From NCBI RefSeq assembly GCF_029889905.1, contig NZ_JARANZ010000001.1, positions 248,001-312,000 of the forward strand: a stretch of 64,000 nt of DNA, written 5' to 3'. Made by a program: the position numbers and the translations under genes. The number at the start of each line of letters is the position of its first letter. Position 1 is the first letter of the stretch. Under the pieces are notes generated by a model. That model searched no databases. It was given only the letters and a program-made list of their open reading frames with translations, and was not told the DNA's origin. Shown here piece by piece: positions 1 to 64,000 of this stretch. Origin of the DNA: Chromohalobacter sp. 11-W. Lineage in GTDB: Bacteria > Pseudomonadota > Gammaproteobacteria > Pseudomonadales > Halomonadaceae.

Positions 1-2
1 TG

Positions 3-95
3 ACGGACATTACTGGGTCGGAAATTGATCAGGAGATTAAAAGGCTTCAGGAAGAATACAAGCCCATCTTTGAAGAAGCCTTGAATAATAAATAA
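3..95 (+). CDS. C-terminal end of a probable TTT receptor (TctC-like), cut by window edge
   Basis: An open frame enters from the left edge and stops at TAA 93-95. It gives 30 residues that end in a charged helix (EIDQEIKRLQEEYKPIFEEA). The start is outside the window. The next genes are TctA and TctB of a tripartite tricarboxylate transporter, whose periplasmic receptor gene normally sits in the same operon and ends in such a charged helix. The receptor identity is therefore inferred from position, not from a motif in this fragment. Confidence 0.45.
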   Translation, partial: TDITGSEIDQEIKRLQEEYKPIFEEALNNK

Positions 96-100
96 TCTTT

Positions 101-130
101 ACCGCCCTGCCTATATTTAGACAGGGCGGT
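101..130 (+). terminator. Hairpin between receptor gene end and tctA
   Basis: A 9-bp perfect stem (ACCGCCCTG at 101-109, CAGGGCGGT at 122-130) with a 12-nt loop lies directly after the upstream stop codon and is followed by TTGTTTATTA. The trailing T-run is weak. It could be a partial terminator or a stabiliser that keeps receptor mRNA more abundant than the permease mRNA, a common layout for binding-protein transport operons. Confidence 0.5.
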
Positions 131-173
131 TGTTTATTACTTGCTAGCTAAGGCTTTAAAGGCGAGGTGTTAT

Positions 174-1715
174 ATGGACATGATGTTACAAGCCTTCATG
201 TCAATCATGACAATTGAAGGCATGTTAACCATACTGGCCGGTGTAGCCGCTGGTCTGCTTATTGGTTCCCTGCCCGGTTTAACGGCTACTATGGCGTTGG
301 CGGTACTTTTACCATTTACATTTACCATGTCGCCGCTGCAAGGTCTTATGGCACTCGGTGCAGTATATATGGGTGCCATTTACGGTGGTGCATTTACTGC
401 GATTTTGATTAATACCCCGGGGACTCCGTCCTCTATCGCGACGACTTTCGATGGATATCCGATGGCCCGTAATGGGCGTGCCTACGAAGCTCTTGCTGCA
501 GCTACAATTGCCTCTGTCGTCGGGGGGGTCGTAGGCGTTGCCTTTCTTCTGATGTTGGCACCTCCCTTGGCTCGATTGGCCGTTGTGTTCGGTCCTGCCG
601 AGATGTTTTGGGTAGCTCTATTGGGGTTGACCCTTGTAGCCAGCCTAGCGAGTGGTTCTCTCCTGAAGGGGCTATTAGCAGGTTGCATGGGCATGCTAAT
701 AAGCACCATTGGAGTGTCACCAATTGGCGGCGAAACACGTTTTATTTTCGGCATCCCAGCGTTGCAAGGAGGCATAGAACTGATAGTGGCCTTGATTGGA
801 CTATTCGTTATACCTGAACTTATCTCAATGGTAGCCCAAGGGCGTGGCACGTTACCTGAAAGCGGCCAACTTAGCGACGGCGCTCTTTCCTCCGTCAAAA
901 AAATGACGAAACATATCTTTCGAAAGCCCGTTAATCTAATTCGCTCCTGCATCATTGGCCAAATTATTGCTATTATACCTGGCGCAGGTGGCAATGTGAC
1001 TAGCTTAGTCGCCTACAATGAAGCGAAACGATTTTCGAAAGAACCGGAGACGTTCGGAAAAGGCAATGTCGACGGTGTAATAGCTTCAGAGTCCAGTAAC
1101 AATGTAATGGTCGCCGGCAGCATGGTTCCGTTACTTACATTGGGAATTCCCGGCGCACCACCTGATGCCATTATCCTTGGCGTGCTTCTCATGCATGGTT
1201 TGCGGCCTGGTTTGGATCTGTTTACGGAGACTGGCGTTTTGACGAACGGTTTCATTCTTTCAATGGGCGTTGCTGCGATATTCCTGCTCCCCGTTGGCTT
1301 GCTGGGTGGGCGCCTGATTCACCGTGTTGTTGTTAAAACACCTTTTTATTTTCTTGTCCCTAGTATTGCGATGGTGACTATTCTAGGCACCTATGCGCTG
1401 CGTAATAGCATGTTGGATGTGCTTATCATGCTTGTACTTGGCGTCGCAGGTTATTTTATGCGCTTGATTGGAATACATGCTGCTCCTATTGTATTGGGCC
1501 TGATATTGGGTGTAATTGCAGAGAAGGGCTATGTGCAAACCATGCTGGCAGCGGTTGTCGATCCAATTCCTTGGCTGCGGTTAGTAGATAATCCGCTATC
1601 GATCGTTTTGGCAATTCTTGTCATTGTCAGCTTGGCAACTACTTTGTTGCCGGTCTGGCTCGAGCGTTCTGGGAGGATGGCCAAGGTAGATCAAGGTAAG
1701 GGGGCAGGGCAATGA
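174..1715 (+). CDS. Tripartite tricarboxylate transporter large permease, TctA family
   Basis: Large membrane subunit of a TTT secondary carboxylate transporter, 513 residues, the usual TctA size. It is almost wholly hydrophobic with about a dozen membrane segments. It shows the two TctA-type repeats: an N-terminal one around GLLIGSLPGLTATMALA and a second around IIPGAGGNVTSL followed by GIPGAPPDA. An upstream TTG (141) is in frame, but ATG 174 has a purine-rich ribosome site (GGCGAGG) six bases ahead and gives the family's usual N-terminus. It overlaps tctB by four bases. The gene order here is receptor-A-B rather than the classical C-B-A. The substrate is unknown; the downstream enzymes suggest a glycerate-, tartronate- or sugar-acid-type anion. 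Confidence 0.9.
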   Translation: MDMMLQAFMSIMTIEGMLTILAGVAAGLLIGSLPGLTATMALAVLLPFTFTMSPLQGLMALGAVYMGAIYGGAFTAILINTPGTPSSIATTFDGYPMARNGRAYEALAAATIASVVGGVVGVAFLLMLAPPLARLAVVFGPAEMFWVALLGLTLVASLASGSLLKGLLAGCMGMLISTIGVSPIGGETRFIFGIPALQGGIELIVALIGLFVIPELISMVAQGRGTLPESGQLSDGALSSVKKMTKHIFRKPVNLIRSCIIGQIIAIIPGAGGNVTSLVAYNEAKRFSKEPETFGKGNVDGVIASESSNNVMVAGSMVPLLTLGIPGAPPDAIILGVLLMHGLRPGLDLFTETGVLTNGFILSMGVAAIFLLPVGLLGGRLIHRVVVKTPFYFLVPSIAMVTILGTYALRNSMLDVLIMLVLGVAGYFMRLIGIHAAPIVLGLILGVIAEKGYVQTMLAAVVDPIPWLRLVDNPLSIVLAILVIVSLATTLLPVWLERSGRMAKVDQGKGAGQ

Positions 1716-2167
1716 TTCTCAGAGTCAATACAGATTTAGCGGCGGGCATATTTGGATTGTTATTCGCTTCTTTGCTCTGGTTTCCGCGTGAAGAGATGGG
1801 CAGGCTAAGCCTTATATTTCCTCGTGCAATATTGCTTATCACCGCAGTCGTGTCAGCTGTGTTAGTTATAAAGGCGTTCACTTCTCCAGCAGAGCGACAG
1901 ATCCTTATCGAAGGAAGCCCTAAACGAATATTGCTAATGATATTAGTCTTGTTCGCTTGGTGGTATTTAATTGGGGTTTTGGGATTTGTTACTTCAACTT
2001 TTGTGGTTTTCTTTGGCATCGTATGGTACTTGGCGAGTATAGAGCAGCGTGTCTCATTTAATAGAATATTAGCTTGGCTCCCTGTTGCCGCTATTATAGT
2101 TGGCCTCTTTTATTTTGCTTTTACTGATATATTGCAGGTCAGCTTACCTGAAGGTTTGTTTTTTTAG
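1712..2167 (+). CDS. Tripartite tricarboxylate transporter small permease, TctB family
   Basis: Small membrane subunit of the TTT transporter, 151 residues, with four predicted membrane helices in the TctB pattern. The pair LLMILVLFAWWYLIG and TSTFVVFFGIVWYL is clear near residues 70-110. The start codon overlaps the tctA stop (ATGA), so translation is coupled. Base composition is visibly more AT-rich than the metabolic genes that start at 2278, as is tctA, suggesting that transporter and enzymes came together from different sources. Confidence 0.85.
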   Translation: MILRVNTDLAAGIFGLLFASLLWFPREEMGRLSLIFPRAILLITAVVSAVLVIKAFTSPAERQILIEGSPKRILLMILVLFAWWYLIGVLGFVTSTFVVFFGIVWYLASIEQRVSFNRILAWLPVAAIIVGLFYFAFTDILQVSLPEGLFF

Positions 2168-2277
2168 CCATTTTGGAGGGAAGGCGGTGCTTGCAACCTT
2201 CCCCTCTTCCTCTACTAAAGCCAAATTTTTTAGACGCTAATACAAGCAATTTTCAAATTTCCCGTAAGGGGCGAATC

Positions 2278-3168
2278 ATGAAAAAAATTGGATTCATCGG
2301 TCTGGGCATCATGGGCCGCCCCATGGCCGGCCACTTGCTGGATGCCGGCCACGAGCTGGTCACCGTCAAGCGCGACAAGCCGCTAGTCAGCGAACTGGCC
2401 GACATGGGCATGCGCGAACTCGACTCGCCGGCGGCCGTGGCCGAGGCTAGCGAGGTGATCATCACCATGGTGCCGGACACCTCGGACGTCGAGCAGGTGC
2501 TGTTCGGTGAGCAAGGTGTCATCGAGGGGCTCCAGCCCGGCACGCTGGTCATCGACATGAGCTCCATCGCCCCGCTGGTCACCCAGCAATTCTCCAAGCG
2601 TATTCATGAGGCCGGCGGTGTATACGTCGATGCCCCGGTCTCGGGGGGCGAAGGCGGCGCCATCAACGCCGCGCTGACCATCATGGTAGGTGCCACCGAG
2701 GAAGGATTTGCCAGAGCCAAGCCGCTACTTGAGATCATGGGCAAGACCATCACCCATATTGGTGGTCACGGTGACGGCCAGACCTGCAAGGTGGCCAACC
2801 AGATTGTCGTTGCCCTGACCATCGAGGCGGTCTCCGAGGGCCTGCTGTTCGCCTCCCGGGCCGGCGCCGACGTTGCCAAGGTGCGCGAGTCGCTGCTCGG
2901 CGGTCTGGCCCAGTCGAAGATTCTCGACGTACATGGCGAGCGCATGATCCAGCGCACCTTCGACCCGGGCTTCAAGATCCGCCTGCACCAGAAGGACCTC
3001 AATCTAGCGCTGGAAGGTGCGCGCAGCCTTAACCTCGCCCTGCCGGGAACGGCCAATGTGCAGCAACTATTCCAGGCCTGTGCCGCCCATGACGGCGGTG
3101 ACTGGGATCATGCCGGTCTGGTACGTGCTCTGGAAACACTCTCCAATTATGAGATAGCCAAGCAGTAA
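2278..3168 (+). CDS. glxR: 2-hydroxy-3-oxopropionate (tartronate semialdehyde) reductase, GarR/GlxR family
   Basis: NAD(P)H-dependent reductase of the 3-hydroxyisobutyrate dehydrogenase family, 296 residues. It is expected to reduce tartronate semialdehyde to D-glycerate. Visible motifs are the Rossmann signature near residue 5 (GFIGLGIMGRPMA), the substrate-binding segment DAPVSGGEGGA near residue 118 and the catalytic-lysine stretch GQTCKVANQ near residue 165. ATG 2278 is chosen because AAGGGGC lies just ahead and the Rossmann motif then begins at residue 4; an upstream in-frame start at 2173 would add an unrelated tail. Its neighbours are glycerate kinase, pyruvate kinase and enolase, which supports the tartronate semialdehyde role over hydroxyisobutyrate. 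Confidence 0.88.
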   Translation: MKKIGFIGLGIMGRPMAGHLLDAGHELVTVKRDKPLVSELADMGMRELDSPAAVAEASEVIITMVPDTSDVEQVLFGEQGVIEGLQPGTLVIDMSSIAPLVTQQFSKRIHEAGGVYVDAPVSGGEGGAINAALTIMVGATEEGFARAKPLLEIMGKTITHIGGHGDGQTCKVANQIVVALTIEAVSEGLLFASRAGADVAKVRESLLGGLAQSKILDVHGERMIQRTFDPGFKIRLHQKDLNLALEGARSLNLALPGTANVQQLFQACAAHDGGDWDHAGLVRALETLSNYEIAKQ

Positions 3169-3232
3169 GTGAACCCTCGGTTAACAGCCGATCTTAACCC
3201 GTCATGTCTATGCTTTGCTGAGAGACCACGCC

Positions 3233-4546
3233 ATGAATGACCAAACGCCCTTTGCCAGTCGTGAATCTATTCGGTCCTGGCTGCTAAGACTCGCCGAGCA
3301 TGCTGTTTCAAAGGTGCATCCAGCGAATCTGGTTCAGGGTCATTTACCCGAGCCTCCTTGCGGTCGCACCGTCGTGGTGGGTGCCGGCAAGGCGGCCGCG
3401 GCCATGGCGAAAACTTTGGAGACCGCTTGGCAGGACTCGCAACCCGACTCGCCGTTGTCCGGGGTCGTGGTCACCCGCTATGGCCATGTCGAGGTATGCC
3501 AACAGATCGAGGTGCTAGAGGCCTCGCATCCTATGCCCGACAATCTCGGCGAGCAGGCAGCCAAACGCATGCTCGAAGCTGTCCGCGGCCTGGGCGAGGA
3601 CGATCTAGTTATCGCACTGGTCTCGGGCGGCGGTTCATCACTGATGTCGCTACCAGCCCCGGGTCTGACCCTGAGCCAAAAGCAGGCGCTCACCAGGGCG
3701 CTGCTACATAGTGGAGCGCCGATTCGCGAAATCAACACTGTCCGCCGCCATCTCTCGGCTATCAAAGGTGGCCGCCTTGCTGCTGCCGCTCATCCGGCCC
3801 AGGTGGTCACCTACCTGATTTCCGACGTGCCCGGCGATGAGCCTAGCCTGATAGCCTCTGGCCCGACATTGCCTGACGGCTCCACACCCGTCGACGCTCT
3901 GACCATTCTCGAAGCCCGTAGCATCGAGATTCCCGATGTTGTCCGCCATCATTTTGTGGCAGATACCTGCGCCCCGCGCTGTGAAGATGACGGATTCGCA
4001 AAAGACGAGACACATATGCTGGCTCGAGCAGCCGATGCCTTGCAGGCAGCACTCGAATATGCCGAGCATGAGGGCATTGAGGTACGCTTGCTCGGCGATG
4101 ATCTGGAAGGCGAGGCGCGCCAGCTTGGTCGCGCTCAGGGGCGTCTGGCACTGGACCTGCAACTCGAAAGTTCGCATCCGCTACTGCTGCTATCTGGCGG
4201 CGAGACCAGTGTCACTGTAGATGGAGAGGGACGCGGTGGTCGCAACGTCGAATACCTGTTGGGCCTATTCGAGATGCTCAAAGGCGCTGAGGGTATCCAC
4301 GCGTTAGCCATTGATACCGACGGCATTGACGGCTCCGAGGACAATGCCGGCGCAATGATTTCCCCCGATTGCTGGCAGCGGGCCGAAGCGGCCCAGCTAT
4401 CGGTAGCGGACTACTTGGCCCGCAACGATGCCTACACCTTCTTCCAGACTTTGAATGACTTGATCATCACGGGCCCCACCCGCACCAACGTTAACGATTT
4501 CCGCGCCATCCTGGTATTGCCGCCCAGCAAGGGAGAGGAGGAATAA
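3233..4546 (+). CDS. ttuD: Glycerate kinase, TtuD/MOFRL (GCK) family
   Basis: Glycerate kinase of the MOFRL family (older name hydroxypyruvate reductase TtuD), 437 residues. It phosphorylates D-glycerate, in this family usually to 2-phosphoglycerate. Visible signatures are LVSGGGSSLMSLP with the following alpha-helical segment, SDVPGDEPSLIASGPT in the middle, and the C-terminal MOFRL part with LSGGETSVTV, RGGRNVEYLLG and DTDGIDGSEDNAGA. Start ATG 3233 is preferred over an in-frame TTG at 3215 because GAGAG precedes it at normal spacing. It lies between glxR and pyk, so its product can flow straight into the enolase and pyruvate kinase encoded downstream. Confidence 0.88.
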   Translation: MNDQTPFASRESIRSWLLRLAEHAVSKVHPANLVQGHLPEPPCGRTVVVGAGKAAAAMAKTLETAWQDSQPDSPLSGVVVTRYGHVEVCQQIEVLEASHPMPDNLGEQAAKRMLEAVRGLGEDDLVIALVSGGGSSLMSLPAPGLTLSQKQALTRALLHSGAPIREINTVRRHLSAIKGGRLAAAAHPAQVVTYLISDVPGDEPSLIASGPTLPDGSTPVDALTILEARSIEIPDVVRHHFVADTCAPRCEDDGFAKDETHMLARAADALQAALEYAEHEGIEVRLLGDDLEGEARQLGRAQGRLALDLQLESSHPLLLLSGGETSVTVDGEGRGGRNVEYLLGLFEMLKGAEGIHALAIDTDGIDGSEDNAGAMISPDCWQRAEAAQLSVADYLARNDAYTFFQTLNDLIITGPTRTNVNDFRAILVLPPSKGEEE

Positions 4547-4548
4547 GC

Positions 4549-7655
<3,107 letters not shown>

Positions 7656-7834
7656 AGCCTGACGGGTGTTTAGAATATCCGGGTCGATTCACACGGTTGG
7701 TGCTAGTGGTCGCAGTTTGGTCGCAGACTAGACGTGATCGGCCTAAGTTATGTGTGTAGTGGAATGCTTTAAAAGACTGTTTTGAAAGGGAGATGCCGGA
7801 GCAAGCGCGGCCATGGATTATCTCGAAAACGGAT
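7656..7834. other. Non-coding gap between IS relic and integrase end
   Basis: No convincing gene or RNA was seen. The palindrome CGGATTCAAAATCCG at 7830-7844 overlaps the last codons of the integrase and resembles a tRNA-Leu anticodon arm, but no T-arm or acceptor follows it. Confidence 0.4.
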
Positions 7835-9091
7835 TCAAAATCCGCCGTCATCCCCATTGCGCAATATGCTATCCAGCCACTTCTCCCACACATCCATCGC
7901 CTGACGTTTCTCTTTTAGGTAATCGTAGCGATCATAGTGACGGCTTGAGACGTCCTGCATGGCATGACCATGCAAGCGATCCCTGATGCCCTTCGCAACG
8001 CCTTCCTGCCCCAGCACCGTTTTTACCGTCCGGCGAATGTCTCGTGGCGCCCAGCGTTCGATGCCGGCGGTGCGTTGATACTTCCCAAGCGCAGAGGGGA
8101 GGGCAGTGATCGAGATATGCTTGCTGCGATCCTTCGGGCTTGCGAACAATAGGCCCCATTCGTTGCGCTCAGCCTGGTCGACCAAGTAGCGCAGCAAGTC
8201 GCGCGATTGCGAGGCCATTGGCACGACATGTGCCAGACTGGACTTCATCGAACTGGCTGGGATGTCGATCACGTCCGCGTCGAAATCGATATTAGCTGGC
8301 GCCAACCGCAGCAGTGATAGTGGGCGCTGACCACCGGTGGCGATGACCAGCCGGATCGCCATGGATGTCAGGTCATAAGAGGGTAGGTTGTGCCATGCGT
8401 GGGCGAGCTCTTCCGCGGTTATGACGCGCTCGCCCTGGCGCTCCCAATCTGCCTGGCGAGGGATGACTGAGACTGGGTTGGTCTCGAGAGCCCATGTCTG
8501 GTTGGAGGCTTGCCGAGGATCATGCTCGACGCTCAGGCCATGCTGATAAGCAGCATGCAGCCATGACCGGATACGGTTAGTCGTGGTGGTGATGCCCTTG
8601 CGCATGTGGAAGCTGAGCAGATCGCGTATGTCTGCGCTCGTCACCTCCCTGGCCGGTTTGTTCCAGAGTTTGGGAAACGGCTTCTTGACGTAACGCTCAC
8701 AGCGCTCAAGTACCTCGTCAGCGGTGCGTCGTCCCTGCTCGCGCATGCTGTTGGTATAGGAGATTATGAGCTCGCCCAGCGAGCCATGGATTTCTTCTTG
8801 TTTTGCAGCGGCGCGCTGCTCCCTCATGGCCTTGCCGGGGTCGACGCCATCGGTGAGTTTTGCTGCGAGGTCTGCGGCCCGTTGGCGGGCATCCTTCAAC
8901 GCCACTTCCGGATAGGCGCCGAGGCCGATTTTCCGGCGACGCTTATTAAGGTAGTAGACGTAGACCCAGTCTTTGGCTCCAGTGGGGCGCACGCGTATGA
9001 AGAGTCTCCCGGTGCCGCGCTGACCGTCATCGGAGATGGTGTATTCGCGTTCGCGGGGCTTGAGTGCGCGGAGTTGTTTCTCGTTGAGCAT
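7835..9091 (-). CDS. int: Tyrosine integrase, P4/DUF4102 type (genomic-island integrase)
   Basis: Site-specific recombinase of 418 residues. The N-terminal DUF4102 domain is clear (LNEKQLRALKPREREYTISD, then GRLFIRVRPTGAKDWVYVY and RRKIGLGAYPEVALKDAR). A core-binding domain follows and then the catalytic domain with TGGQRPLSLL (arginine), RDIRRT (second arginine), RLHGHAM and the nucleophile tyrosine near residue 386 in SSRHYDRYDY. In the HxxR box the usual histidine position reads D (PRDIRR). The gene points left, and its 5' end faces the tRNA half at 9234-9279, the expected attachment site layout. It lies outside the interval between the two tRNA halves. Confidence 0.9.
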   Translation of the reverse strand: MLNEKQLRALKPREREYTISDDGQRGTGRLFIRVRPTGAKDWVYVYYLNKRRRKIGLGAYPEVALKDARQRAADLAAKLTDGVDPGKAMREQRAAAKQEEIHGSLGELIISYTNSMREQGRRTADEVLERCERYVKKPFPKLWNKPAREVTSADIRDLLSFHMRKGITTTTNRIRSWLHAAYQHGLSVEHDPRQASNQTWALETNPVSVIPRQADWERQGERVITAEELAHAWHNLPSYDLTSMAIRLVIATGGQRPLSLLRLAPANIDFDADVIDIPASSMKSSLAHVVPMASQSRDLLRYLVDQAERNEWGLLFASPKDRSKHISITALPSALGKYQRTAGIERWAPRDIRRTVKTVLGQEGVAKGIRDRLHGHAMQDVSSRHYDRYDYLKEKRQAMDVWEKWLDSILRNGDDGGF

Positions 9092-9233
9092 CAGGGGGCC
9101 GTTAGGGGGCTATATGGGGGGCTGTTAGGATATCCCTCGTTGATGCTAGGTTACACATCGATACCCCTGGAGGCCAGTAGATAGGCCCCTTATTTACTCA
9201 GTTTGCCACCTTCTTACACCGTCACCTGACAGG

Positions 9234-9279
9234 ACTCATAATCCCTTGGTCGGCGGTTCGAGTCCGCCTGGGCCCACCA
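9234..9279 (+). repeat. tRNA 3' half (CAU anticodon, Ile2-like), probable att core, left copy
   Basis: From the anticodon loop CTCATAA (9235-9241) to the terminal CCA at 9277-9279 the sequence is a proper tRNA 3' half: variable region, T-stem GGCGG/CCGCC with loop TTCGAGT, and 3' acceptor strand TGGGCCC plus A. No D-arm or 5' acceptor strand precedes it, so it is not a whole tRNA. The resemblance is strongest to tRNA-Ile2(CAU). It starts 143 bases from the integrase start codon. A second copy with six differences in 46 bases is at 40905-40950. Anticodon-loop to 3'-end cores are a known attachment site class of tyrosine integrases. Confidence 0.75.
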
Positions 9280-9445
9280 TTAAAACAAGCACTTAGCTTC
9301 GTTTTTTCCTTCCTGAATTCGTTTCTTCCGGTGCAGTGTCCACATTTTGTCCATGCTGGATCTTGGGGGCGAATGTCGCTGCCTTAATCAGTTATCCAGC
9401 GAGCAAGCGACGCTCACACGGTGAGCATTTACCGACCCATCAAGC

Positions 9446-10333
9446 TCACTGGCTTTTCATCTCCTTCAGAATTCTTGACGTATCCCGGGCGGGAGAGAGC
9501 TCGAAGACTCGGGCGTAATCGCGGCTGAACTGTGTGGCGCTTTCATAGCCGACCTCGAAGGCTGCGTTGGTCACGCTTTTGGCATCGGCCACCATGAGCA
9601 TCCTTGCGTGAAGCAATCGAACCCGCTTTTGGTACTGCAACGGACTCAGGGTGGTGACTGCCTTGAGGTGTCGATGGAAGGCGGACACGCTCATCGACGC
9701 TTTCTCGGCCAGCGTCTCCACTCGGATCGGCTCGGCGAAATCCCGGCGAATCCGTTGAATGGCCAGGCTGACCCGCGCCATGGCGGTATCCGGAGCCGCT
9801 ATGTCGCGCAGCATCCAGCCGTGAGGGCCTTGCAGGACACGGTAGAGAATTTCTCGCTCATATACCGGTGCGAGGGCCGCGATTTCGTCGGGTTTGCCCA
9901 TCAATCTCAGCATGCGTAGCCACGCGTCCATCAATGCTGGTGTGGTAGCCGCCACCGAAAAGCCAGCGTCGCTTTCGTTGCGCTCGGCGGGCGAGGGCAG
10001 GTCGGTCAGTAGTGTCGAGAGCACCGTGGGATCGAGCGTCAAACTCAGCGCGAGGTAGGGCTCCCCCGAAACCGTAGGATGGATCGTACCCACCGCCGGC
10101 AACTCGATGGACATGACGAAGTACGTGGCCGGGTCATAACGCAGCGTGCGCTCGCCGACGGTCATCGTCTTGCTGCCCTGCAGGATCAGATTGATCATCG
10201 GATCGTAGACGGCGGCCAGCATATGCTCCGGGACCTCGCCTTGAATCATGGCCACGCGTGGGATGCCCGTTTCGGTACGGCGGTTCTCGGCCTTGGCAGC
10301 CAAAGAGCGAAGCTCGAGCAGTTGGTCGTTCAT
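9446..10333 (-). CDS. AraC-family transcriptional regulator with AraC_N domain
   Basis: DNA-binding regulator, 295 residues. The N-terminal AraC_N ligand domain runs to about residue 170 (TGIPRVAMIQGEVPEHM, YDPATYFVMSIELPAVG). The C-terminal double helix-turn-helix follows from about residue 190 (PIRVETLAEKASMSVSAFHRHLKAVTTLSPLQYQKRVRL and AAFEVGYESATQFSRDYARVF). It is divergent from the VOC/oxidoreductase pair starting at 10521 and probably controls that pair. The start region is duplicated 41 bases upstream (see repeat at 10316-10374), so the true start is a little uncertain; 10333 keeps the full AraC_N domain. Confidence 0.88.
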   Translation of the reverse strand: MNDQLLELRSLAAKAENRRTETGIPRVAMIQGEVPEHMLAAVYDPMINLILQGSKTMTVGERTLRYDPATYFVMSIELPAVGTIHPTVSGEPYLALSLTLDPTVLSTLLTDLPSPAERNESDAGFSVAATTPALMDAWLRMLRLMGKPDEIAALAPVYEREILYRVLQGPHGWMLRDIAAPDTAMARVSLAIQRIRRDFAEPIRVETLAEKASMSVSAFHRHLKAVTTLSPLQYQKRVRLLHARMLMVADAKSVTNAAFEVGYESATQFSRDYARVFELSPARDTSRILKEMKSQ

Positions 10334-10374
10334 GGCGGGCAGTTTTTCGTTGTATGGAGAGCGGTTGGTCGTTC
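10316..10374 (-). repeat. Duplicated start region of the AraC gene
   Basis: On the minus strand ATGAACGACCAACTGCTC (starting 10333) and ATGAACGACCAACCGCTC (starting 10374) differ at one base and lie 41 bases apart, so the upstream copy is out of frame with the gene. No strong ribosome site precedes either copy. It looks like a small slippage or tandem duplication in the leader. Confidence 0.7.
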
Positions 10375-10520
10375 ATGGAGAGATATGCTGATCTTGGCCC
10401 CACGTCTGCGCAAGCAAAAAGCAGAAACGGGCAGGTTTCGGGCAGGAACGGCTGAGCCCGCGATGAGGGTAAGGGTTACGGTAGTAGCTGGCGACATCGT
10501 CTGAATCGCGAGGCTACTCC

Positions 10521-10937
10521 ATGCTTGATCATCTCTTTCTCTCCGTCAGCGATATCGAACGCTCGATCCGTTTCTACGAGGCCGTGCTCGCCCCGCTGGG
10601 GATCACGGCGCGGCTCGATTACGACGGCAAAGACGGCCCGCCGGGCCATCCGGATCTCAAGGGTTTCGGCGCCAATGGCCGGATGTTCTTCTGGCTACGT
10701 GAGGGTGTAGTCGAAGGAAAAGCCGTTCACGTCGGTTTCGTGGCGAACAGCAAGGCGGAGGTTGAGGCAGCCTACGCCGCGGCCATCGAGAACGGCTCTA
10801 TCAACAACGGTACTATCGACAACGGCGTGCCCGGGGCACGGCTGCATTATGACCCCGACTATTACGCCGCCAACGTTCTGGATCCCGATGGCTACAGTCT
10901 CGAATTCGTCTACAAGAACTGGCAGCACGCCCAATGA
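10521..10937 (+). CDS. VOC-family (glyoxalase/dioxygenase-like) protein
   Basis: Vicinal oxygen chelate protein of 138 residues, a single-domain member of the glyoxalase/bleomycin-resistance group. Typical features are MLDHLFLSVSDIERSIRFYEAVL at the start, HVGFVA in the middle and DPDYYAANVLDPDGYSLEFVYK at the end. An Asn-rich insertion (NGSINNGTIDNG, residues about 93-104) sits where relatives normally have a short GGTDNG turn, apparently from a microduplication. It overlaps the next gene by four bases (ATGA). The substrate is unknown. Confidence 0.85.
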   Translation: MLDHLFLSVSDIERSIRFYEAVLAPLGITARLDYDGKDGPPGHPDLKGFGANGRMFFWLREGVVEGKAVHVGFVANSKAEVEAAYAAAIENGSINNGTIDNGVPGARLHYDPDYYAANVLDPDGYSLEFVYKNWQHAQ

Positions 10938-11911
10938 AAAAACTTCTGATCTACGGCGCGACCGGCTACACCGGCCGCATGGCGGCAGAGCGTGCCAAAG
11001 CGTTGGGACTCGATTTCGAGATCGCCGGACGCAATCAGCAAAGGCTAACCGCCCTCGCTGAGCAGTTGGGAGTTCCGTTGCGGGTATTTGAAGCCTTCGA
11101 TGGGGCAGCGAAAGCTCTGGCCGATATCGATGTATTGCTAAACTTCGCAGGCCCTTTCGCGAAAACCGCGGAGCTATTGATGCGGGTGTGCCTCGAGGCC
11201 GGTGTCGATTACCTGGATATCACCGCCGAGATTAACGTCTACCGGCTAGCGGAACGACTGGGCGCCGAAGCGGCCGAGGCCGGCGTCATGCTGCTGCCGG
11301 GTGTCGGCTGGGACGTGGTGCCGACCGATTGCCTGGCGGTGCACGTCGCGCAGCGCGTGCATGAGCCACAGTCGCTGAAGGTGGCGCTTCAGGTTCCCGG
11401 TTCCATGTCGCGAGGCTCCGCCATGAGCGTCAGCGAGATCATCGGCGCAGGCCTGATGGCGAGGGTCGATGGCCATCTCGTACCAATCCCCGACGCGCAG
11501 CCGCAAGAGTTCGATTTCGGCGAGGGTTTGGTGCCGTGCGCGCCACTGTCGTTCGGGGATCTGGTCACCGGCTGGCACTCTGCCGGCATTCCCAATATCG
11601 CCATGTTCGTGCATGTCAGTGGCGATGCGTTTCCCGAGGGCGATTTGTCACAACTGCCTGACGGCCCGACGGCGGAGCATCGCGATGCCCATCGCGCCCG
11701 CGCTGTGGCCGAGGTGACGGGAGCCGATGGCACGGTGGCTCGATCGATGATCGAAACCGTCAACGGCTATTCCTACACGCCGCTGGCGGCCGTAGAGGCC
11801 GCGCGCCGGGTACTCGAAGGGGAGCGTCGACCCGGTTTCGAGACCCCGGCACGAATGTTCGGTGGCAAATTCGCTGAGACGATCGAAGGGACGACCATCA
11901 CGGATCTATAG
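10934..11911 (+). CDS. Saccharopine dehydrogenase-like NAD(P)-binding oxidoreductase
   Basis: Oxidoreductase of 325 residues with an N-terminal NAD(P)-binding fold of the saccharopine dehydrogenase / trans-acting enoyl reductase group (LLIYGATGYTGRMAAERAK, then EIAGRNQQRL). The motif LLNFAGPFAKTAELLMRVC and GVDYLDITAE are typical of this family. Translation is coupled to the VOC gene upstream. It is probably part of the operon controlled by the divergent AraC regulator. The reaction cannot be named from sequence. Confidence 0.8.
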   Translation: MKKLLIYGATGYTGRMAAERAKALGLDFEIAGRNQQRLTALAEQLGVPLRVFEAFDGAAKALADIDVLLNFAGPFAKTAELLMRVCLEAGVDYLDITAEINVYRLAERLGAEAAEAGVMLLPGVGWDVVPTDCLAVHVAQRVHEPQSLKVALQVPGSMSRGSAMSVSEIIGAGLMARVDGHLVPIPDAQPQEFDFGEGLVPCAPLSFGDLVTGWHSAGIPNIAMFVHVSGDAFPEGDLSQLPDGPTAEHRDAHRARAVAEVTGADGTVARSMIETVNGYSYTPLAAVEAARRVLEGERRPGFETPARMFGGKFAETIEGTTITDL

Positions 11912-11950
11912 GAACAGATGCGAAACCCCACGATGGCATGGCCTTACGGC

Positions 11951-12553
11951 TCAAGAAGCCACTGTGGGCTCGTCGGCTTCCAGTTCACGAGCGATAAATC
12001 GGCCGGCGGTCCGGGCGACTTGCGTCAGGCACTCGTAGGGCATGCCGTTGCAGGCTGAGGCCGACAATCCTCGCAAGGTGACCGACACATAGTCGGCCAG
12101 GGCCTGTGCACCCTGCGGATGGACCTGATCGAGGTAAGCGCGAATCGCCTGGAGTCCGCCGCTGGCAAGACTCTCGGCCATCTGGCGGGCGGCCGGGTCA
12201 TCCGCTCGCATCCCCTCCGTAATCATGCAGCCACGCAGCACGCTATCTCGCCCGTACTGTTCAGCGGCGGCGAGCAGCAGCGCGGGAAGCGCTTCGGCAG
12301 GGGGGCGGTCTGGTGCCAGAAGTTCGTCCAGCGGCAGGGCGTTTTCCTGCGCGTAGCGCAGCATCGCCCGTTCGAACAGCTCTGCCTTGCTGCCATAGGC
12401 GGCATAAAAACTGGGCGGTTTGATGTCCATGGCGTTGGTCAGATCCGCAAGGCTGACCGCGTCATAACCACGCTCATGAAAAAGCGCCTGGGCGATAGCG
12501 ACCCCTGCTTCGCGATCGAAAGCAGGACGGCGTTGCCGAGTCTTTGCGTTCAT
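11951..12553 (-). CDS. TetR/AcrR-family repressor
   Basis: Transcriptional repressor of 200 residues. The N-terminal TetR helix-turn-helix spans about residues 14-60 (AIAQALFHERGYDAVSLADLTNAMDIKPPSFYAAYGSKAELF). The C-terminal ligand domain is of the type with RGCMITEGM. It is divergent from an SDR gene at 12724. Two 18-bp inverted-repeat sites lie in the shared control region, so it most likely represses both itself and the SDR-VOC pair. Confidence 0.88.
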   Translation of the reverse strand: MNAKTRQRRPAFDREAGVAIAQALFHERGYDAVSLADLTNAMDIKPPSFYAAYGSKAELFERAMLRYAQENALPLDELLAPDRPPAEALPALLLAAAEQYGRDSVLRGCMITEGMRADDPAARQMAESLASGGLQAIRAYLDQVHPQGAQALADYVSVTLRGLSASACNGMPYECLTQVARTAGRFIARELEADEPTVAS

Positions 12554-12579
12554 GGGACCTCGCTGGATGAAAGTTGCAT

Positions 12580-12597
12580 TATAGCGACTGCTATATC
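12580..12597. promoter_or_regulatory. Putative TetR operator 1
   Basis: TATAGC-GACT-GCTATA (12580-12595) is a perfect 6-4-6 inverted repeat, 27 bases ahead of the TetR start codon on the minus strand. Its extended form matches the second site at 12668 (TATAGCG, four variable bases, CTATAT). Confidence 0.65.
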
Positions 12598-12666
12598 AGA
12601 GCTCGGGCGCTCTAGCAAGGACCTCTATATATCGACCACTAAATAAAGTGCGTGACACATCGTGAT

Positions 12667-12685
12667 ATATAGCGTTCACTATATG
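12667..12685. promoter_or_regulatory. Putative TetR operator 2
   Basis: ATATAG-CGTTCA-CTATAT (12667-12684) is an inverted repeat located 39 bases before the SDR start codon. It shares TATAGCG and CTATAT with site 1. A third weaker match (CTATATATCGACCACTAAAT) lies between them near 12624. Confidence 0.65.
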
Positions 12686-12723
12686 GGTTGTTCCCGTCTA
12701 CTTCCTCGTACAGGGAAATCTCC

Positions 12724-13464
12724 ATGTCATTCAAAGATAAGGTTGTGCTGGTTACCGGTGGGTCATCCGGTCTGGGGCTCGCGATTGCGCAGGAGTTCGC
12801 CGCGCAGGGGGCTCGAGTAGTCATAACCGGGCGCCGGCAGGAGGCGCTGGACGAGGCCTTGTCCAGCTTGGGCGACAACGCGGTCGCGTTTGCCGCCGAT
12901 GTTTCGAACACCTCCGATCTGGCCTCGCTCTTTGGTCGTATCGAGTCGCTGCATGGCCGTCTCGATGTCCTGATCGCCAACGCCGGGACGGGAGAAATCA
13001 CGCCACTGGGTGCGATCACCGAAGCAAGCTTCGATCGGCTTTTCGATATCAATGTGAAAGGGGTGACGTTTACCGTCCAGGGCGCACTGCCCCTGATGCC
13101 CAGGGGCTCCAGCATCGTCATCATCGGCTCGACCGCCTCGATGAACCCCGGCCCTGGCCTGAGTGTCTACGGCGCCACCAAGGCGGCTCTGCGCGCCATG
13201 GTCAGAAGCTGGATTCTGGATATCAAGGGTTCCGGCGTGCGGATCAATCTCCTCAGTCCCGGCCCTGTCGATACGCAGTCCCTGCGGAGCATGCTGGCCG
13301 ATGACGCCGAGCAGATCATTCAAGCGTTCAGCGAAAAAAGCACACTGGGGCGGATAGGCGAGGCACACGAAATCGGCAAGGCGGCGGCGTTCCTGGCGAG
13401 CGATGCCTCGAGCTATATCAACGGCGTCGAGCTGTTCGCCGATGGTGGGGCGTCCCAGGTCTGA
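12724..13464 (+). CDS. Short-chain dehydrogenase/reductase (SDR)
   Basis: Classical SDR oxidoreductase of 246 residues. It has the cofactor motif TGGSSGLGLAIA near residue 12, ANAGTGE near residue 87, the catalytic serine in GSTAS and the YGATKAAL catalytic tyrosine-lysine motif near residue 150, with a typical C-terminus INGVELFADGG. ATG 12724 is preferred (AGGGA ahead); an upstream in-frame TTG at 12688 would overlap the operator region. It is followed after 49 bases by a VOC gene. Probably TetR-controlled; substrate unknown. Confidence 0.9.
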   Translation: MSFKDKVVLVTGGSSGLGLAIAQEFAAQGARVVITGRRQEALDEALSSLGDNAVAFAADVSNTSDLASLFGRIESLHGRLDVLIANAGTGEITPLGAITEASFDRLFDINVKGVTFTVQGALPLMPRGSSIVIIGSTASMNPGPGLSVYGATKAALRAMVRSWILDIKGSGVRINLLSPGPVDTQSLRSMLADDAEQIIQAFSEKSTLGRIGEAHEIGKAAAFLASDASSYINGVELFADGGASQV

Positions 13465-13513
13465 TCAACCCCCGAGCCGGTTATCCATACCACTGGAGCC
13501 TCTGCGCAAAACC

Positions 13514-13921
13514 ATGAGCATTCTCGACCACATCGAATTCGCCGTGCGCGACGCCGAGGCATCTCGGCGCTTTTATGAACTTGCCCTCGCGCCGCTAGAT
13601 ATCGTCCGGGTCATCACCGTCGGGCCCGAGCGTACCCGTACAGGAGGGACGCGCCACGGTTTCGGCAAGGACGGCTACCCGAGCCTCTGGATCCATGACA
13701 ACGAGCCCCCAGGCGCCGGCACGCACATTGCCTTCGCGACACGGGATCGGGCCATCGTCGATGCCTTCTATCAGGCCGCAGTAAAAGCGGGCGGGACCGA
13801 CAACGGCCCGCCCGGCGTCCGAACGCACTACCACGAGCATTACTACGCGGCGTACGTATTGGACCCGGACGGTATCAATGTGGAAGTGGTGTGCCAGGAC
13901 TCTACTGCCAGCCCCCCGTGA
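13514..13921 (+). CDS. VOC-family (glyoxalase-like) protein
   Basis: Single-domain vicinal oxygen chelate protein, 135 residues. It starts MSILDHIEFAVRDAEASRRFY and ends HYHEHYYAAYVLDPDGINVEVVC, with THIAFATRDR in the middle. It is a relative of the VOC protein at 10521 but lacks the Asn-rich insertion. It is likely cotranscribed with the SDR. Annotated start ATG 13514 matches the family N-terminus; a longer in-frame opening from 13403 overlaps the SDR and is not used. Confidence 0.85.
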   Translation: MSILDHIEFAVRDAEASRRFYELALAPLDIVRVITVGPERTRTGGTRHGFGKDGYPSLWIHDNEPPGAGTHIAFATRDRAIVDAFYQAAVKAGGTDNGPPGVRTHYHEHYYAAYVLDPDGINVEVVCQDSTASPP

Positions 13922-13994
13922 CGGCAGGAGGACCTTTATGCCTGGGTAGGCTATAAACGTTAGATGCCTTGCTGGCGGCGGTGTGGTGAAGAAA

Positions 13995-14300
13995 GTCACA
14001 AGGCGTTGTCATGGTGCATTTTCGGCCTGAACTCACAGCAAACTTGGCATAGAAACTCTTGCGATGCATGCACACCGTTTCCGGTGAAATGTCGAGCTTT
14101 CTGGCGTTGGACTTGGCCGAATGACCGCGTAGCAGAAGCCGGCAGACTTGCTGTTTGTACGCGGTGAGAGGTAGGTGCCGAAACGCTGGAAAGCGCCGCG
14201 GAGGTGCTTGGTGAGCGGATTTGGCTGCTATTAGCCACTCATCTCCCGCCATAGAACATCGACCATGCCTCCCGTCGAGCAGGCGCTTTTGAAAGCTTGG
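13995..14300 (-). pseudogene. Relic of a LuxR-type regulator C-terminus
   Basis: The minus frame reads LTAYKQQVCRLLLRGHSAK-NARKLDISPETV-MHRKSFYAKF, a recognisable LuxR/GerE helix-turn-helix with substitutions at normally fixed positions (LTPRE has become LTAYK, and IA has become NA). There is no N-terminal sensory domain, no start with a ribosome site, and the reading runs on past the usual end. It sits between the VOC gene and the toxin-antitoxin pair. Confidence 0.6.
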
Positions 14301-14342
14301 TGCTATCATTGATTGCATTGAGATCCTATGGAAGAGGTTAGT

Positions 14343-14585
14343 ATGGCATCGATAACGATTCGTAATTTGGACGAGCAGATAAAGGCTCAGCTTCGTATGG
14401 AAGCGGCGAGGCATGGCCACTCCATGGAAGAGGAGGTGCGTATTATTCTCCGCGGCGCCTTGAGCCAACCTCAAAAAGGGGGACTAGGCAGCCGTATACG
14501 AGAGCGCTTTGCAACAGTGGGAGGTGTCGAGCTGGAGGTGCCAGCCAGGTCTGATAAGCCACGCGCTCTGGACCTCGACGCATGA
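14343..14585 (+). CDS. Antitoxin, FitA-like ribbon-helix-helix protein
   Basis: Small DNA-binding antitoxin, 80 residues. The N-terminal MASITIRNLDEQIKAQLRMEA followed by RHGHSMEEEVRIILRGAL is the classic FitA/StbC ribbon-helix-helix pattern. The C-terminus (ERFATVGGVELEVPARSD) is the toxin-binding tail. ATG 14343 is used because it gives the family N-terminus with GGAAGAGG seven bases ahead; an in-frame ATG at 14328 is possible. It overlaps the toxin gene start by four bases. A decayed partial copy of this gene is at 15537-15713. Confidence 0.85.
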   Translation: MASITIRNLDEQIKAQLRMEAARHGHSMEEEVRIILRGALSQPQKGGLGSRIRERFATVGGVELEVPARSDKPRALDLDA

Positions 14586-15019
14586 TCGTCCTGGATACCA
14601 ACGTGCTATCCGAGCTTATGCGTCCCACACCAGATGCGTGCGTTGCCGACTGGTTGGATAGCCAGGATGCGAGTGCCGTGACTATTACCGCTATTACCGT
14701 GGCGGAAATTCTCTATGGCATCGAGCGCTTGCCCAGTGGCAAGCGCCAACGCCGTTTCGCCGCCATGGCAGCAGCGATGTTCGAGGAAGATTTTGCAGGC
14801 CGCATTCTGCCTTTCGATGAAGTTGCGGCGGTACACTATGCAGAACAAGTAGCAATCAGTGAGCGTGCAGGCAGGGTAGTGCATACCGCTGACGCTCAAA
14901 TCGCCGCGATCTGTCGACAGCATCACGCGACGCTGGCTACACGCAATGTGAAGGACTTCGAGTCGCTTGGCATCGACATACTCAATCCGTGGGAGCATCG
15001 CTCAGCGCCAAGATCTTAA
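14582..15019 (+). CDS. Toxin, FitB-like PIN-domain ribonuclease
   Basis: PIN-domain protein of 145 residues, VapC/FitB type. It carries the expected acidic residues: D5 in MIVLDTNVLSELMRP, a glutamate in AEILYGIERLP and an aspartate in HTADAQIAAICR, followed by LATRNVKDFE. It is expected to cleave RNA and to be held inactive by the upstream antitoxin. Coupled translation (ATGA overlap) with the antitoxin is typical. Confidence 0.88.
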   Translation: MIVLDTNVLSELMRPTPDACVADWLDSQDASAVTITAITVAEILYGIERLPSGKRQRRFAAMAAAMFEEDFAGRILPFDEVAAVHYAEQVAISERAGRVVHTADAQIAAICRQHHATLATRNVKDFESLGIDILNPWEHRSAPRS

Positions 15020-15279
15020 ACGCCGGGGCACTCCCGCGTTATTGTTTTCAGGTTTCAGTAAAAGCCCTAGCTTCATGTCGCAGTTCATCGGTCAGCGTCT
15101 TCAGCGTCGATTTCCGCGTAGCCTGCATATTTGCTGACGTTGTATGCACCTTTGGTTAGCCGCACGCGCTGCTTCATGAATAGCGGTGGGGCGCCGGAAC
15201 CTGTGTTTGAGCAGTGCGATGCAGATCGGCAAGTTCTTAATGAAATGCTGTTTAATGTTCTCACTCGGGAGGCGCGATC
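15020..15279. other. Gap after toxin-antitoxin pair
   Basis: No clear gene. On the minus strand a short frame from 15175 to 15085 reads MKQRVRLTKGAYNVSKYAGY and onward for 30 residues. It looks protein-like but has no visible partner or ribosome site, so it is left unassigned as a possible gene fragment. Confidence 0.35.
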
Positions 15280-15471
15280 ATGACTCAGCTCACACCTGAT
15301 ACTCAGGAAATGTTGGATAGCCTCCGTGCTGCTGTGTCGGAAACCTTGGAGCGCAAGCAGCGTTTGGGCCACTATGCTGTTATCTGGCAGGACGATAAGC
15401 CTATGTTAGTTGGCGAAGACGCTCCTGATCAGGTTGATCGACAATCACCTGGCGGCCAGGCACTGGACTGA
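15280..15471 (+). CDS. Small hypothetical protein, 63 residues
   Basis: Short gene with a good ribosome site (GGGAGG, seven bases before ATG 15280). The product begins MTQLTPDTQEMLDSLRAAVSE, continues with ERKQRLGHYAVIWQDDKPM and ends in a polar tail. It has no membrane segment or signal peptide and looks like a small helical-plus-strand protein. Its position beside FitAB suggests an accessory gene, but no function is known to me. A degraded copy of its 3' end is at 17713-17797, so this small gene has been duplicated within the island. Confidence 0.55.
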   Translation: MTQLTPDTQEMLDSLRAAVSETLERKQRLGHYAVIWQDDKPMLVGEDAPDQVDRQSPGGQALD

Positions 15472-15536
15472 TTTCTTTCCAAGTGTGCAGTTTCGCAGCG
15501 CGTCGGCATCTATTTGCGCGACACTCATCAAAGGCT

Positions 15537-15713
15537 GCCACTAGCCACTCATCTCCCGTCATAGAACATCAATCATGCCCTCTGTCGAGCAGGCGTATAC
15601 AGGAGCGCTTTGCGGCAGCGAGAGGTGTCAGGCTGGAGGTGCCAGCCAGGACTGATAAGCCTCGCGCTCCGGTCCTCGACGCGTGATCGCCCTGGATACC
15701 AAGGACGAGTCGC
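15537..15713 (+). pseudogene. Decayed partial copy of the FitAB locus
   Basis: 15541-15594 repeats the leader of the FitA gene (AGCCACTCATCTCCCG, then CATAGAACATC and GTCGAGCAGGCG, original near 14233-14291). It then jumps to the 3' part of fitA (GAGCGCTTTG onwards, original from 14501) and the first codons of fitB (CCTGGATACCAA). The internal part of fitA and almost all of fitB are missing. The translated remnant ERFAAARGVRLEVPARTDKP parallels the intact antitoxin tail. Confidence 0.75.
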
Positions 15714-15803
15714 GTTGATTGAGGTGTATGTCGCAAAGAAGATAGTGATCCATATATAAGTGCTTAGCATGACTGCGAATTTCAACAACAAGTGTCATTC
15801 GCC

Positions 15804-17546
15804 ATGGTCTATACCGCTGCCATCGTGCTGAGCCTCGTCGGCTATTTCATTATCGGCAACCTGGCTGGCCGCCGGGTCAAGGATCTCGACGACTACCTGG
15901 TCGCCGGGCGTAACGCTCCCACGCTGATGATTCTCGGTACGTTGGTCGCCAGCTACCTGAGTACCAGCGCCTTTTTGGGCGAGACCGGTTTCGCCTACGA
16001 TGGCTATCCCTTTGTCATGCTGATCTTCGCCGCGATCAGCACTTCGGGCTGTCTGCTTGGTGCGCTGGTGTTCGGCCGCTACCTGCGTCGCAGTGAGGCG
16101 TTGACGGTGCCCGAGTTTTTCGGCAAGCGCTTTGCCTCGAAGCGCGTGCAGATGATCGCCGGACTCACCACCGTATTTGGCTTGGGTGCCTACCTGCTGG
16201 GCGTGATGCAGGGCGCCGGCATCATGTTCGAGGAACTCACCGGGCTGCCCTATTGGGCTGGACTGGTGCTGGTGTGGCTCACCTATACGGGCTTCATTCT
16301 CTACTCCGGTTCCCAGGGCGTCGTGCTGACCGACACCGTGATGTTCGTGATTTTCTCTGTCGCCGCGGTGGGCGGCTCGCTCTATATCATCAACGATCTC
16401 GGCGGCTGGTCGGGGGTGATCGAGGGATTGCTGGCGCAGTCCGACAAGCCCGGCATCGCGCTGTGGCACGGCGTGATCGAAGGCGAGGGAGCGAACTTCT
16501 CCTCGCCCGGGGAAGCGCTCATCTGGGGGCTGACGCTGGGGCTGGTATGGGCCACGGTGCTGGCGGCTAGCCCCTGGCAGTCGAGCCGTTATCTGATGGC
16601 GCGCAACGAGCACGTAGTGATGCGCTCGGCCATGCTCACCGCCGTGGTGCTGGCGATCTTCTATGCGCTGATGATGATGACCGGCGCAGCGATCAACCTC
16701 TACGACCCGACGCTCGACGGCGAGCGTGCCATGGTGTGGGCGGCGCTCAATGTGCTGCCGAGCTGGCTCGGTGTGATTATCCTCACCGGCGTGTTTGCCG
16801 CCGGACTTTCCTCTTGCTCGACCTTTCTGTCGATCATCGGCTTTAGCCTTGCCCACGACATCCTGCCTTCTTCGCGCAACGAGCGCAGTGCCATGCGGGC
16901 GAGCCGCATCGGCGTGCTGGCGGCCGGGCTGGTGGCGCTGCTGCTGGCGCTTTTCCAACCGCCGGCGGTGATGGCAGTGGTGTGGTTCGCCGCCACGCTG
17001 TTCGCTTCATCCTGGGGGCCGGTGGCGTTGATGAGCATCTGGAGCCGTCGAATTACCGCCGCCGGTGCCGGTTGGGGCTTGGGGGTCGGTTTTGTCGGCA
17101 ACTTGATTCTGTCGCTGATGGTGCAGGCTGAGTGGGTCTCGCTGCCGGTATATCTCCACCCGGTAATACTGAGCACCCTGGTGGCGCTGGTGGCGATCGT
17201 GATCTCCTCCAAGTTGACCCGCGTCAGCCAGGCAGAGAGTGAGTACCGCGCCTTCCTGCATCGCAGCCCGGTGGAGAACGAGCGCAGTTGGGCGGCGGTC
17301 AGCCGACGGGTAGCCGTGGCGACCATGCTTACCGGCGTCGCGGTGGGGGCCTTTTTATGGTGGCAGTACGCTGGCTCGCTGGCGGCGCTGGCCGGACGCT
17401 TCGGAGTGGCTGAGAACGTGGTTACTGGCGCCTACCTGCTCGCAGCGGGTTGCGGCACCATGCTAGTGATCGCTGGCGCCGTGGGCTTTTGGCTGGTGAG
17501 AGCACGCAGTGCGGATGCCGGTAGCGCCCGCATGGCGAAGTCCTGA
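15804..17546 (+). CDS. Sodium:solute symporter (SSS family)
   Basis: Integral membrane Na+-coupled symporter of 580 residues with about 13 membrane helices. Family features visible are the N-terminal DDYLVAGRNAPTLMILGTLVASYLSTSAF (helix 1 and the first Na-site region), QGVVLTDTVMFVIFS and SSCSTFLSIIGFSLAHDI, matching the SSS signature serine/threonine region. The substrate is unknown; acyclic acids, amino acids and vitamins are all transported by relatives. Neither ATG 15804 nor the upstream GTG 15792 has a strong ribosome site. The gene stands alone behind a decayed toxin-antitoxin copy and ends before a strong hairpin. Confidence 0.88.
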   Translation: MVYTAAIVLSLVGYFIIGNLAGRRVKDLDDYLVAGRNAPTLMILGTLVASYLSTSAFLGETGFAYDGYPFVMLIFAAISTSGCLLGALVFGRYLRRSEALTVPEFFGKRFASKRVQMIAGLTTVFGLGAYLLGVMQGAGIMFEELTGLPYWAGLVLVWLTYTGFILYSGSQGVVLTDTVMFVIFSVAAVGGSLYIINDLGGWSGVIEGLLAQSDKPGIALWHGVIEGEGANFSSPGEALIWGLTLGLVWATVLAASPWQSSRYLMARNEHVVMRSAMLTAVVLAIFYALMMMTGAAINLYDPTLDGERAMVWAALNVLPSWLGVIILTGVFAAGLSSCSTFLSIIGFSLAHDILPSSRNERSAMRASRIGVLAAGLVALLLALFQPPAVMAVVWFAATLFASSWGPVALMSIWSRRITAAGAGWGLGVGFVGNLILSLMVQAEWVSLPVYLHPVILSTLVALVAIVISSKLTRVSQAESEYRAFLHRSPVENERSWAAVSRRVAVATMLTGVAVGAFLWWQYAGSLAALAGRFGVAENVVTGAYLLAAGCGTMLVIAGAVGFWLVRARSADAGSARMAKS

Positions 17547-17556
17547 GTGTTCCTCT

Positions 17557-17590
17557 TAGCGCTGGTGATCGAGCCTCATCGCCAGCGCTA
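17557..17590 (+). terminator. Strong hairpin after the symporter
   Basis: TAGCGCTGGTGAT (17557-17569) pairs with ATCGCCAGCGCTA (17578-17590), a 13-bp stem with one G-T pair and an 8-nt loop, 11 bases after the symporter stop. There is no T-run after it, so it may be a 3'-end stabiliser or rho-assisted terminator. Confidence 0.55.
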
Positions 17591-17712
17591 GCCCGTTGCC
17601 AGTCCCATCAGCATGCCCAACATCGTTTGCTGTATCCGACATAATTTCCTAGCCATCACCCCCGAGCCATCATCCCCTAATAGTAGGATCACTTAGCCGC
17701 CGAGCAGGGTAG

Positions 17713-17797
17713 CCTGTGCTGGTTGGCGGGGACGCCCCTGATCAGAATGATTGCCAGTCATCGGCGGCCAGGCACTGGGTTGACGCCGTCCCAAGTG
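17713..17797 (+). repeat. Degraded copy of the 3' end of the small gene at 15280
   Basis: GTTGGCGGGGACGCCCCTGATCAG and CGGCGGCCAGGCACTGGGTTGA match 15408-15469 of the small gene (GTTGGCGAAGACGCTCCTGATC, TGGCGGCCAGGCACTGGACTGA), including its stop codon and a few bases beyond (CCAAGTG). There is a one-base deletion. The 5' part is absent, so it is a dead partial duplicate. Confidence 0.7.
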
Positions 17798-18067
17798 CTC
17801 GCCATGCGTTACTTTAGTCTATATGAGACCTTCGGTGTATTGCTCCTCACGGAACGGGCCTCTAGCTTTGTTGTATGATGTATGACATTAAAGCAGACAA
17901 GACTGATTCACTCGGTTCGAGCTACAGGGTCAAACCTGAAGATGTGAGCGTCGAGTATTGCAATTTGTTTTGCATCTCTACCGATTGAACGAGATGCAAA
18001 TGGATGCAGTAAAGGTGCTTCGTCTGGAGGCATGTGGCAAGACGATGAACTCAGCAAGGGGGAGATA

Positions 18068-19048
18068 ATGAAGCTACAAAAAACACTCTTGGGAATGGCT
18101 TGCATGGCAACGTTTGCTGCCAGTACTGCTCAGGCCGATTTTCCAAATCGTGATATTCGCGTCATCGTCCCCGCTGCTGCCGGCGGCGGTACTGATGCCA
18201 TCGTGCGCAAGATCTCAAATATTGCGGAAGAGTCCGTACCGGTCTCGATGTACGTGGAAAATGTCGCGGGCGGTATGACGGCTACCGGCTTGCTTCAACT
18301 GATGGATGCGCGTCCGGATGGCCAAACGATTGCGGCTATTACGTATGACAGCATCATCACAATCCCCTGGAAGGATATGCTGCCCGGCTTCAACATGGAC
18401 CGGATGAAGATGATCGCTCGCATCACCCAAGAGGCCGATGCGATTACCGTGGCGGAGGATGCACCTTATCAGTCACTGAGCGATTTGATTTCAGCCGCCA
18501 AGGAAAATCCCGGCAGTATCCGTATCGGCATCCAGAACATGGGGGCCAGAACGCATCTGACGCTGCTGCAACTCCAGGATCAGACAGGCGCCGAATTCAA
18601 GATAGTTTCCTACGATAACAGTGCGGCCACTCAGAAAGAGGCGCTTCTCAACGGTGAGGTTGACGCGGTTGTTACCAGCCTGGGCGATCTCGCACCCTTG
18701 ATCGAGTCTGGTCAGGCGCGCGGCCTGGTCGAGTTCTCTGACACGCAGAACGAAGGCTTTCCGAACGTTCCGCCTGTGACGGAAACCGATACCGGATTGG
18801 ATCTGCAAATGGGGAGCTTCATTACACTGGTGGCCCCTGCACGTACCCCTGACGATGTGATTGAAAAACTGGAAACAACCTATCACGAGGCTTATGAGAG
18901 TGACGAGTTCCAGCAATGGTTGACGCAAATCGGCGTGACCCCCGCCTGGCTGGGTTCTGATGATGTGACGCAATGGTCGCACGATACTCAACAGCGGCTT
19001 TTCGAGACCATGGATGATCTGGTCGAAAAGGGCGTGTTGGAAAAGTAA
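18068..19048 (+). CDS. TTT periplasmic receptor (TctC/Bug family)
   Basis: Periplasmic solute-binding protein of a tripartite tricarboxylate transporter, 326 residues. A Sec signal peptide covers about residues 1-23 (KLQKTLLGMACMATFAASTAQA). The mature part starts DFPNRDIRVIVPAAAGGGTDAIVR, the hallmark TctC/Bug opening, followed by VENVAGGMTATGLLQL and the later DAVVTSLGDLAPLIESGQARGL. ATG 18068 is chosen because GGGGGAGAT precedes it and the signal peptide starts there. TctB and TctA follow, so this is a complete C-B-A operon. The ligand is unknown, probably a carboxylate. Confidence 0.9.
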   Translation: MKLQKTLLGMACMATFAASTAQADFPNRDIRVIVPAAAGGGTDAIVRKISNIAEESVPVSMYVENVAGGMTATGLLQLMDARPDGQTIAAITYDSIITIPWKDMLPGFNMDRMKMIARITQEADAITVAEDAPYQSLSDLISAAKENPGSIRIGIQNMGARTHLTLLQLQDQTGAEFKIVSYDNSAATQKEALLNGEVDAVVTSLGDLAPLIESGQARGLVEFSDTQNEGFPNVPPVTETDTGLDLQMGSFITLVAPARTPDDVIEKLETTYHEAYESDEFQQWLTQIGVTPAWLGSDDVTQWSHDTQQRLFETMDDLVEKGVLEK

Positions 19049-19123
19049 AAGTCCCCTACGTGCTCATGCTGTCGCTGCGCCGTGCACATTGCATGGCGCA
19101 GCGGTTTTCTAACAGGTTCTGAT

Positions 19124-19645
19124 ATGTCTCCCAAACGGCTTTCTCTAGGCGGTGGGTTCTACGTTCCGGCAGTGCTGGCGATTATCACGCTTGTCTATCT
19201 ATTGTCGGCGATACAACTCGGCCCGCCGATGAAAGAGGGCAACATGACTCCCTCTTTCTTTCCTATAACGGCAGCACTGCTCATGCTGATAGCCCTGGTG
19301 TGCGTGATGACCCAGGAGGTTCGTCGAGCACGCAGTAAGGGGGTCGAGAAGTCTGACGATGAAGCTGGCGCTGAAGATGCGGACCAGGTGAGCAAGAGCA
19401 TTGGTGGTATCTCGTTTGGTGCCATCAGGGTTGTTGTTCTTACAGCCTTATATCTGCTGGCCTTTGATTTGATCGGTTATTTCGTATCGACATTCCTCTA
19501 CGTGCTGATGCTGATGTTTCAGTTCGGTAGCGGTTCCGTGCAGAAGTGGCCGATGAAGTTGATCGCCACGCTGATCATCACCGGAGCCGGATTCTTGATG
19601 TTCGAAGTCTTTTTCCAGGTTCGCCTGCCGACCCTGTGGAGTTAA
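19124..19645 (+). CDS. Tripartite tricarboxylate transporter small permease, TctB family
   Basis: Membrane protein of 173 residues with four predicted helices, the first at about residues 10-28 and the last two near residues 100-165 (VVLTALYLLAFDLIGYFVSTFLY, LIATLIITGAGFLMFEVFF). A charged cytoplasmic loop (RRARSKGVEKSDDEAGAED) lies between helices 2 and 3. ATG 19124 removes an unlikely N-terminal extension. The stop codon overlaps the first possible start of tctA (TAATG). Confidence 0.87.
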   Translation: MSPKRLSLGGGFYVPAVLAIITLVYLLSAIQLGPPMKEGNMTPSFFPITAALLMLIALVCVMTQEVRRARSKGVEKSDDEAGAEDADQVSKSIGGISFGAIRVVVLTALYLLAFDLIGYFVSTFLYVLMLMFQFGSGSVQKWPMKLIATLIITGAGFLMFEVFFQVRLPTLWS

Positions 19646-19650
19646 TGATC

Positions 19651-21177
19651 ATGGAATCGCTATATGGACTGTTGGGTGGGTTCTCTGCCCTCGCCAACCC
19701 CGAAACGCTTCTCTATATGGTAGGCGGCTTCCTGATCGGCACTCTGTTCGGAGCTGTGCCGGGGCTGACGTCAGTGCTAGCCATCGCGTTGTTGCTCCCC
19801 CTTACCTACAGTCTCGATGTCACCACGGCATTGGTGGCATGCGCGAGTATCTTCATGGCGGGTATGTGCAGCGGCAGCATCACGGCGACGACGATCAATA
19901 TTCCTGGCGCGCCTGCGTCGATGATGACAGCGCTGGAAGGCTATCCGATGCAGCAGCGCGGCGAAGGTGCCAAGGCATTGGGCCATGCCGCTCTCGGGTC
20001 GATGATCGGTGGTTCCGTGGGCGCTCTGCTGTTGATGGTGTTGTCTCCCTTGGCTGCCGATGTCGCCTTGCTGATCCGTACGCCTGGGAAATTTTCCCTG
20101 ATTGCCTTTGCCCTCGTCGTGATTATCATCTCCCAGCGAGGATCGATCACGAAGGGAATGGTGGCCACTCTGCTCGGTGTGATGGTTGCCACCATTGGCA
20201 TCGATGTGGTGCAGCCGGTCGCGCGCTTCACCTTCGGTAGCAGCGTGCTGGTTCAAGGGATCGACATGATGCCGCTGATCATCGGCACGTTCGCCATCAG
20301 CGAGCTGCTGATTCAAGCTGATAGCCGCAGTGCTCGCACCGTAGACCCCAGCAAGCTGCAGGCCGCCAAGGTGCGCCGGCGTGACTTCATTCCACCGCTG
20401 TCGGAAGTCCGTGAAATCGGCATTCTGCGCTACCTGAAGAGCGCACTCATCGGTTACTCGGTCGGTATCCTGCCCGGCGCTGGCGGCTCGATGGCGGCTT
20501 TCGTCTCCTACGCAGAATCCATGCGTTCTTCGAAGCACCCGGAGCGCTATGGCAAAGGGCATCCTGAAGGCATTGCATCTGCCGAATGTGCCAACAATTC
20601 CATGTGTGGCGGTGCCTTCGTTCCCATGCTCACCTTCGGGATTCCTGGCGATCCAACGACGGCTATCGTTCTCGGCGTGCTGGTGATCAATGGCCTGCAG
20701 CCCGGGCCTCAGTTCATGACCCAGCAGCTCGACTTGATCGCTCCGATGTTTGCCGCGTTGTTCGTTAGTGCACTGATTCTGGTGCCTCTGACGCTCTTCC
20801 TGCTGGGGCCGTACTTTCTGAAGATCGTGTCGATTCGTCGCGACGTTCTTTACTCGAGCATCGCCGTGGTGGCACTGGTGGGTAGCTATGTCGCTACCTA
20901 CTCGACTTTCCAGATGGCCCTGGCGCTGGTGTTCGGCGTGCTGGCCTACTTCCTGCGCAAGCAGAAATATCCCACTGTCTGCCTGCTGCTGGGCTTCGTG
21001 CTTGGGCCAAGTCTTGAGGAATACTGCCGTCGTGCGCTCTCGATCAATGACGGCAGTCCAATGGTCTTCCTGACCAGTCCGGATAGCCTGTTTTTCATCG
21101 CCCTGACAGCGGTCTTCTTCTACTTCATGGTGATTCGCAAGCCTGGGGAAAAAACGCTCAACACGACGTCTGGCTAA
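19651..21177 (+). CDS. Tripartite tricarboxylate transporter large permease, TctA family
   Basis: Large TTT permease of 508 residues with about 12 membrane helices. It carries the duplicated TctA motifs: GTLFGAVPGLTSVLAIALLLPLT near the start and GILPGAGGSMAAFVSYAES with MLTFGIPGDPTTAIVLG in the second half. Two closely spaced starts exist (19645 and 19651); 19651 has the better distance to GGAG at 19638. A clear intrinsic terminator ends the operon at 21232. Relationship to the TctA at 174 is by family only; the two are quite different in sequence. Confidence 0.9.
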   Translation: MESLYGLLGGFSALANPETLLYMVGGFLIGTLFGAVPGLTSVLAIALLLPLTYSLDVTTALVACASIFMAGMCSGSITATTINIPGAPASMMTALEGYPMQQRGEGAKALGHAALGSMIGGSVGALLLMVLSPLAADVALLIRTPGKFSLIAFALVVIIISQRGSITKGMVATLLGVMVATIGIDVVQPVARFTFGSSVLVQGIDMMPLIIGTFAISELLIQADSRSARTVDPSKLQAAKVRRRDFIPPLSEVREIGILRYLKSALIGYSVGILPGAGGSMAAFVSYAESMRSSKHPERYGKGHPEGIASAECANNSMCGGAFVPMLTFGIPGDPTTAIVLGVLVINGLQPGPQFMTQQLDLIAPMFAALFVSALILVPLTLFLLGPYFLKIVSIRRDVLYSSIAVVALVGSYVATYSTFQMALALVFGVLAYFLRKQKYPTVCLLLGFVLGPSLEEYCRRALSINDGSPMVFLTSPDSLFFIALTAVFFYFMVIRKPGEKTLNTTSG

Positions 21178-21193
21178 GCCGCTGCCGGAGGGG

Positions 21194-21232
21194 AACGCCG
21201 CAATCGTGATTTCTGGCGATTGCGGCGTTTTT
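21194..21232 (+). terminator. Intrinsic terminator of the tctCBA operon
   Basis: AACGCCGCAATCG (21194-21206) pairs perfectly with CGATTGCGGCGTT (21217-21229), a 13-bp stem with a 10-nt loop, followed directly by TTT. Confidence 0.9.
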
Positions 21233-21435
21233 GTATGCGTCGTTCGCACTGGGGCGGCTGGCGGCAGCAGCTGGCGTTCAGGTTCGTGTCATTACCTCCA
21301 CCCCTCCACCGGTCAATGCCCGTCTCTTGAGTTGTCGTCGTAGGATGGGCCTTGCCACTTCTGCCCGATTGACCTTTCAACAGGCTTGACAGGGGGTGTT
21401 TAGACAAAAGTCTTTCTAGGCGCTCCGTATAGTGA

Positions 21436-21445
21436 ATACTAGTAT
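21436..21445. promoter_or_regulatory. Palindrome ahead of TRAP operon, possible GntR site
   Basis: ATACTAGTAT is a perfect 10-bp palindrome 65 bases before the dctP start and next to a -10-like TATAGT. FCD-type GntR regulators bind short AT-flanked palindromes of this general form, and such a regulator gene lies at the end of the same cluster. The link is inference. Confidence 0.35.
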
Positions 21446-21510
21446 ATCAGCTGGCTCCATAGAGAGCCTTCGATGCCAGCGCCTGTATCAGCTAACGGGG
21501 AGCACAACAA

Positions 21511-22515
21511 ATGACATACTCACTCTCAGCCATCATAGGCCGCACTCTGGTTGGTTCCGCATTGCTGGGAACGACCATGTTTGCCGGACATGTTTACGCA
21601 CAAAGCACGGCGACCATCAAGGTCGCGAGTTACTTCGCGGAAGATCATCCGCAAAACGTGGCTATCCGCGAAAAATTCAAACCGTATGTCGAAAGCCATT
21701 CCGGCATGCAGGTGAAGATCTACCCCAACAGCTCGCTCGGCGATGAGCGGCAATACACCAATGGCGTCAGAACCGGCAGCATCGAAATGGCGATTGCCGG
21801 CATGGGGCTGCAGACCGCCAAGCCGCAAATCGGATTTCCCGAGTGGCCCTTCCTGTTCGAAGACTATGATCAAGCGCAGTCGATGCTGAATGGCCCTGTC
21901 GGCGAGAAGATCGATCCCTATTTCCGTGAGCTGGGTGTAGAACCCCTGGCGTGGACGGCGAATGGGTTCCGGGTTTTCTCGAGCAAGGAAAAAATCGACA
22001 GCATGGACGATTTCGATGGCTTCAAATTGAGAATGCCTAATTTGGAGCTGTACGTGAAAGTGGGGCAGGCATTAGGCGCCAATGTGCAAACCATGGGGAT
22101 GTCAGAAGTCTACCCGGCGCTCGAACAGGGGGTGATCGACGGGCAGGATAACCCTCTCGCCACGCTTTATCGCTCGGGTTGGTACGAGGTGCAGAACAAC
22201 GTGCTGGAAAGTCGGCATATGTTTAGCCCCAACGTGTACCTGATGAACCAACAGTTTTACGACAATCTGAGCGATGACGAGAAAGACGTCATCCAGGAAG
22301 CCTCTCGTCAATCCATGGAGATGGAGTGGCAGCTGATGCGCGAATCCGCCTCTGAGATCAAGAAGGATCTCGAGAAGGCTGGCCTGGAAGTGACGGAGCC
22401 GAGCCAAGAACTTCACGATGAAATGGTGAAAGCCGTTCAGCCGATCTATGACGACTTTTACAGTCAGTACGACTGGGCTGAAGACATGGTGAACATGGTA
22501 CGTGAAGGCTCCTGA
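21511..22515 (+). CDS. TRAP transporter solute receptor, DctP family
   Basis: Periplasmic binding protein of a TRAP dicarboxylate-type transporter, 334 residues. A signal peptide covers about residues 1-30 and ends in GHVYAQS. The mature protein has the DctP features IKVASYFAEDHPQN, IYPNSSLGDERQYTNGVRTGSIEMA, the conserved arginine stretch FKLRMPNLELYVKVGQALGA, and YPALEQGVIDGQDNPL. The ribosome site is modest. The small and large permease genes follow, then an FMN 2-hydroxyacid dehydrogenase, so a 2-hydroxycarboxylate is a reasonable ligand. Confidence 0.9.
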   Translation: MTYSLSAIIGRTLVGSALLGTTMFAGHVYAQSTATIKVASYFAEDHPQNVAIREKFKPYVESHSGMQVKIYPNSSLGDERQYTNGVRTGSIEMAIAGMGLQTAKPQIGFPEWPFLFEDYDQAQSMLNGPVGEKIDPYFRELGVEPLAWTANGFRVFSSKEKIDSMDDFDGFKLRMPNLELYVKVGQALGANVQTMGMSEVYPALEQGVIDGQDNPLATLYRSGWYEVQNNVLESRHMFSPNVYLMNQQFYDNLSDDEKDVIQEASRQSMEMEWQLMRESASEIKKDLEKAGLEVTEPSQELHDEMVKAVQPIYDDFYSQYDWAEDMVNMVREGS

Positions 22516-22587
22516 GGTGCGTCATACGCATGCCATGCGAACTCCAGGAGTTCGCATGGCGATACCGAGTGGACAAGAGGTGGTTTC

Positions 22588-23106
22588 ATGTCGATGACGA
22601 CCTTATTCGGTTTCTTGAAAACATCCATCAGGCTGGCCATTGCCGTGGCCCTGGTGCTCATGGTGGGGTTCGTCTTTACCAATGTCGTGCTCCGCTATGC
22701 CTTCGACAGCGGGTTGACATGGTCCAGTGAGGTGGCGCGATACCTCTTCGTATGGGTCGTGTTCCTGGGCTCCATCCTTGCGGTGGTGGAACATAGCCAC
22801 CTGGGCGTAGATATCCTGGTGCGCCACATTCCCGGCTGGCTTCAGAAGCTGTTTTTCCTGCTGACGACGGCCCTGACCGTGGCGGTGATGACCCTCGTGG
22901 TCAAAGGGCTTCTGGTCCTGATCGAGCTGAACGTGGGGATTACCGGGCCCGCCACCGATATTCCCATCAACAATTACTATTATGCTGGCATGATCGCGGC
23001 CATTCTGATGTCCGCAGTGATGGCGTACCAGGCGTTGAGCTTTGTCCTGACCGGCCGCAATGGCCCCACATGGGCATACGATCATGACCAGGAGTCGGTG
23101 TCATGA
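22588..23106 (+). CDS. TRAP transporter small permease, DctQ family
   Basis: Four-helix membrane protein of 172 residues. The DctQ pattern is clear: helix 1 LAIAVALVLMVGFVFTNVVLRYAF, then WSSEVARYLFVWVVFLGSILAV (the conserved E-x-x-R-x-L segment) followed by two more helices. The gene overlaps the DctM gene by four bases, as is usual. A good ribosome site (AGAGGTGG) precedes ATG 22588. Confidence 0.88.
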   Translation: MSMTTLFGFLKTSIRLAIAVALVLMVGFVFTNVVLRYAFDSGLTWSSEVARYLFVWVVFLGSILAVVEHSHLGVDILVRHIPGWLQKLFFLLTTALTVAVMTLVVKGLLVLIELNVGITGPATDIPINNYYYAGMIAAILMSAVMAYQALSFVLTGRNGPTWAYDHDQESVS

Positions 23107-24383
23107 TGGTCGTCGTCTTCCTCGCCGTGCTGTTCTCGTTGATGTTGATCGGCATGCCGATCGCCTTCGCCATGCTTAGCTCCGCCGTGGTGATGATGTG
23201 GACCCAAGACATGTTCAATGTCACGACCCTGGCTGAGCACTTCATCACCGGGGCTAACAGCTTTGCCTTGATGGCCATTCCCTTTTTCATCCTGACCGGC
23301 GAGATCATGAATGCAGGGGGCGTTTCCAAGCGCATCGTCGACTTTGCCTCGTCACTGGTGGGCCATGTGAAAGGCGGCCTGGGCTATGTCGCCATCGTGG
23401 CAGGCGTTATCTTTGCCGGGTTATCCGGCTCCGCCGTTGCCGATACCGCGGCGCTGGGCTCGATCCTCATTCCCATGATGGTGGCGCAAGGCTACGAGAA
23501 GAAGCGCTCGACTGCGCTGGTGGCATCCGTCGGCATCGTGGGCACCGTGATTCCGCCGAGCATCCCCTTGATTCTTTACGGGGTCGTGGGCGGTGTCTCG
23601 ATTACCGGGTTGTTCATGGGCGGCATCGTGCCCGGGATCATCATGGCGATCGGCATGACGTTCACCTGGTGGCTGGTCGCGCGCAAAGCTGATACCAAGC
23701 GGCTCGAGCGTGCAAGCTGGCAAGCGCGGCTTCACAGCTTCAAGCGTGCCTTCTGGGCCTTGCTGCTGCCCCTGATCATCATCGTCGGACTGCGTGGCGG
23801 CGTGTTCACGCCGACAGAAGCGGGCGTGGTCGCCGCGGTATACGCGCTGTTGATCAGCCTCTGCTATCGAGAAATTCGCCTGACACAGCTTTTCGATGTG
23901 CTCACCAATACCGCCAAGACGACGGCCATCGTGATGTTGATTGCCTCGGCGGCCATTGTCACGGCATATGCGATCACGGTAGCGCAAGTTCCCACCCAGA
24001 TCGCGGCAGGGCTCACGAGCATTACCGACAGCCCGACACTGATGCTCTTGATCATCATGGTCATACTGCTGCTATTCGGCTGCGTGATGGACATGACGCC
24101 CGCCGTGCTGATTTTCGCTCCCGTGCTTATCCCGGTGGTCGAGCAGCTTGGTATCGACCCCATCTACTTCGGTGTGGTGATGATCATTAACCTCTCCATC
24201 GGTTTGATCACACCGCCGATAGGCACAGTGCTCTATGTGGGATGCAGCATCAGCCGAATCAGTATCATCGACATTTCGCGTGGCATATGGCCGATGCTGT
24301 TGATGTACGTGGCGATCCTGTTTGCACTGATTCTCTTCCCTGAGATCGTGACCTATCCCTTAAGTATTCTGCACAACGGTTGA
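23103..24383 (+). CDS. TRAP transporter large permease, DctM family
   Basis: Large TRAP membrane subunit of 426 residues with about 12 helices. Family signatures are IPFFILTGEIMNAGGVSKRIVDFASSLVGH, the conserved VIFAGLSGSAVADTAALGSILIPMM, IPPSIPLILYGVV in the first half and LITPPIGTVLYVG in the second. Translation is coupled to dctQ. A dehydrogenase gene begins 14 bases after its stop, so transport and oxidation are probably made from one mRNA. Confidence 0.93.
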   Translation: MMVVVFLAVLFSLMLIGMPIAFAMLSSAVVMMWTQDMFNVTTLAEHFITGANSFALMAIPFFILTGEIMNAGGVSKRIVDFASSLVGHVKGGLGYVAIVAGVIFAGLSGSAVADTAALGSILIPMMVAQGYEKKRSTALVASVGIVGTVIPPSIPLILYGVVGGVSITGLFMGGIVPGIIMAIGMTFTWWLVARKADTKRLERASWQARLHSFKRAFWALLLPLIIIVGLRGGVFTPTEAGVVAAVYALLISLCYREIRLTQLFDVLTNTAKTTAIVMLIASAAIVTAYAITVAQVPTQIAAGLTSITDSPTLMLLIIMVILLLFGCVMDMTPAVLIFAPVLIPVVEQLGIDPIYFGVVMIINLSIGLITPPIGTVLYVGCSISRISIIDISRGIWPMLLMYVAILFALILFPEIVTYPLSILHNG

Positions 24384-24397
24384 ATGATGGAGCTGAC

Positions 24398-25597
24398 ATG
24401 AAAAGAAGCATGCCGCGTAGACGGCGCTACGATCAGGCACTGAGCATCGCGGAGCTTGCTGAGATTGCACGCCGACGGCTTCCGAACTTCGTCTATGAAT
24501 ACATTCATGGTGGCGCCGACGACGAAGTCAGCCTGCTCAACAATCGGGCCGTCTTCAGCCGCTACCGGTTTACGCCCAAGACGCTGACCGATGTCAGTCA
24601 GCGGGATCTCGGCCGAGACCTGCTGGGCCACCGGGTGAGCATGCCGGTCGTGATAGGGCCGACGGGGTTCAATGGCATGGTCACCCAAGATGGGGACTCC
24701 AAGTTGGCCCGCGCAGCGGCGGACCGGGGGATTCCGTTCACGCTGAGCAATGCCTCGACCGAACCGCTGGAGGAGATCGCCAAGATCCCCGATGGACGGC
24801 CATGGATGCAGATCTACTTCTATCGCGACCATGATTACGTTGAGAAGCTAGTCAATCGCTGTCGTGAATCGGGTTACGACACCATCGTCGTGACGACGGA
24901 CAGCGCCATTTACGGCAACCGGGAGTGGGACACGCGTAATTACGCGCGCCCCTTCGTGCTCAACTGGCGCAACAAGTTGCATGTGTTGAGCAGGCCCCGC
25001 TGGATGAAGGATGTGCTGTATCCGCATGGCGTGCCGACCTTCAAGAACCTGGGGGACCTCCTGCCGCCCGAGGATTCCTCCGTGCAGGGCGCAGCCGCCG
25101 AGATAGGCAAGCACTTGATGCCCTCCCTGAACTGGGAGGACATTCGCTGGCTGCGGGACAACTGGTCCGGCAACCTGCTGATCAAGGGCATCCTGTCGGT
25201 GGAAGAAGCCCGCACGGCGGTGGAATACGGTATTGACGGCATCGTGCTGTCTAACCATGGCGGGCGCCAACTGGACAGCTCCGTCTCGCCGATGGAGATC
25301 CTCCCCGAGGTCAGGGCCGCCGTCGGCGACGCACTCACCATCTTGCTGGACGGTGGCTTCAGGCGCGGCAGCGACATTCTCAAGGCGGTGCTTCTGGGGG
25401 CGGATGCGGTGCTGCTCGGCCGCACGACCCTCTACGGGCTCGGCGCAGGCGGCCAGGCGGGCGTCGATCATGCGCTTGGCTTACTTTACAAGGAGATGGA
25501 TCGCACCCTGGGGCTTCTCGGGTGCAGCAACCTGCAGGAGCTCGACCGCTCCTTGATACGCAATGCGTGCGCGCCGCAAACGGTTAGCCCCGCCTAG
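24398..25597 (+). CDS. FMN-dependent 2-hydroxyacid dehydrogenase (LldD / glycolate oxidase family)
   Basis: FMN enzyme of 399 residues that oxidises an (S)-2-hydroxy acid to the 2-oxo acid, passing electrons to quinone, cytochrome or oxygen depending on subgroup. Visible are the N-terminal FVYEYIHGGADDEVSLLNN, the flavin-binding VMPVVIGPTGFNGMV, LSNASTEPLEEIAKI, the active-site signature LSNHGGRQLD with the catalytic histidine, and the phosphate-binding LLDGGFRRGSDILKA. ATG 24398 has GGAG at good distance. Lactate, glycolate and mandelate are all used by relatives. The TRAP genes upstream probably import its substrate and the GntR gene downstream probably controls it. Confidence 0.9.
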   Translation: MKRSMPRRRRYDQALSIAELAEIARRRLPNFVYEYIHGGADDEVSLLNNRAVFSRYRFTPKTLTDVSQRDLGRDLLGHRVSMPVVIGPTGFNGMVTQDGDSKLARAAADRGIPFTLSNASTEPLEEIAKIPDGRPWMQIYFYRDHDYVEKLVNRCRESGYDTIVVTTDSAIYGNREWDTRNYARPFVLNWRNKLHVLSRPRWMKDVLYPHGVPTFKNLGDLLPPEDSSVQGAAAEIGKHLMPSLNWEDIRWLRDNWSGNLLIKGILSVEEARTAVEYGIDGIVLSNHGGRQLDSSVSPMEILPEVRAAVGDALTILLDGGFRRGSDILKAVLLGADAVLLGRTTLYGLGAGGQAGVDHALGLLYKEMDRTLGLLGCSNLQELDRSLIRNACAPQTVSPA

Positions 25598-25660
25598 GGC
25601 GGCAGGGTAGGATGGGCGGTAACAGAGCGTAATCTGCCGCGTCAGCCAGGAGCCAAAAGC

Positions 25661-26329
25661 ATGATGAAAGGGGTGCAGGAACGGTCGTCGAGTGATCGTG
25701 CCTATAGCGATATACGCGACAAGATCATCACCACCGTACTGAAACCCGGTGAAAGGATTCATGAAAAAGCGCTGTCGGAAGAGTTCGGCATCAGCCGCAC
25801 GCCGATTCGTGAAGCCCTGATGCGACTGCGCTACGACGGCTTCGTCGATATCTTCGCCCAGCGCGGCACCTTCGTGACGCCCATTCGCCTCGATGTCATC
25901 AAGGCGGCCCACTACACGCGCTCGGTGCTGGAATGCGCCCTGATACGCGATGCCGCCATGCAGTGCAGCGACCGCGATGCTCGAGATCTGTACGACAACC
26001 TCGAGCATCAGCGGCTCGTGTATCGGCAAGGGCAGTACTACAAGATCGAAACCCTCGACGAAGAGCTTCATCAGAAGATTGCCGACATCGCTGGGCAACC
26101 CTCAGTCTGGCAAATCATTTACCACGTTCAGCTGCATATCAACCGAGTGCGGATGCTGTTTCTCAACGAACAGCGCGTGCCCGCCATCGTCGAGGAACAC
26201 ACGCGGATCATCGACGCCATCGCCAACCGCGATCCTGACGCTGCGGAAAGCGCCATGAAAGCGCATTTGCAGTACATGGACGAGAACATCCAGAAACTCG
26301 CCGAAAGCTACTCGGAATATCTGTCTTGA
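25661..26329 (+). CDS. GntR-family regulator, FCD subgroup
   Basis: DNA-binding regulator of 222 residues. The winged helix-turn-helix covers about residues 8-75 (AYSDIRDKIITTVLKPGERIHEKALSEEFGISRTPIREALMRL) and the C-terminal FCD ligand domain follows, with the metal-site-type histidines in ELHQKIADIAG and the AMKAHLQYMDENI end. It lies 63 bases after the dehydrogenase, on the same strand. Regulators of this group commonly sense organic acids, so it probably controls the TRAP/dehydrogenase genes in response to their substrate. Confidence 0.9.
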   Translation: MMKGVQERSSSDRAYSDIRDKIITTVLKPGERIHEKALSEEFGISRTPIREALMRLRYDGFVDIFAQRGTFVTPIRLDVIKAAHYTRSVLECALIRDAAMQCSDRDARDLYDNLEHQRLVYRQGQYYKIETLDEELHQKIADIAGQPSVWQIIYHVQLHINRVRMLFLNEQRVPAIVEEHTRIIDAIANRDPDAAESAMKAHLQYMDENIQKLAESYSEYLS

Positions 26330-26445
26330 GGGGGGAGGGCCTGGGCTCATCATCGAGCGAGGGCGGACCGTAGACCTCCCCGTTACCGTGCCTGCCTGTG
26401 TATGATGTTGCCCACCAATGAGCATCAAGCACGCGGGGAAGCACC

Positions 26446-28425
26446 TTGAATACGGAGAGTCATTCTCAGTTGGCCGCCTTCATCTGGTCCGTGGCGGACC
26501 TACTGCGCGGCGACTTCAAGCAGTCCCAGTACGGCCGCATTATCCTGCCGTTTACGCTGTTACGGCGCCTGGAGTGCGTTCTGGAGCCCACCAAGGCTGA
26601 AGTGCTGAGCGCCGCTCATGAGTACCAGTTTAAGTCCGACGCCGTTCGCGAGAAGGTGATGCTACGGGTGGCCGAACAACCCTTCTTCAACGCATCACCG
26701 CTGAGCTTGGGCACGCTGTCCGATACCCAAACGGCCGATGACCTGCTGAACTATGTGCGGTCGTTCAGTCAGGATGCACGGGAAATCTTCGAGCACTTCG
26801 AGTTCGAGAGCTTCGTCCAGCAACTGACGGCCAATAACCTGCTCTATCAGGTGGTGCAGCGATTCGCTTCTATCGACATGAGCCCCAAAAGCTTATCGAA
26901 TTACGGCATGGGGCTGGTGTTCGAGGAGCTGATTCGTAAGTTCGCCGAAAGCTCCAACGAGACGGCGGGGGAACACTTCACGCCACGTGATATCGTTCAC
27001 CTTACTACCTCTCTGGTCCTCACCGGCCAAGACGAAAAGCTCAAGGGGGGCGGCATCGCCACCGTCTATGATCCGACGGCGGGTACAGGCGGTTTTCTTT
27101 CCGAGAGCGACGAGTACATGCAGCAGGTCAGCGGGGGGATGAGCGTTTCACCGCATGGACAGGAGCTCAACCCTGAGTCCTACGCGATCTGCAAGGCTGA
27201 CATGCTGATCAAGGGTCAGGAAGTCAATCAGATCAAGCTGGGCAATACGCTTTCCAATGATCAACTGGCCGGTGAACGTTTCGACTTCATGCTCTCCAAC
27301 CCGCCGTTCGGGGTGGAGTGGAAGAAGGTACAGAAGGTGATCACCGACGAGCACAAGCACAAGGGCTACGATGGCCGCTTTGGTCCTGGCTTGCCGCGCG
27401 TTTCGGATGGTTCGCTGCTGTTCTTGATGCACTTGGTGAGCAAGATGCGCCCCCGGCAGGAAGGCGGCTCACGCATCGGCATCATCTTAAACGGCTCGCC
27501 GCTGTTCACTGGCGGCGCCGGCAGCGGCGAATCCGAAATTCGTCGCTACCTACTGCAGCATGATCTGGTGGAAGCCATCGTCGGTCTGCCCACGGACATG
27601 TTCTACAACACCGGCATCGCCACCTACGTATGGATTCTCTCTAACAATAAGTCCGCCGAGCGCCGGGGCCAGGTACAACTGATCGATGCCACCGGTCGCG
27701 CCAGCAAGATGCGCAAGTCTCTGGGCAGCAAGCGCCAGTTCGTCGCCGACCGAGATATCGAGGAGATCGTACGGCTCTACGGCGCCTTTCAGGAAAGCGA
27801 GGAGAGCAAGCTGTTCCCGGTCGAGGCCTTCGGCTACCGCCGCATCACGGTGGAGCGCCCGTTGCGCCTCAACTTCCAGGCTAGCCCCGAGCGCCTGGCC
27901 CGACTCGATGACGAGAAGGCCATCCAGAAACTCGACGTGGGAGAGCGCGAAGCGCTCAAGGGTGCCTGCGCGACTTTCGACCCTGAGCAGGTCTATACCA
28001 ACCGCGACGCCTTCACCCAGGCACTGAAAGCCGCCTTGGCGGAAGCCGGGTTGAAGGTCGGCGCGCCGGTACAAAAGGCCATTCTCAACGCCCTCTCCGA
28101 GCGCGATCTAGAGGCGGATATCTGCCTGGACAAGAAGGGCAATCCGGAGCCCGACACCGGCCTGCGCGATAACGAGAACGTGCCGCTGGATGAGTCGGTG
28201 TTCGACTACTTCGAGCGCGAGGTGAAGCCCCACGTCTCCGACGCCTGGATCGACGAGGAGAAGCGCGACCCGCTGGATGGCCGCATCGGCATCGTCGGCT
28301 TCGAGATTCCCTTCAACCGGCATTTCTACCAGTTCACGCCGCCGCGTCCGCTGGAAGAGATCGACGCCGACCTCAAGGCCTGCACCGACCGGATCAAGCA
28401 GATGATCGAGGATCTGTCGGCATGA
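26446..28425 (+). CDS. hsdM: Type I restriction-modification methyltransferase subunit HsdM
   Basis: N6-adenine methyltransferase subunit of a type I restriction system, 659 residues. The N-terminal helical domain ([37 protein letters not shown]) is followed by the SAM-binding motif DPTAGTGGF at residues 209-217 and the catalytic NPPF at 285-288. The start is TTG 26446, preceded by GGGGAA; this gives the family's usual N-terminus. The long C-terminal region (from about residue 480) is rich in charged helices. It overlaps a small frame at its 3' end and lies upstream of hsdS. Confidence 0.95.
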
Positions 28426-28604
28426 GTAGTTATAGTCACTTGAATAGTGCGTTGACAGTCAGGCTTCGTCGCTACAGCATGATGGACGACATACCCGCCA
28501 TGCCTCTCATCGATGCACACTTTGGCGGTTTTTTTGTGTCTGGCAGCGGGCCAACTGGTTCTCACTTGAAGGAAGCAGGCGAAAATCAAGTGGAGGAAGT
28601 GTAG
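28422..28604 (+). CDS. Possible small protein between hsdM and hsdS
   Basis: A 60-codon frame starts in an ATGA overlap with the hsdM stop and ends two bases before the hsdS start, a tight fit that suggests real translation coupling. The product ([20 protein letters not shown] at the start) shows no known domain to me. It may instead be a spacer that only carries the hsdS ribosome site (GGAGG near 28592). Uncertain. Confidence 0.35.
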
Positions 28605-28606
28605 GC

Positions 28607-30004
28607 ATGAGCTTCCCGAAATATCCCGAATACAAGGATTCCGGCGTCGAGTGGCTGGGGGAGGTACCGGCACATTGGCAAGTCAAACGAATGCGGTTTG
28701 TTGCCACGCTAAACCCCTCCAAGTCAGAAGTTCGGCACTGGCCTGACACAGCTGAAGTCAGCTTCATTCCGATGGAGGCCGTTGGCGAAGATGGCTCCCT
28801 AGATCTCACCCAGACCCGCCCTCTAGGTGAAGTTGTTGGTGGTTACACCTACCTCAGCGAAGGCGATGTCACTTTTGCAAAAATCACCCCCTGCTTTGAA
28901 AACGGAAAGGGAGCGATAATGCAGGGCCTCTGTGAAGGGGTCGGTTTCGGTACAACAGAGCTGACTGTTGCACGCCCAGATACCTCTCAGGTGACCGGGG
29001 GCTATCTTTATCGAGTGATCTCCTCGCGGCCTTTTAGAGAGCTGGGAGAGTCGCATATGTATGGCGCGGGCGGCCAGAAGCGTGTGCCTGATGACTTCTT
29101 GCGTAACTTCGAGTTGGCGTGGCCACCTGTCCCAGAGCAGACCAGCATCGCTGCCTTCCTCGACCACGAAACCGCCCGTATCGACTCTTTGGTGGAGGAG
29201 CAGCAGCGCCTGATCGAACTGCTCAAGGAGAAGCGACAGGCGGTGATCTCCCATGTCGTCACCAAGGGGCTGGCCCCCGATGTGCCTTTGAAGGACTCCG
29301 GGGTGGAGTGGCTGGGGGAAGTGCCTGAGCATTGGGAGGTGATGCGGGTCAAGCACGCAGCCAAGCTTGAAAGTGGACATACTCCTAATAAGGAAAAAGC
29401 TGAATACTGGGATGGTGGTATACCTTGGGTGTCGTTAAATGACAGCAAGGAGTTGGCGCGTTCCGATTATATTGATGAGACTAAGTTTTCGATTAGTTGT
29501 CTTGGTGTTTCCAATTCTTCTGCGCGCCTTCTTCCACCTAGGACGGTGGTTTTTACGCGCGATGCCACTATAGGGGTTTCGGCTATAACCACAAAGGAGA
29601 TGGCGGTTTCTCAGCATTTGATTGCATGGGTCTGTCGTGAAGATGCTGTTATTTCAGAATATCTTCTCCTGGTTTTCTATGCGATGAAAGAGGAGCTTGA
29701 TCGCTATACGTTCGGAGCAACGATAAAGACCATCGGCATGCCAGATGTCCGCTCATTGAGCATGCCTTTACCACCCCTCCCGGAGCAAAAGGAAGTGGTC
29801 GATTATGTGTTAGCTGAACGAGACAGGCTGGATGGTTTGATAGCTGAAGCCCAAAAGGCTTCACGCTTGTTGGTCGAACGCCGCTCCGCTCTGATCTCCG
29901 CCGCCGTGACCGGCAAGATCGATGTGCGCGGCTGGCAGACCGATCAACAAGCTGATCAATCCGAGATGCTGATGGCTGCCGAAGCGCGGGCCACTTACGG
30001 CTAA
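28607..30004 (+). CDS. hsdS: Type I restriction-modification specificity subunit HsdS
   Basis: DNA-recognition subunit of 465 residues with two target-recognition domains. Each half opens with nearly the same phrase (KDSGVEWLGEVPAHWQV at residue 6 and KDSGVEWLGEVPEHWEV near 227). Each ends with a coiled segment (IAAFLDHETARIDSLVEEQQ near 184 and VVDYVLAERDRLDGLIAEAQ near 400). These repeats are how type I HsdS subunits read a two-part target. The second recognition domain (about 29370-29800) is visibly more AT-rich than the first, suggesting domain replacement. The target sequence cannot be read from the gene. Confidence 0.93.
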   Translation: MSFPKYPEYKDSGVEWLGEVPAHWQVKRMRFVATLNPSKSEVRHWPDTAEVSFIPMEAVGEDGSLDLTQTRPLGEVVGGYTYLSEGDVTFAKITPCFENGKGAIMQGLCEGVGFGTTELTVARPDTSQVTGGYLYRVISSRPFRELGESHMYGAGGQKRVPDDFLRNFELAWPPVPEQTSIAAFLDHETARIDSLVEEQQRLIELLKEKRQAVISHVVTKGLAPDVPLKDSGVEWLGEVPEHWEVMRVKHAAKLESGHTPNKEKAEYWDGGIPWVSLNDSKELARSDYIDETKFSISCLGVSNSSARLLPPRTVVFTRDATIGVSAITTKEMAVSQHLIAWVCREDAVISEYLLLVFYAMKEELDRYTFGATIKTIGMPDVRSLSMPLPPLPEQKEVVDYVLAERDRLDGLIAEAQKASRLLVERRSALISAAVTGKIDVRGWQTDQQADQSEMLMAAEARATYG

Positions 30005-30019
30005 TAACGAGGAATCCTG

Positions 30020-30952
30020 ATGACCCAAGGACGCAGTATCCGGCTTTTCCTGGTGGATGGCACGCCCAACGGCCTGCTTACCGCCGAGATCATGAACTGG
30101 ACCGGCCATGTGCTCACCGGGCCGCGCAGCAAGCTTAGTGAGCTGGTGCAGCGCCCGGAGTGTGGCCGCACCGGGATCTACTTCCTGGTGGGGCCGGATC
30201 CCGAGAACAGCCTGCGCCCGCTGGTCTATATCGGCGAGAGCGACGACGTCGGCACTCGCCTCAAGCAGCATAACCGCCCCGAGGAGAAGGGCGGCAAGGA
30301 CTTCTGGGAGAAGGTCTGCCTGGTCACCAGCAAGGACCAGAACCTCACCAAGGCCCATGTGAAGTACCTGGAAAGCCTGCTGATTCAGAGCGCCGGCCAG
30401 GTCGGCCGCTGCAAGCTGATCAACGGCACCGCCCATGAGTACATCAACCTGCCCGAGTCGGACCGCGCAGACATGGCGTTCTTCCTGGAGCAGATCCGCA
30501 CCGTGCTGCCGGTACTGGGCCTCGACTTCCTGCGCGAGACCTCCCGCCCCTCGAGAGAGCCCGAAGCGACTACGGCTGCCGAGCCCGAGGCATCACCACG
30601 CTTCACTCTGGAAGTACCCCGGCACGGCATCCGCGCCACCGGCCAGGAGATCGACGGTGAGTTCTACGTCTTCAAGGGCTCCCTAGCCCGGGGTGGCTGG
30701 GTCGGCACCGAGCGCGGCTATCAGAGCCTCTATAACCAGCTCTGCGAGGACGGGGTGCTGGTGGAAGGCAGCAACAGCATCCGAGTGTTCAACGAGGACC
30801 AGAGCTTCAGCAGCCCCAGCGCCGCCGCCGCGGTGGTTTCTGGCCGCAGCGCCAATGGTCGGATCTCCTGGAAGGCGGAAGATAGTGGCCTGACCTACGG
30901 CGACTGGCAGGATCAGCAGGTGAGTGCGGCAGCAGAGACCGCTCCGGAATAG
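30020..30952 (+). CDS. GIY-YIG nuclease-like protein with C-terminal DUF4357
   Basis: Protein of 310 residues. A GIY-YIG-type fold spans about residues 45-125 (GRTGIYFLVG, then LVYIGESDDVGTRLKQH, with E in YLESLLI). The C-terminal part (FSSPSAAAAVVSGRSANGRISWK, residues about 260-285) is DUF4357, a small domain often found in restriction loci. A Pro/Glu-rich linker joins them. The gene starts 15 bases after hsdS and precedes an HNH gene, inside the type I cluster. Whether it cuts DNA or helps regulate the system is not known. Confidence 0.82.
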   Translation: MTQGRSIRLFLVDGTPNGLLTAEIMNWTGHVLTGPRSKLSELVQRPECGRTGIYFLVGPDPENSLRPLVYIGESDDVGTRLKQHNRPEEKGGKDFWEKVCLVTSKDQNLTKAHVKYLESLLIQSAGQVGRCKLINGTAHEYINLPESDRADMAFFLEQIRTVLPVLGLDFLRETSRPSREPEATTAAEPEASPRFTLEVPRHGIRATGQEIDGEFYVFKGSLARGGWVGTERGYQSLYNQLCEDGVLVEGSNSIRVFNEDQSFSSPSAAAAVVSGRSANGRISWKAEDSGLTYGDWQDQQVSAAAETAPE

Positions 30953-30970
30953 TGATGTTGAGGAGATGGC

Positions 30971-32131
30971 ATGTCGAAAAAAGTAAGAAACAAAAAAAGA
31001 AAAGAGGAAGCGGGTCGCCTAGGAGAAATCAGGAGAAGAATTGAGGATCATCAGAATAAAATTGGGGCCACGACACGAGATAAAAGAGTGGCCTGGCAGG
31101 TGGCTGAAAATATCCATGATGATGTAAGTGACAATGATGACGACTTGGCTGTAGATGTTGAAGCTAAGCGAGGCTCAGAACCATCTTCCGATGATGAGGT
31201 TTATTTTCTTTGGGTTTTTGAACCAGCAGATTTAGACGGCATGTCGATTGAGCAGGTTGATGAGGTTTGGAAACACAGGGAGCAGCTATGTGGATCCAAA
31301 GAAGCTGCTGCGGAGGCTCTTGCTATTGTTGAGGCTTCAGCCGGGGTAGTGGAAAGCTATCAAGGATGGCAAGCTTATATAAACAGAGATGAAGTTGTCA
31401 CGTTAAAGGCTCCGTTTTTATCTGATGATTCCGAGCAAAGCTATGCTAGAGTGATTGAAAAAAACGCTTTGACAAGAGCTCAGGTTTTAGAGCTAGGCAA
31501 TGATGATCTTAAGGCGGCCTGGAAGAACAGGCCCAACAGCTTTTCGAGTGTTCAAGCAGCTTGCCAAGCTCTTGCATTATTAAGAGAAAGGGCCGGCGTC
31601 GTAGCCGTCAGTAATTGGCAGGGGGTGATGAGCCATCCAGAGATAGAAAAAATAAAAGATGACCTTCCAGTCGAGGCCGGTTTAGATGATTTTTTTGAAG
31701 ATGTAAGAGTCGAAAGTAAAGGTGCGTCATCCGTTGACCTGAGAAAGCGAGCGCAGAGAATCCATGTGGTTAGGGAAGGTCAGCGAGAATTTCGGCTTTC
31801 AGTTATTGATAATTATTATGGGGGTTGTTGCATAACTAATAGTGGTGTTGTTGAGGTGTTGGAAGCTGCGCATATAAGCCCGTACTCAGGGCCTCAATCA
31901 AATAGGTTAGATAATTCGTTGTGCTTGCGAGTGGATATTCACCGTCTGTTTGATAAATTTTTGCTAAGCATCGACCCTGAGTCCAGCGTAGTAAGGCTCA
32001 GCGACGTCATAAAAAAAGATCGCCAATATGGGGAGCTTGAAGGGTTACAGGTTACAAAAGGGCGAGTTAAAGCTTCAAAATATTTGTTGAGCCAGCACTT
32101 TAGGACATTTGTTAAGCGCCAAGTCGGTTAG
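30971..32131 (+). CDS. HNH endonuclease with duplicated N-terminal module
   Basis: Protein of 386 residues with a C-terminal HNH_2-type nuclease (GGCCITNSGVVEVLEAAHIS, H301, LDNSLCLRVDIHRLFD with N315 and H324). The very basic N-terminus (KKVRNKKRKEEAGRLGEIRRR) is followed by an acidic stretch. Two similar modules at about 93-140 and 170-224 both read Q-V-x-E...W-K...AA..ALA....GVV....WQ, an internal duplication without a name known to me; possibly a DNA- or protein-binding repeat. The gene is strongly AT-rich compared with its neighbours in the type I cluster, so it was probably inserted from elsewhere. Confidence 0.8.
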   Translation: MSKKVRNKKRKEEAGRLGEIRRRIEDHQNKIGATTRDKRVAWQVAENIHDDVSDNDDDLAVDVEAKRGSEPSSDDEVYFLWVFEPADLDGMSIEQVDEVWKHREQLCGSKEAAAEALAIVEASAGVVESYQGWQAYINRDEVVTLKAPFLSDDSEQSYARVIEKNALTRAQVLELGNDDLKAAWKNRPNSFSSVQAACQALALLRERAGVVAVSNWQGVMSHPEIEKIKDDLPVEAGLDDFFEDVRVESKGASSVDLRKRAQRIHVVREGQREFRLSVIDNYYGGCCITNSGVVEVLEAAHISPYSGPQSNRLDNSLCLRVDIHRLFDKFLLSIDPESSVVRLSDVIKKDRQYGELEGLQVTKGRVKASKYLLSQHFRTFVKRQVG

Positions 32132-32184
32132 GTGGCTGTATTCAATGCAAAGGCTTTTAATTAACTTTCTAAAATATGGGGGCT

Positions 32185-32823
32185 ATGTGCGGCCGCTTCG
32201 CCCTCTATAGCGACTTCCTCAGTCTGGCACGCTCCCTCAAGCTGCCGCTGGCAGAGGTCGAGCTGACGCCTCGCTACAACGCCGCACCCGGCACCTGGAT
32301 GTCGGCAGTGTGCAGGCATGACGACAGAGCTGAGCCTGGATGCCCTCTGGTGGGGTTATCAGCCGCACTGGCTGACGACAAGGTCCCGCAGCCCATCAAC
32401 GCCACCGTGGAGAAGGTCGCCACCTCCCCCTACTTCCATGGCGCCTTCGCCCATCACCGATGTCCGATACCTGCTGATGGCTGGTACGAGTGGCTGGCTG
32501 TGGAAGACCGCAAGCAGCCCCACTACCTGACCCGCCACGACGGCAAGCCGCTATGGTTCGCCGGCATCTGGACGGAACGCCCGGACGGCAAGTCCGGCTG
32601 CACGATCCTTACCGAGCCTGCCCGCGGTGTCGCCAAGGCGGTCCACCCGCGCATGCTGCTGATTCTGGGTCAATGGAGCCTGGAGCCCTGGCTGACGGAC
32701 CGTGAGACGATCCGCCACCTCGTCCACCACCTTCCGCAGGATCGGCTAAACCACTGGCCGGTGAGCATCCGGGTTAATAAGCCGGTAGAGGATGATCCGG
32801 TGCTGATCGAGGCGGTGGGCTGA
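32185..32823 (+). CDS. SRAP/HMCES-family protein with compensated frameshift
   Basis: SOS-response-associated peptidase family (YedK/HMCES), 212 residues. These proteins bind abasic sites in single-stranded DNA through Cys2. ATG 32185 places Cys at position 2 (MCGRFALYSD). Conserved parts are RYNAAPGTW, PINATVEKVATS, ADGWYEW (glutamate) and VHPRMLLIL (histidine). Between codons for RHDD and DKVPQ the reading is wrong: the +1 frame gives ELSLDALWWGYQPHWLT, the expected SRAP motif. An extra A near 32326 and a missing G near 32377 restore the frame. Either two sequencing errors or two real compensating mutations. It sits between HNH and hsdR. Confidence 0.8.
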   Translation: MCGRFALYSDFLSLARSLKLPLAEVELTPRYNAAPGTWMSAVCRHDDRAEPGCPLVGLSAALADDKVPQPINATVEKVATSPYFHGAFAHHRCPIPADGWYEWLAVEDRKQPHYLTRHDGKPLWFAGIWTERPDGKSGCTILTEPARGVAKAVHPRMLLILGQWSLEPWLTDRETIRHLVHHLPQDRLNHWPVSIRVNKPVEDDPVLIEAVG

Positions 32824-33259
32824 AGCACCATCAGTGCTGTTCTGGTGCCAGGTGGCGAGGTGTGGTTTAGAAATGCGCTCTGAATCGCTCTTAAAGGCCA
32901 CTTTCAGAGAAAGAATTAAACCAGCCTAGGGACTGCCCATCGGTGCAGGGGAATCCATTCACCTTGGTTGCTGTGTCCAGCTATCACCTCAGTCGACAAC
33001 ATCCCCACGCCTCTCACGTAAGCGCACCTTGGGGGCTACTTTTCCAGCTGTGCGGTGGCAGCAAGAGCCCCAGTTTCTCCATTGTCGAGAACGGCTGAGG
33101 ATTCATCGATCACCACGCCATCAATATGGCTGAAATGGGATTCTCTGAAGACTGGCGAGACTGCTCTCTATGGGCAATGCATCGTCCTAAGTAGGCTTCT
33201 CCTTATGTTCTCAAACCGTTAGGCTGTTTCAAAAGATTACGCCGAACGCAGGGAATGAT
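32824..33259. other. Intergenic region before hsdR, 436 bases
   Basis: A weak hairpin (GCACCA at 32825-32830, TGGTGC at 32843-32848) follows the SRAP stop. On the minus strand around 33170-33045 a short frame reads IDGVVIDESSAVLDNGETGA and ends at a stop; it looks like a scrap of a lost gene, unidentified. AGGGAA at about 33250 is the hsdR ribosome site. Confidence 0.4.
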
Positions 33260-36200
33260 ATGGCGGACAGCCGGGAACACCGATTCCAGCAGGACATCAT
33301 CGAGGCCATGACCGAAGCGGGGTGGCAAGTCGGCACCTCCAATGGTTATGACCGCACCACGGCGCTCTACACGGAAGACGTGATTGCCTATCAACGGGAA
33401 GCGTGGCCCGAGCGCTGGGAAAAGTTCTGCCAGGCCAATCCCCGCGCGCCGGAGACCGTGCTGATCCAGAAGCTCGTCCGCGAGCTGGAAAAGGCCGATA
33501 CGCTCGACGTGTTGCGCCATGGCTTCAAGGTGCCGGGGGTGAAGCTCGATCTGTGCAGCTTCAAGCCCGACCATGCCATGAATCCCGACTCTCTGGCCCG
33601 CTATCGCGCCAACCGCCTGCGCGTGGTGCCGGAGGTCTCTTATTCCCCGCATGCCCGCGAGCAAGGCAAGGGCGGGCAGGCCTATAATCCCCGCCTCGAC
33701 CTTGTACTGTTCGTCAACGGTATTCCCACCGCGACGCTGGAACTCAAGAGCGCATTCAAGCAGTCCGTGGAGAACGCCAAACGTCAGTATCGCTTCGACC
33801 GCCCGATAAAGGACCCGGTCACGCGCAAGGCTGAGCCGCTGCTTACCTTCAAGCGCGGTGCTCTGGTGCATTTCGCCGTCAGTCAGTCGGAAGTCGCCAT
33901 GACGACTCGGCTGGCGGGTAAGGAAACCTTCTTCTTGCCCTTCAATCGGGGCACCGAGGATGGCGGCGCGGGTAATCCTCTGCCTGAGGATGAATGCCGC
34001 TACGCAACCGATTACCTCTGGCGGGAAGTGCTTCAACCGGATGCCTGGCTGAAGATTCTGGGGCGTTTTCTGCACCTGGAGAAAAAGACCAGCGAGGATT
34101 TCCACGGCCGCCGCCACACCAAGGAAACCCTCATCTTTCCGCGCTACCACCAGTGGGAAGCGGTCAATCGGCTGATTCACGCCACGCGCGAGGAGGGGGC
34201 CGGCCAGCGATATCTGGTGCAGCACAGCGCCGGCTCCGGCAAGTCCAACTCCATCGCCTGGTGTGCCCACCAGCTGGCCAACCTCTACGCTGAGGACGGG
34301 AAAAAGCTCTTCAACTCGGTGATCGTGGTGACCGATCGCACTGTGCTCGACAGCCAGTTGCAGGACACCATTTATCAATTCGAGCATGCCCACGGCGTGG
34401 TGTGTCCGATCACACGTGATGTTGGGAGCCAGAGCAAATCCGAGCAGCTTGCCGAGGCTCTGGCCAGCAACACGCGGATCATCATCGTCACCATCCAGAC
34501 GTTTCCTGCGCTCTTCGATGCCCTGGACAAGCGGCCCAAGCTCGCCGAGGGTCGCTACGCGGTGATCGCCGACGAAGCCCACTCTTCGCAGACCGGTAGC
34601 TCGGCCAGCAAGCTCAAGGCTCTGTTGGCGGCAGCGGGAGAAAACCTGGCAGATGAAGATGAAGTGAGTTCAGAAGCGCTGATGGATGCCGCCGTAGCGG
34701 CTCGTCGCCCGAGTGAGCGCATCAGCTATTACGCGTTTACCGCCACCCCCAAGGCCAAGACGCTGGAGCTGTTCGGCCGGCCACCCGACCCGACGTTACC
34801 CGCAGGTGACGATAACAAGCCCGAACCGTTTCACCTCTACTCCATGCGGCAGGCCATCGAGGAAGGTTTCATTCTCGATGTGCTCAAGAATTACGTTACC
34901 TACGGTACCGCGTGGAGACTGGCCCACCCGGAGGCCGACGCCCAGGAGGTGGAGTCCAAGAAGGCGTCTCGAACCCTGGCGCGTTGGGTGCGTCTGCATC
35001 CCTACAATATCTCCCAGCGGGTCGAGATCATCGTCGAGCATTTTCGTGCCAATGTACGCCACCTGCTGGATGGCCAGGCCAAGGCCATGGTGGTCACCGC
35101 TAGTCGACAAGAGGCCGTACGCTATCAACTGGCCATGCGCGATTACATCGCCGACAAAGGCTATGACAACGTGTATCCGCTGGTGGCCTTCTCGGGTAGC
35201 GTGCCGCCTGATGAGGTGATTCCCGAGGAGGTCACCGAGACCAGTCAGCGACTCAATCCAGGGCTCAATGGCCGCGATCTGGCCGAAGCGTTCGATACTG
35301 ATAACTACAACGTCATGATCGCCGCCAACAAGTTTCAGACCGGCTTCGACCAGCCCAAGCTGTGCGCCATGTACGTGGACAAGAAGCTCCAGGGTGTCGA
35401 CTGCGTACAGACCCTCTCGCGGCTCAACCGGCTGTATCCTGGCAAGGAAACCTTCGTTCTCGACTTCTACAACGATGCCAAGGATATTCTCGATGCCTTC
35501 GCGCCGTATTACCGGCAGGCCGAGCTGGAGGGCGTCTCCGACCCTCAGGTGGTGTTCGATCTCAAGCGCACGCTGGACGCTGCCGGTATCTACCATTGGG
35601 AGGAAGTCGATGCTTTCGCCAAGGCTTTCTATGACCCCAAGGCGCCGGCCTCCAGCCTGAGCTACCATTGCCAGCCCGCGCAGGACCGTTTTCAGAAGCG
35701 TTATAGCGCGCTGCTCGACCAGATCGACACCTGGACCGAGGCACGCCAACAGGACGAGCAAAACGGCGATGAAAAAGGCCGGCTACGCGCCGAGCAGGAG
35801 CTAAAGGACGCCGGCACCTCCCTTGACGAGCTCGATCTCTTTCGCAAGAACCTCACCAGCTTCGTACGCTCCTACGAGTTTCTCAGCCAGATCATCACCT
35901 TCGACGATCTCGAACTGGAAGAACTGTGCGTTTACGCCAAGCACCTCCAGCCGCTACTGCGCAGTGAGCGACTGACGGACGAAGACCCGGTCGATGTCAG
36001 CGAACTGGAACTGACCCACTACCGCATGACCAAGCGTGCCGAACAACAACTGAAGCTGGAAGTCGCCGAGGGAAAGCCGCTCAAACCTGGCACCGACGTT
36101 GGCTCCGGCAAGCCCCATGACCCTGAGAAACAACGCCTCGCCGAGATCATCGAACGGCTCAACGATCTTTATGGGTCCGAAGTCAGCGACGACGACAAGC

Positions 36201-36460
36201 TGCACTTCGCCAATGGCATCGCCGACCGCATCGAACGCGACGAAGCGGTGATGGCGCAAGTGCGCAATCACAGCGAAGACCAAGTGATGCACGGCCTATT
36301 TCCCAAGAAGGTCACCGACGCCGTACTCGATAGCATGAGCGATCAAGAAAAGCTCAGCATGCCGCTACTGGAGAATGAGGAAACGGGCAGGCAGTTTGCG
36401 CTGTTGATTCTCAAGCTGTTGGCGGGGAGGAGCGGACGAGAAGTACAGTCAAATATGTGA
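33260..36460 (+). CDS. hsdR: Type I restriction endonuclease subunit HsdR
   Basis: Restriction and translocation subunit, 1066 residues. A PD-(D/E)xK nuclease site is visible (D147 in RLDLVLFVNG, E161 and K163 in LELKS). The SF2 motor follows with Walker A HSAGSGKS at 322-329, DEAH at 438-441 and ITFAATPKAK-like TATPKAK near 495. The C-terminal helical region from about 800 contacts the methylase. The start has AGGGAA ahead. It is separated from hsdM/hsdS by the GIY-YIG, HNH and SRAP genes. The stop overlaps a small frame (TGATG). Confidence 0.95.
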   Translation: MADSREHRFQQDIIEAMTEAGWQVGTSNGYDRTTALYTEDVIAYQREAWPERWEKFCQANPRAPETVLIQKLVRELEKADTLDVLRHGFKVPGVKLDLCSFKPDHAMNPDSLARYRANRLRVVPEVSYSPHAREQGKGGQAYNPRLDLVLFVNGIPTATLELKSAFKQSVENAKRQYRFDRPIKDPVTRKAEPLLTFKRGALVHFAVSQSEVAMTTRLAGKETFFLPFNRGTEDGGAGNPLPEDECRYATDYLWREVLQPDAWLKILGRFLHLEKKTSEDFHGRRHTKETLIFPRYHQWEAVNRLIHATREEGAGQRYLVQHSAGSGKSNSIAWCAHQLANLYAEDGKKLFNSVIVVTDRTVLDSQLQDTIYQFEHAHGVVCPITRDVGSQSKSEQLAEALASNTRIIIVTIQTFPALFDALDKRPKLAEGRYAVIADEAHSSQTGSSASKLKALLAAAGENLADEDEVSSEALMDAAVAARRPSERISYYAFTATPKAKTLELFGRPPDPTLPAGDDNKPEPFHLYSMRQAIEEGFILDVLKNYVTYGTAWRLAHPEADAQEVESKKASRTLARWVRLHPYNISQRVEIIVEHFRANVRHLLDGQAKAMVVTASRQEAVRYQLAMRDYIADKGYDNVYPLVAFSGSVPPDEVIPEEVTETSQRLNPGLNGRDLAEAFDTDNYNVMIAANKFQTGFDQPKLCAMYVDKKLQGVDCVQTLSRLNRLYPGKETFVLDFYNDAKDILDAFAPYYRQAELEGVSDPQVVFDLKRTLDAAGIYHWEEVDAFAKAFYDPKAPASSLSYHCQPAQDRFQKRYSALLDQIDTWTEARQQDEQNGDEKGRLRAEQELKDAGTSLDELDLFRKNLTSFVRSYEFLSQIITFDDLELEELCVYAKHLQPLLRSERLTDEDPVDVSELELTHYRMTKRAEQQLKLEVAEGKPLKPGTDVGSGKPHDPEKQRLAEIIERLNDLYGSEVSDDDKLHFANGIADRIERDEAVMAQVRNHSEDQVMHGLFPKKVTDAVLDSMSDQEKLSMPLLENEETGRQFALLILKLLAGRSGREVQSNM

Positions 36461-36612
36461 TGCTTGACCAAAGGGTAATGAGGCTGTTTCTGATGCACAA
36501 ACTTATCCAAGTTTTCCCACAGTGCACGATGTGGCTGATGACGGATCAGGTGAACGAGGAAGCCGGGCAGATCAGCCCGGAGATAGAGCAGGCGCAAAAG
36601 GCGCTCAAGTAG
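36460..36612 (+). CDS. Possible 50-residue protein coupled to hsdR
   Basis: A short frame begins in a TGATG overlap with the hsdR stop. The product is mixed hydrophobic then acidic (MTDQVNEEAGQISPEIEQAQ near the end). No Shine-Dalgarno site is evident, so coupling to hsdR would be needed. No known domain. It may be chance. Confidence 0.3.
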   Translation: MLDQRVMRLFLMHKLIQVFPQCTMWLMTDQVNEEAGQISPEIEQAQKALK

Positions 36613-36745
36613 ACAACGGATACCGACTAGCCGGAAAGGCAGCTGCAAGGTGATACCAGGGTGGCAGGCTCTCAAAATAGGAGGTCGGCCTTGAGCAGGG
36701 AACAAACAAAGTGGATAACGATGACAAACCACGGAGGGCGTGGCT

Positions 36746-36874
36746 ATGTACCAAGCCATTCAGGATATAGGCGAAACAGTCGTGACCCATGTTATTTACG
36801 GTGTACTGCTTTTGATTGCTGTGGCACTGCTGCAAACCTTGTTCGGGAGACAGAAAAAAATAAGCGGAGATTAA
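36746..36874 (+). CDS. Small single-span membrane protein, 42 residues
   Basis: ATG 36746 has an ideal ribosome site (GGAGGG at 36733-36738, seven-base gap). The product starts MYQAIQDIGETVVTH, has one clear membrane helix (VIYGVLLLIAVALLQTLF, residues about 16-33) and ends in a basic tail (GRQKKISGD). The basic end suggests an N-out, C-in topology. It lies 450 bases before the KAP-family NTPase gene on the same strand and after hsdR. Its role is unknown; a membrane partner of the NTPase is a testable idea. It is too short for normal gene finders. Confidence 0.6.
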   Translation: MYQAIQDIGETVVTHVIYGVLLLIAVALLQTLFGRQKKISGD

Positions 36875-37323
36875 AAAATAAGAACTACTCTGAAATACTA
36901 ATTGAGCGCGGTGACGCCTATGCTGAACGAACTCATCTAATGCCCCCTCCGAAAGAGAATTCTTTAAATTCATAGCAGGGGAAGGTGTTGTGAAAAATAC
37001 CATGTCTTTTGCCAGGTGCGTGTGGTTGACCTGATTCAGCCAGATGCGCAAAATATCACTCGAAAAACAAAGGATATACAATTTTTTAGACAGTTGTAGC
37101 AGTGCTATCTTGATTTGCGTTATGCTTAAAAAAGGTTTTGGTACTTTTTTCGCACTAGAATTCGATGATGCTACTCATGAGAGAAAAGACAGAAAAGCGT
37201 GACAGGATTCTTAATAAAGTCTTTGTGTCATTAGGTTAATTATTAAAAGGATTCGAATAAATCATAAAAAAGTATTAAGTTGTTTGTTTTTGGCAATGCA
37301 TGGAATCTGGGTAAGGGGGTGAT
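36875..37323. other. AT-rich leader of the KAP NTPase gene
   Basis: About 450 bases of AT-rich sequence with no frame that has both a good start and a ribosome site. The strong AAGGGGGTGAT just before 37324 is the ribosome site of the next gene. A promoter is expected here but I cannot assign one with confidence. Confidence 0.45.
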
Positions 37324-40300
37324 ATGAATATGAAGAGCGAATTTCCGACGAGTAAGGTTAAAATAATAAAAGATTCACCAAGTGATGAGGATTTTTTTAG
37401 TGGGAAAGGGCACAAAAGGTCTGCGCACGCATTATCAGAAACAATAGTTCAGCTTTCAGATAGTGGAGGGGCTGTCGGTTTAGAGGGGCCCTGGGGGGCT
37501 GGTAAATCATCAGTTATAAAGATGGCCGAGAATAGCTTGGCTAACGAGCGAAATATAGCAAAGGTTTTTACATTTGATTTGTGGTCACATTATACGGAGG
37601 ATTTTAGAAGATCCTTTCTTGAAAGTTTGGTTTCTTGGATGCAGCAGGAAAAGGTTGAAGGGTTTAGTGACTCCTTAGCAGATGATGCAAGGGGGCGGAT
37701 CAGAGATAAAGTTAAGACGATAGTATACGAAAAAGAGTCTAGTTATAGTTGGGCTGGTGCTTTTTTTATAGCTGTTGTTCCCTTGATACCGCTAGCATAT
37801 ATGTGGTTAAGTCCGTTTGCTTTTAGTGAAGACCCTATAGCCCCCAAAAGCAAATATACAGAATATGCGGAATGTTTTGTGTATGTTATTTATGGGGTGC
37901 TAGCTTCTAGTGTCTTTATTAACTTCTTGTCAAAAAGAAAGGAAGGGGTTTTAAAGGCGATTTCTAAATCGGTCAACGTTTTCTCGAAAGAAGTTGATAA
38001 AGAGGTTTTGGATCAGTACATAAGAGACAAGGATCCTACTTCTGCCGAGTTTTACGATCTTTTCGCTTGGTTGGTTGGCTGCTCTAAAAATACTCAAATA
38101 GTTTTGGTTTTTGATAATATTGATCGCCTTCCTATGGAAAAGATACCAGAGGTTTGGTCAGAGGTTAGATCAATATTTACAGTGTGTGAACCGGGGAAAG
38201 AGCCAGTTAATGTTGTTGCGGTCGTGCCTTACGATAAAAAGTTGATAATGGATGCGTTTAAAAGCGCTTTGCAAAATTCCGAATGCATAGTTGAGGAGGA
38301 TATATTTAACAAGACTTTTGATAGAACCATTAAAGTTTCTCCTCCGTTGGCTACTGACTGGAAGCAATATCTTTCATTTAATGTTGCGAATGCGCTGGAA
38401 GAAGAAGTTCCTTCTGATGTTCTTGATCGTTTGTTTAGACTTCTGCAAAGAAAAATTCAAGAAGATTCAGTGTTGCCCACCCCTAGGGTTGTTATTTCTT
38501 ATGTTAATGAAATAGGGTCATTGTATACTCAGTGGGGCTCAAATATACCCATTGAAACAATGGCATTATATGTGTTGCATAGGAGTGAAGTTGATAATGA
38601 CCCCTTGTTTTTAGAAAAGAGTAGTTGCATAAGTGAGAGATTTTTACATGTGGCAAACGACTCTGAATGGAGAAAGAATCTAGCCGCGTTGATTTTTAAT
38701 GTTGAGCCTAAAGATGCTAATGAGGTTTTGCTGACAGATCCCGTTAACGGGGCGCTCGTTAAAGATGAAGACTCTGAAATAAAAGACTTGTCTGAAGTCA
38801 AGGGTTTTGATGAAATACTTGCTAACGTAGTGCATGAAAACTCAAAGTCTTGGGCAGAGGAAGGGGACTTGGTGTTGTCCAATGTGGCTAGAAATTTGAG
38901 TGCTATTGATCTTTCAAGAAGTTTGGAGTTGGACGTGTGGCTACAGCTAGAGAAAACGTTGCGCACAGTTCAGTTTGGCCCGCTAGAGAGACTGGATAAG
39001 CTCAAAGGCCTGCTTGAAATAGTTCAGGCAAGTAAGCATCCATTCAATGCGTCTTTAATACTTTTCCTTGCTCTTAGGCGGTCCGTTATAGATAAGGAAA
39101 ATCTAGGCGTGCATCATGGTGTTTTATGGTCTAGCTTTGTTTTTTCTGTCATAAAAAAAGCTTGTAAATGTTCTCGCTCTGAGCTGAAAGACTTTCCTAT
39201 AAATAAGGTTGAGATTCCCCGGGGAGAAAGCTTCGCGATAGGTGTGGCGATTTGCTGTGAGCAAGATCAATATTTTGCATTTGATGATCTAAAGCTTGTG
39301 CATAATAAAGATGAAATTCATAAACAGCTTTCCGGTCTTATAGATGAAGATGCTGCCTCCTATCTAAGTGCTTACAATCAGTTGCGAGAGAGCGTATTAA
39401 GTGAAAGCAATATCAATGAGGACTACAAGAAGTTAATAAATCGCCTGAATTCTGAGGATGTTGAAGGCCTGGCAGATGTGATTGAAGCTGTTAGGCAGTT
39501 GTCCGATGATAGTAAAGATTTTTCTGCCTTAGAGAGTTATTTTAGTAATGGGAAAATTTATATTCATATTGAAAAGCTTTCTGATTTGGAAGATGATAAA
39601 TCATTAGCGTCTTTGATTTGGATTGTTCTGAATAAAAACTCGGCACCTACGCTTAGCGTTGCACCAAATCCCAACGTTCAAAATTCAGTTCCAGGGGCAA
39701 AGTCAGGATGGGATCACACGGCGAGAATTTTTGAAGGAAAATGCCCAGATTCTGCTATAAAAAGACTATCAGAGTTTGCGAGAGATAACGGTTTTTTCAA
39801 CAAGATCGCTGGCTATGCTATTAAAAATGGAAGCGGTCTGTATAAGATTGTTTTAAAGTATATGCTATTAACCACTGGCATTGGAAGGGTTAATGCTTTG
39901 TACTTGGTGTATAACTATAAAAGTATTATTGCAGCTTGCGGTAAAGAAGTGAGTAGTGATGTTATAAGGGATATTGGTGAGAGGTTTAGTGACAGGCTGG
40001 ATATAGACTTCAGTAAAGTGCCTTCTGCGTTTGTAATAGATTTGTACCCTTGCATTAATAATAAAAAACTTGCGGTTTTATATGGAAAGATTGCTAGGCA
40101 TCTTCAGGATTTGAGTGTAGCTGAGTTTTCAGAAGCTCTATATGAAGAGGGCAATGATCTTGATTTGCTTATAGCCGTTAAGAAAGTTGATTCTTCCTTC
40201 AAACTTTCAGCTGGAATTTATAGGCCGGTAATAGTTGATCATGCCTGTGATATCATAAGGGGTGAGCAAAAGCTTCCGACAAGATCTGGTGATTGGGAGT

Positions 40301-40674
40301 ACGTTGTTTCTTGTATAAAGAATCGATCATATAGAGCTATTGGCCAAGATATCATAGATAAAGCTGGAGTTCACTACCTTGAAAAAGATGGGGTAGAAAG
40401 TTTTTTTACTATTTATTCAGATATAACTTATGAAATGCCTCTTGAAGAATATCCTGATCTAAGCCTTAATAGGATTTATTCTAACTTGTGTGCTATTGCT
40501 AACGATGAGTGGGCTGAGCTTTATGAAAAGCATTTGGGAAAAGTTAAGAAGTGTCTAGAAAGCTGTGAGAAAGGTACAAAAGAAGATTTTATTGAGATCG
40601 TCAATAAACATGAAAATTCTTTTTGTAGAGTGGTTCGGGAAGGTTTGGATCTGCAAGAGCAATCGGGTAGTTGA
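37324..40674 (+). CDS. KAP-family P-loop NTPase, membrane-associated, candidate defence protein
   Basis: Large protein of 1116 residues. Walker A is GPWGAGKS at residues 55-62. Two membrane helices (about 145-163 and 184-202) are inserted before Walker B (IVLVFDNIDRL, about 259-269). This split arrangement and the FTFDLWSHYTEDFRRSFLESL segment are the marks of KAP NTPases (Kidins220/PifA group). F-plasmid PifA, a member, excludes phage T7. The C-terminal 700 residues are helical and have no domain I can name. The gene is far more AT-rich than the chromosome, stands next to a type I restriction locus and ends 230 bases before a tRNA half-site, all typical of island defence cargo. Confidence 0.8.
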   Translation: MNMKSEFPTSKVKIIKDSPSDEDFFSGKGHKRSAHALSETIVQLSDSGGAVGLEGPWGAGKSSVIKMAENSLANERNIAKVFTFDLWSHYTEDFRRSFLESLVSWMQQEKVEGFSDSLADDARGRIRDKVKTIVYEKESSYSWAGAFFIAVVPLIPLAYMWLSPFAFSEDPIAPKSKYTEYAECFVYVIYGVLASSVFINFLSKRKEGVLKAISKSVNVFSKEVDKEVLDQYIRDKDPTSAEFYDLFAWLVGCSKNTQIVLVFDNIDRLPMEKIPEVWSEVRSIFTVCEPGKEPVNVVAVVPYDKKLIMDAFKSALQNSECIVEEDIFNKTFDRTIKVSPPLATDWKQYLSFNVANALEEEVPSDVLDRLFRLLQRKIQEDSVLPTPRVVISYVNEIGSLYTQWGSNIPIETMALYVLHRSEVDNDPLFLEKSSCISERFLHVANDSEWRKNLAALIFNVEPKDANEVLLTDPVNGALVKDEDSEIKDLSEVKGFDEILANVVHENSKSWAEEGDLVLSNVARNLSAIDLSRSLELDVWLQLEKTLRTVQFGPLERLDKLKGLLEIVQASKHPFNASLILFLALRRSVIDKENLGVHHGVLWSSFVFSVIKKACKCSRSELKDFPINKVEIPRGESFAIGVAICCEQDQYFAFDDLKLVHNKDEIHKQLSGLIDEDAASYLSAYNQLRESVLSESNINEDYKKLINRLNSEDVEGLADVIEAVRQLSDDSKDFSALESYFSNGKIYIHIEKLSDLEDDKSLASLIWIVLNKNSAPTLSVAPNPNVQNSVPGAKSGWDHTARIFEGKCPDSAIKRLSEFARDNGFFNKIAGYAIKNGSGLYKIVLKYMLLTTGIGRVNALYLVYNYKSIIAACGKEVSSDVIRDIGERFSDRLDIDFSKVPSAFVIDLYPCINNKKLAVLYGKIARHLQDLSVAEFSEALYEEGNDLDLLIAVKKVDSSFKLSAGIYRPVIVDHACDIIRGEQKLPTRSGDWEYVVSCIKNRSYRAIGQDIIDKAGVHYLEKDGVESFFTIYSDITYEMPLEEYPDLSLNRIYSNLCAIANDEWAELYEKHLGKVKKCLESCEKGTKEDFIEIVNKHENSFCRVVREGLDLQEQSGS

Positions 40675-40904
40675 AGTTTTTGGTTTTATGCTTGTATGAA
40701 GTAGGTTTGTGGTGACGCTAGAGTTTTTGCATTTTTTAGATGCTGGAAAGATCTGGTTTTTTTATTGTGTCGGCTTTTTAGATCGCCACATAATCTTCCT
40801 GAAATGGTGTGTACATCGTGTCGATGCTGTAAACGTATGAAGGTCGATAGAGGCATGTATGCACCTTTTCAAGTATTGACTTGGAATGGTACGCGTTAGG
40901 CTTA

Positions 40905-40950
40905 ACTCATAATACCTTGGTCGCAGGTTCAAGTCCTGCTGGGCCCACCA
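40905..40950 (+). repeat. tRNA 3' half (CAU anticodon, Ile2-like), probable att core, right copy
   Basis: Runs from ACTCATAA through T-stem GCAGG/CCTGC with loop TTCAAGT to TGGGCCC-A-CCA. It differs from the left copy (9234-9279) at six of 46 positions. Four of those form two compensatory base-pair changes in the T-stem. No 5' half precedes it (the anticodon stem does not pair), so it is not an intact gene. Confidence 0.75.
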
Positions 40951-41032
40951 TTCTCGAAGTACTCTCGTTCAGGACTCTGAGGCTTTGAGAAGCTTCTCGG
41001 CGTTGCTGTGGCGTCTCTCCGCCACGCCATAC

Positions 41033-41104
41033 GCTTGACCGCCGTCATCCCGCCATCCTCCACGCTTCCTATACTTGGTGATGGCCTGCCGCCCCGGGTA
41101 GGCG
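41033..41104 (+). repeat. Promoter-like block, first copy
   Basis: CTTGACC, 29 bases, TATACT, then GGCCTGCCG and GGGTAGGCG. The same order and spacing recur at 41274-41346 ahead of the alcohol dehydrogenase. Here it precedes only a broken gene start. Confidence 0.6.
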
Positions 41105-41139
41105 CGTCGTTTCGCGCACTCGACGCCCGGGTCTTCACT

Positions 41140-41190
41140 AACTGACCGGAGGGGCGGGCAGTGTCGGTTCGCAACCTAGATGCGCTTCCT
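41140..41190 (+). pseudogene. Broken duplicate of the acyl-CoA synthetase gene start
   Basis: CTGACCGGAGGGGC, then GTG 41161 and codons for SVRNLDAL match the leader and first codons of the gene at 42430 (CGGACCGGAGAGGC, ATG, SIRNLDAL). After about nine codons the similarity ends, and the frame is unrelated until it stops at 41364. Confidence 0.65.
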
Positions 41191-41273
41191 ACCTGCCTTC
41201 CGTCGCCCAAGTATGAGCCGCGGATGGTGGCCCTGCGTAAAGAGTTCGCTAATAGGCAATGTCACTTCCAAAA

Positions 41274-41346
41274 ACTTGACCCTGATCAATCCCCATTCCC
41301 CAGCGCTTTCTATACTCAGGCGAGGGCTTGCCGAGTCGCGGTAGGC
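41274..41346 (+). promoter_or_regulatory. Promoter-like block ahead of alcohol dehydrogenase, second copy
   Basis: CTTGACC (41275-41281), 29 bases, TATACT (41311-41316), then GGCTTGCCG and GGTAGGCG, ending 20 bases before the gene. TATACT is a plausible -10. The 29-base gap is too long for a -35, so the conserved TTGACC part may be an activator site. Confidence 0.5.
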
Positions 41347-41365
41347 GTTACCCGGGGAGGGTGAC

Positions 41366-42394
41366 ATGAAAGCGCTTGTCTATGAGGGAGTGGGGCAGCG
41401 GGCCTGGAAGGAGAAGAAACGACCCGCAATCGAGCAACCCACGGATGCCATCGTGCGGGTGACGCATACCACCATTTGCGGCACCGATCTGCACATCCTC
41501 AAGGGCGATGTGCCGGCGGTGACGCCGGGGCGCACCCTGGGCCATGAAGGCATCGGGGTGATCGAGGAGGTCGGCGGGGGCGTCAGCGGTCTCGCGGTCG
41601 GCGATCAGGTGCTGATCTCGTGCATCACGTCGTGCGGGCACTGCGATTACTGCAAGCAGGGCATGTATGCGCATTGCCGCGATGGCGGGTGGATTCTCGG
41701 TCACAAGATCGATGGCACCCAGGCCGAGGTCGTGCGCATCCCGCATGCCGCCAACAGCCTGTACCGGTTGCCGCCGGGGTTGGAGCCTGCCGCGGCGCTG
41801 ATGCTGAGCGATATCCTTCCCACCGGCCACGAGATCGGTGCGTTGAACGGCGAGGTCTCGCTGGGGGATACCGTGGCCATCGTCGGTGCTGGGCCCATCG
41901 GGCTGGCCGCCTTGTTGACCGCGCGCTTCTATTCGCCGGGACGCATCATCATGGTCGACCCGGACGAGAACCGCCTGGCCGTGGCGCGGCAACTAGGCGC
42001 GACCGATACCGTCAGTGCCGATCCGGTGGAGACGATCATGTCGCTCACCGACGGCGAGGGCGTCGACGTGGCCATGGAGGCCGTGGGTATCCCTGAGACG
42101 TTCGATACCTGCCAGCGCATCCTGCGTCCGGGCGGACGGCTCGCCAACATCGGCGTGCATGGCCGCAGCGTCGAATTGCGCCTCGAGGAGCTGTGGATCA
42201 AGAACGTCACGGTCCGGACCGGGTTGGTGAACACCAATACCATTCCCGTGCTCATGCGGTTTCTCGAGACCGGCGGCATCGACGCTGAAAGCCTGATCAC
42301 CCACCGTTTCGCGCTGGACGAGATCGAAAAGGCGTACGAGGTGTTCTCGCGTGCCGCGTCGGAAAAGGCCATCAAGATGCTGCTGACCGCCTGA
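41366..42394 (+). CDS. Zinc-dependent alcohol dehydrogenase (medium-chain)
   Basis: MDR-family dehydrogenase of 342 residues. The catalytic zinc ligands are visible in TTICGTDLH and GHEGIGVIEE, the structural zinc cysteines in CGHCDYCKQGMYAHC, and the NAD-binding motif in VAIVGAGPIGLAALL near residue 172. The ribosome site GGGGAGG precedes ATG 41366. A synthetase/acetyltransferase fusion follows after 35 bases, probably in one operon. Together they could turn an alcohol or aldehyde into an acyl-CoA, but the alcohol is not known. Confidence 0.9.
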   Translation: MKALVYEGVGQRAWKEKKRPAIEQPTDAIVRVTHTTICGTDLHILKGDVPAVTPGRTLGHEGIGVIEEVGGGVSGLAVGDQVLISCITSCGHCDYCKQGMYAHCRDGGWILGHKIDGTQAEVVRIPHAANSLYRLPPGLEPAAALMLSDILPTGHEIGALNGEVSLGDTVAIVGAGPIGLAALLTARFYSPGRIIMVDPDENRLAVARQLGATDTVSADPVETIMSLTDGEGVDVAMEAVGIPETFDTCQRILRPGGRLANIGVHGRSVELRLEELWIKNVTVRTGLVNTNTIPVLMRFLETGGIDAESLITHRFALDEIEKAYEVFSRAASEKAIKMLLTA

Positions 42395-42429
42395 TGGTTG
42401 CCGCTCGCTGAACGGACCGGAGAGGCCCG

Positions 42430-45111
42430 ATGTCGATTCGCAATCTGGATGCGTTGTTCGCCCCGGCCACAATCGCCCTGGTCGGGGCGAGCAACCGGCC
42501 GGGCTCGGTGGGGACGGTGCTGGCGCGCAATCTGCTGGAGGCCGGTTTCGCGGGGCCCATCCTGACCGTGAACCCGCACGAGCGGGCCATCCGCTCGACC
42601 CTCAACTATCACAGCATCGCCGAGCTGCCGCTGGCGCCGGACCTGGCCATCATCGCCACGCCGGCGGAGAGCGTGCCGGGGCTGATCCGCGAGCTTGGCG
42701 AGCGTGGCTGCCGCGCGGCGGTGGTGATCTCGGCGGGCTTCGGCGAGGGCGCGCGCCCCGAGGGCATGGCGCTCAAGCAGGCGATGCTCGATGCCGCCAA
42801 GCCTTATCTGATGCGCATCGTCGGGCCCAATTGCCTGGGGATCCTGGCGCCGCACATGGGCATCAACGCCAGTTTCGCGCATCTCACGCCTGCCAAGGGC
42901 GATGTCGCCTTCGTGACCCAGTCCGGCGCGGTGGCGACGTCCATTCTCGACTGGGCCTCGGCGCGCGGCATCGGCTTTTCGCACGTCGTCTCGCTGGGGG
43001 CGATGAGCGATGTCGATTTCGGCGACATGCTCGACTACCTGGCCCTGGACCCCAAGACCCGCTCGATCCTGCTCTACGTCGAAGCGGTGACCGAGGTGCG
43101 CAAGTTTCTCTCGGCGGCGCGCATGGCCTCGCGCAACAAGCCGGTAGTGGTGGTCAAGACCGGCCGCAGCACGGCGGGAGCCAAGGCGGCGCTGTCGCAC
43201 ACCGGGGCGCTGGCCGGGGCGGATGCCGTCTACGACGCGGCGTTCCGGCGCGCGGGGATGCTTCGGGTGTCAACGCTGGACGAGCTTTTCCAGGCCGCTG
43301 GCACCCTGGCGACCGGCATCCGCGTGAAGGGCGACCGGCTGGCGATTCTCACCAATGGTGGCGGCATCGGCGTGCTGGCGGTGGACGCGCTGGCTGCCGA
43401 GAACGGGCACCTGGCCGAACTCTCCGAGACGACGCTGGCACGCCTGAACGAGGCGCTGCCCGAGGCGTGGTCGCATGCCAATCCCGTGGACATTCTGGGC
43501 GATGCGCCGGGGAGGCGCTACGCGCTCGCTCTCGAGGCGCTGCTCGATGAGCGCGGCGCGGATGCGATTCTGGTCATGAACTGTCCGGCGGCGGTCGCCG
43601 ATAGCCTGGACGCGGCCCGGGCGGTGGTCGAGACGATCGGCATGCGGCAGGCAGCGGTGCTGACCTGCTGGCTGGGCGAGGGGGCGCCCGACCAGGCACG
43701 GCATCTGTTCGCCGCGCAGCGCCTGCCCACCTACGAGACGCCGGAGCAGGCCATCCGGGCCTTCTCGCACTTGTTCAGCTACCGTCGCAACCAGCAGGCG
43801 CTGATGGAAACGCCCCCGGCGCTGGCCGAGGCCGTTGCCCTCGAGCCGGCCAAGGCGGAGGCGGTCATCGACGGCGTGATCGCGGCGGGGCGCAGCGTGC
43901 TGACCGAGCCGGAGGCGGTGGCGGTGCTCGCGGCCTATGACATCCCCACGGTACCCGCCATCGTGGCGCGGACCCCGGAAGAGGCCAGTCAGGCGGCGCA
44001 GCGGCTGGGCTTTCCGGTGGTGCTGAAGATCCTCTCGCCGGATATCTCGCATAAATCGGATGTCGGTGGGGTGCAGTTGAATCTGGCCTCGTCCGGCGCC
44101 GTGACGCAGGCCGCCGAGGACATGCTCGCGGCGGTGCGGCGTGCCCAGCCCGAGGCCCGTGTGGAGGGCTTCAACGTGCAACCGATGATCCGCCGGCCGG
44201 GCGCGCATGAACTGATCGTGGGCGTCGCCGAAGACAGCCTCTTCGGGCCGGTGATCGTGTTCGGCCAGGGCGGCACGGCGGTCGAGGTCATCGGCGACCG
44301 GGTGGTGGGGCTGCCGCCGCTCAATCCACTGCTGGCGCGGGACATGATCGCCTCGACGCGCGTGGCGCGGTTGTTGCGCGGCTATCGAGACCGTCCGGCG
44401 GCCGATATTGAGGCGGTGACAGCGACGCTCATCAAGGTCTCGCAACTGGTCAGCGACCTGACGCGCGTGGTCGAACTCGACATCAATCCGCTGCTGACGG
44501 ATGCCAGCGGGGTGATCGCCCTGGATGCACGCATCGTGGTCCGCGCCGAGGGCGACCAGCGCAAGCCCCTGGCGATTCGGCCGTATCCGCAGCAGCTGGA
44601 GGAAGAAATCGAGACGCGCGCCGGGCAGCGTTACTGCCTGCGACCCATTCGCCCCGAGGACGAGGGCGCGCTGGTCGAGATGCTGCGCAATTCCACGCCC
44701 GAGGATGTGCGGATGCGTTTCTTCGCGGCCATCAAGCCCTTCGATCATGCCTTCGCCGCGCGCCTGACGCAGATCGACTACGACCGTGAGATGGCCTTCG
44801 TGGCGACATCGCCGGGGGAGTCGGCCATCGTCGGCGTGGTGCGGCTCTCCGCCGACCCCGACAAGGAAAAGGCCGAGTTCGCGATCATGGTCCGCAGCGA
44901 CAAGAAGGGCACCGGCCTCGGCTATCGCCTGATGCAGCGGCTGCTCGCGTATGCCCGCGAGACCGGCATTCGCCAGATCTTCGCCGATGTGTTGCGAGAA
45001 AATCACTCCATGCGGCAGATGGCGGCGGCGCTGGGGTTCGTGACCCAGCCCGCCGGCGACACCGTGGATACCGTGACGCTGAGTCTCGATCTGATACGCC
45101 CCGCGCCGTAA
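42430..45111 (+). CDS. ADP-forming acyl-CoA synthetase fused to GNAT acetyltransferase (Pat-like)
   Basis: Fusion protein of 893 residues. An N-terminal CoA-binding domain (IALVGASNRPGSVGTVLARN) is followed by the ligase-CoA domains with the phospho-histidine signature AALSHTGALAG near residue 258, an ATP-grasp domain (FPVVLKILSPDISHKSDVGG near residue 530) and a C-terminal GNAT domain from about residue 725 (YCLRPIRPEDEGALVEML, KKGTGLGYRLMQRLLAYA). This is the architecture of protein acetyltransferases PatZ/Pka, in which the synthetase part is often inactive. Here the active histidine stretch looks intact, so acetate-CoA ligase activity is also possible. Confidence 0.88.
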   Translation: MSIRNLDALFAPATIALVGASNRPGSVGTVLARNLLEAGFAGPILTVNPHERAIRSTLNYHSIAELPLAPDLAIIATPAESVPGLIRELGERGCRAAVVISAGFGEGARPEGMALKQAMLDAAKPYLMRIVGPNCLGILAPHMGINASFAHLTPAKGDVAFVTQSGAVATSILDWASARGIGFSHVVSLGAMSDVDFGDMLDYLALDPKTRSILLYVEAVTEVRKFLSAARMASRNKPVVVVKTGRSTAGAKAALSHTGALAGADAVYDAAFRRAGMLRVSTLDELFQAAGTLATGIRVKGDRLAILTNGGGIGVLAVDALAAENGHLAELSETTLARLNEALPEAWSHANPVDILGDAPGRRYALALEALLDERGADAILVMNCPAAVADSLDAARAVVETIGMRQAAVLTCWLGEGAPDQARHLFAAQRLPTYETPEQAIRAFSHLFSYRRNQQALMETPPALAEAVALEPAKAEAVIDGVIAAGRSVLTEPEAVAVLAAYDIPTVPAIVARTPEEASQAAQRLGFPVVLKILSPDISHKSDVGGVQLNLASSGAVTQAAEDMLAAVRRAQPEARVEGFNVQPMIRRPGAHELIVGVAEDSLFGPVIVFGQGGTAVEVIGDRVVGLPPLNPLLARDMIASTRVARLLRGYRDRPAADIEAVTATLIKVSQLVSDLTRVVELDINPLLTDASGVIALDARIVVRAEGDQRKPLAIRPYPQQLEEEIETRAGQRYCLRPIRPEDEGALVEMLRNSTPEDVRMRFFAAIKPFDHAFAARLTQIDYDREMAFVATSPGESAIVGVVRLSADPDKEKAEFAIMVRSDKKGTGLGYRLMQRLLAYARETGIRQIFADVLRENHSMRQMAAALGFVTQPAGDTVDTVTLSLDLIRPAP

Positions 45112-45270
45112 CGACACGTTCCATGGCGACAAGCGGCCGGGCACCCCGGCCGATCATCGAGGAGACAAGATGCAGATGACTCCAATCGCGAGGTGTTCGC
45201 CGAGCATGGTCCCGAGGAGGGAGATGTCGTCGGCATTGCCCTGCGTCTATGTTGCTACGCAGGCATCCAA
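45112..45270. other. Gap with hairpin between convergent genes
   Basis: CGGCCGGG (45134-45141) and CCCGGCCG (45145-45152) form an 8-bp stem with a 3-nt loop and no T-run, a weak bidirectional terminator candidate. A forward frame after it (GAGGAGACAAGATG, 45159-45172) has a ribosome-site look but no recognisable product. Confidence 0.4.
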
Positions 45271-46149
45271 TCAATACCCGAGCATCTCGTCCACGCGCTC
45301 GCGGTTATCTTTGATCCATGCGGCGGCGGAGTCCTCGAATGACACATTGTCGTTTTCGTACGCAGCCATCATCGCTTCCAGATCGGCCACGTTAATGCTC
45401 CAGCGGGACATGATGTCGTAAGCGCGCGGGTATTTATCTTCGATACTCTGATAGGAGAGGACGTAGACGTTGTCATATTTGAAGTGTCCTTCCGTATCTT
45501 CCAGGAACTTCAAATCGTATTGCGAGAACATGGAGTGCGGACGCCAGCCGGTAATGATGAACGGCTCTTCGTTGGGCATCTTGTCTCTGATTACGCCCAT
45601 CATGGCGGCTTCGCTGGTATAGGCAAGTTGATACCCATCGAGGTCATAGTCTTCATCCGCCATTACCTGCTCGGAGAGGTCGACAATGCCCGCTCCGGCG
45701 CCGATGGTCACTATTTGGCCGTCGAATTTATCCGCCTTGCCTTCCAGATCGCCGATGGTCTTTTCTTCGACATAGGCAGGGACCACCCAGCCTAGCGGCA
45801 CGTTTTCATAGCTGGTGGCAACTTTCTGCAGATCATCCTGGTATTCACGCCACAGTGCCTGCTCGGTGTAGGGTAGCCAGGCGTCCATGAAAAAATCGAT
45901 CTGTTTGGCCTGCATGCCCTGGAAGATTGCTGGTTGAGCAAGCAGTGTCTTTTCGACGTTGTAGCCTGCCTCTTCCAAAATCTGCTCGGCAATGGCCGTT
46001 GGTGCTTCGGTACTGGTCCAGGCCGGCATCCCGAAGGTGATGGTGGCGTTTTCGACACCGTCAGCGGTCAGCGGAGGCTGGTCGGCGGCTTGGACGCCTG
46101 CCGTCATCAATGTGGCAGTCAGCAATGTCGATAATTGTGTGAACCTCAT
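45271..46149 (-). CDS. Glycine betaine/choline-type ABC substrate-binding protein (OpuAC family)
   Basis: Periplasmic ligand-binding protein of 292 residues with a signal peptide ending about residue 21 (MTAGVQAAD). The OpuAC features are ATITFGMPAWTSTEAPTAIAEQILEEAGY, QIDFFMDAWLP, LGWVVPAYVEE and IITGWRPHSMFSQYDLKFLEDT, with aromatic residues of the kind that cage quaternary amines. No permease or ATPase gene lies beside it, so it either feeds a transporter encoded elsewhere or serves as a sensor partner. It follows an isochorismatase-like gene and a GbsR regulator on the same strand. Confidence 0.88.
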   Translation of the reverse strand: MRFTQLSTLLTATLMTAGVQAADQPPLTADGVENATITFGMPAWTSTEAPTAIAEQILEEAGYNVEKTLLAQPAIFQGMQAKQIDFFMDAWLPYTEQALWREYQDDLQKVATSYENVPLGWVVPAYVEEKTIGDLEGKADKFDGQIVTIGAGAGIVDLSEQVMADEDYDLDGYQLAYTSEAAMMGVIRDKMPNEEPFIITGWRPHSMFSQYDLKFLEDTEGHFKYDNVYVLSYQSIEDKYPRAYDIMSRWSINVADLEAMMAAYENDNVSFEDSAAAWIKDNRERVDEMLGY

Positions 46150-46177
46150 GTTGTTCTCCTGTGTTCGAGTGTTTCGA

Positions 46178-46852
46178 TCACTGTTTGTTGGCAGCAGCGG
46201 TCAGCGTGGCGAAGGTCTCGCGCAGTGTTTCCGGCGTGAACTGCAAGGCATCGGCGTCATCCGCTTGCCAGGCGGCATACTCGTGCCCTTCCAGGCACTT
46301 GATCATGTTGTCGGTATTCAGCACTTCCAGGGAGTAGACCCAGTTGGCCATGTGGAGCATCGCGGCCATGTGGGCGCCTTCGTTGGAGGCGGTGCACATG
46401 TCGTGAACCAGTTGGATGCGGTAGTCGCGGAAGTAGGCGTCGAAGACCGAAGTCATCAGGCAACCGTCCGTCACCACGCCGCCGATGATCAGGTTCTTCA
46501 CGCCGAGGCTTTTCAGCATCAGGTCCAGGCTGGTTTCGAAGAAGGCGCTCCAGCGGTATTTGTCGATCACGATGTCGGTTTTCTGTGGCCGGATCTCGTC
46601 GACAATCTCGATGCTGTCACGGTTATCGGCGTAGAAGTGCGGTTCGCCGCCGGCCTGGCGGGGCTCGTCGAGCGAGAGGCCGATACCGTCACGGCGATTG
46701 ATTTGGCGCGTGTAGATGACCGGGATGCCGGCCGCTCGGCAGGCTTCGATCATGCTCTGTGTATTGCGCACCACGCCATCCATTCCGCGCAGGCTGAAGC
46801 CGCTTTCCTTCTGCACATCGATCACGACCAGGGCGGTTTCACTTGTCTTCAT
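46178..46852 (-). CDS. Isochorismatase-family cysteine hydrolase
   Basis: Cytosolic hydrolase of 224 residues. The catalytic triad pattern is visible: D10 in ALVVIDVQKE, a lysine in VIDKYRWSAFFET and the cysteine in GGVVTDGCLMTSV. Relatives include nicotinamidase, N-carbamoylsarcosine amidase and other amide hydrolases. The operon partners (GbsR-type regulator, betaine-binding protein) suggest an amide or related compound connected to quaternary or N-methyl amines; this is inference. The start is ATG at 46852, overlapping the gbsR end by 14 bases. A 35-bp piece of its 3' part is repeated in inverted orientation at 47536. Confidence 0.85.
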   Translation of the reverse strand: MKTSETALVVIDVQKESGFSLRGMDGVVRNTQSMIEACRAAGIPVIYTRQINRRDGIGLSLDEPRQAGGEPHFYADNRDSIEIVDEIRPQKTDIVIDKYRWSAFFETSLDLMLKSLGVKNLIIGGVVTDGCLMTSVFDAYFRDYRIQLVHDMCTASNEGAHMAAMLHMANWVYSLEVLNTDNMIKCLEGHEYAAWQADDADALQFTPETLRETFATLTAAANKQ

Positions 46853-47435
46853 GCTTGATGTTCTCTTGGGGGGAATGGCGGTCCGACAGCGGCGTATCGC
46901 GCTCGGGCCGGGGAAAATGCTCGAAGATGTCTCCCGACTCCATGGCATTGGCCAGCTGTGTGATCCAGGTCAGGTACGTTTTCGAACCGCTGACCAAGGC
47001 CTGGTCTTTTGCAGCCATCTCCCTGGTCTCGCTGTCCGCCCCGTGATCCGCGATCTCACGCATCACCGGCTCGGTCTGTTCGACCGCCTTATGAATGATG
47101 CCGCGTTCCAGGCGCAGCATCCTGACCATGAAGTTCAGGAAATTCTTGAAGAAGTCCTTCTCGGCGATGTAGTGGTCCTTGCGGTCGCCCTTCTTCCACA
47201 CCTTCGACACCATGCCGGTGTCGATCAACTCGCGGACACCGGTACTGACGCTCGCCTTACTCATGGCGACCTCGTCCTTGATGTCGTCCAGTGTCAGCGG
47301 TGAGGCGGAGAAATAGAGCACGGCGTAGATTCGTCCCACCGAGGGCGTAACGCCGTAGGCCACCATGCTTTGGGCAAGGGCGCTGATCATGACATCGCGC
47401 GCTTCTTCCAGGCGCTGTGTGTCGGTTTTCTGCAT
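46839..47435 (-). CDS. GbsR/MarR-type transcriptional regulator
   Basis: Winged-helix regulator of 198 residues of the GbsR group, which in other bacteria controls choline and glycine-betaine genes. The DNA-binding region is at about residues 28-85 (PSVGRIYAVLYFSASPLTLDDIKDEVAMSKASVSTGVRELI). The effector half follows. It is the first gene of a three-gene operon (regulator, hydrolase, binding protein). A perfect palindrome directly ahead of it is the likely operator. Confidence 0.87.
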   Translation of the reverse strand: MQKTDTQRLEEARDVMISALAQSMVAYGVTPSVGRIYAVLYFSASPLTLDDIKDEVAMSKASVSTGVRELIDTGMVSKVWKKGDRKDHYIAEKDFFKNFLNFMVRMLRLERGIIHKAVEQTEPVMREIADHGADSETREMAAKDQALVSGSKTYLTWITQLANAMESGDIFEHFPRPERDTPLSDRHSPQENIKHEDK

Positions 47436-47455
47436 GGCACGCTCTTTTGTTCAGT

Positions 47456-47477
47456 TTGTTCAAAATGTTTTGAACAA
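47456..47477. promoter_or_regulatory. Putative GbsR operator
   Basis: TTGTTCAAAA-TG-TTTTGAACAA is a perfect 10-2-10 inverted repeat 20 bases upstream of the gbsR start codon. An extra half-site (TTTTGTTCAG at 47445) lies next to it on the gene side. Confidence 0.75.
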
Positions 47478-47535
47478 TTTAGACAAATAGGTGAGTGCCG
47501 TCAAATTGCTTATCTGGTTGACCGCATCGACGATC

Positions 47536-47574
47536 ATGGCCAACTGGGTCTATTCCCTGGAAGTGCTGAAATAA
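47536..47574 (+). repeat. Inverted fragment of an isochorismatase-like gene
   Basis: Reads MANWVYSLEVLK then stop. The DNA matches the isochorismatase gene (MANWVYSLEVLN, 46317-46351, minus strand) at all but one or two bases over about 35, in opposite orientation. It is a relic of a second copy or the seed of an inversion-prone repeat. Confidence 0.7.
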
Positions 47575-47613
47575 AAGCTTCCTGCGGAATGAACCAGCGA
47601 GCACGGCGCAAGG

Positions 47614-47643
47614 CACAAAAAAGGGGCCCGCTAGGCCCCTTCC
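47614..47643 (-). terminator. Intrinsic terminator of the DUF7282-like gene
   Basis: On the minus strand AAGGGGCC (47642-47635) pairs with GGCCCCTT (47629-47622) around a 5-nt loop, followed by a run of T residues (complement of the A-run at 47618-47623). Confidence 0.8.
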
Positions 47644-47667
47644 GTCTCTCGGCATGCCGGAGAATGG

Positions 47668-48099
47668 TTACTGCGCGGTGATGGTCTCGGTTACCAGCTT
47701 GCCGTCCATCTTGATGGGGCCGTCTTCCTTGGCGCCGAGGGTGTACTCGAACACACCGGGCTCCATGCCGCCTTCTTCGCTGTGGACCATCAACATCAGG
47801 TGATCGCCGGCACTGACGTCTTCGGTCAGCAACGCGGTGACGTCCATGTTCTCGCCTTCCTTGAGCGGGGCGTGACCGACCACGGGGCCGGGCTTCATGC
47901 TCTCGTCGGTGCGATGGACCACCAGCCAGCCGTTGCTGTCCGCCGTGACCTTTTCCGCGGTGACCGTGCCGCCGGTGACGGATTGATCGTCGGCCCAGAC
48001 CTGTGGATGCATGTCACCGTGCATTTCCGCCTGGGCCAGGGAGGCGCCGGCGAGCAGGGTGGCGGATACGAATGCACTTGCCATGAGCTTGGTCATCAT
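47668..48099 (-). CDS. Secreted protein of unknown role, DUF7282-like
   Basis: Small exported protein of 143 residues. A signal peptide covers about residues 1-24 (TLLAGASLAQAE). The mature part is beta-rich and acidic, with VWADDQSVTGGTVTAEKVTAD, WLVVHRTDESMKPGPVVGHAPL and a Met/His-rich start. The fold resembles short extracellular beta-sandwich domains. It has its own terminator and lies downstream of the sigK/rskA pair on the same strand, so it may be a target of that sigma factor; this is inference. Start may be either of two adjacent ATG codons. Confidence 0.75.
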   Translation of the reverse strand: MMTKLMASAFVSATLLAGASLAQAEMHGDMHPQVWADDQSVTGGTVTAEKVTADSNGWLVVHRTDESMKPGPVVGHAPLKEGENMDVTALLTEDVSAGDHLMLMVHSEEGGMEPGVFEYTLGAKEDGPIKMDGKLVTETITAQ

Positions 48100-48207
48100 T
48101 CTCTCCTTGAGTTCCGAGCACGCCCCATCTTGGGAAGTGGTTGAGATGGGCGTGCTCTTAGTTACGCAAGGAGCCCGGGTAAGGTTTCACCTCGACGCGA
48201 AAAAAAT

Positions 48208-48972
48208 TCACAAATGCTGTGATACCGCGTCCCGGTCGGTGGGATATAGATAGCCGTGAATCGCGGAGCCCGTCGGCTGGCCGGTGGGGGAACCGCCTGG
48301 CGGCTCGATGCTGATGCCGAAGGTGGCCCGCTTGAGCAACTCGGAATCGTAGTCGCTCAGGGCGTCGGCCGGCAGGCTCAAGTCGTCGTTCAGCACGCCC
48401 ACCGAGCGGGGCTTGGGCCCTAGTGCCTCCGCCTTGATCCATAGCTGGTAGCTGCGGTCCGGCAGCGGCTTGGCGGTCACCGGGCGTACGTTGAGCCGGC
48501 GGCTGTCGAGGTCGACGGAAAGCATGAAGGCCGGCTGCTGGTCGTCCTGCTGGAACACGGCCACGAAGGGCGGTGCATCCGGCGTGTCGTCGAATGGCGC
48601 GATCATCACCACGGCGAGTATCAGCGCCGCGGCCGTGGCCAGGCCGGTACACCCGCGCCAGAAACCGAGGCGGCGGCGTAGCGCGATCACCTGGGTCGCG
48701 CCGTGGGTGTCGTCTTCCGACTTGGATTTTGTCTGAAAAGTCGCCTCGAGTTCGTCGATGCGACGCTCGATTCTTTCCAGCAGATCCGGCCCCGGGGCGA
48801 TGGCCTCGACCTCGTTGCCGAGCGGGGCGAGACGCGCCTCCCAGGCGAGAATGCGCGCTTCCATGTCGGCGTCGTGCTGCCGGCGCTGGGCTACCTCGGC
48901 GCGTTCCTCGGCGTCGAGAGTGCCCAGTACGTACTCGGCGGCCAGCATGTCGATGTCGTCGTGGTCGGTCAT
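48208..48972 (-). CDS. Anti-sigma factor, RskA/anti-sigma-K family
   Basis: Membrane anti-sigma factor of 254 residues. The N-terminal zinc-less anti-sigma domain begins MTDHDDIDMLAAEYVLGTLDAEER. A membrane helix is at about residues 98-117 (LATAAALILAVVMIAPF), followed by a periplasmic RskA domain with QQPAFMLSVDL, YQLWIKAEALGPKPRSVGVL and FGISIEPPGGSPTGQPTG. The start overlaps the sigma gene stop by four bases (ATGA). It is expected to bind and inhibit the ECF sigma factor until cleaved. Confidence 0.88.
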   Translation of the reverse strand: MTDHDDIDMLAAEYVLGTLDAEERAEVAQRRQHDADMEARILAWEARLAPLGNEVEAIAPGPDLLERIERRIDELEATFQTKSKSEDDTHGATQVIALRRRLGFWRGCTGLATAAALILAVVMIAPFDDTPDAPPFVAVFQQDDQQPAFMLSVDLDSRRLNVRPVTAKPLPDRSYQLWIKAEALGPKPRSVGVLNDDLSLPADALSDYDSELLKRATFGISIEPPGGSPTGQPTGSAIHGYLYPTDRDAVSQHL

Positions 48973-49583
48973 GGTGCCAGGCACCCCTTGAGTTGCTTCA
49001 AGGCCCGATGGAGCCAGGTCTTGACGGTGTTCACCGGCTGCTCGAAATGCGTGGCCAGATCGGCGCGCGACCAGCCATCCAGGTACGCGAGGCGGACCAT
49101 GTCCCGGCGCTCGGCCTCGAGCGCTTCCAGGCACGCATGCAGCCGCTTGGCGTCCTGCTCGTGCTCCAGGTGCTCACGGGCGCTGGGCTCATCGGCGGGC
49201 GTGTGGGCCAGCGCCTCTTCCGGCTCGTGCGGGGCCCGGGGCTGGCGACGCAGCTCGTCGATGGCGGCATGGCGGGCGATGGCGACCATCCAGGCAATCG
49301 GCGAGGCACGCCCGGTGTCGAACTGTGCCGCCTTCTGCCAGATCGTGACGTAGGCCTCCTGAACCACGTCGTCGGCCCGACCCCGCTCCTTCAAGATACG
49401 CAGTACCGTGCCATAGAGTTTCGCCGACGTGGCCGCATACAACTGCTCGAAGGCGCGGCGATCACGCTGGGCCACGCGCCGAAGCAGTTCGGGCAGGCGT
49501 TCTCCTGCAGTGGAAGGCGCGGCGGAGGCATCATCCGCCGCTATCGAGGAGCGCCTCGGAGAGCGTCTTGAGGCATCGGACAT
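48969..49583 (-). CDS. ECF RNA polymerase sigma factor, SigK-like
   Basis: Extracytoplasmic-function sigma factor of 204 residues. Region 2 is clear (RRAFEQLYAATSAKLYGTVLRILKERGRADDVVQEAYVTIWQKA, then ASPIAWMVAIARHAAIDELRR), and region 4 follows (RRDMVRLAYLDGWSRADLATHFEQPVNTVKTWLHRALKQLK). Translation is coupled to the RskA-type anti-sigma gene. The pair usually responds to redox or envelope stress; the signal here is unknown. Its 5' end is divergent from a chemoreceptor gene. Confidence 0.9.
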   Translation of the reverse strand: MSDASRRSPRRSSIAADDASAAPSTAGERLPELLRRVAQRDRRAFEQLYAATSAKLYGTVLRILKERGRADDVVQEAYVTIWQKAAQFDTGRASPIAWMVAIARHAAIDELRRQPRAPHEPEEALAHTPADEPSAREHLEHEQDAKRLHACLEALEAERRDMVRLAYLDGWSRADLATHFEQPVNTVKTWLHRALKQLKGCLAP

Positions 49584-49959
49584 ACCACGTTCCCTGTTGT
49601 CGTCGTTGGGGCATGCTGTCGGCGGCGCATCTGTATCCGCGCCATCGCGAGGCAGTTTGCAAAACCCCCGTGGTCATTACAAGCAGGGCGTGTGCGCCTG
49701 ACGCTTGCGGTGCTGTAGGCCTGGCACCACAACCGGGCGCGATCAGGCGTACGGCCTAAAGTTTACTTATGACATGCCGATACGCGTGGGTACGGGGCAT
49801 CGATTCCATGCTCCTTCCCAGTTCGAACCCTCTCCCAAACGAGATCGTTTCCATGTTGTCTTGCTTGACCATGTGCTGCCACGTGGCGGGCGGTGCCGTA
49901 TCGGCGTCGCCACGCCTTGCATGTTCCTTTACCGAGCCGTCACGGCGGGAGGTATGAGC
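49584..49959. other. Intergenic region between sigK and chemoreceptor
   Basis: Contains the sigma-28 promoter at 49757-49783. No gene seen. An in-frame extension of the chemoreceptor to 49705 exists, but it would place the promoter inside the coding region and adds no family sequence. Confidence 0.55.
49757..49783 (+). promoter_or_regulatory. Sigma-28 (FliA) promoter of the chemoreceptor gene
   Basis: TAAAGTTT (49757-49764), 11 bases, GCCGATAC (49776-49783) matches the FliA consensus TAAAGTTT-N11-GCCGATAA at all but the last base. It lies 177 bases before the chosen start codon, so the leader is long. Confidence 0.88.
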
Positions 49960-52053
49960 ATGCATTTCAAATCGATTCGCACCTTGGTCGCGACGCTCGT
50001 CGGGGCCTGCATCGTGGTGCTGGTGGTGGCCTTGGTCGGCTATGCGACCTTTGCTAATTCTCGGTCGGCGGAGTTCGTCGAGAAACAAACGCGAGGACTG
50101 CTCGAGCAAAACATTGAGCAACGTTTGGACGCGGTGGCCTCGACTCAGGCTGAGCAGATCAAGACCCGCCTGACCCAGGCACTGGGACAAGCGCGTAACC
50201 TGGCCTCGCTCAATGAGCTGATGGGCGAGGACCGAGGTGTCTCGTTGTCCCGCGAGGAACTGTCGAACGTCGTCCGCGACACAGTGGCAGAAAACCCCGA
50301 TCTGCTGGATGCCTTCATCGGTTGGGAGCCCAACGCCTTCGGCGATGACAGCGAATATACGGGCCGTGAAGACGCCGGCTACGGCCCGAATGGCCGTTTC
50401 ATGCCGTGGTGGTATCGCACCGAGTCGGGCGATATCGAGGTGCTGCCCCTGGGCGAGACCATGGAAAGCGAGACGCTTCAGGACAGCGGCATTCGTGAGG
50501 GCGAATACTATCTCTGCCCCCGCGAGACCCAGAAGCCCTGCGTCATCGATCCCGCGCCATACGATTACAACGGCAAGACCTTGATGGTGACGTCGTTCAA
50601 CGTGCCGGTAATGGTCGATGGCGAGTTCCGTGGCAGCGCCGGGGTCGATCTGTCAGTGGATTTCATCCAGACCTTGTTGAGCGACGCCAACGAGACGCTG
50701 TTTGACGGTGCCGGGGAAATGGCGTTGATCGCGCCGCGTGGTGGCGTTACCGCCTATACCGGTCATGACGAGGCGGCGGGACAACAGGCGGAAGATGTTT
50801 TCGACGAGGCCATTCGTGCGCGGTTGACCCGTGCTGGTGAAGGCGAACCGGTACGCGACGATTCGGGCGAGATGATCGAGCTGTATTGGCCGTTTAAGTT
50901 GATGGAAGACAGCGAGCCGTGGACGGTGATGATTCGTCTACCGGCCGATGTGGTCATGGCGGGGGCCGATAACCTCCAAGGGGATCTTGAGGATCAGCGC
51001 CGGGCCGATATGTTTGGCATGATCGCGGTCGGTGCGGTCATCGCGGCATTGGGGCTGCTGGTCAGCTGGCTGCTGGGCGGCAGCCTGTCGCGGCCGCTGC
51101 GCCAGCTGGCCGGACGCATGCGTGATATCGCCTCCGGTGGCGGCGACCTGACACAGCGTCTACCGGTGCGCGGTCGCAACGAGATCGCCGAGCTGGCGAC
51201 GCAGTTCAACGCCTTCGCCGACAAGATGAACGATGTACTGCTGGATGTCCGCGATAGCAGCGATTCGGTCCGCGTGGCGTCCTCGGAGATTGCTTCAGCG
51301 AGCCAGGATCTCGCCGGACGAACGGACACGACTGCCTCCAGCCTGCAGGAAACTTCGGCCTCGATGGAGGAACTGACCAGCACCGTCTCGCATACCGCGG
51401 ACTCGGCGAGTCAGGCCAGCGGCCTGGCCCAATCGGCGAGTCAGTCGGCGACGCGCGGTGGTGAGGTCGTCGGGGACGTGGTCAAGACCATGGACGAGAT
51501 CGAGACGGCCTCGCAGCAAGTCGCCGAGATCGTCACCACCATGGATGGCATCGCCTTCCAGACCAACCTGCTGGCCCTGAACGCCTCCGTCGAGGCGGCG
51601 CGTGCCGGTGAAGAAGGGCGTGGCTTCGCAGTGGTCGCCAGCGAGGTGCGCCAGCTCGCCACGCGCAGCGCCGACGCCGCCCGTGAGATCAAGTCGCTGA
51701 TCGACAACGCCTCGAGCAAGACCCAGAGCGGCGCCGAACTGGCGCGCAGCGCAGGCACGGCGATGAACGAGATCGTCGATGGCGTGACACGCGTCACGGA
51801 TGTGCTCAACGAGATCAGCGCCGCGACCAGCGAGCAGCGTGACGGCATCGGCCAGGTCAACGTAGCGGTGACCGATCTGGACAACATGACGCAGCAGAAT
51901 GCCGCCATGGTCGAACAGAGCGCTACCGCCGCCGCCGAGCTCAAGGCCCAGTCACAGCGCCTTGCCGAGACCGTCGGGGCCTTTACGCTGCGTGAGCGTG
52001 GCGAAGGGGAAAGCCAGCCGGCTGCGTTGCCGAGCGACTCGCACGCGCGCTGA
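49960..52053 (+). CDS. Methyl-accepting chemotaxis protein with periplasmic dCache domain
   Basis: Inner-membrane chemoreceptor of 697 residues. Membrane helix 1 is near residues 5-28 (TLVATLVGACIVVLVVALVGYA). A dCache-type ligand domain follows to about residue 340 (DAFIGWEPNAFGDDSEYTG, MPWWYRTESGDIEVLPLGE, SFNVPVMVDGEFRGSAGVDLSVDF). Helix 2 is MFGMIAVGAVIAALGLLVSWLL, then HAMP, then the signalling hairpin with FQTNLLALNASVEAARAGEEGRGFAVVASEVRQLA. No C-terminal CheR-tether pentapeptide is present. The start at 49960 has GGGAGG seven bases ahead; ATG 49954 is also in frame. The ligand is unknown. Confidence 0.93.
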   Translation: MHFKSIRTLVATLVGACIVVLVVALVGYATFANSRSAEFVEKQTRGLLEQNIEQRLDAVASTQAEQIKTRLTQALGQARNLASLNELMGEDRGVSLSREELSNVVRDTVAENPDLLDAFIGWEPNAFGDDSEYTGREDAGYGPNGRFMPWWYRTESGDIEVLPLGETMESETLQDSGIREGEYYLCPRETQKPCVIDPAPYDYNGKTLMVTSFNVPVMVDGEFRGSAGVDLSVDFIQTLLSDANETLFDGAGEMALIAPRGGVTAYTGHDEAAGQQAEDVFDEAIRARLTRAGEGEPVRDDSGEMIELYWPFKLMEDSEPWTVMIRLPADVVMAGADNLQGDLEDQRRADMFGMIAVGAVIAALGLLVSWLLGGSLSRPLRQLAGRMRDIASGGGDLTQRLPVRGRNEIAELATQFNAFADKMNDVLLDVRDSSDSVRVASSEIASASQDLAGRTDTTASSLQETSASMEELTSTVSHTADSASQASGLAQSASQSATRGGEVVGDVVKTMDEIETASQQVAEIVTTMDGIAFQTNLLALNASVEAARAGEEGRGFAVVASEVRQLATRSADAAREIKSLIDNASSKTQSGAELARSAGTAMNEIVDGVTRVTDVLNEISAATSEQRDGIGQVNVAVTDLDNMTQQNAAMVEQSATAAAELKAQSQRLAETVGAFTLRERGEGESQPAALPSDSHAR

Positions 52054-52077
52054 TGCGCGGCCCTCGGGCCACTACGA

Positions 52078-52107
52078 AAACCCGCCGGACATCGCCGGCG
52101 GGTTTCT
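52078..52107 (+). terminator. Intrinsic terminator of the chemoreceptor gene
   Basis: AAACCCGCCGG (52078-52088) pairs with CCGGCGGGTTT (52095-52105) around a 6-nt loop, ending in TTTCTT. Confidence 0.9.
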
Positions 52108-52254
52108 TGCGTAGGGTAGAAAAGCGCGCTCTACCACATGACGATTGCGTTGATGTGACGCATGGCGGAACTTCGCTCTTTGAACTAAAGTCGTATAAGT
52201 AGCCGTGAGTTACACACAACAAGCGAGACAGCAAATGTATCGGGAGGTTGGGAG

Positions 52255-52500
52255 ATGATTACCCAGGAAGATGTCGAGCTGGCGCGCAATGCGCCGTGGT
52301 TGGACACCCCACGCGTGGATGACACCAGCCCTGAAAACAGTGCCTTGTTCACGATCGGGACCATCATCGAGGCGAAAGTTCGCGAGGCATCACGTCCGCT
52401 GCGCGATGTCATCGATGAGATGGTGCGGCGTTTTTCGCCTTGGGGGCTTGATTCGCGCCTGGCGGAAACGGCCTATCGCTACGTGTATTGCTGGGGTTGA
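52255..52500 (+). CDS. Small conserved-looking protein of unknown function, 81 residues
   Basis: Starts at ATG 52255 after a clear ribosome site (GGGAGGTTGGGAG). The product begins MITQEDVELARNAPWLDTPR and ends RLAETAYRYVYCWG. It is soluble, mixed helical, and has no known motif to me. It has a plausible codon use for the surrounding genome and stands alone between the chemoreceptor terminator and the TerC leader. Confidence 0.65.
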   Translation: MITQEDVELARNAPWLDTPRVDDTSPENSALFTIGTIIEAKVREASRPLRDVIDEMVRRFSPWGLDSRLAETAYRYVYCWG

Positions 52501-52569
52501 GGTGACCTAGGCGTGCCGCCGCGACGATAAACGTTGCGTTGTGGCATGCCTCGCCCCACAATGCGCCGC

Positions 52570-52695
52570 AGCGGAAGGGGAGTATTCCCGAAGCGGGCCG
52601 CCAGGCTCACAGCTTCGCGCTGTCATCGTCAGCACGGGCGCAACGCCCCGGTGACAGAGGCTCGGCATTCATGCCAAGCGGGAGAGACCTTCGGC
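52570..52695 (+). ncRNA. yybP-ykoY-type (Mn2+) riboswitch
   Basis: The leader of the TerC gene has the class hallmarks in order: GGGGAGTA (52577-52584), a GCGGGC/GCCCG-like helix, ATCGTCAGCACGGGC in the middle, and GGGAGAGACCTTCGGC near the 3' end (52679-52695). These match the two conserved internal loops of the yybP-ykoY family, which senses manganese and very often precedes TerC/Alx genes. The ribosome site of the TerC gene follows about 20 bases later, so translation control is likely. Confidence 0.85.
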
Positions 52696-52724
52696 AACGT
52701 TGACCGTTGACCGGAGGTAGACCT

Positions 52725-53714
52725 ATGCACGTCCCCCTGTGGGTATGGCTGGCCACTGTGGCTGGCATCATCGCGCTGTTCGTTTTCGATTTCTTCTCGC
52801 ATGTCCGCAAGCCGCACGCGCCGAGCTTCAAGGAGTCGGCGGCGTGGAGCTGTGTGTACATCGCCTTGGCCATGGTGTTCGGGGCAGGGCTGTGGCTGGT
52901 TTGGGGGCCGCAGCACGGCGCCGAGTATTTCGCCGGCTTCATCACCGAGAAAAGCCTGTCGGTGGATAATCTGTTCGTGTTCGTGATCATCATGAGCAAG
53001 TTCGCGGTGCCGCGTATTCACCAACAGAAAGCGCTGCTGATCGGCATCGTCATCGCCTTGATCATGCGCGGCATTTTCATCGCCGTGGGCGCGGCGGCGA
53101 TCCATCAGTTCAGTTGGGTATTCTATATCTTCGGTGCCTTCCTGCTGTGGACGGCCTACAAACTGGGTAAAGAAAGCTTCGAGGAGCATGACGAAGAAGA
53201 GGAATACCGCCCCAATCTGGCGGTGCGATTGGCACAGCGCTGGCTACCGGTAACCGAGGAGTATCATGGCCAACGCTTGATCGCGAAGATCGGCGGTAAG
53301 CGGTTGGTGACGCCACTTTTCATGGTGATCGTGGCGCTGGGCTTCACCGATCTTTTGTTCGCGCTGGATTCCATTCCGGCCATCTATGGGCTGACGCGTG
53401 AGCCCTACATCGTCTTTACGGCGAACGCTTTCGCGTTGTTGGGATTGCTGCAGCTCTATTTCCTGCTGGGTGGCTTATTGTCGCGCTTGGTTTATCTGGG
53501 GCTGGGGCTGTCGGTGATCCTGGGCTTCATCGGCGTCAAGCTGGTGCTGGAAGCGCTGCACGAGAACACGCTGCCGTTCATCAACGGCGGCCATCCCATC
53601 GAGTCGATTCCCGAGATCCCCATCTGGTTGTCGATGACCATCATCGTTGGCGCGCTGGTGAGCACTGGCGTGGCGAGCTTGATCAAGGATCGCCGCGACC
53701 GGGCGCGTGCCTGA
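52725..53714 (+). CDS. TerC/Alx-family integral membrane protein
   Basis: Membrane protein of 329 residues with about nine helices, TerC family (E. coli Alx type, linked to manganese export and pH stress). Visible are FVFDFFSHVRKPHAPSFKES, EKSLSVDNLFVFVIIMSKFAVP with the family's acidic-polar motif, and VALGFTDLLFALDSIPAIYG, the second DxxxN/DSIPA motif. ATG 52725 has GGAGG seven bases ahead. The riboswitch-like leader supports control by manganese. Confidence 0.93.
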   Translation: MHVPLWVWLATVAGIIALFVFDFFSHVRKPHAPSFKESAAWSCVYIALAMVFGAGLWLVWGPQHGAEYFAGFITEKSLSVDNLFVFVIIMSKFAVPRIHQQKALLIGIVIALIMRGIFIAVGAAAIHQFSWVFYIFGAFLLWTAYKLGKESFEEHDEEEEYRPNLAVRLAQRWLPVTEEYHGQRLIAKIGGKRLVTPLFMVIVALGFTDLLFALDSIPAIYGLTREPYIVFTANAFALLGLLQLYFLLGGLLSRLVYLGLGLSVILGFIGVKLVLEALHENTLPFINGGHPIESIPEIPIWLSMTIIVGALVSTGVASLIKDRRDRARA

Positions 53715-53739
53715 TCGTATGATGGTAGGGCGTCGGGCG

Positions 53740-55317
53740 TCAGTTGGCCTCGACGCCATAAAGCCGGTGCAGTAGCCCGCGCAGCTCGGCCATCGAGCGC
53801 GCGGGCTTGTCGTGGGACGGTTGCATTCCATGCTGGAATCCGTGCTCGAGGAGTGGCGCGATCAAGTCGGGGTCGCCGCTGATGACGTGCACCGGTACTT
53901 CGCGGTCGGGCGTGAAGCCTAGCATCCCCGGCGCGGCCTGGTGATCGCCAAGCAAAATCATCAGGGTCTCGTCGTTCACGTAACGCGCGGCGTATTCGCC
54001 GGCGACTGCCAGCGAATAGGCCAGCGCAGGGCCGTAGCGTTGCCGCATGCCGTCGTTGTCCCCCCAAAGTTCGAGGAAGTCGCTGCCTTCGCCTTCCCAG
54101 CGCGTGAAGGCGTGGCCGTCGTCGAGTGCGTCCCATGGCAGCGGTTCGATCACAGGTACCCAAGGCGCATGGCTGCTGATCAGGGCCAGTTCGGCGAACA
54201 GCGGATTGCGATGTTCGCGGCGTACCTGGCGCAGGCGATGCCAGACGAACTGATCGGGTATCGTCACCCAGCCCAGGCGCGGACCGCGATAGTCGAGCCG
54301 CGCGTCGTCGTGGATCTCGTCATAGCCCAGTCGACGTCCCGCCGGCCAATCCCGATAGATCGCCGGCATCATGGCCACGCTGGTGTGTCCTGTGCGCTCG
54401 AAGTCGTCGATCAAGGTGGCGCGCGGGCTCTCGAGCAATCGTGCGTAGCGCAGCGGTGAATTTACCCATAAGCCGCTGAGCACGCTGGCATGCGCCAGGC
54501 GTGACTGCCCGCCGAGCGTGGGTGAAGTGATCCGGCCGCTGGCCACGCTGAGCCCTGCTTGTGCGAAGGCCTCGGCCATGGCGTCGAGGCGTGCGTTCAC
54601 GGGGCCGGCAAAGGGAGCACGTTCGAGCGCGGCCATGCCGTAGGATTCCACGAACGCCAGAATGACATCGGTCTTGGCGAGGCCGGGCAAGGGCTGACCG
54701 CCCGGCGCGTCGAGCGGAGATTCACGCATCGACAGGCGTGCATCGAAATCGCGTAGCGACGCACGCGTTTCATAGGCACGGGTGGCCTGCTCGGTGAGCA
54801 GGGTGATGCCGGGCGTGCCGATGGGCGCCATGTCGCGCCAGAGGCCGAGCAGTGCCAGTCCTGCGCCGATCACCAGCGTGCTCCAGGCGCAGCGGCGAGG
54901 TGCGCCGTGGCGTGGCAGGCTCACCAGTAGGCGTCCCAAACCGAGCCCGATGACCAGCAGCGCCAGGAGCGTCGCGGCCACCAGTGCGATACTCACCGGT
55001 AGGCCCAGATTGTCGCGCAACAACTCCAGCAGGATCGGTACCTGCGAGGCATCGAGATAGAGATTGAGCGGCCGGCCCTGGATCTCCTGGGTGATCGCAT
55101 CGCCCAACGCGCAAGCCAGCGCCAGCACGATCAGCACGGCACTGCCGTACGACAATAGCCGGCGCGCCAGGCGCTGCCGGGGCCATAGGCTCAGCACGCC
55201 GACCAGTATCAGCCCCTCCAACGCCAGCCAGGGCATGGCGGCGCTGCCGAGGCGGGGAAGTGCCGTGGCGATGAGCGCGGCATTGACGAGTAGCAGTGTC
55301 AGCCACCAGCGAACCAT
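53740..55317 (-). CDS. Membrane sulfatase/phosphoglycerol transferase-like protein
   Basis: Protein of 525 residues. The N-terminal 170 residues hold about five membrane helices, and the rest is a periplasmic sulfatase-fold domain (alkaline phosphatase superfamily). Visible parts are DVILAFVESYGMAALERAPFAG with the nucleophile-region, TSPTLGGQSRLAHASVLSGL, ALISSHAPWVP and LMILLGDHQAAP with the metal-binding aspartate-histidine. Such proteins transfer phosphoglycerol or phosphoethanolamine to envelope glycans. The acceptor is not known. It is convergent with terC. Confidence 0.82.
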   Translation of the reverse strand: MVRWWLTLLLVNAALIATALPRLGSAAMPWLALEGLILVGVLSLWPRQRLARRLLSYGSAVLIVLALACALGDAITQEIQGRPLNLYLDASQVPILLELLRDNLGLPVSIALVAATLLALLVIGLGLGRLLVSLPRHGAPRRCAWSTLVIGAGLALLGLWRDMAPIGTPGITLLTEQATRAYETRASLRDFDARLSMRESPLDAPGGQPLPGLAKTDVILAFVESYGMAALERAPFAGPVNARLDAMAEAFAQAGLSVASGRITSPTLGGQSRLAHASVLSGLWVNSPLRYARLLESPRATLIDDFERTGHTSVAMMPAIYRDWPAGRRLGYDEIHDDARLDYRGPRLGWVTIPDQFVWHRLRQVRREHRNPLFAELALISSHAPWVPVIEPLPWDALDDGHAFTRWEGEGSDFLELWGDNDGMRQRYGPALAYSLAVAGEYAARYVNDETLMILLGDHQAAPGMLGFTPDREVPVHVISGDPDLIAPLLEHGFQHGMQPSHDKPARSMAELRGLLHRLYGVEAN

Positions 55318-55437
55318 GGGCTTTCCTTGTCTGTATAGATCAAAAAGTATCTAAGGCCATTCCCACAAATAACTTCCTGGAATATTCGCGGTTCGTCACA
55401 ATGCGGGCATCGTATCTCTTGTTAGGACACTGGCGGT

Positions 55438-57207
55438 ATGCCATTCGATGCTTGGCTGACGCTGGCCATTGTGGCGGCGTCTTTTCTATTGATGGCGACG
55501 AGTCGCCTTGGCCCGGACGTGATTCTCATGGGCGCGGTGATCGCGCTGTTCGGTGCTGGCGTCATCAACGCCGACGAGGCCCTGGCCGGCTTTTCCAACA
55601 CCGGCCTTTTCACCGTGGCCTTCATGTACATCCTGGTGGCCAGCATACGCGAGACGGGCGGTATCGACCTGCTCATCCGCTACGTGCTGGGGCGTCCGCG
55701 CCATGAGCTGGGCGCTCAGGTGCGATTGCTGCTTCCGGTCTCGGCGACCAGCGCCTTTCTCAACAACACGCCGGTAGTGGCGACGTTTCTGCCGGCGGTG
55801 CTGAGCTGGAGCCGGCGTCTACGTTTGCCGGCACACCGCTTGCTGATGCCGCTGAGCTTCGCCTCGATTCTGGGCGGTACCTGTTCGCTGCTCGGCACCA
55901 GTACCAACCTGGTGGTCGATGGCTTGCTGCGCGAGCGCTATCCCGAGCGGGCCCTGCATCTGTTCGACATCGCCTGGGTCGGCGTGCCCGTGGCGTTGGT
56001 GGGGCTGACGTATTTGATGTTGGTGGGGCGCTGGCTGCTGCCCAAACGTCGCACGGCGGCGGATGTATTCGAGAACCCGCGCGAGTACACCATCGAGATG
56101 CAGGTCGACCCGCAAGGCCCCATCGTCGACAAGAGCGTCGAAGAGGCGGGACTTCGCCACCTTGATGGGTTGTTTCTGGTCGAGATCGAACGTGAGGGTA
56201 ATATCGTCTCGGTAGTGGGGCGCGGCGAGCGTCTCAAGGCCAATGACCGCCTGGTGTTTGCCGGCACCACGGAAGCGGCGGTGGAGCTGCAGCAGATTCG
56301 CGGTCTGCGGCCTACCGGGCAGGGGCAGTCGAGTCTCAAGAAGTCCTTCGCCGAGCGGCGCCTGGTCGAGGCGGTGGTGTCCGAGCAATGCCAGTTTTTG
56401 GGACGACGGCTGCGCGAAGGGCATTTTCGTACCTTCTACGGCGCTTCGGTACTGGCGGTTTGTCGCCATGGGGAGCGGGTTTCCGGCAATCTTGGGCAGA
56501 TCCAGCTACAGCCGGCGGACGTGCTGCTCATGGAAGTACGCCCGGCGTTCATCGAACGCCATCGCCAGTCGCGAGATTTCCTGCTGATCAGCGAGCTCAA
56601 CGGCCAGGCGCGCCCGCACCATGAGCGTGCCTGGTTGGCGTGGTCGATCATGCTGGGGGTGGTCGCCCTGGCGGCGTTCGGCGTGTTGAGCCTGCTCAAG
56701 GCGGCGATGCTCGGCGCCGCCTTGGCGTTGATGACCGGTTGCTGCACGATCAGTGCCGCGCGGCGGGGGCTGGATACGCAGGTGTTGCTGACCATCGCCG
56801 CTGCATTCGGCCTGGGGGCGGCGATGGAAAGTTCTGGCGCCGCTTCGGCCTTGGCCCAAGTCGCCTTGGCACTGGCCGATGGCAACCCGTATCTGCTGCT
56901 GATCGGTACCTATCTGGTCGTGGCGCTGCTCACCGAGATCGTCACCAACAACGCGGCGGCGGTGATCAGCTTTCCCATCGTCACCGGCGCCGCACAGCAA
57001 CTGGGGGTGGATGTCATGCCGTTCGTGATCGTGGTGATGTTCGCCGCCTCGGCGAGTTTTTTGACGCCCATTGGCTACCAGACCAATTTGATGGTCTATG
57101 GGCCCGGCGGGTATCGCTTCAGCGATTATCTGCGTGTGGGCGGTGGATTGAGTGTGTTGGTGGGCATGATGACACTAGTACTGACCCCGATGGTCTGGCC
57201 TTTCTAG
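55438..57207 (+). CDS. SLC13/DASS-type transporter with two TrkA-C domains
   Basis: Membrane transporter of 589 residues of the divalent anion:Na+ symporter group. About eleven helices are split by a cytoplasmic segment (residues about 205-390) with two TrkA-C-like domains (YTIEMQVDPQGPIVDKSVEEAGLRHL, AVVSEQCQFLGRRLREGHFRT). The two helical-hairpin motifs are SAFLNNTPVVATFLP near 105 and LLTEIVTNNAAAVISFPI near 500, followed by FLTPIGYQTNLMVYGPG. Substrates of similar proteins include sulfate and dicarboxylates. It is divergent from the sulfatase-like gene. Confidence 0.9.
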   Translation: MPFDAWLTLAIVAASFLLMATSRLGPDVILMGAVIALFGAGVINADEALAGFSNTGLFTVAFMYILVASIRETGGIDLLIRYVLGRPRHELGAQVRLLLPVSATSAFLNNTPVVATFLPAVLSWSRRLRLPAHRLLMPLSFASILGGTCSLLGTSTNLVVDGLLRERYPERALHLFDIAWVGVPVALVGLTYLMLVGRWLLPKRRTAADVFENPREYTIEMQVDPQGPIVDKSVEEAGLRHLDGLFLVEIEREGNIVSVVGRGERLKANDRLVFAGTTEAAVELQQIRGLRPTGQGQSSLKKSFAERRLVEAVVSEQCQFLGRRLREGHFRTFYGASVLAVCRHGERVSGNLGQIQLQPADVLLMEVRPAFIERHRQSRDFLLISELNGQARPHHERAWLAWSIMLGVVALAAFGVLSLLKAAMLGAALALMTGCCTISAARRGLDTQVLLTIAAAFGLGAAMESSGAASALAQVALALADGNPYLLLIGTYLVVALLTEIVTNNAAAVISFPIVTGAAQQLGVDVMPFVIVVMFAASASFLTPIGYQTNLMVYGPGGYRFSDYLRVGGGLSVLVGMMTLVLTPMVWPF

Positions 57208-57328
57208 GTGCTTTTCAGACGCGATCTAGGCCGTGGCGGCTAAACATCGCCGCCGGCATGGACAGCGCTGGGCGTTTTGCACATCCTGAGTCTTTGTATC
57301 TTCGAATGCCTTTCAAGGAGCCGAGCCG

Positions 57329-58003
57329 ATGGCCGATTCTTCGCCACTGATCATCGAACCCCACCACCGCGCCGCCGATGCGACGGTGATTCTGCTGCAT
57401 GGGCTGGGCGCCGATGGCCACGATTTCGAGCCGCTGGTGCCGGCATTACCGCTGGATGACTCGCTGGCGGTGCGCTTCATCCTGCCGCATGCGCCACGCC
57501 TTGCGGTGACAGTGAACGGCGGCATGGAGATGCCGGCGTGGTATGACATCCTCGACATGAACTTGGGCCGCCGCATCGACGAGGACCAGCTCAAGGCCTC
57601 GGCGGACAGAGTGCATGCGCTGATCGACGCCGAGATCGCCAAGGGTATCGATAGCCGCCGCATTGTCATTGCCGGGTTCTCGCAGGGCGGGGCGGTGGCC
57701 TACCACGCGGCGTTGACCTATTCCCAGCCACTGGCGGGCCTGCTGGCACTTTCGACCTACTTCGCGACGGCCGAGTCGATCCAGCCCAGCGAAGCCAATC
57801 GCGCGCTGCCCATCGAGGTGCATCACGGTAGCTTCGACCCGGTGGTGCCCGAAACCTTGGGCCACGAGGGCGCCGAGCGGGCTGAGGCACTGGGCTACGC
57901 GGTGAATTACCGTACCTATCCCATGCAGCATGCGTTGTGCCCCGAGCAGATCGTCGACATTGGTCACTGGCTGAATGCGCGATTAGGCGCAGAGAGGGCG
58001 TGA
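57329..58003 (+). CDS. Carboxylesterase/phospholipase family alpha/beta hydrolase
   Basis: Cytosolic alpha/beta hydrolase of 224 residues in the Abhydrolase_2 (acyl-protein thioesterase-like) family. The oxyanion-hole region is ILLHGLGADGHDF, the nucleophile elbow is GFSQGGAVAY with the serine near residue 114, the acid is in HHGSFDPVVP and the histidine near the C-terminus in YPMQHALCPEQI. A family-typical MPAWYDILDM is present. It overlaps the following methyltransferase gene by one base (TGATG), so the two are translated together. Confidence 0.9.
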   Translation: MADSSPLIIEPHHRAADATVILLHGLGADGHDFEPLVPALPLDDSLAVRFILPHAPRLAVTVNGGMEMPAWYDILDMNLGRRIDEDQLKASADRVHALIDAEIAKGIDSRRIVIAGFSQGGAVAYHAALTYSQPLAGLLALSTYFATAESIQPSEANRALPIEVHHGSFDPVVPETLGHEGAERAEALGYAVNYRTYPMQHALCPEQIVDIGHWLNARLGAERA

Positions 58004-58635
58004 TGCAGACGATGGACACACCTGAGCCCGGTGATGGCGTGCGCCTTTCTACGCCTGCCGCGAAGCGCAACCGTGACCCTATTCTGACGCTGCTGCGCGA
58101 GGTGCTGCCCGCCTCGGGGCATGTGTTGGAGATCGCCAGTGGCAGCGGTGAGCATTCCGTGTATTTTGCCGAGCATCTTCCCGCGCTCACCTGGCAGCCC
58201 AGCGACCCGAGCGAACGCGCCCGGCGCTCCATTGCCGCCTGGCAGCGTCACGCGGCACTTGCCAACCTGCACTTACCCCTGGCGCTGGACGTAACGCAGC
58301 CCTGGCCGGATGACGCCGGTGAGCCGTCTGCCATACTGTGCATCAACATGCTGCATATCTCGCCCTGGGCGTCGACCCAGGCGCTGTTGCGCGAGGCGGG
58401 GCGTCGCTTGCCCGAAGATGGCGTGCTGGTCGTCTATGGCCCGTTCATGCGCGATGGCGAGCACACTGCTGAGAGCAATGCGGCCTTCGATGCCGATCTA
58501 CGCCAGCGCGACCCCGCCTGGGGCATTCGTGCGCTGGAAGATGTCGAGGCCGAGGCCCAGCAAAACGGGCTTGCCTTGCAGCGTATCGATGAACTGCCGG
58601 CGAACAATCTGGGCGTGGTCTTTCGGCGGCGCTAA
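58003..58635 (+). CDS. SAM-dependent methyltransferase-like protein, DUF938 family
   Basis: Protein of 210 residues in the DUF938 family of class I methyltransferase folds. The SAM-binding motif is HVLEIASGSGEHSVYFAEHLP near residue 38. WQPSDPSERARRSIAAW and INMLHISPWASTQALLREAGRRL are family-typical. The true substrate of DUF938 proteins is not known to me. ATG 58003 overlaps the esterase stop and gives the normal length. Confidence 0.88.
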   Translation: MQTMDTPEPGDGVRLSTPAAKRNRDPILTLLREVLPASGHVLEIASGSGEHSVYFAEHLPALTWQPSDPSERARRSIAAWQRHAALANLHLPLALDVTQPWPDDAGEPSAILCINMLHISPWASTQALLREAGRRLPEDGVLVVYGPFMRDGEHTAESNAAFDADLRQRDPAWGIRALEDVEAEAQQNGLALQRIDELPANNLGVVFRRR

Positions 58636-58713
58636 CGCTGCTTGGGCGCTAACGTTGCATAAAAAGTGCCTGCGCTTGATTTCTCCGCTCTGGCCCCAAA
58701 CACTGTGGATAGG

Positions 58714-58755
58714 CACATGGATAGATCGACACATGGATAGATAGACACATGGATT
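58714..58755. repeat. 16-bp tandem repeat, about 2.6 copies
   Basis: CACATGGATAGATCGA, CACATGGATAGATAGA and CACATGGATTGCGA follow each other ahead of the zinc-ribbon gene. It looks like simple slippage; no function is evident. Confidence 0.8.
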
Positions 58756-58811
58756 GCGAGGGTCGCGGCGCGGCGCTCGTTCCGCCACTGCAGGATCATG
58801 GAGGAAAGGCG

Positions 58812-59054
58812 ATGAACGAAGATTTTTCCGTCGAGTTGCGCTTACCCAAGGGATGCCCGAATTGCGGCAGTCACAAGGTGACGGTCTCCCAGGCGCAGAA
58901 ACCCGATGACCGCGTGTTCTGCAGCTCGTGCAATACCGAAATCGGCGATTACCAGACCGCCAAGCAAATGCTCGACGAGATGCCGCGCAGCGAGAACGAG
59001 CAGCTCATCGAGGACGTGGTCAATAACCGCAAACCGTCCTCTACCGAAGAGTAG
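58812..59054 (+). CDS. Small zinc-ribbon protein, 80 residues
   Basis: Cytosolic protein with a zinc ribbon formed by CPNC (residues 15-18) and CSSC (residues 37-40), in the frame KGCPNCGSHKVTVSQAQKPDDRVFCSSCNTEIGDY. The rest is an acidic helix. ATG 58812 follows GAGGAAAGG. An upstream in-frame start at 58749 falls in the tandem repeat and is not used. Function unknown; such ribbons often bind nucleic acids or act as chaperone-type partners. It is convergent with the PhoH gene across a terminator hairpin. Confidence 0.75.
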   Translation: MNEDFSVELRLPKGCPNCGSHKVTVSQAQKPDDRVFCSSCNTEIGDYQTAKQMLDEMPRSENEQLIEDVVNNRKPSSTEE

Positions 59055-59128
59055 ATCCGCCGCGACGTTGCGTGACCCCATGCTCGCCTAGGTGGCGGTA
59101 CAAATTAGCGGTAATGTCAGTTGCAAAG

Positions 59129-59160
59129 AACGCGCCCCGGCCTTGTGGTCGGGGCGCGTT
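59129..59160. terminator. Bidirectional terminator hairpin
   Basis: AACGCGCCCCG (59129-59139) pairs with CGGGGCGCGTT (59150-59160), an 11-bp stem between the convergent zinc-ribbon and PhoH genes. Confidence 0.75.
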
Positions 59161-59205
59161 ACGTTGAAAGGGAGGAAGGGGCGTTACGTTGAAAGGGAGG
59201 AAGGG
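59156..59205. repeat. 25-bp direct repeat, two copies
   Basis: GCGTTACGTTGAAAGGGAGG plus AAGGG occurs at 59156-59180 and again at 59181-59205, with a third partial start (GCGTTGCGTT) after it. The first copy includes the end of the terminator stem. Confidence 0.85.
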
Positions 59206-59227
59206 GCGTTGCGTTAGCGAAGCGGTG

Positions 59228-60640
59228 TCAGAGCAGTTCCTCCGCGGCGAGGGCGAGGCGTGAGCGTTCGACGCTTTTCAGCGTCACATGGCCGGCATGC
59301 GGCCAGTCGCGGAAGCGTTCCACGGCGTAGGCCATGCCGCAGGTATTGGCGGTGAGATAGGGCGTGTCGATCTGCCCGACGTTGCCCAGCAGTACCAGCT
59401 TGGTATTGCGCCCCGCCCGCGTGATCAGTGCCTTGAGTTGCTTGGGGGTGAAGTTCTGGGCCTCGTCGATGATCAGGAAAGTGTCGCTCAGGGTGCGCCC
59501 GCGCATGAAGCTCGGCGAGCGGATTTGCACGCGGGAGCCGATCAACTGGCGGGTGGCGCCGTCGCTCCAACTCGAGCTGCCGTGTTGTTCGTCGCGTAGC
59601 AGGTTATCCATGTTGTCGTGGAAGGCGCCCATCCAGGGCGACATTTTTTCTTCCTCGGTGCCGGGGAGGAAGCCGATATCCTCGCCCATGGGGATCGGGG
59701 CGCGGGTGAAGACGATACGCTCGAAGTGTTTGCTATCCAGGGTCTGCTGGAAGGCCGCCGCCAGTGTCATGTAGGTCTTGCCGGTCCCGGCGTTGCCGGC
59801 GATGGTGACCAGGTCGATCTCGGGATCCATCAGCAGGTTGAGGGTGAAGTTCTGGCGGCTGTCGTGGGCATGCACGCCCCACACACCGTCGTGATGACGG
59901 TAGTTGGTCAACAGTTGCAGCGTGGCACGGCTCGGCGCGAGCGAGCGTACGATGGCTTCGAAACCGGCGCCGTTGTCGCTGTCCGATACCAGCATGCCGA
60001 CGTGCCAGTCCTTGGGAAGCTCGCCGGCGAGGTGATAGAAGGTGCCGTCTTCGGTGCGCTCGACATCGACTTCGACGTTGAGTCGGTCCCACAGTCCTCG
60101 GCCTTCTTCGCCGGCCTCGGCGTAGACCTTGGCGCCCTCGATCATGGCGTCGAGGTCGTCGTAGGCGCGGTCGTTGAGGTAATCCTCCACCGGCACGTTC
60201 AGCGCCGCCGCCTTGACGCGCAGGTTGATGTCCTTGGTGACCAGGATCACCGATGCGTCGGGACGTTCGTCACGCAGGCGGCAGGTTTCGGCGAGCAGAC
60301 GGTTATCGGGGGAGTCGACCAACGGGTCGAGCGTCTTGAGGTCGGTGTAGCACAGGAAACGCAGGCGGCCGCTAGGGCCGTGGCTCACGGGTAACGGGAT
60401 GCCCTCTTGAATTTGCTCGGGGGTGAAGCGAGAAGTCAGGTCGGACAGGGTGCGGCTGATTTGCCGCGCGGTCTGGGCGATTTCACGAATCCCATTCTTG
60501 TGCTTGTCGAGCTCCTCGAGCACCGTCATGGGGATGACGACATCATGTTCCTCGAAGTGGTACAGGGCTGCGGGGTCATGGATCAGGACATTGGTATCCA
60601 GCACGTAGAGCCGGGTCACTTTCTTGTCGAGTCTCACCAT
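59228..60640 (-). CDS. PIN-PhoH ATPase (PhoH2-type)
   Basis: Protein of 470 residues with an N-terminal PIN domain (TRLYVLDTNVLIHDPAALYHF, VIPMTVLEELDKHK, VILVTKDINLRVKA) and a C-terminal PhoH P-loop ATPase (Walker A GNAGTGKTYMTLAAAFQQ; Walker B DTFLIIDEAQNFTPKQLKAL). PhoH2 proteins act as RNA helicase-ribonucleases. The start at 60640 gives the PIN domain its standard N-terminus; the frame is open far upstream (to 60985) but that part is not family sequence. The gene lies alone between a zinc-ribbon gene and an epimerase gene. Confidence 0.92.
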   Translation of the reverse strand: MVRLDKKVTRLYVLDTNVLIHDPAALYHFEEHDVVIPMTVLEELDKHKNGIREIAQTARQISRTLSDLTSRFTPEQIQEGIPLPVSHGPSGRLRFLCYTDLKTLDPLVDSPDNRLLAETCRLRDERPDASVILVTKDINLRVKAAALNVPVEDYLNDRAYDDLDAMIEGAKVYAEAGEEGRGLWDRLNVEVDVERTEDGTFYHLAGELPKDWHVGMLVSDSDNGAGFEAIVRSLAPSRATLQLLTNYRHHDGVWGVHAHDSRQNFTLNLLMDPEIDLVTIAGNAGTGKTYMTLAAAFQQTLDSKHFERIVFTRAPIPMGEDIGFLPGTEEEKMSPWMGAFHDNMDNLLRDEQHGSSSWSDGATRQLIGSRVQIRSPSFMRGRTLSDTFLIIDEAQNFTPKQLKALITRAGRNTKLVLLGNVGQIDTPYLTANTCGMAYAVERFRDWPHAGHVTLKSVERSRLALAAEELL

Positions 60641-60872
60641 CGGGGGAAGCACTCCTTGGTTAACGGCTTCTCCGACCCTGACAGGAGGGTGTTGCGCCCC
60701 TGTGGCGCCCGACCCACCCTGGCAGCGTCGCCTGCGAAACAGTCCGGTCGAGGTGGGGTGTCGGGCATTCTCCTTTCGCGTGTCGTATGGCTTAAGCATG
60801 GCCGAGCGACAAAAAATTGCAATTTTTGAGACGCTAGTCGTTTGTGTACCGAGCTTGATATTGCCGCCGACG

Positions 60873-61781
60873 CTATGGGTTTCGCGGGTCGGCGACATGG
60901 CGCCGCCACGCATGCGCTTCACGGAATCCGAGCATGTCGCGGATCTTGCGGTTTGAGTAAAGCGCCTCGTGTTCGCCCAGTTCACGGGTCACGGGCACCT
61001 CGGGATAGAAGCGTTCGATAATCTCCTGCGTGGTTAGATTGACGGAATTATCGTCGTTGCCGGCGTTGAATATCTGATAGCCGAGGCCGTCGGTCGTCAG
61101 GCAGCGATCGACGATCTGGCCGAGATCACGCGCATCGATGTAACAGAAAATATTGCGCCGCCGCAGTGCCGGGTCGGCGAAGTAGGCGGGGAAGTGCGCC
61201 GCGTACTCGTGAGGCTCGATGACATTGCCGATCCGCAGGCCATAGATGTCGAAGCCCGAACGCTTCTGGAACGCTTGTGCGGTGCGTTCGTTGACGACCT
61301 TGGACATACCGTAGCTATCCATCGGCGCGGTCGGGTGCTCCTCATCCACCGGTAGCGTCTGCGGTTGGACGACACCGTCAGCAAAACACACGCCATAGGT
61401 GGTCTCGGACGAGGCGAAAACGATCTTGCGAATGCCGAGCTTTACCGCGGCTTCAATGACGTTATAGGTGCCCATCGTATTGACGCGGAACGTCTCGTTA
61501 TCGGGCTTGATGAGAATGCGCGGCACCGCGGCGAAATGCACGACGGCATCGAAGTGCGGGACACCGGTGCCCGGCTCCAGTTCATCCAAGGCGGCATAGC
61601 TACTCAATGCGTTGAACATCTGGCCGCTGTCGGTGACGTCGGCGATGATGTTATCGACACCGGGATGATCCAGTGGTGTCAGGTCGACGTTGACGACCCG
61701 GTGCCCGCGCTCCAGCAGATAGGGCACGACATGTCGACCCGCCTTGCCGCTACCGCCGGTAAACAGAATACGTTGGGTCAT
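60873..61781 (-). CDS. NAD-dependent epimerase/dehydratase (extended SDR)
   Basis: Extended-SDR protein of 302 residues. The cofactor motif is ILFTGGSGKAGRHVVPYLLERGH at the N-terminus. The catalytic SYGMSK motif (tyrosine and lysine) is near residue 155, after FASSETTYGV. Other parts fit sugar-nucleotide or sugar-acid epimerases (uronate dehydrogenase-like relatives have the same layout). ATG 61781 has GAGGAGG ahead. Substrate not assignable. It lies between the PhoH and hydrolase genes on the same strand, with 232 bases of gap towards phoH. Confidence 0.85.
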   Translation of the reverse strand: MTQRILFTGGSGKAGRHVVPYLLERGHRVVNVDLTPLDHPGVDNIIADVTDSGQMFNALSSYAALDELEPGTGVPHFDAVVHFAAVPRILIKPDNETFRVNTMGTYNVIEAAVKLGIRKIVFASSETTYGVCFADGVVQPQTLPVDEEHPTAPMDSYGMSKVVNERTAQAFQKRSGFDIYGLRIGNVIEPHEYAAHFPAYFADPALRRRNIFCYIDARDLGQIVDRCLTTDGLGYQIFNAGNDDNSVNLTTQEIIERFYPEVPVTRELGEHEALYSNRKIRDMLGFREAHAWRRHVADPRNP

Positions 61782-61944
61782 ATCGTTCCTCCTCGAGATC
61801 GGATCAATATGCACTGTACTGCATGGTGGATAGGCATGAGTAGGTGGGCATTAGTAGGCAAGAATTAATTCGACGATGGAGCGACGCGCGATGTATCGCG
61901 CCGCTCCAGATAGCGGAGGAATAGGGTACGGCTCAGGCAACCTA

Positions 61945-63987
61945 CTAAACGAGGTCGCGCGGAATCTCCTCGTCCCAGCTCTTGGCAAAGACTCGGCTTT
62001 CGTCTTCGTAGGCATCCAGCGTGGCACGCAATCGGAAGCTTTCCGCAGTGGAGGTCATCAAGGTACGGGTCACACTGCGTACCACCCAATCGCCCCGCCG
62101 AAAGCTACGCTCCCACTGGGTCCAACCGCTGATGCTGTCGTAGTTGCCGTAGGCATAGGTGTAGCGTTCGGTGATGCGCACCGAGAGTTCAAGATCGATA
62201 TCGTCAAGTCGGAAAGTACCCTCGTCGTTGATGACTTCGAGCGTGGTCTGGTCATTGGCGAGATCGCGTATCACCCGCCACGTTTCCTGGCTGGGCTGTA
62301 TCAGCGTCTTGGCGAGCGGTGGGGCGGCCTCCGGCGGCGCAAATTCGGGCAGCGCGGCTTCTTCTTGGGGCTTAGGCGCGCGACATGGCAATAGCAACCG
62401 GCTGCCGGTGGGATGAATCGTCAGCTTGACCGGGGCCGGCGCGGGCCATGCCAGCGGCCAGTAGCTGCTTGAGATCGACAGCCGAATGGCGTTGCCTGTG
62501 GGGAACTGCTGGGCGATATGCTTGAGTAGCACGCGCACGTGATAGCGCTCGCCCGGTTCCAGTGGCTGAGGATGTTCGTCGCTGTCACGGTGGGTCAGGT
62601 TGAGCAGGCCATAGGAAATTCGCGTGGCTTTGTCGTCCTCGGCGATGTCGCTGAGGCGTATGGCGACCATCGCCACCGGTTGGTCGGCCTCGATCTCGAG
62701 TTCGACCACAGGCTGCCCGCAGATCTCGATGTCCTGGTCGAGCCGTGCCGTCTGGAAAACCAGCGCGCCGCCGTCTTCGTCGCGTTGGTCGTGCGGTAGA
62801 TCCGGCGGTGCGTTGTAGGAGCACCACTTGCCCGCAAAAAGTCCCACCGATAGCGGTGAGCGTATCGTCAGCGGCGTCTCGTCGTGGTTCTCGGGCAGAG
62901 TGGATGCCGTCGTCATCGGCAGCAGGTCGTGGCCGCTGGTCAGGCGAAAGGGCTGCATATCGATGCGCGGTGACGGCCAACTGGGCTCTGATACCCAGCG
63001 CCCGGGGCGTGTCTCGTAGCGGGCCGAGGGCGGCACCGACTCCTGCATCCAGACGCGCAGCATCGGCTCGTCCATGATCCCGGTGTCTTTGTCCTTCAGC
63101 CAGTGATCCCACCAGCGCAGCGATTCCTGTAGAAAGCCGATGGCGGGGCCCGGTACGCCGAGATGGGGATACTTGTGCGACCATGGGCCCACCAGGCCTT
63201 TGCGGGGGACCTCGAGCCCCGCGAGTAGGCGAAACACGGCGTTGCAGTAGCCATCGGCCCAGCCGCTGACAGCGTAGACGGGGCAGCGAATGCGCGAGAA
63301 GTCCTCGCACACCGAGCCATGTTTCCAATAGTCGTCACGACGTTGATGCTTAAGCCATTTTGCCAGCCACAAGCCGCTGCCCTCGAGGCGCTCCTGCCAC
63401 ATCTCGCGCCAGCGCTCGCCGACGAGCATTGGATCGGGGGGACATGTATTGGCATCGAACATGGTCGAGGCCCATGACAAGTTGTCGCCGAGCAGACAGC
63501 CGCCCATGTGATGGACGTCGTCGGCGTAGCGGTCATCGGTCGAGCACAGGGTGATGACCGCCTTGAGTTCAGGGGGCTGCAATGCCGCGATTTGCAGGCC
63601 GTTGAAGCCGCCCCAGGAAATGCCGATCATGCCGACATCTCCGGTACACCACGTTTGTTGCCCCAGCCACTTCAGAATTTCGACGCCATCGTCGAGCTCT
63701 TGCTGTAGGTATTCATCACGCAGCACGCCATCCGATTCACCACTACCGCGAATGTCGACGCGCACCCCGGCGTATCCGTGGCCGGCCCAGTAGGCATGCG
63801 ACTGAGCGTCGCGCATCGCCGTCAGGTCGCGCTTGCGGTAAGGCAGATACTCGAGTATCGCCGGTACGGGCTCGCGTTCGGCATCCATTGGGCGCCAGAT
63901 ACGCACGGCCAGCCGGCAACCATCGGCGAGCGTGATCCAGTCTTCCTCCTCGTGAATCTGGCGGGGAAAATGGCGAACGATGTGCAT
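61945..63987 (-). CDS. CocE/NonD-family X-Pro-like hydrolase
   Basis: Hydrolase of 680 residues of the CocE/NonD family (peptidase S15 type). The N-terminal alpha/beta fold has WITLADGCRLAVRIWRP, the nucleophile elbow GMIGISWGGFNGLQIAAL with the serine near residue 124, and VRVDIRGSGESDG. The C-terminal jelly-roll half starts about residue 380 (QDIEICGQPVVELEIEADQPVAMVAIRLSDI). The GGGAG ribosome site lies just inside the window edge, so the gene is complete. Relatives cleave esters, amides or X-Pro bonds; the substrate here is unknown. Confidence 0.9.
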   Translation of the reverse strand: MHIVRHFPRQIHEEEDWITLADGCRLAVRIWRPMDAEREPVPAILEYLPYRKRDLTAMRDAQSHAYWAGHGYAGVRVDIRGSGESDGVLRDEYLQQELDDGVEILKWLGQQTWCTGDVGMIGISWGGFNGLQIAALQPPELKAVITLCSTDDRYADDVHHMGGCLLGDNLSWASTMFDANTCPPDPMLVGERWREMWQERLEGSGLWLAKWLKHQRRDDYWKHGSVCEDFSRIRCPVYAVSGWADGYCNAVFRLLAGLEVPRKGLVGPWSHKYPHLGVPGPAIGFLQESLRWWDHWLKDKDTGIMDEPMLRVWMQESVPPSARYETRPGRWVSEPSWPSPRIDMQPFRLTSGHDLLPMTTASTLPENHDETPLTIRSPLSVGLFAGKWCSYNAPPDLPHDQRDEDGGALVFQTARLDQDIEICGQPVVELEIEADQPVAMVAIRLSDIAEDDKATRISYGLLNLTHRDSDEHPQPLEPGERYHVRVLLKHIAQQFPTGNAIRLSISSSYWPLAWPAPAPVKLTIHPTGSRLLLPCRAPKPQEEAALPEFAPPEAAPPLAKTLIQPSQETWRVIRDLANDQTTLEVINDEGTFRLDDIDLELSVRITERYTYAYGNYDSISGWTQWERSFRRGDWVVRSVTRTLMTSTAESFRLRATLDAYEDESRVFAKSWDEEIPRDLV

Positions 63988-64000
63988 GCAGTGCTCCCGT

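What the first reader, a model, noticed from the sequence alone, without database searches (positions are those of the whole stretch)
36746..40674. KAP-family NTPase with a tiny membrane protein, placed at the island edge beside a restriction system
Seen: a 1116-residue protein with Walker A (GPWGAGKS), two membrane helices inserted before Walker B (VFDNIDRL), and about 700 C-terminal residues with no domain I can name. A 42-residue single-span membrane protein with a near-ideal ribosome site lies upstream on the same strand. Both are strongly AT-rich and sit between hsdR and a tRNA half-site. Known: the split P-loop is the mark of KAP NTPases, and F-plasmid PifA, which excludes phage T7, belongs there. 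Inference: the two genes form a membrane-based phage-exclusion or stress-sensing cassette that gene finders would miss in part because the small partner is only 42 residues.
Basis: partly seen in the sequence, partly recalled or inferred. Interest (0 to 1): 0.75.

Follow-up and report, generated by a model that had tools for sequence, protein, structure and literature searches.

The report
Lone membrane NTPase in defence hotspot

Summary
The KAP NTPase at 37324-40674 is real: an unbroken frame, 38.7% G+C against 59.9% for hsdR, Walker A and B, two hydrophobic segments between them, and a predicted all-helical C-terminal half. The 42-residue "partner" is not a gene. It is the N-terminus of a broken, membrane-anchored DUF2726 protein of about 187 residues, whose remains run on in three frames to about 37268. 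Larger relatives without stops exist elsewhere in the family. Upstream lies the tail of a broken helix-turn-helix gene. Neither sits beside KAP homologues in the loci examined.

The defence reading gains from another side. Between hsdR and a conserved flank lies a variable slot; in sister genomes it or its interval holds Dsr1, Gabija-like genes or other defence candidates (4 of 6 examined; 2 of 6 held nothing recognised). The stretch lies in a tRNA-Met integration hotspot; the half-site is confirmed (44 of 46 bases). Six of eight homologue loci from named genomes have mobile-element or restriction genes nearby, but one follows a ribonucleotide reductase gene.

Most likely it is a stand-alone membrane KAP NTPase for phage defence, working like Tmn: C-terminal sensing, ATP-driven assembly, arrest of the infected cell. 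Activity and mechanism are inferred. New member of a known kind.

The parts
37324..40674 (+). KAP-family P-loop NTPase, 1116 residues, unbroken frame
   Evidence: PF07693 82.4 bits; upstream AAGGGGGTGATATG
37486..37509 (+). Walker A, GPWGAGKS (residues 55-62)
   Evidence: pattern found in 14 of 14 family members
37753..37809 (+). hydrophobic segment 1 (residues 144-162)
   Evidence: Kyte-Doolittle 1.98 over 19 residues; two peaks between the Walker motifs in 12 of 14 members, one in the other two
37864..37920 (+). hydrophobic segment 2 (residues 181-199)
   Evidence: Kyte-Doolittle 1.68
38101..38127 (+). Walker B, VLVFDNIDR (residues 260-268)
   Evidence: pattern found in 14 of 14 members
38731..40671 (+). 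C-terminal all-helical repeat-like region (residues 470-1116), possible sensor
   Evidence: AlphaFold2 model of the region alone pLDDT 79.3, pTM 0.61, helices only; low conservation beyond residue 500
   Evidence: 79% identical over residues 1-38 to the start of a larger frame at L049
36746..37268 (+). remains of a membrane-anchored DUF2726 gene, broken across three frames
   Evidence: tblastn pieces cover residues 1-177 of the 187-residue relative with stops inside; relative is PF10881 at 98.3 bits
36513..36627 (+). C-terminal remains of a helix-turn-helix regulator gene
   Evidence: DNA matches to L031-L035; tblastn 47% identity; a longer relative (L051) matches HTH_3 weakly (22.2 bits, cut-off 23)
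33260..36460 (+). hsdR, type I restriction subunit
   Evidence: match at E 1e-50 in 5 of 10 genomes of the genus, own included
26446..28425 (+). hsdM, type I methylase
   Evidence: 932.8 bits
28607..30004 (+). hsdS, type I specificity subunit
   Evidence: 398 bits
40905..40950 (+). tRNA-Met half-site (att-like), right end of the island
   Evidence: 44 of 46 bases identical to the tRNA-Met at G000:C1:234137-234213
9232..9279 (+). second tRNA-Met half-site, nested island
7835..9091 (-). tyrosine integrase with Arm DNA-binding domain, beside the second half-site
   Evidence: PF00589 and PF13356 over cut-off

Best explanation
A stand-alone, membrane-inserted KAP-family NTPase carried as exchangeable cargo in the defence part of a tRNA-Met island. 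Likely working, inferred throughout: the two inserted helices hold the NTPase core at the inner membrane; the fast-diverging helical C-terminus senses a phage product; ATP drives assembly, by analogy with ring-forming RdrA and multimeric QatA; and the assembled protein damages membrane function or otherwise stops the infected cell, as is recalled for PifA-type exclusion and guessed for Tmn. It needs no dedicated small partner. The broken regulator and DUF2726 gene upstream are remains of a module that in other genomes precedes other third genes.
For: Shown: KAP family; Walker motifs in 14 of 14 and two hydropathy peaks in 12 of 14 members. Model of the full protein: residues 16-450 align to AAA+/STAND-like cores; best is RdrA of the RADAR defence system, Z 14.8, rmsd 7.0, 270 residues, tied with Cdc6 (Z 14.4); Avs3 is at Z 11.9. 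In Foldseek 8 of the 11 matches at E 0.001 or better are RdrA chains, with low TM-scores of 0.15-0.20 by the query. C-terminus all helical; identity to the query 7-17% per 50-residue block beyond residue 500 against 14-48% before it (12 other rows, the partial L042 left out). Slot: similarity to four sister genomes stops at the end of hsdR and resumes at 41271-41272. Cargo there: Dsr1 1706.8 bits in G396; GajA 247 and GajB 177 bits plus a CHAT protein in G391. Beside the same flank in G237: PDC-M29A 80 and PDC-M29B 47 bits. A 714-base stretch ending in tRNA-Met is in 10 of 10 genomes. Homologue neighbours: hsdR and hsdS beside KAP in L040; integrases in L043 and L046; a Mu-type transposase in L044; a resolvase in L047; a conjugation gene in L042.
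Against: No activity was tested. No PADLOC or NCBIfam model covers the protein: PifA 47.1 bits and QatA 30.5-36.8 bits match only the start. Cargo in 2 of 6 other genomes examined (G390, G392) matched no defence model; in G394 the candidates match only partly and lie about 10 kb from the flank. In L041 KAP follows the ribonucleotide reductase small-chain gene, and in L029 it lies between a sugar-type regulator gene and an amidase gene. In L045 the only recombinase recognised is of the tyrosine type and may be an ordinary XerC. The core fold match is shared with replication initiators. The full model is only middling (pTM 0.38) and the membrane part is of low confidence.
Confidence: 0.53

Rival explanations
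1. One reading: KAP NTPase plus a 42-residue single-span membrane protein acting together.
For: The 42-residue frame is hydrophobic, has GGAGG ahead of it and lies upstream on the same strand. A truncated product could in principle still be made.
Against: It is the start of a broken DUF2726 gene. A hydrophobic small frame lies upstream in 1 of 14 homologue loci, a weak case. A DUF2726 or regulator relative lies in 0 of 19 KAP-homologue loci.
Confidence: 0.03
2. KAP is cargo of the regulator plus membrane-DUF2726 module: a third gene once controlled or sensed through the module, which has since decayed, so KAP may be unregulated or silent here.
For: KAP starts 55 bases after the last recognisable piece of the DUF2726 remains. 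In relatives the DUF2726 gene is followed at once by other frames: 305 residues in L083, 308 in L085, 479 in L086, 224 in L093 and L094.
Against: No regulator-DUF2726-KAP trio without breaks was found, so adjacency in this one genome may be accident.
Confidence: 0.2
3. KAP is an accessory of the type I restriction system, for example a guard that acts when restriction is blocked.
For: KAP follows hsdR here and lies beside hsdR and hsdS in L040.
Against: In the four sister genomes with this hsdR, KAP DNA is absent from the slot behind it. Among the eight named-genome loci a restriction gene was recognised only in L040 (not every neighbour was scanned).
Confidence: 0.08
4. KAP serves the mobile element, membrane stress or an ordinary cell function rather than phage defence.
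For: Mobile context; L041 and L029 lie beside ordinary genes.
Against: The same slot or interval holds defence-like genes in 4 of 6 sister genomes examined.
Confidence: 0.19

Closest known systems
Tmn (transmembrane NTPase defence system)
   Same: Described as a KAP-family NTPase with two unusual transmembrane domains, mechanism unexplored (PMC11846954, passages seen). That it is a single gene is recalled.
   Different: No Tmn sequence was at hand, so kinship beyond the KAP core is untested. No model named Tmn was hit in PADLOC; whether the library holds one was not established.
F-plasmid PifA (KAP-family T7 exclusion protein; its role is recalled)
   Same: KAP-type core; alignable around Walker A and Walker B.
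   Different: 741 residues, no hydropathy peak at the threshold used, C-terminus not alignable. It was picked as the P-loop gene beside pifC, not by a gene name.
QatA of qatABCD
   Same: KAP NTPase with a C-terminal part of unknown homology; reported to bind DNA and to form 7- or 8-mers (PMC13279940, passages).
   Different: QatA belongs to a four-gene operon; NCBIfam QatA scores 36.8 bits here against a cut-off of 600.
RdrA of RADAR
   Same: Nearest solved structure to the NTPase core; heptameric ring in the entry titles.
   Different: Tied with Cdc6 in score, low TM-scores; no deaminase match among the neighbours scanned.
IncHI2-plasmid KAP proteins (L059, L060)
   Same: About 1,080 residues; L059 is matched by this family's profile at 174.8 bits, mainly residues 5-522; a helix-turn-helix gene lies upstream, on the opposite strand.
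   Different: C-terminal half hardly alignable; function not given in the record.

Membership tests
KAP family P-loop NTPase | KAP_NTPase domain over the curated cut-off | tested here: met
   PF07693 82.4 bits, cut-off 20, residues 34-401
KAP family P-loop NTPase | Walker A and Walker B motifs | tested here: met
   14 of 14 members
KAP family P-loop NTPase | membrane segments inserted between Walker A and B (in many members; recalled) | tested here: met
   two hydropathy peaks, 144-162 and 181-199; membrane insertion itself not tested
Tmn defence system | KAP NTPase with two transmembrane segments | tested here: met
   definition from PMC11846954 passages; segments by hydropathy only
Tmn defence system | sequence kinship to the characterised Tmn proteins along the full length | not tested
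   the accessions named in the paper were not looked for; no Tmn-named model hit
Tmn defence system | protects against phage | not testable with these tools
   needs a plaque assay
PifA | full-length similarity to PifA | tested here: not met
   main matches at residues 15-73 and 253-313 around the Walker motifs; profile 40.5 bits in two pieces
qatABCD | QatA equivalog score | tested here: not met
   36.8 bits against a cut-off of 600
qatABCD | qatB, qatC and qatD beside the NTPase | tested here: not met
   next genes are hsdR upstream and a zinc-type alcohol dehydrogenase and a CoA-ligase-like gene downstream
RADAR (RdrA) | RdrA fold along the full length | tested here: inconclusive
   core only, model residues 20-405, Z 14.8, tied with Cdc6
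   1 of 14 loci, a weak case
DUF2726 (identity of the 42-residue frame) | larger relatives carry the DUF2726 domain | tested here: met
   98.3, 101.6 and 109.7 bits for L049, L050 and L051, cut-off 24.7

The most novel reading that the evidence does not exclude
A regulator plus a membrane-anchored DUF2726 (restriction-nuclease-fold) protein form a portable front end in this bacterial family. It takes exchangeable third genes as effectors, and the window preserves a case in which a KAP membrane NTPase was the third gene and outlived the decayed front end. That would be a modular defence architecture that I did not find described in the one search made for DUF2726 and defence.
Probability: 0.2. 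Interest if true: 0.55.

Novelty: new member of a known kind. Interest (0 to 1): 0.33.

Why it matters
It corrects a tempting reading: a tiny membrane protein with a good ribosome site turned out to be the preserved start of a dead gene. It also shows a tRNA-Met hotspot in one genus whose slot behind hsdR holds Dsr1, Gabija-like, unknown or KAP cargo in different genomes, a cheap place to look for new defence genes. Long KAP NTPases with two membrane segments and a fast-changing helical C-terminus remain mechanistically unexplained, and this family gives more sequences to compare.

Tried and rejected
Viral contigs scan with the KAP protein: 22 pattern matches, none confirmed. Phage records: none. 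E. coli genomes by DNA: none. The class sample found 1 genome beyond the own one (G574), the phylum sample none. The 42-residue frame in plasmids and phages: none. Rfam over 36000-41500: two hits, both far below their gathering scores. Solved structures by sequence: one hit at E 0.67 for the single protein, none for the profile. The C-terminal region alone gave no Foldseek match at E 0.001 or better and a best VIA Z of 9.3, below the level that the tool calls meaningful for helical repeats; so it is only called helical-repeat-like. The viral structure library gave two matches at E 0.001 or better, one a KAP protein of a giant virus.

Considered and dropped: that hydropathy plus ribosome site makes the 42-residue frame a gene (shuffles favoured it, but homology explains it); that PifA is the nearest relative; that the half-site is chance.

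Limits: KAP was not searched over all 10 genomes of the genus. The slot or interval was read in 6 other genomes (G390, G391, G392, G396, G237, G394). For G393 only about 1.4 kb beside the dehydrogenase was on the contig; G395 and G397 had no match to it. The script found no main frame in 7 of 30 loci and mis-parsed several loci on the minus strand, so its counts are lower bounds; those loci also hold only about 1.5 kb on each side. L042 holds a KAP frame of only 661 residues and was left out of the block conservation. The organism of the window was not identified.
Full report
The observation. The 1116-residue frame at 37324-40674 is present and is a KAP-family NTPase: PF07693 matches residues 34-401 at 82.4 bits against a cut-off of 20. 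The gene has 38.7% G+C, hsdR 59.9%. The half-site at 40905-40950 matches the genome's own tRNA-Met at 44 of 46 bases.

The small partner. The frame at 36746-36874 codes for 42 residues and has a GGAGG ahead of it. In 2000 dinucleotide shuffles of 36461-37323 some hydrophobic small frame arose in 8%, one with a ribosome-site 5-mer in 0.45%, and one as hydrophobic as this in 0.1%. So it is more than chance, but it is not a gene. In a search of 275 genomes of the family, 6 (own included) matched at E 0.1: its residues 1-38 match the start of a 193-codon frame at 79% identity, and residues 1-36 match three further larger frames at 42-47%. The two remaining hits (E 0.05 and 0.07) lie in transport proteins and are taken as chance. 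Three of the larger proteins carry the DUF2726 domain at 98-110 bits. Searched with the nearest relative, 44 of 275 genomes have a match, own included, and the window's own locus appears as two pieces with 6 and 7 stops inside. The pieces cover residues 1-177 of 187 in three frames between 36746 and 37268. Just upstream (36513-36627) lies the tail of a helix-turn-helix regulator gene, also found beside DUF2726 or ATPase genes in relatives. DUF2726 has been described as a restriction-nuclease-fold DNase domain joined to abortive-infection domains (PMC3710099, passages).

Is a small frame kept beside KAP elsewhere? Of 14 homologue loci with the KAP start in view, 1 (L044) has a hydrophobic small frame within 900 bases; it is weak, lacks a ribosome site and overlaps a 1009-residue opposite frame. 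A DUF2726 or regulator relative is in 0 of 19 KAP-homologue loci (two of them the same Marinimicrobium place), and among 43 DUF2726 or regulator loci, some overlapping, KAP is found only in the window's own.

The homologues. In samples, 5 of 390 genomes of the order (own included) have a match at E 1e-10, 2 of 369 of the class at 1e-30 and 1 of 398 of the phylum, the own one. Plasmid records: 106 with a match, one covering at least 80% of the query. A scan of named genomes gave 8 loci, from Rhodobacteraceae (two), Hyphomicrobiales, Ruegeria, Aurantimonas, Amylibacter, Shimia and Marinimicrobium. Walker patterns are in 14 of 14 aligned members and two hydropathy peaks in 12 of 14. Of the 8 loci, 6 have mobile or restriction genes in view: hsdR and hsdS in L040, a conjugation gene in L042, integrases in L043 and L046, a Mu-type transposase in L044, a resolvase in L047. 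L045 has a tyrosine recombinase that may be an ordinary XerC, and I do not count it. L041 has KAP right after the ribonucleotide reductase small-chain gene. L029, outside these 8, lies between a regulator with a sugar-binding (SIS) domain and an amidase gene. The last two speak against a purely mobile or defence setting.

The slot. hsdR has relatives at E 1e-50 in 5 of 10 genomes of the genus, the own one included. In the four others, similarity to the window stops at the end of hsdR (36429-36445) and resumes at 41271-41272. Between these points: G396 has a 1260-residue protein matching Dsr1 at 1706.8 bits; G391 has GajA-like (247 bits), GajB-like (177 bits) and CHAT-domain genes; G390 has a 357-residue protein with no family match; G392 has a 241-residue protein with no match and a transposase gene. 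G237 has, beside the same flank, a two-gene candidate (PDC-M29A 80 bits, PDC-M29B 47 bits; for the first gene the AriA model scores slightly higher at 82.8), remains of the regulator and of hsdR, and another type I restriction gene. G394 has an ATPase, a cytosine methylase and other partly matching candidates in the same interval but about 10 kb from the flank. So 4 of 6 other genomes carry defence-like cargo and 2 of 6 do not. A 714-base stretch ending in tRNA-Met matches in 10 of 10 genomes and the flanking dehydrogenase gene in 8 of 10, once incomplete. The distance between them, where both lie on one contig, is 55 kb here, 36 kb in G391, 23 kb in G392, 27 kb in G394 and 16 kb in G390. An Arm-type integrase (7835-9091) lies beside a second half-site at 9232-9279. 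I read this as a tRNA-Met integration hotspot with nested islands.

Anatomy and likely working. The model of the whole protein has mean pLDDT 72.9 and pTM 0.38; the membrane part is of low confidence. Its core resembles AAA+/STAND ATPases: RdrA of RADAR at Z 14.8 (rmsd 7.0, 270 residues), tied with Cdc6; Avs3 at 11.9. The C-terminal part folded alone is all helices (pLDDT 79.3, pTM 0.61), with no match above what helical repeats give anyway. Identity to the query is 14-48% per 50-residue block up to residue 500 and 7-17% beyond. A kept engine with a fast-changing helical tail suggests sensing, which is inference. QatA, another KAP protein, is reported to bind DNA and to form 7- or 8-mers (PMC13279940, passages), and Tmn is described as a KAP NTPase with two transmembrane domains that inhibits T2, P1 and other phages by an unexplored mechanism (PMC11846954, passages). 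I therefore hold it most likely (0.53) that this is a stand-alone membrane NTPase of phage defence that assembles upon sensing and stops the infected cell. Family, hydrophobic segments, slot and half-site are shown; membrane insertion, sensing, assembly, outcome and phage target are inferred.

Membership. It is a KAP NTPase. It is not PifA or QatA by sequence. Tmn membership is open: anatomy agrees, full-length kinship was not tested. The text searches were made; I make no claim that the hotspot is absent from print.

Side lead. The regulator plus membrane-anchored DUF2726 pair recurs, with different genes following (a regulator relative in at least 10 of 30 loci, a lower bound because of parsing faults). 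KAP begins 55 bases after the last piece of the dead DUF2726 gene, so it may once have been such a third gene; no unbroken trio with KAP was seen.

Noticed in passing
36513-37268; L033, L034, L049, L050, L051, L083-L112: A helix-turn-helix regulator plus membrane-anchored DUF2726 pair recurs in the family, followed by varied third genes; a possible modular cassette.
   Followed up: partly
30020-30952: DUF4357 protein with a weak GIY-YIG match inside the type I operon matches the PADLOC candidate PDC-S14 at 444 bits; DNA of this stretch is also found in the four sister loci.
   Followed up: no
30971-32823: An HNH gene (44% G+C) and an SRAP gene sit inside the restriction operon; DNA of this stretch is seen in G392 only among four sister loci, where the SRAP part is interrupted by about 1.25 kb.
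   Followed up: no
L022:9111-10184: 357-residue protein in the same slot of G390 with no Pfam or PADLOC match; a candidate unknown defence gene.
   Followed up: no
L021:8937-9662: 241-residue protein in the same slot of G392 without a family match, beside a transposase gene.
   Followed up: no
L040:983-7700: A KAP homologue lies tail to tail with hsdR, about 60 bases apart, in a Rhodobacteraceae metagenome-assembled genome.
   Followed up: partly
L041:6425-11462: In Marinimicrobium the KAP homologue directly follows the ribonucleotide reductase small-chain gene, an unexpected place for a defence gene.
   Followed up: partly
L011:8980-12464: The Rhizobium gallicum plasmid homologue is annotated as two overlapping frames, so it may be split or broken.
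   Followed up: no
window 7835-9281: A second, nested tRNA-Met half-site with its integrase inside the 55 kb interval.
   Followed up: partly
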